Assembly (NCBI GenBank): GCA_021803405.1
Contig: JAJZLO010000018.1
Coordinates: 1 to 7,011 of the forward strand
DNA: 7,011 bases
Source of the DNA: Microcaldota archaeon
GTDB lineage: Archaea; Micrarchaeota; Micrarchaeia; Micrarchaeales; CABMGC01
Direction: 5' to 3'
Shown here: positions 1-7,011 of the stretch, piece by piece
Numbering within the stretch: the first letter of the stretch is position 1
Layout: every line of letters begins with the position of its first letter
Notes under the pieces: model-generated
The model's database searches: none
What the model saw: only the letters and a program-made list of their open reading frames with translations
Told to the model about the DNA's origin: nothing
Program-made: the position numbers and the translations under genes

Positions 1-2
1 CT

Positions 3-206
3 GAAAATTACGGGGCATCTCCTAGCGGAGTATGGTATACTCTTAAAAAACTCAAAAAAGAGAGGGTGGTGGACTTTACCGAAAAGGGGGAGGCGTATAA
101 GCCTCTTTCCCTTACGGAAAATGGTATTACCATCTTAAGACAAAACAGTGCGATCCGAAAAACAAAAATGATCAGTAGACCCATTACTGCAGTAGGAGGT
201 CTTTAA
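3..206 (+). CDS. C-terminal part of a winged-helix DNA-binding protein (5' end outside window)
   Basis: An open frame runs in from the left edge and stops with TAA at 204-206, giving 67 visible residues with no start inside the window. The first 40 or so look like the second half of a winged helix-turn-helix domain: a recognition-helix-like stretch (SGVWYTLKKLKKERVV), a charged turn of the wing (FTEKGEAYK), then LSLTENGITIL, resembling the 'L-T-x-x-G' strand and helix that ends PadR, MarR and similar repressor domains. The last 20 residues are basic and unassigned. It is probably a small transcription regulator, but the N-terminal half and any effector domain cannot be seen, so the family is not fixed. 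The alkyltransferase gene starts 23 bp downstream on the same strand; whether the two are linked is unknown. Confidence 0.6.
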   Translation, partial: ENYGASPSGVWYTLKKLKKERVVDFTEKGEAYKPLSLTENGITILRQNSAIRKTKMISRPITAVGGL

Positions 207-216
207 TATTTTTATA
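202..216 (+). promoter_or_regulatory. TATA-like element before the alkyltransferase gene
   Basis: An A/T-only run (TTTAATATTTTTATA) spans the stop codon of the preceding gene. Its left half is about 24 nt before the ATG at 230, which would give a leaderless transcript. Its right half would place initiation near 239, favouring the in-frame ATG at 248. No Shine-Dalgarno sequence precedes either ATG, in keeping with leaderless expression. Confidence 0.4.
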
Positions 217-229
217 CAGAAATCAAACT

Positions 230-541
230 ATGAAAAACTCAAAGTATATGGATATAAAAAAGCGATTAAAAAGATACAAAGTTACACCATTTCAGGAAAA
301 GGTACTTCTTGCTACGTTCACAATACCTAAGGGAAGAACCTTATCGTATAAAGCGCTTGCAAAAAAGATAGGACATCCTAAAGCTTTTAGAGCTGTAGGT
401 ACCGCGTTGAAAAAGAACCCATTTCCGCTAACAATACCTTGTCATAGAGTAATAAAAAGCGATGGAGAAATAGGAGGGTATTCTAATGGTGGAACGATTA
501 AAAAACGTATGTTATTGATAAATGAAAATGCCATTAAATAA
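230..541 (+). CDS. ogt: Single-domain O6-alkylguanine-DNA alkyltransferase
   Basis: Suicide DNA-repair protein that moves an alkyl group from O6 of guanine to its own cysteine. At 103 residues it holds only the C-terminal catalytic domain. Visible landmarks are the helix-turn-helix with the arginine finger (KAFRAVGTAL, Arg54), the Asn hinge (KKNPFP, Asn63), the active-site motif PCHRV at residues 70-74 with nucleophile Cys71, and the active-site loop GGYSNG around 82-87. The cysteine is present, so it is a true alkyltransferase and not an ATL-type protein, which lacks it. Family members are usually 150-175 residues with an N-terminal RNase H-like domain that is missing here. ATG230 gives the longest frame; ATG248 (Met7) is a plausible alternative. 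The 3' end overlaps the convergent kinase gene by 8 bp. Confidence 0.93.
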   Translation: MKNSKYMDIKKRLKRYKVTPFQEKVLLATFTIPKGRTLSYKALAKKIGHPKAFRAVGTALKKNPFPLTIPCHRVIKSDGEIGGYSNGGTIKKRMLLINENAIK

Positions 542-1091
542 TGCTTTGATTATTTTGCAGTTCTTTTAATATGAGAAAAACATTTCTTTCTAAATCGCTT
601 ATGGTTCCTGAGTTTTCTATTGTATACTCGGAGTTTTCTATTACGGAATCTATACCAACCTTGGTCTCATTATTTTCTCTATAATTAATAAATTCAGATA
701 ATGTTTTGGGATCATCTGAACGGCCTCGCTTATTCAAGCGTGAAAAACGGTTTTCCTGAGAAGAAATTACGGCTATTGTCTTTATATCGTTTATATTTTT
801 TTTAAAGTATTCTAACTCCTTGAGGCTCCTTACGCCTATTATTGCTATGTTTTCTTCTTTTTGAGAAAGAATTTTTTCGGTAATTTTTTTGGCGATTATC
901 TCTTCGCCTTTTAACTCCCTTATCCTAAGCATAAACTCTTTTGTATTTTTTGGAGTAGGCGCTATGGCTTCCTTTTCCATTTCTGATTTTATTATAGAAC
1001 CCATCTCTATTATATGGAATCCCATTTTTTCTAATATTCTTGAAAGCTCGGTCTTGCCTGCTCCTGATCTGCCGGTTATACATAATATCAT
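534..1091 (-). CDS. UPF0200-type P-loop nucleotide kinase
   Basis: A 185-residue P-loop protein of the archaeal UPF0200 family, related in fold to dephospho-CoA and adenylate kinases. Walker A is GRSGAGKT at residues 7-14. It is followed by the family's MGSIIKSE stretch (30-37), the PTPKNTKEF segment (46-53), a buried strand leading to GVRSLKELEYF (86-96), and the lid signature KRGRSDDPKT (121-130), which is highly characteristic of UPF0200. The true substrate of the family is not established; it is often annotated as a CoaE-like or nucleoside monophosphate kinase, while a separate GTP-dependent dephospho-CoA kinase is known in Archaea. Start ATG 1089-1091 has an AGGTAA-type ribosome-binding site just upstream. 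It lies 23 bp behind the OB-fold gene on the same strand, so the two probably form an operon. Confidence 0.88.
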   Translation of the reverse strand: MILCITGRSGAGKTELSRILEKMGFHIIEMGSIIKSEMEKEAIAPTPKNTKEFMLRIRELKGEEIIAKKITEKILSQKEENIAIIGVRSLKELEYFKKNINDIKTIAVISSQENRFSRLNKRGRSDDPKTLSEFINYRENNETKVGIDSVIENSEYTIENSGTISDLERNVFLILKELQNNQSII

Positions 1092-1114
1092 AAAATTACC
1101 TATTTACCTTTTAC

Positions 1115-1450
1115 TTACCTTACTATAGATCCCTCTTTTATTTCCTTTTCAGGAGCAAGAAGTATTATCTTATCATCATCTCCAGCTGCAAGGAGCATGC
1201 CATTAGACAATACGTTTGCTATTTTTTTAGGGTCAAGATTAACTATACATACCACTTCCCTGTTAAGCAACTCTTCTTTTGAGTAATTATTTTTGATTCC
1301 AGCAACTATGACCCTATTCCCAACAATATCTCCAAGAAATATATCTAATTTATAGACAGGACTTTTTGCACCTTCTATTTCTTCTACATTTTTTATCCTG
1401 CCTACCCTGATTTCGAGCTTTGAGAAGTCTTCTATGCTTACCAAAAACAC
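1115..1450 (-). CDS. Stand-alone tRNA-binding OB-fold protein (MetRS beta / CsaA type)
   Basis: A 111-residue protein made entirely of the EMAPII-like tRNA-binding OB-fold found at the C-terminus of bacterial methionyl-tRNA synthetase, in CsaA, and as a separate MetRS beta subunit in many archaea. Diagnostic segments are VSIEDFSKLEIRVGRI near the N-terminus, YKLDIFLGD in the barrel, and NLDPKKIANVLSNGMLLAAG (71-90), which matches the family's 'L-x-P-x-K-x-x-x-x-x-S-x-G-M-x-L-A' pattern. It likely binds the outer corner of tRNA, perhaps as partner of a MetRS encoded elsewhere; a CsaA-like chaperone role is the alternative. The start is unusual: the frame opens with GTG at 1450, and TTG at 1444 (codon 3) is equally possible. 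No ATG is available near the expected N-terminus. It is the first gene of a two-gene minus-strand unit. Confidence 0.85.
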   Translation of the reverse strand: MFLVSIEDFSKLEIRVGRIKNVEEIEGAKSPVYKLDIFLGDIVGNRVIVAGIKNNYSKEELLNREVVCIVNLDPKKIANVLSNGMLLAAGDDDKIILLAPEKEIKEGSIVR

Positions 1451-1462
1451 ACCAATATAATA

Positions 1463-1474
1463 CTAATATATTAC
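1463..1474 (-). promoter_or_regulatory. TATA-like element for the minus-strand OB-fold/kinase pair
   Basis: Read on the minus strand, TAATATATTAGT lies 19-30 nt before the GTG/TTG start region of the OB-fold gene. This spacing fits an archaeal promoter with no or almost no leader. The more distant, nearly symmetric AATTATAAAT box at 1481-1490 could also serve this strand. Confidence 0.4.
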
Positions 1475-1482
1475 AAAACCAA

Positions 1483-1490
1483 TTATAAAT
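1483..1490 (+). promoter_or_regulatory. TATA box of thpR
   Basis: TTATAAAT is centred about 28 nt before the ATG at 1515, the distance expected between TATA box and transcription start. The message would therefore begin at or next to the start codon; no Shine-Dalgarno sequence is present in the interval. Confidence 0.6.
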
Positions 1491-1514
1491 AATTGAGCTT
1501 GAGTATAGTATATC

Positions 1515-2039
1515 ATGAGAATTTTTATCTGTATTGAGATACCTGAAGAAATAAAAAATAGTATTGCAACAATACAAAATGGATTAAAACAGAGCAACGT
1601 ACGCATAGTTAATAAAGATATACTCCATGTAACATTGAATTTTTTAGGCGATTTTAAAGAGGATAATTTGCCTTTGCTATATGAAAAATTATCAAGGATA
1701 AATATTAAAGGATTTAAAATATCTCTTAGAGGAATTGATGCATTTAGGAATGGAGACACTAAAGGCATTGTTTTTGTAAAGATTTTTGATGGAGAGATGA
1801 ATGTAAAAACATTATCTGAAACTATCAATGACTGTCTTGGAATAAAAAATGCACAGGACTTCAATGCCCATCTAACCATTGCAAGAGTGAAGGAAAGTTA
1901 TGAGATTTGGGATAAAATCAGGGTTTATAAAGATAAATATTTTGGAGAGTTTTTTGTTACTTCGATTAAGATAAAAAATAGCACACTTACAAATGAAGGG
2001 CCGATTTATAAAGATCTTAAAGAGATCATTCTTTTATAA
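1515..2039 (+). CDS. thpR: RNA 2',3'-cyclic phosphodiesterase (2H family)
   Basis: A 174-residue member of the LigT/ThpR branch of the 2H phosphoesterases, cytosolic enzymes that open 2',3'-cyclic phosphate ends of RNA and in vitro can join tRNA halves by a 2'-5' bond. The two catalytic HxTx motifs are intact: HVTL at residues 38-41 and HLTI at 119-122, the latter in the typical setting NAHLTIARVK. The N-terminus MRIFICIEIPEEI and the FLGD after the first motif are also typical, as is the length. ATG1515 is the natural start and sits one promoter length from its TATA box. The 3' end overlaps the convergent unknown gene by 14 bp. Given the intron-bearing tRNAs nearby, a role in tidying tRNA splicing ends is attractive but only inferred. 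Confidence 0.93.
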   Translation: MRIFICIEIPEEIKNSIATIQNGLKQSNVRIVNKDILHVTLNFLGDFKEDNLPLLYEKLSRINIKGFKISLRGIDAFRNGDTKGIVFVKIFDGEMNVKTLSETINDCLGIKNAQDFNAHLTIARVKESYEIWDKIRVYKDKYFGEFFVTSIKIKNSTLTNEGPIYKDLKEIILL

Positions 2040-2616
2040 GCAGTTGCTTTCTTGAAGACTCAAACTCTTCATAAGTACCTTTGTTTATTAGCTCGCCAGG
2101 CCTATATATCCTGTTTTCAAGTAGAAGATTATATGTCATGCCGGTTTTAGTATCTATTAGTATATGCCTCTGCTCCTTTCCGAAAAGATCTACCTCGGCC
2201 AATACGCCGGTTATTTTTTTATGTAAGGAGTTGAAAAAACTATCAATTTCAGCATGATTGTTTTGCATGCCTATCAGTCTTATCTCGATATTAGGTTTCT
2301 TAAGCTTTTTAATCAATGCATTTATAGAGGATAACTCACTTTCGGTGAGTACTGTGCTGGTCCTTAAGGCTATTGTATGAGATGAATTAACATCAAAAAA
2401 AACAACAAGCATATCGAAGTTTATATTTGAGGTTCGTATATACCTAGTTTCATCGTTGTAGTTTTTATTTAAAAGTGTATTTGGGAGAAGCTCAACTGAC
2501 CTATCCAGATATCTATTTACCGAGCTATTATGCCTATCTCCTGTATTTAATAAAAGTTGTTGAGTGCCGAAGGGAGCATTTAGCTTTTCTCGCATTAGTA
2601 CATTCCATAAGTCCAT
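2026..2616 (-). CDS. Hypothetical protein, unrecognised family
   Basis: A 196-residue frame from ATG at 2614-2616 to TGA at 2026-2028. I do not recognise the family. It has no cysteines, no signal peptide and no membrane segment, so a soluble cytoplasmic protein is likely. Around 62-150 it shows alternating hydrophobic strands and helices (FDMLVVFFDV, then a Lys-rich helix, then IEIRLIGM), suggesting an alpha/beta fold. The last 50 residues hold a strand pair (HILIDTKTGMTYNLLLENRIY) and a charged C-terminus. No nucleotide-binding or metal motif is evident. Reality of the gene is supported by its length, codon use like its neighbours, the ordinary ATG start, a TATA-like box at the right distance, and end-to-end packing with thpR. 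It stands alone on its strand, next to the rpo3 operon promoter region. Confidence 0.7.
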   Translation of the reverse strand: MDLWNVLMREKLNAPFGTQQLLLNTGDRHNSSVNRYLDRSVELLPNTLLNKNYNDETRYIRTSNINFDMLVVFFDVNSSHTIALRTSTVLTESELSSINALIKKLKKPNIEIRLIGMQNNHAEIDSFFNSLHKKITGVLAEVDLFGKEQRHILIDTKTGMTYNLLLENRIYRPGELINKGTYEEFESSRKQLLIKE

Positions 2617-2632
2617 TTAAACACAGCCATTT

Positions 2633-2648
2633 AAACCTTTAAAGGTTT
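2633..2648. promoter_or_regulatory. Perfect 16-bp palindrome overlapping the minus-strand promoter
   Basis: AAACCTTTAAAGGTTT is its own reverse complement over 16 bases. Its centre lies about 24 nt before the ATG of the minus-strand unknown gene, where the TATA box is expected; the core TTTAAA can serve as that box. A symmetric protein binding here would block TBP, so an operator is possible. Equally, it may be only a symmetric BRE/TATA element. Confidence 0.4.
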
Positions 2649-2766
2649 TTACTTTTTAAGATAGTAGTATAATGAAGGCATAAAATAAAAGCTTTTTGAA
2701 GTAAATATGTGGTAAAACCAATATAGGCAATAATTACAAAAGAATTAAATATATTACCATACATAA

Positions 2767-2775
2767 AGTATAAAG
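2767..2775 (+). promoter_or_regulatory. TATA box of the rpo3 operon
   Basis: AGTATAAAG lies about 32 nt before the rpo3 ATG, predicting initiation near 2797 and a leader of only a few bases. A second A/T-rich candidate (AATTAAATATATTA, 2743-2756) would give a leader of roughly 30 nt. Confidence 0.55.
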
Positions 2776-2803
2776 TCTGGACGCCTATTTTTGGCTGGTT
2801 TTT

Positions 2804-3376
2804 ATGAATGTGAATATTATTGAGAATACGCCAACTTCAGTCAGCTTTAAGCTTACAGGAGTAGGATTTAACTTTGCTAACGCGCTTAGAAGAATAATTA
2901 TGAATAGTGTCAGCTGTTTTGCAATAGACTCGGTCACGGTCTATGAGAACTCAAGCGCAATGTTTGATGAGTATTTAGCCCATAGAATAGGTTTAATACC
3001 TATAATAACTCCAAAAGGTTATACAAAAAAAGATGAGATACTTTTTAAGCTTGTAGCTGAAGGTCCAATAACGGTATACTCAAAGGATATAAAAAGTACG
3101 GAGAAGGATGTACATGTCGCTAATGAGAATATACCGGTAATGAAGCTATCACAAGGCCAAAAACTAAGATTGGACGCCAAGGCAGTTTATGATATAGGAG
3201 CAAAAAGCTCAAAGTTTCAACCAGGATTAGCTACTTACAAAGCAAATGAAAAAGGAGATGAGTTTGAGTTTTACGTTGAGTCATTTGGTCAGATCCCCGC
3301 AATAGAGATTATCACTAGAGCATTAGATATAATAAGCAATAATGTAAAAGAGATAAGCAAGGAGCTTAAGAAATAA
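2804..3376 (+). CDS. rpo3: DNA-directed RNA polymerase subunit Rpo3 (RpoD), short form
   Basis: Assembly-platform subunit of archaeal RNA polymerase (counterpart of bacterial alpha NTD and eukaryotic Rpb3), which pairs with Rpo11. The dimerisation signature is clear: GFNFANALRRIIMNSV at 21-36, AIDSVTVYENSS at 40-51 and EYLAHRIGLIPI at 56-67. The C-terminal part keeps NIPVMKLSQGQKLRLDAKA and the helical end EIITRALDII. At 190 residues it is far below the roughly 260 of Sulfolobus-type subunits: the inserted domain between GLIPI and LVAEGP that carries an Fe-S cluster in many archaea is reduced to about 15 residues, and the only cysteine in the protein is Cys38. It heads the conserved operon and is followed 12 bp later by tRNA-Leu. 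Start ATG2804 matches the family N-terminus. Confidence 0.95.
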   Translation: MNVNIIENTPTSVSFKLTGVGFNFANALRRIIMNSVSCFAIDSVTVYENSSAMFDEYLAHRIGLIPIITPKGYTKKDEILFKLVAEGPITVYSKDIKSTEKDVHVANENIPVMKLSQGQKLRLDAKAVYDIGAKSSKFQPGLATYKANEKGDEFEFYVESFGQIPAIEIITRALDIISNNVKEISKELKK

Positions 3377-3388
3377 AGTTGACCCAAA

Positions 3389-3475
3389 GCGGGGGTGGCA
3401 GAGTATGGTCAAATGCGCAGGACCGAGGCTCCTGTAGCTTTAGAGCTTGCGTGAGTTCAAATCTCACCCCCCGCA
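3389..3475 (+). tRNA. tRNA-Leu, anticodon GAG
   Basis: Complete class II tRNA. Acceptor arm GCGGGGG (3389-3395) pairs with CCCCCGC (3468-3474), with discriminator A3475. The D stem is GCA/TGC. The anticodon stem CAGGA/TCCTG (3418-3422/3430-3434) closes the loop CCGAGGC, so the anticodon is GAG at 3425-3427. The long variable arm (3435-3450) contains the AGCT-TTAG-AGCT hairpin expected for Leu. The T arm GTGAG/CTCAC closes an ordinary TTCAAAT loop, so there is no intron. No CCA is encoded. Position 33 is C, not U. A Leu tRNA at this place between rpo3 and rpl18e is a known archaeal arrangement, and the 12-bp spacing suggests it is cut out of the operon transcript. Confidence 0.95.
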
Positions 3476-3498
3476 GTAAAATGCATAAAGGTGCAGTT

Positions 3499-3843
3499 AT
3501 GAAAATAGAAAAAGATACAACAAAAAAATGGATAATGACCTTGGAAAAGGCAAAGGAGAGTGGAAAGAATGCCGGTCTGTCCGAAAGTGCAATATTCAAA
3601 GCCTCTAAGCCTAGAAGACAGCGCGTAAAGGTTACCTTGCTTAAGTTGCAGAAGTATGCAAAAGATAATGATAACATAATAGTTCCAGGAAAGGTTTTAG
3701 GAAACGGAAAACTTAGCAAAAAATTCAATATTTCAGCAATAGAGTACTCCAAATCTTCTTTGGAAAGATTAAAGGAGGCAGGATGCAATGTTGTCGATAT
3801 TAAAAATATGATTGAAAAGGATAACTTAAGGATTTTAGTGTGA
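3499..3843 (+). CDS. rpl18e: 50S ribosomal protein L18e (eL18)
   Basis: Large-subunit ribosomal protein specific to archaea and eukaryotes, distantly related in fold to uL15. The 114-residue product has the expected order: a basic N-terminal helix region (TTKKWIMTLEKAKES), the SKPRRQRVKVTLLKL segment, IIVPGKVLGNGKLSKKFNISAI, and the C-terminal stretch AGCNVVDIKNMIEK; its length matches the archaeal family. I chose ATG3499 because AAGGTG at 3487-3492 lies 6 nt upstream. ATG3481, six codons earlier, would begin almost inside the tRNA leader and lacks a ribosome-binding site, while a still longer frame to the left is just read-through of the tRNA-Leu gene. It is followed 4 bp later by rpl13. Confidence 0.95.
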   Translation: MKIEKDTTKKWIMTLEKAKESGKNAGLSESAIFKASKPRRQRVKVTLLKLQKYAKDNDNIIVPGKVLGNGKLSKKFNISAIEYSKSSLERLKEAGCNVVDIKNMIEKDNLRILV

Positions 3844-3847
3844 TGTT

Positions 3848-4273
3848 ATGGTAGAGTATTCAATAGATGGAGAAGGTATTATTCTTGGAAGACTTGCTAG
3901 TAAAGCAGCAAAACTTCTTCTTGAAGGAAATACAGTAAATGTATTCAATGCAGAAAAGATAGTTATGAGCGGCCATCTTAGATTCATAGTAGATAAGTAT
4001 AAGGAAAAGGTAGAGTTGAAGGATAAAGCAAATCCAGAACATTCTCCATACATATCAAGAAGGTCTGATCTTTTTGTTAAAAGAATAATAAGAGGCATGC
4101 TCCCATATAGACAGCCTAAAGGAAAAAATGCTTATAAAAATCTTAAAATATACATAGGAGTTCCAGAAGGTATGACAGAAACAAATGACCTTAAGCTTAA
4201 GAAAGGAGAAGAGGTTTATGAAAACCTTATAACGATAAAGACCCTTACAGAGAAGCTAGGATACAATAAGTGA
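3848..4273 (+). CDS. rpl13: 50S ribosomal protein L13 (uL13)
   Basis: Universal large-subunit protein that binds 23S rRNA early in assembly. The N-terminus shows the family pattern IDGEGIILGRLASKAAKLLL followed by VNVFNAEKIVMSG (residues 6-42). The central RGMLPYRQPKGKNAYKNLKIYIG (82-104) is the archaeal/eukaryotic 'G-M-L-P' region, and the C-terminal helix TIKTLTEKLG is present. At 141 residues it has normal archaeal length. Start ATG3848 lies 4 bp after the rpl18e stop, with GTGATG across that stop acting as a weak ribosome-binding site, which suggests coupled translation. The stop TGA overlaps a GTG that opens a slightly longer version of rps9. Confidence 0.96.
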   Translation: MVEYSIDGEGIILGRLASKAAKLLLEGNTVNVFNAEKIVMSGHLRFIVDKYKEKVELKDKANPEHSPYISRRSDLFVKRIIRGMLPYRQPKGKNAYKNLKIYIGVPEGMTETNDLKLKKGEEVYENLITIKTLTEKLGYNK

Positions 4274-4278
4274 ACAAT

Positions 4279-4863
4279 ATGGCAACTGAAGATATAGTAG
4301 AAAAAACAGTAAAGGCTCCTAAAGGAGTCAAAGACTTAGACAAAGAATTGAGTGAGTTTAACCAAACAACTTCACAGGTACAAAGCGCTCAAAAAATTGC
4401 TAAAAAAAGCACCGTAAAAAAGACTCAAAAACCTAAGAAAAGCAGAAATACGGGAAAGGTATTTATTGAAAAAGGAAAAAGAAAGGAAGCAGTAGCAAGA
4501 GCTAGCCTTTTTAGTAACGGTTCAGGAGAGATACTTCTTAACGGAATAAACATACGATACATACAGCCAAAAGAGATAAAAGAAATAATAATGGAGCCTT
4601 TGAATATAGCACCAATGGCAAAGGAGATATCGTTAAAGTCAAACATAAAGATAAATGTATATGGAGGAGGAGTAAGCGGAAGGGCTCAGGCGGCTAGAAA
4701 TGCGCTTGCAAAGGTTATAGTTAAGGCATCAGGAAGCGATGAACTTAAAAATATATTTATGGAGTATGATAGGAATATACTTGTTGATGACCATAGGCGT
4801 GTAGAGCCTAAGAAGTTCAAAGGTCCTAAGGCAAGAGCAAGATTCCAAACATCATACAGATAA
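4279..4863 (+). CDS. rps9: 30S ribosomal protein S9 (uS9) with long N-terminal extension
   Basis: Small-subunit head protein whose C-terminal tail reaches the P-site tRNA. The core begins near [17 protein letters not shown] and includes the [17 protein letters not shown] block and the conserved basic tail ending in QTSYR, so the decoding-centre end is intact. Unusually, about 60 residues precede the core: an acidic-then-basic, low-complexity stretch ([11 protein letters not shown] at first, then [16 protein letters not shown]). Archaeal S9 is normally about 130-135 residues, against 194 here. I prefer ATG4279, with GTGA at 4270-4273 as ribosome-binding site overlapping the rpl13 stop. GTG4270 would add only three residues, so the extension does not depend on start choice except through internal initiation. 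Confidence 0.95.
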
Positions 4864-4874
4864 TTTGTGATATT

Positions 4875-5075
4875 ATGATGATCCCAATTAGATGTTTTTC
4901 ATGTGGCCAAGTAATTGCCGACAAATGGGAAGAGTACGACAGGAGAGTAAATAAAAACAAGGAAGAGCCAGGGAAGGTACTTGACGATATGAAAATAACA
5001 AGATACTGCTGCAGAAGGATGATGATAAGCCATGTGGACATAATAGATGACATAATAAATTATAGCAGGAAATAA
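4875..5075 (+). CDS. rpo10: DNA-directed RNA polymerase subunit Rpo10 (RpoN)
   Basis: Small zinc-bound subunit of archaeal RNA polymerase (counterpart of Rpb10) that sits beside Rpo3 in the assembly platform. The 66-residue product has the diagnostic N-terminus [11 protein letters not shown], with zinc ligands Cys7 and Cys10, and the adjacent pair Cys45-Cys46 in RYCCRRMM, followed by the [14 protein letters not shown] helix. Length is normal. It starts at ATG4875 (a second ATG follows immediately and could be used), with GTGAT at 4867-4871 as ribosome-binding site. Its position directly after rps9 is the conserved archaeal order. The gene for omega-like Rpo6 (RpoK), often next, is not found here; tRNA-Pro follows instead. 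Confidence 0.95.
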
Positions 5076-5082
5076 TTGAAAA

Positions 5083-5091
5083 CATATAAAT
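5083..5091 (+). promoter_or_regulatory. TATA box of tRNA-Pro (and probably rps2)
   Basis: CATATAAAT is centred about 33 nt before the first base of tRNA-Pro, predicting initiation near 5113, a few bases before the mature 5' end. rps2 starts 28 bp after the tRNA, so it may be read from here as well as from the upstream operon. Confidence 0.5.
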
Positions 5092-5119
5092 AATACGATG
5101 AATAATATTTAAAACCAAG

Positions 5120-5206
5120 GGGGTCGTCTGCTAGTTTGGTTAGGCTTTGTGCTTAGGGAGCATAAGACCCGAGTTCAAAAAGAAATTGAAAATCTCGGCG
5201 ACCCCA
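5120..5206 (+). tRNA. tRNA-Pro, anticodon reads AGG, with 13-nt intron in the T-loop
   Basis: Acceptor GGGGTCG (5120-5126) pairs with CGACCCC (5199-5205), discriminator A5206. The D loop has G18-G19 (5138-5139); the D stem is TGCT/GGCT with a U10-U25 mismatch. The anticodon stem TGTGC/GCATA (5148-5152/5160-5164, one G-U pair) closes loop TTAGGGA, giving U33, anticodon AGG at 5155-5157, G37 and A38. The T stem CCGAG/CTCGG (5169-5173/5194-5198) closes a 20-nt loop instead of 7; removal of 13 nt restores TTCAAAT. The body resembles archaeal Pro tRNAs, and Pro at this operon position is conserved, so identity is well supported; the exact anticodon is odd. No CCA is encoded. Confidence 0.92.
5180..5192 (+). 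other. Predicted 13-nt T-loop intron of tRNA-Pro (between tRNA positions 59 and 60)
   Basis: The T-loop folds as a relaxed bulge-helix-bulge. TTCA (5174-5177) pairs with TGAA (5187-5190) to form the 4-bp central helix stacked on the T stem. The bulges are AAA (5178-5180) and AAT (5191-5193), and an A-U pair closes a GAAA tetraloop (5182-5185). Cutting after the second base of each bulge, the rule for archaeal splicing endonuclease, releases 13 nt and leaves TTCAAAT. Confidence 0.85.
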
Positions 5207-5234
5207 AATTTGTAAAAAATAAGATGGTGAAAAA

Positions 5235-5849
5235 ATGACCGATGAAATGCTCGTTGACCAGAATGAATACTTAGAGGTAGGAATACACATAGGCACTAAG
5301 GTAAGAACACCTGGAATGAAGAAGTACATATATAAAGTAAGAGAGGATGGACTTTATCTGTTGGATCTTGCAACGATAGATAAAAGGATTAAGATGGCCG
5401 CAAAGATGCTTGCAAGATACGATCCTTCAGATATAGTGGTCACCGCTTCAAGAATATACTCCATAACAGCGGCAACAAAGTTTGCTGAGATTACTAAAAT
5501 AAAGCTTATTACAGGAAGAGTAATGCCAGGATTGTTTACAAATCCAAACAGAGAGGACTTCATTGAACCAGAAATAATAATTATAAGCGACAATAGAAAC
5601 GAGAGGCAAGCGATAAAAGAGGCCAGTAAAACAAGCGTTCCGATAATAGCTTTGTGCGATACCGATAACTGGATAAAGTTTGTTGATCTGGTACTGCCTT
5701 GCAATAATAAGGGAAGAAGATCATTATCCTTGATTTACTTCCTTCTCGCAAGAGAGTTCATGAAGGAGAAAGGATTAATAAAGACCAATGATGAATTTAA
5801 TTATAAAGTCTCTGACTTCGAAGCGAAGGTTGAGATGAAGGCGAAGTAG
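5235..5849 (+). CDS. rps2: 30S ribosomal protein S2 (uS2)
   Basis: Small-subunit protein at the junction of head and platform. The 204-residue product begins with LVDQNEYLEVGIHIGTKVRTPGMKKYIYKVREDGLYLLDL (residues 6-45), the archaeal S2 signature region. It continues with DIVVTASRIYSITAATKFAE (66-85), the GRVMPGLFTNP stretch and EPEIIIISDNRNERQAIKEA, then VPIIALCDTDN and the NNKGRRSLSLIYFLLAREF block. Length is normal for archaea. Start ATG5235 is fixed by a perfect GGTGA at 5226-5230. It sits 28 bp after tRNA-Pro; in many archaea enolase lies between, which is not the case here. The TAG stop abuts the TTG that opens the pilin-like gene. Confidence 0.96.
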   Translation: MTDEMLVDQNEYLEVGIHIGTKVRTPGMKKYIYKVREDGLYLLDLATIDKRIKMAAKMLARYDPSDIVVTASRIYSITAATKFAEITKIKLITGRVMPGLFTNPNREDFIEPEIIIISDNRNERQAIKEASKTSVPIIALCDTDNWIKFVDLVLPCNNKGRRSLSLIYFLLAREFMKEKGLIKTNDEFNYKVSDFEAKVEMKAK

Positions 5850-6389
5850 TTGCATTTGAAAAATAGAATAAAAGGCCAGGCAGCCATGGACTTCATGGCG
5901 TCGTATGGAATAGCACTGATAATCATAATAGCAGCTGTGTCAGTAATATACATAGTAAGCAGCTCTAACTCCGATATATTTCAACAGTCCTGCACTGCTT
6001 ACTCGGGTTTTTCTTGCGGCTCTTTCTTTTTAACTGAGAATGGAGTTTTAAATATAACACTTGCACAAGCAACAGGAGGAAATGTACTGGTAAATGGAAT
6101 AGCATGCTCATCTACACAGGCAAGCGGTGGAGATGTGCCAGCGTATGGAAATTATGATGTCTTTAATAGTTTTTATTACTATCCAAACAACGAGTTTGCA
6201 AATGGAGTTTATATTAATACTGGCAGTTCTGCTTCATTTGATCTTTATTGTTATGATTCATCCGGAGTGGCTATATCTTCGACAAACGCAGGCGCTTTCG
6301 TAGGATACATCTGGCTCAATTATACAATACTTGGAACAAATGTTAAGACAACGCAATTAGTCGCTTCGTTCACCGCGCAGTATACATGA
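5850..6389 (+). CDS. Class III signal-peptide protein, pilin-like, function unknown
   Basis: A 179-residue secreted protein with an archaeal class III (type IV pilin-like) signal peptide. A short basic leader ends in IKG, followed by QAAMDFMASYG and a hydrophobic helix (about residues 20-38, IALIIIIAAVSVIYIVSSS). A prepilin peptidase would cut between Gly9 and Gln10. The rest is Ser/Gly/Asn/Tyr-rich, as in surface subunits, with four cysteines (48, 56, 86, 134) that could form two disulfides, and N-glycosylation sequons NIT (68-70) and NYT (157-159). Its exact role (pilus, adhesin or other surface fibre) is not recognisable. The frame opens with TTG5850 directly after the rps2 stop; TTG5856 is as likely, and there is no ATG before the signal peptide. 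No separate promoter is obvious, so co-transcription with rps2 is likely. Confidence 0.82.
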   Translation: MHLKNRIKGQAAMDFMASYGIALIIIIAAVSVIYIVSSSNSDIFQQSCTAYSGFSCGSFFLTENGVLNITLAQATGGNVLVNGIACSSTQASGGDVPAYGNYDVFNSFYYYPNNEFANGVYINTGSSASFDLYCYDSSGVAISSTNAGAFVGYIWLNYTILGTNVKTTQLVASFTAQYT

Positions 6390-6418
6390 AGATATATTTA
6401 CCTCTGAAACTTCGCATA

Positions 6419-6429
6419 CATATATAAAT
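6419..6429 (+). promoter_or_regulatory. TATA box of the Sm-like gene
   Basis: CATATATAAAT is centred about 44 nt before the ATG at 6468, placing initiation near 6450 and leaving a leader just long enough for the GGTGA ribosome-binding site at 6459-6463. Confidence 0.6.
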
Positions 6430-6467
6430 TTAACGAGATAATAATAGAGCATTTATTTGGTGAAATA

Positions 6468-6701
6468 ATGAACATGAACCATGAAAGGCCATTCGACCTT
6501 TTAAACAAGGCAATAGGACAGCAAGTACTTATTAGATTGAAGAATGGAGACGGTATAAGAGGAAAGGTGCAGTCTTTTGACGTGCATATGAATATTGTGC
6601 TTGAAGGCGCCGAGGAACTTGATGAAGGCGGAAGCACAAAAACAAAGTTAGGTGTAATACTTTTAAGAGGAGGAAATATTCTTTTTATCTCTCCTGCTTA
6701 A
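6468..6701 (+). CDS. Archaeal Sm-like protein (SmAP / Lsm)
   Basis: RNA-binding protein of the Sm/Lsm family, which forms heptameric (sometimes hexameric) rings that bind U-rich RNA. At 77 residues it is the usual size. The Sm1 motif is seen at RPFDLLNKAIGQQVLIRLKNG through GKVQSFDVHMNIVLEGAEE (7-50), with the RNA-contacting FDVHMN. Sm2 is LGVILLRGGNILFISP (61-76), where RGGN replaces the more common RGDN. ATG6468 is set by GGTGA at 6459-6463; Met3 is a second possible start. In many archaea the Sm gene is followed by rpl37e; here tRNA-Ala follows 13 bp after the stop, so the two may share a transcript. Confidence 0.93.
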   Translation: MNMNHERPFDLLNKAIGQQVLIRLKNGDGIRGKVQSFDVHMNIVLEGAEELDEGGSTKTKLGVILLRGGNILFISPA

Positions 6702-6714
6702 GAGTTATATTTAT

Positions 6715-6823
6715 GGGCTCCTAGCGCAACGGTAGCGCGCCTGCATGGCATGCAGGAGGTTGCGGGTTCAAATAAACTTCCTGAACAAAGAATCAAGAAG
6801 CTTTGAAAATCCCGCGGAGTCCA
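6715..6823 (+). tRNA. tRNA-Ala, anticodon GGC, with 37-nt intron in the T-loop
   Basis: Acceptor GGGCTCC (6715-6721) pairs with GGAGTCC (6816-6822); the third pair is G-U, the alanine identity element, and the discriminator is A6823. The D stem is GCGC/GCGC (6724-6727/6735-6738). The anticodon stem CCTGC/GCAGG (6740-6744/6752-6756) closes ATGGCAT, giving U33 and anticodon GGC (6747-6749). The variable loop is AGGTT. The T stem GCGGG/CCCGC (6762-6766/6811-6815) closes a 44-nt loop that returns to the standard TTCAAAT when 37 nt are removed. No CCA is encoded. It lies 13 bp after the Sm-like gene with no well-placed TATA box between, so it may be processed from that transcript. Confidence 0.95.
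6773..6809 (+). other. Predicted 37-nt T-loop intron of tRNA-Ala (between tRNA positions 59 and 60)
   Basis: TTCA (6767-6770) pairs with TGAA (6804-6807) as the 4-bp central helix on top of the T stem. The bulges are AAT (6771-6773) and AAT (6808-6810). The intron side continues as a helix: A6774-T6803, A6775-T6802, an A-C mismatch, then CTTC (6777-6780) with GAAG (6797-6800), capped by a 16-nt loop. Cutting after the second base of each bulge leaves TTCAAAT in the mature tRNA. Confidence 0.88.
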
Positions 6824-6985
6824 TAAAATTTGGCTTTTCCTTAGCATAACGCAGCATTTACATTAAAATGATATTTAATATTAAAGTTATTTTTATTTGC
6901 CGTTAATGTAAGCCTTTTAATCTTTTGTATCCTATATAAAACAGTATAAAGTCTTGCAAATAATAAATAAAAATAAGGAATATGA
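6824..6985. other. AT-rich intergenic spacer after tRNA-Ala
   Basis: No convincing coding frame or RNA gene is seen in these 162 bases. They contain a 9-bp inverted repeat (TTACATTAA at 6858-6866 against TTAATGTAA at 6903-6911). Inside it lie a 12-bp palindrome, TTTAATATTAAA (6874-6885), and a T-rich run near 6887-6898 that could end plus-strand transcripts. The right-hand end carries promoter-like sequence for whatever lies beyond the window. Confidence 0.5.
6932..6952 (+). promoter_or_regulatory. TATA-like elements before the right-edge gene
   Basis: Two overlapping candidates lie here, CTATATAAAA and AGTATAAAG. The second would start transcription near 6974, about 12 nt before the possible ATG at 6986, with AAGGA at 6975-6979 as a potential ribosome-binding site. 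Confidence 0.4.
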
Positions 6986-7011
6986 ATGCGAAAGTCCCAT
7001 AGATTTTTAAA
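6986..7011 (+). CDS. Possible start of a gene cut by the window edge
   Basis: ATG at 6986 opens a frame of eight complete codons (MRKSHRFL) that is still open at the end of the window. It is preceded at a suitable distance by AAGGA and by TATA-like boxes. The basic start is reminiscent of archaeal ribosomal protein L21e (eL21), whose members begin with a short basic stretch of this kind, but eight residues cannot establish a family. The neighbouring ATG at 6982 is out of frame and stops after six codons. Confidence 0.3.

Follow-up and report, generated by a model that had tools for sequence, protein, structure and literature searches.

The window, as we call the whole 7011-bp stretch of DNA analyzed here (35% GC), contains a Micrarchaeota gene cluster with a ribosomal protein S2 gene and three tRNA genes, one of which adjoins the S2 gene (Table 1). 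Relatives were collected with the S2 gene as the anchor; the nearest relative by this locus is 92% identical to the window, and the few S2 relatives that bear names are Micrarchaeota, Micrarchaeia, or Marsarchaeota MAGs. When ARAGORN and Rfam (at the gathering score) were run on the window, the tRNA-Leu gene was the sole match, and the tRNA-Pro and tRNA-Ala genes were both missed. These two were located with a purpose-written scanner that uses the T-stem, the acceptor stem, the D-arm, and T8. The acceptor stem of tRNA-Pro is complete, with seven Watson-Crick pairs, and that of tRNA-Ala has six Watson-Crick pairs and one G-T pair together with a T-stem of 5 bp, as read from the sequence and by the scanner. 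Rfam is similarly affected in the relatives, where RF00005 matches to the tRNA-Ala homologues of the closest kin (G001) and of G010 end at TTCA. The same scan listed 75 interrupted candidates; a few look spurious (L018 is an example, as is a single candidate in each of L072 and L080), and this list is not the basis of the counts given below.

Table 1. Features of the window, with their positions, strand, and the evidence for each.
Feature	Position	Strand	Evidence and remarks
tRNA-Leu(GAG), T-loop uninterrupted	3389..3475	+	ARAGORN and Rfam; same-window control gene
tRNA-Pro, anticodon loop TTAGGGA (reads AGG), T-loop interrupted	5120..5206	+	scanner: acceptor 7/7 bp, T-stem 5/5 bp
Pro central helix, exon half TTCA, positions 54-57	5174..5177	+	pairs with 5187-5190; fold and covariation in relatives
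Pro intron, 13 nt, site 59/60: A / A-GAAA-T / TGAA / AA	5180..5192	+	sequence, scanner, BHB rule
Pro central helix, intron half TGAA	5187..5190	+	fold and covariation in relatives
Ribosomal protein S2 gene	5235..5849	+	PF00318; adjoins tRNA-Pro
tRNA-Ala(GGC), T-loop interrupted	6715..6823	+	scanner
Ala central helix, exon half TTCA	6767..6770	+	pairs with 6804-6807; fold
Ala intron, 37 nt, site 59/60; inner hairpin CTTC.TGA / TCA.GAAG	6773..6809	+	scanner, BHB rule, fold z -3.69
Ala central helix, intron half TGAA	6804..6807	+	fold

The preliminary description, made from the sequence alone, had placed the splice position at the same point in both genes, and both the sequence and the scanner agree, with the junction at 59/60 within TTCAAA^T in Pro and Ala alike. 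It had also described a TTCA/TGAA central helix formed by the T-loop itself and a second bulge of AAT common to the two genes; these are seen in the sequence, and the helix and the 3' bulge reappear in the predicted folds. On the evidence of the sequence, intron removal would leave the T-loop TTCAAAT and intact stems in each gene, and a normal tRNA would be restored. For Pro (z = -2.57) and Ala (z = -3.69) alike, RNA folding predicted a T-stem, a central helix, and a 3' bulge of 3 nt. In the minimum-energy folds the central helix is extended to 5 bp in Pro and 6 bp in Ala and the 5' bulge is absent, so the two T-arms may be cut as relaxed motifs.

The pairing rule and its distribution among relatives

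We searched 80 related genomes with the pattern GGGTTCRA N(6-36) YGRAANYCCC, in which base 57 and its intron partner were free to vary independently. The pattern matched 141 times in 63 of the genomes (48 of 50 and 15 of 30), and the reversed-pattern control matched twice. The pattern is limited to introns of 11 to 41 nt and to T-stems that end GGG/CCC, so T-loop introns are undercounted; the usual tRNA-Pro T-stem, which ends in GAG or GCG, escapes it. All but one of the matches were readable in a locus (four via an identical match in another genome's locus), and 137 of these 140 had a T-stem and an acceptor stem mismatched at one position at most; three of the 140 are cut off or contain N. 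Position 57 and its intron partner covary, being A-T in 127 matches, G-C in 9, G-T in 4, and A-C in 1 (Fisher p = 1.5 × 10^-10, calculated over sequences, which are not independent events), and the 4-bp exon-intron central helix expected of a BHB is supported by this covariation. The first inner-stem pair is Watson-Crick in 122 of the 141 matches (67 T-A, 24 A-T, 23 G-C, and 8 C-G), G-U in 4, and unpaired in 15; a 5' bulge is compatible with this covarying pair in the relatives, although it is missing from the minimum-energy fold of both window T-arms. Among the 13-nt Pro introns the closing pair is A-T in the window, L001-L003, and L007, C-G in L041 and L053, G-C in L042 and L049, and T-A in L044, and the four-base loop is GAAA in all except L044. 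The excess over the reversed pattern and the covariation at position 57 uphold the earlier proposal of one structural rule in which the T-loop supplies the exon half of the helix, and the 63 genomes with matches bear out its prediction that further T-loop introns would be found, here in the kin.

By tRNA, the 140 readable matches comprise Arg-CCT (30), Ser-GGA (26), Ala-GGC (26), Ser-CGA (24), Arg-TCT (24), Pro (1), and others (9), with isotypes assigned from the anticodon loops by eye, Ser-GGA tentatively, and with one of the others being a truncated Arg-CCT. For tRNA-Pro we relied on direct reading of 69 loci (L001-L069): 65 of 68 genes of this type have the T-loop intron, those of L027, L043, and L067 are without it, and the gene was not found in L051. 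The Pro intron is identical to that of the window in L001, L002, L003, and L007. On a 727-kb contig of G010 a scan gave five tRNAs with an interrupted T-loop and 28 seven-base T-loops (the 28 were not individually checked), one of six interrupted matches (at 658565) having been dropped by eye as protein-coding or low-quality. The examined part of G001 has four interrupted T-loops, in Pro, Ala, Arg-TCT, and Ser genes, after three of seven matches were dropped by eye on the same grounds. Intron length ranges from 11 nt (L016) to at least 47 nt (Arg-CCT of G010). It had been suggested that nearly every tRNA T-loop could receive an intron of this kind; this did not hold, given that 131 of the 140 lie in six kinds of tRNA and that seven-base loops predominate on the G010 contig. 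The same few tRNAs are interrupted in genome after genome, as inheritance would predict.

The splicing endonuclease of the kin

PF01974 was found in all 13 kin genomes searched, and in 7 of the 13 as two side-by-side matches in one frame. The L142 protein of G001 has PF02778 and two PF01974 stretches within 385 aa (L137 has one stretch), an arrangement that corresponds to the epsilon2 architecture of a single chain of ∼390 aa with an N-terminal unit and two C-terminal-type domains. Its alignment to the ARMAN-2 enzyme 4FZ2 spans residues 9-385 with an E value of 1.3 × 10^-146, and Y236, H251, K282, and K161 of 4FZ2, the catalytic triad and the loop lysine (numbering from PMC6379350, in excerpt), are all conserved in this one protein. 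The loop has been proposed to let the enzyme accept introns of variable conformation (PMC12397907, in excerpt). The kin protein thus resembles the ARMAN-2 epsilon2 endonuclease (4FZ2, 9W2K) from end to end, and the question of endonuclease type raised by the preliminary description is answered, for the kin, in favor of the epsilon form. Judged by this alignment, the splicing endonuclease of the kin is assigned to the epsilon type; the counterpart of the ARMAN-2 enzyme is known here from kin rather than from the window's own genome, and the window's own organism probably has an enzyme of the same type.

Dispersed hairpins and the likeness of the Pro and Ala introns

In G001 and G010, introns at 37/38 in a number of different tRNAs have in common the hairpin AAACTTTT-loop-AAAAGTTT-N-ATCAAAAG. 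The exact pattern matched 30 times in 17 of 50 genomes and 0 times when reversed; G001 and G010, the source of the motif, account for 5 of the 30, and several are near-identical orthologues. Inspection by eye placed 17 of these in 37/38 introns, the host tRNAs being Gly, Ile, Ala, Thr, and Phe, and 3 in fragments that resemble tRNAs. The remaining 10 lie elsewhere, at sites that include the 16S trailer and reading frames whose QSAMEYLMTYG motif is pilin-like. The last segment of the hairpin tends to repeat the 3' stem strand, which gives the 5' strand two possible partners. A covariance model of the hairpin (R1) gave 2 to 17 matches at E ≤ 1 per genome in 12 genomes (the best 150 candidates being scored in 11 of the 12). 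In a search of 99 sources, which took in some of the T-loop-intron loci, the model matched the Ala T-loop introns of L004 (E = 0.0033) and L005 (E = 0.047) and the Ser T-loop introns of L166 and L236, both of which are members of the model.

These matches speak for the possibility that the Ala intron interior of the window descended from the dispersed hairpin (AAACTTTT-loop-AAAAGTTT-N-ATC-AAAAG), such hairpins seeding or refilling BHB introns, and the window's Ala interior does align with the best of 26 hairpin elements better than its shuffles (p = 0.001 and 0.002). That alignment test was post hoc, however, the R1 model had no match when searched on the window, and shared function or convergence of AT-rich hairpins would serve as an alternative; we regard such a descent as unlikely. 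Somewhat more doubtful still is the wider proposal that a Micrarchaeota hairpin of ∼28 nt, AAACTTTT-NNN-AAAAGTTT-N-ATC-AAAAG, multiplies across the genome and becomes an intron where it lands at tRNA position 37/38 or 59/60, the tRNA arm completing the BHB, with the window's Ala intron as a worn copy. If this were true, the hairpin would be an archaeal counterpart of the eukaryotic introner elements.

The Pro intron and the 3' end of the Ala intron had been described as near-identical, with two inserted bases and no other change, and this likeness had been taken as a possible sign of intron spread between tRNA genes. The stretches compared, AAGAAATTGAAAAT (14 nt) and AAGAAGCTTTGAAAAT (16 nt), in fact lie at an edit distance of 3, made up of two indels and a substitution. 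None of these changes falls within TGAAAAT, so that beyond this motif AAGAAAT stands against AAGAAGCTT with the same three differences. Because the substrate rule requires TGAAAAT, the shared 3' end is imposed and is not evidence of spread; endonuclease constraint, the other cause that had been suggested for the likeness, is supported. Shuffles of the Ala interior scored as well as the Ala interior itself (p = 0.37 for mononucleotide and 0.42 for dinucleotide shuffles), and 22 of the relatives' 140 T-loop introns align with the Pro interior as well as does the window's Ala intron. By edit distance, 7.3% of random window 9-mers are equally close, as are 3 of the 108 relatives' introns (of 141) that are long enough to be compared. 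The likeness beyond TGAAAAT is marginal at best, with p values from 0.03 to 0.42 according to the measure, and is borderline rather than plainly random by edit distance. The Pro intron of the closest kin matches that of the window letter for letter, and the Ala intron is a different one, of 34 nt in L001 and 20 nt in L003; the Pro intron has thus stayed the same where the likeness is missing.

Introns of different tRNAs were compared within genomes (221 pairs, mean z = 0.36) and between genomes (1500 of 13,287 pairs sampled, mean z = 0.22), and the unusual within-genome likeness that marks transposition of the Thermoproteales type was not seen among these T-loop introns (p = 0.12). Introns of the same tRNA were slightly more alike across genomes (mean z = 0.51, p = 1.3 × 10^-5, 1500 of 2961 pairs sampled). 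The comparison took in 53 of the 65 Pro introns and 130 Ala, Arg, and Ser introns, with interiors shorter than 5 nt left out; 16 of the 69 Pro loci were not parsed by its regular expression, and 12 of those 16 do have the intron. Inner stems of the form ATAAAC..GTTTAT recur in several genomes, in introns of Ala, Ser, and Arg tRNAs; given the p value of 0.12 within genomes, we did not count them as proof that introns had spread. The idea that the 3' segments of the Pro and Ala introns share an ancestor was rejected on the shuffles, the Ala introns of the closest kin, and the within-genome test. A recent copying of the Pro intron into tRNA-Ala in this lineage, or the reverse, as the origin of the similar 3' segments could appeal to an edit distance equaled by so few other introns and to the tRNA-to-tRNA intron transposition reported for Thermoproteales (PMC4033280 and PMC4090602, in excerpt). 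It is contradicted by the shuffles and by the relatives' introns that score as well, by the retention of the Pro intron next to different Ala introns in the closest kin, by within-genome pairs that are not clearly more alike, and by structure, the like pieces being a loop in Pro and an inner-helix strand in Ala. We conclude that recent spread between the two genes is largely refuted and consider it very improbable. The 37/38 hairpin family, in which similar intron sequences are present in different tRNAs, looks positive for likeness of the transposition type, which is not seen in the Pro/Ala T-loop pair, and is the better lead for intron spread. That the inserts are not introns, the genes being either pseudogenes or sources of mature tRNAs with a longer T-loop, as the failure of ARAGORN and Rfam on both might suggest, is scarcely credible, because the remaining cloverleaf of each gene is intact and conserved in tens of genomes, the insert length varies widely (11 nt in L016 and at least 47 nt in Arg-CCT of G010) while the pairs covary, and an uninterrupted copy of the Pro or Ala gene was not seen in the parts of G001 and G010 examined.

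Inherited T-loop introns as the preferred interpretation

The results are most consistent with BHB-type introns at 59/60 that are cleaved by an epsilon2-type enzyme, with inherited sites, turnover of the interior, and any further Pro/Ala likeness due to chance, and we hold this reading to be very probable. From these sequences we infer cleavage and ligation of the Pro and Ala introns as follows. An epsilon2-type archaeal tRNA-splicing endonuclease would cut both introns at 59/60, where exon residues T54-T55-C56-R57 would pair with intron YGRA to give the central helix and the T-stem would act as the outer helix. Cutting would take place within both bulges, the 5' one possibly being relaxed, and ligation would restore TTCAAAT. 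The sites would be passed on by inheritance in a limited group of Micrarchaeota tRNAs, and the intron interior would turn over fast under the constraint of forming a hairpin; turnover is seen when the window's Ala intron is set against those of L001 and L003. The 3' TGAAAAT would be imposed by the substrate rule, and the remaining likeness of Pro and Ala would be chance in A-rich sequence.

Archaea are known to have tRNA introns in the T-arm or T-loop and also multiple introns, the latter in ARMAN-1/2 as well (PMC4033280, PMC12397907, and PMC6379350, in excerpt), and some introns lie so close together that the BHB of the second can arise only after the first has been spliced out (PMC8450103, in excerpt). 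The window introns resemble the noncanonical BHB introns of the T-arm class in Thermoproteales and ARMAN-1/2 in their exon-intron pairing, T-loop position, short length, and link to a broad-specificity endonuclease (PMC6379350, PMC12397907, and PMC4033280, in excerpt); they differ in that a single site, 59/60, recurs in few tRNAs but in many Micrarchaeota genomes, and in that the introns can be as short as 11-13 nt. The same T-loop position, 59/60, is the junction in the permuted tRNAs of Thermofilum pendens and Cyanidioschyzon merolae (PMC3218864 and PMC3978253, in excerpt), but those genes are circularly rearranged, whereas the window genes have the normal order with an inserted intron. A clade-wide set of T-loop introns was not found in the literature searched, a weak negative since the published ARMAN intron account lay outside its scope. 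The Pro and Ala T-loop introns are a known type in a new place, not a fresh copy-and-paste.

Because such genes are overlooked or cut short by ARAGORN and Rfam, these genomes may be wrongly read as lacking some Pro, Ala, Arg, and Ser tRNAs. The splice-site rule is itself easily mistaken for intron homology, as the 3' end of each intron must resemble TGAAAAT. The T-loop introns of these Micrarchaeota form a natural series at one site, with nearly one exon sequence and lengths from 11 nt to at least 47 nt, and with the exon so nearly constant, the minimum substrate of a broad-specificity splicing enzyme becomes directly testable.

A34 anticodon of tRNA-Pro

The anticodon loop of the window tRNA-Pro, TTAGGGA, reads AGG, and this anticodon, with A34, was present in all 69 tRNA-Pro genes parsed, namely the window gene and those of 68 of the 69 related loci L001-L069 (L051, where the gene was not found, was left out of the count). 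According to excerpts of a 2021 review (PMC8007984), archaea lack every ANN anticodon and are not known to possess an A34 deaminase; rare exceptions, ANN anticodons in archaea, are reported in excerpts of PMC6000648. PF00383 was without a match in 8 of the 13 kin genomes searched, which may be incomplete. On the G010 contig, the tRNA scan yielded one Pro tRNA each with TGG, CGG, and AGG and none with a GGG anticodon; CCC is common there: crude ORFs contain 9001 Pro codons, of which 1902 are CCC.

Dispersed hairpin and other tRNAs

The dispersed hairpin, AAACTTTT-loop-AAAAGTTT-N-ATCAAAAG (loci L359-L388 and tRNA introns of the related genomes G001, G002, and G010), occurs in tRNA introns, in coding sequence, downstream of a 16S 3' end, and downstream of tRNA 3' ends. 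At L374 and L361 it precedes a pilin-like QSAMEYLMTYG signal motif and appears, judged by eye from the letters, to be in frame; L374 holds two copies, each followed by QSAMEY. The window ORF with a pilin-like N-terminus had no match in Pfam.

The Leu tRNA insertion was left out of the 59/60 intron count. The intron of the CAT-anticodon tRNA contains the box C-like motifs GTGATGA and GATGA and is perhaps a guide RNA. G001 has two copies each of tRNA-Phe and tRNA-Ala(CGC); the copies lie on separate contigs and differ in their intron loops, which may mean that strains are mixed in the MAG.

Features and their locations (L, loci of related genomes; G001, closest kin genome; G010, kin genome whose 727-kb contig was scanned for tRNAs)
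Feature	Location	Basis
tRNA-Pro	window 5120-5206	
ORF, pilin-like N-terminus (GQAAMDFMASYGIALIIIIAAVSV)	window 5850-6389	
Dispersed hairpin directly 5' of pilin-like QSAMEYLMTYG signal motif	L374 (1447-1531), L361	
Leu tRNA, T-loop insertion of another kind (GAGTTCAAAAACTTTGAACAAATCTC)	G010:C11:306218-306315	
CAT-anticodon tRNA	G001:C29:6277-6396	
tRNA-Pro with second (53/54) intron, first half of list	L010, L014, L016, L020, L024, L039, L045	
tRNA-Pro with second (53/54) intron, second half of list	L047, L054, L055, L056, L057, L060, L068	

Second intron of tRNA-Pro

Among the 68 tRNA-Pro genes of L001-L069, 16 carry an intron at 53/54 and 14 carry both this intron and the T-loop intron at 59/60. 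Intron YGGG pairs with exon CCCG at 53/54, with bulges AG|N and AA|T, and the exon between the two introns is only 6 nt long (TTCAAA). Because the 53/54 and 59/60 motifs compete for the same T-stem strand, splicing of the two-intron tRNA-Pro probably proceeds in a set order.
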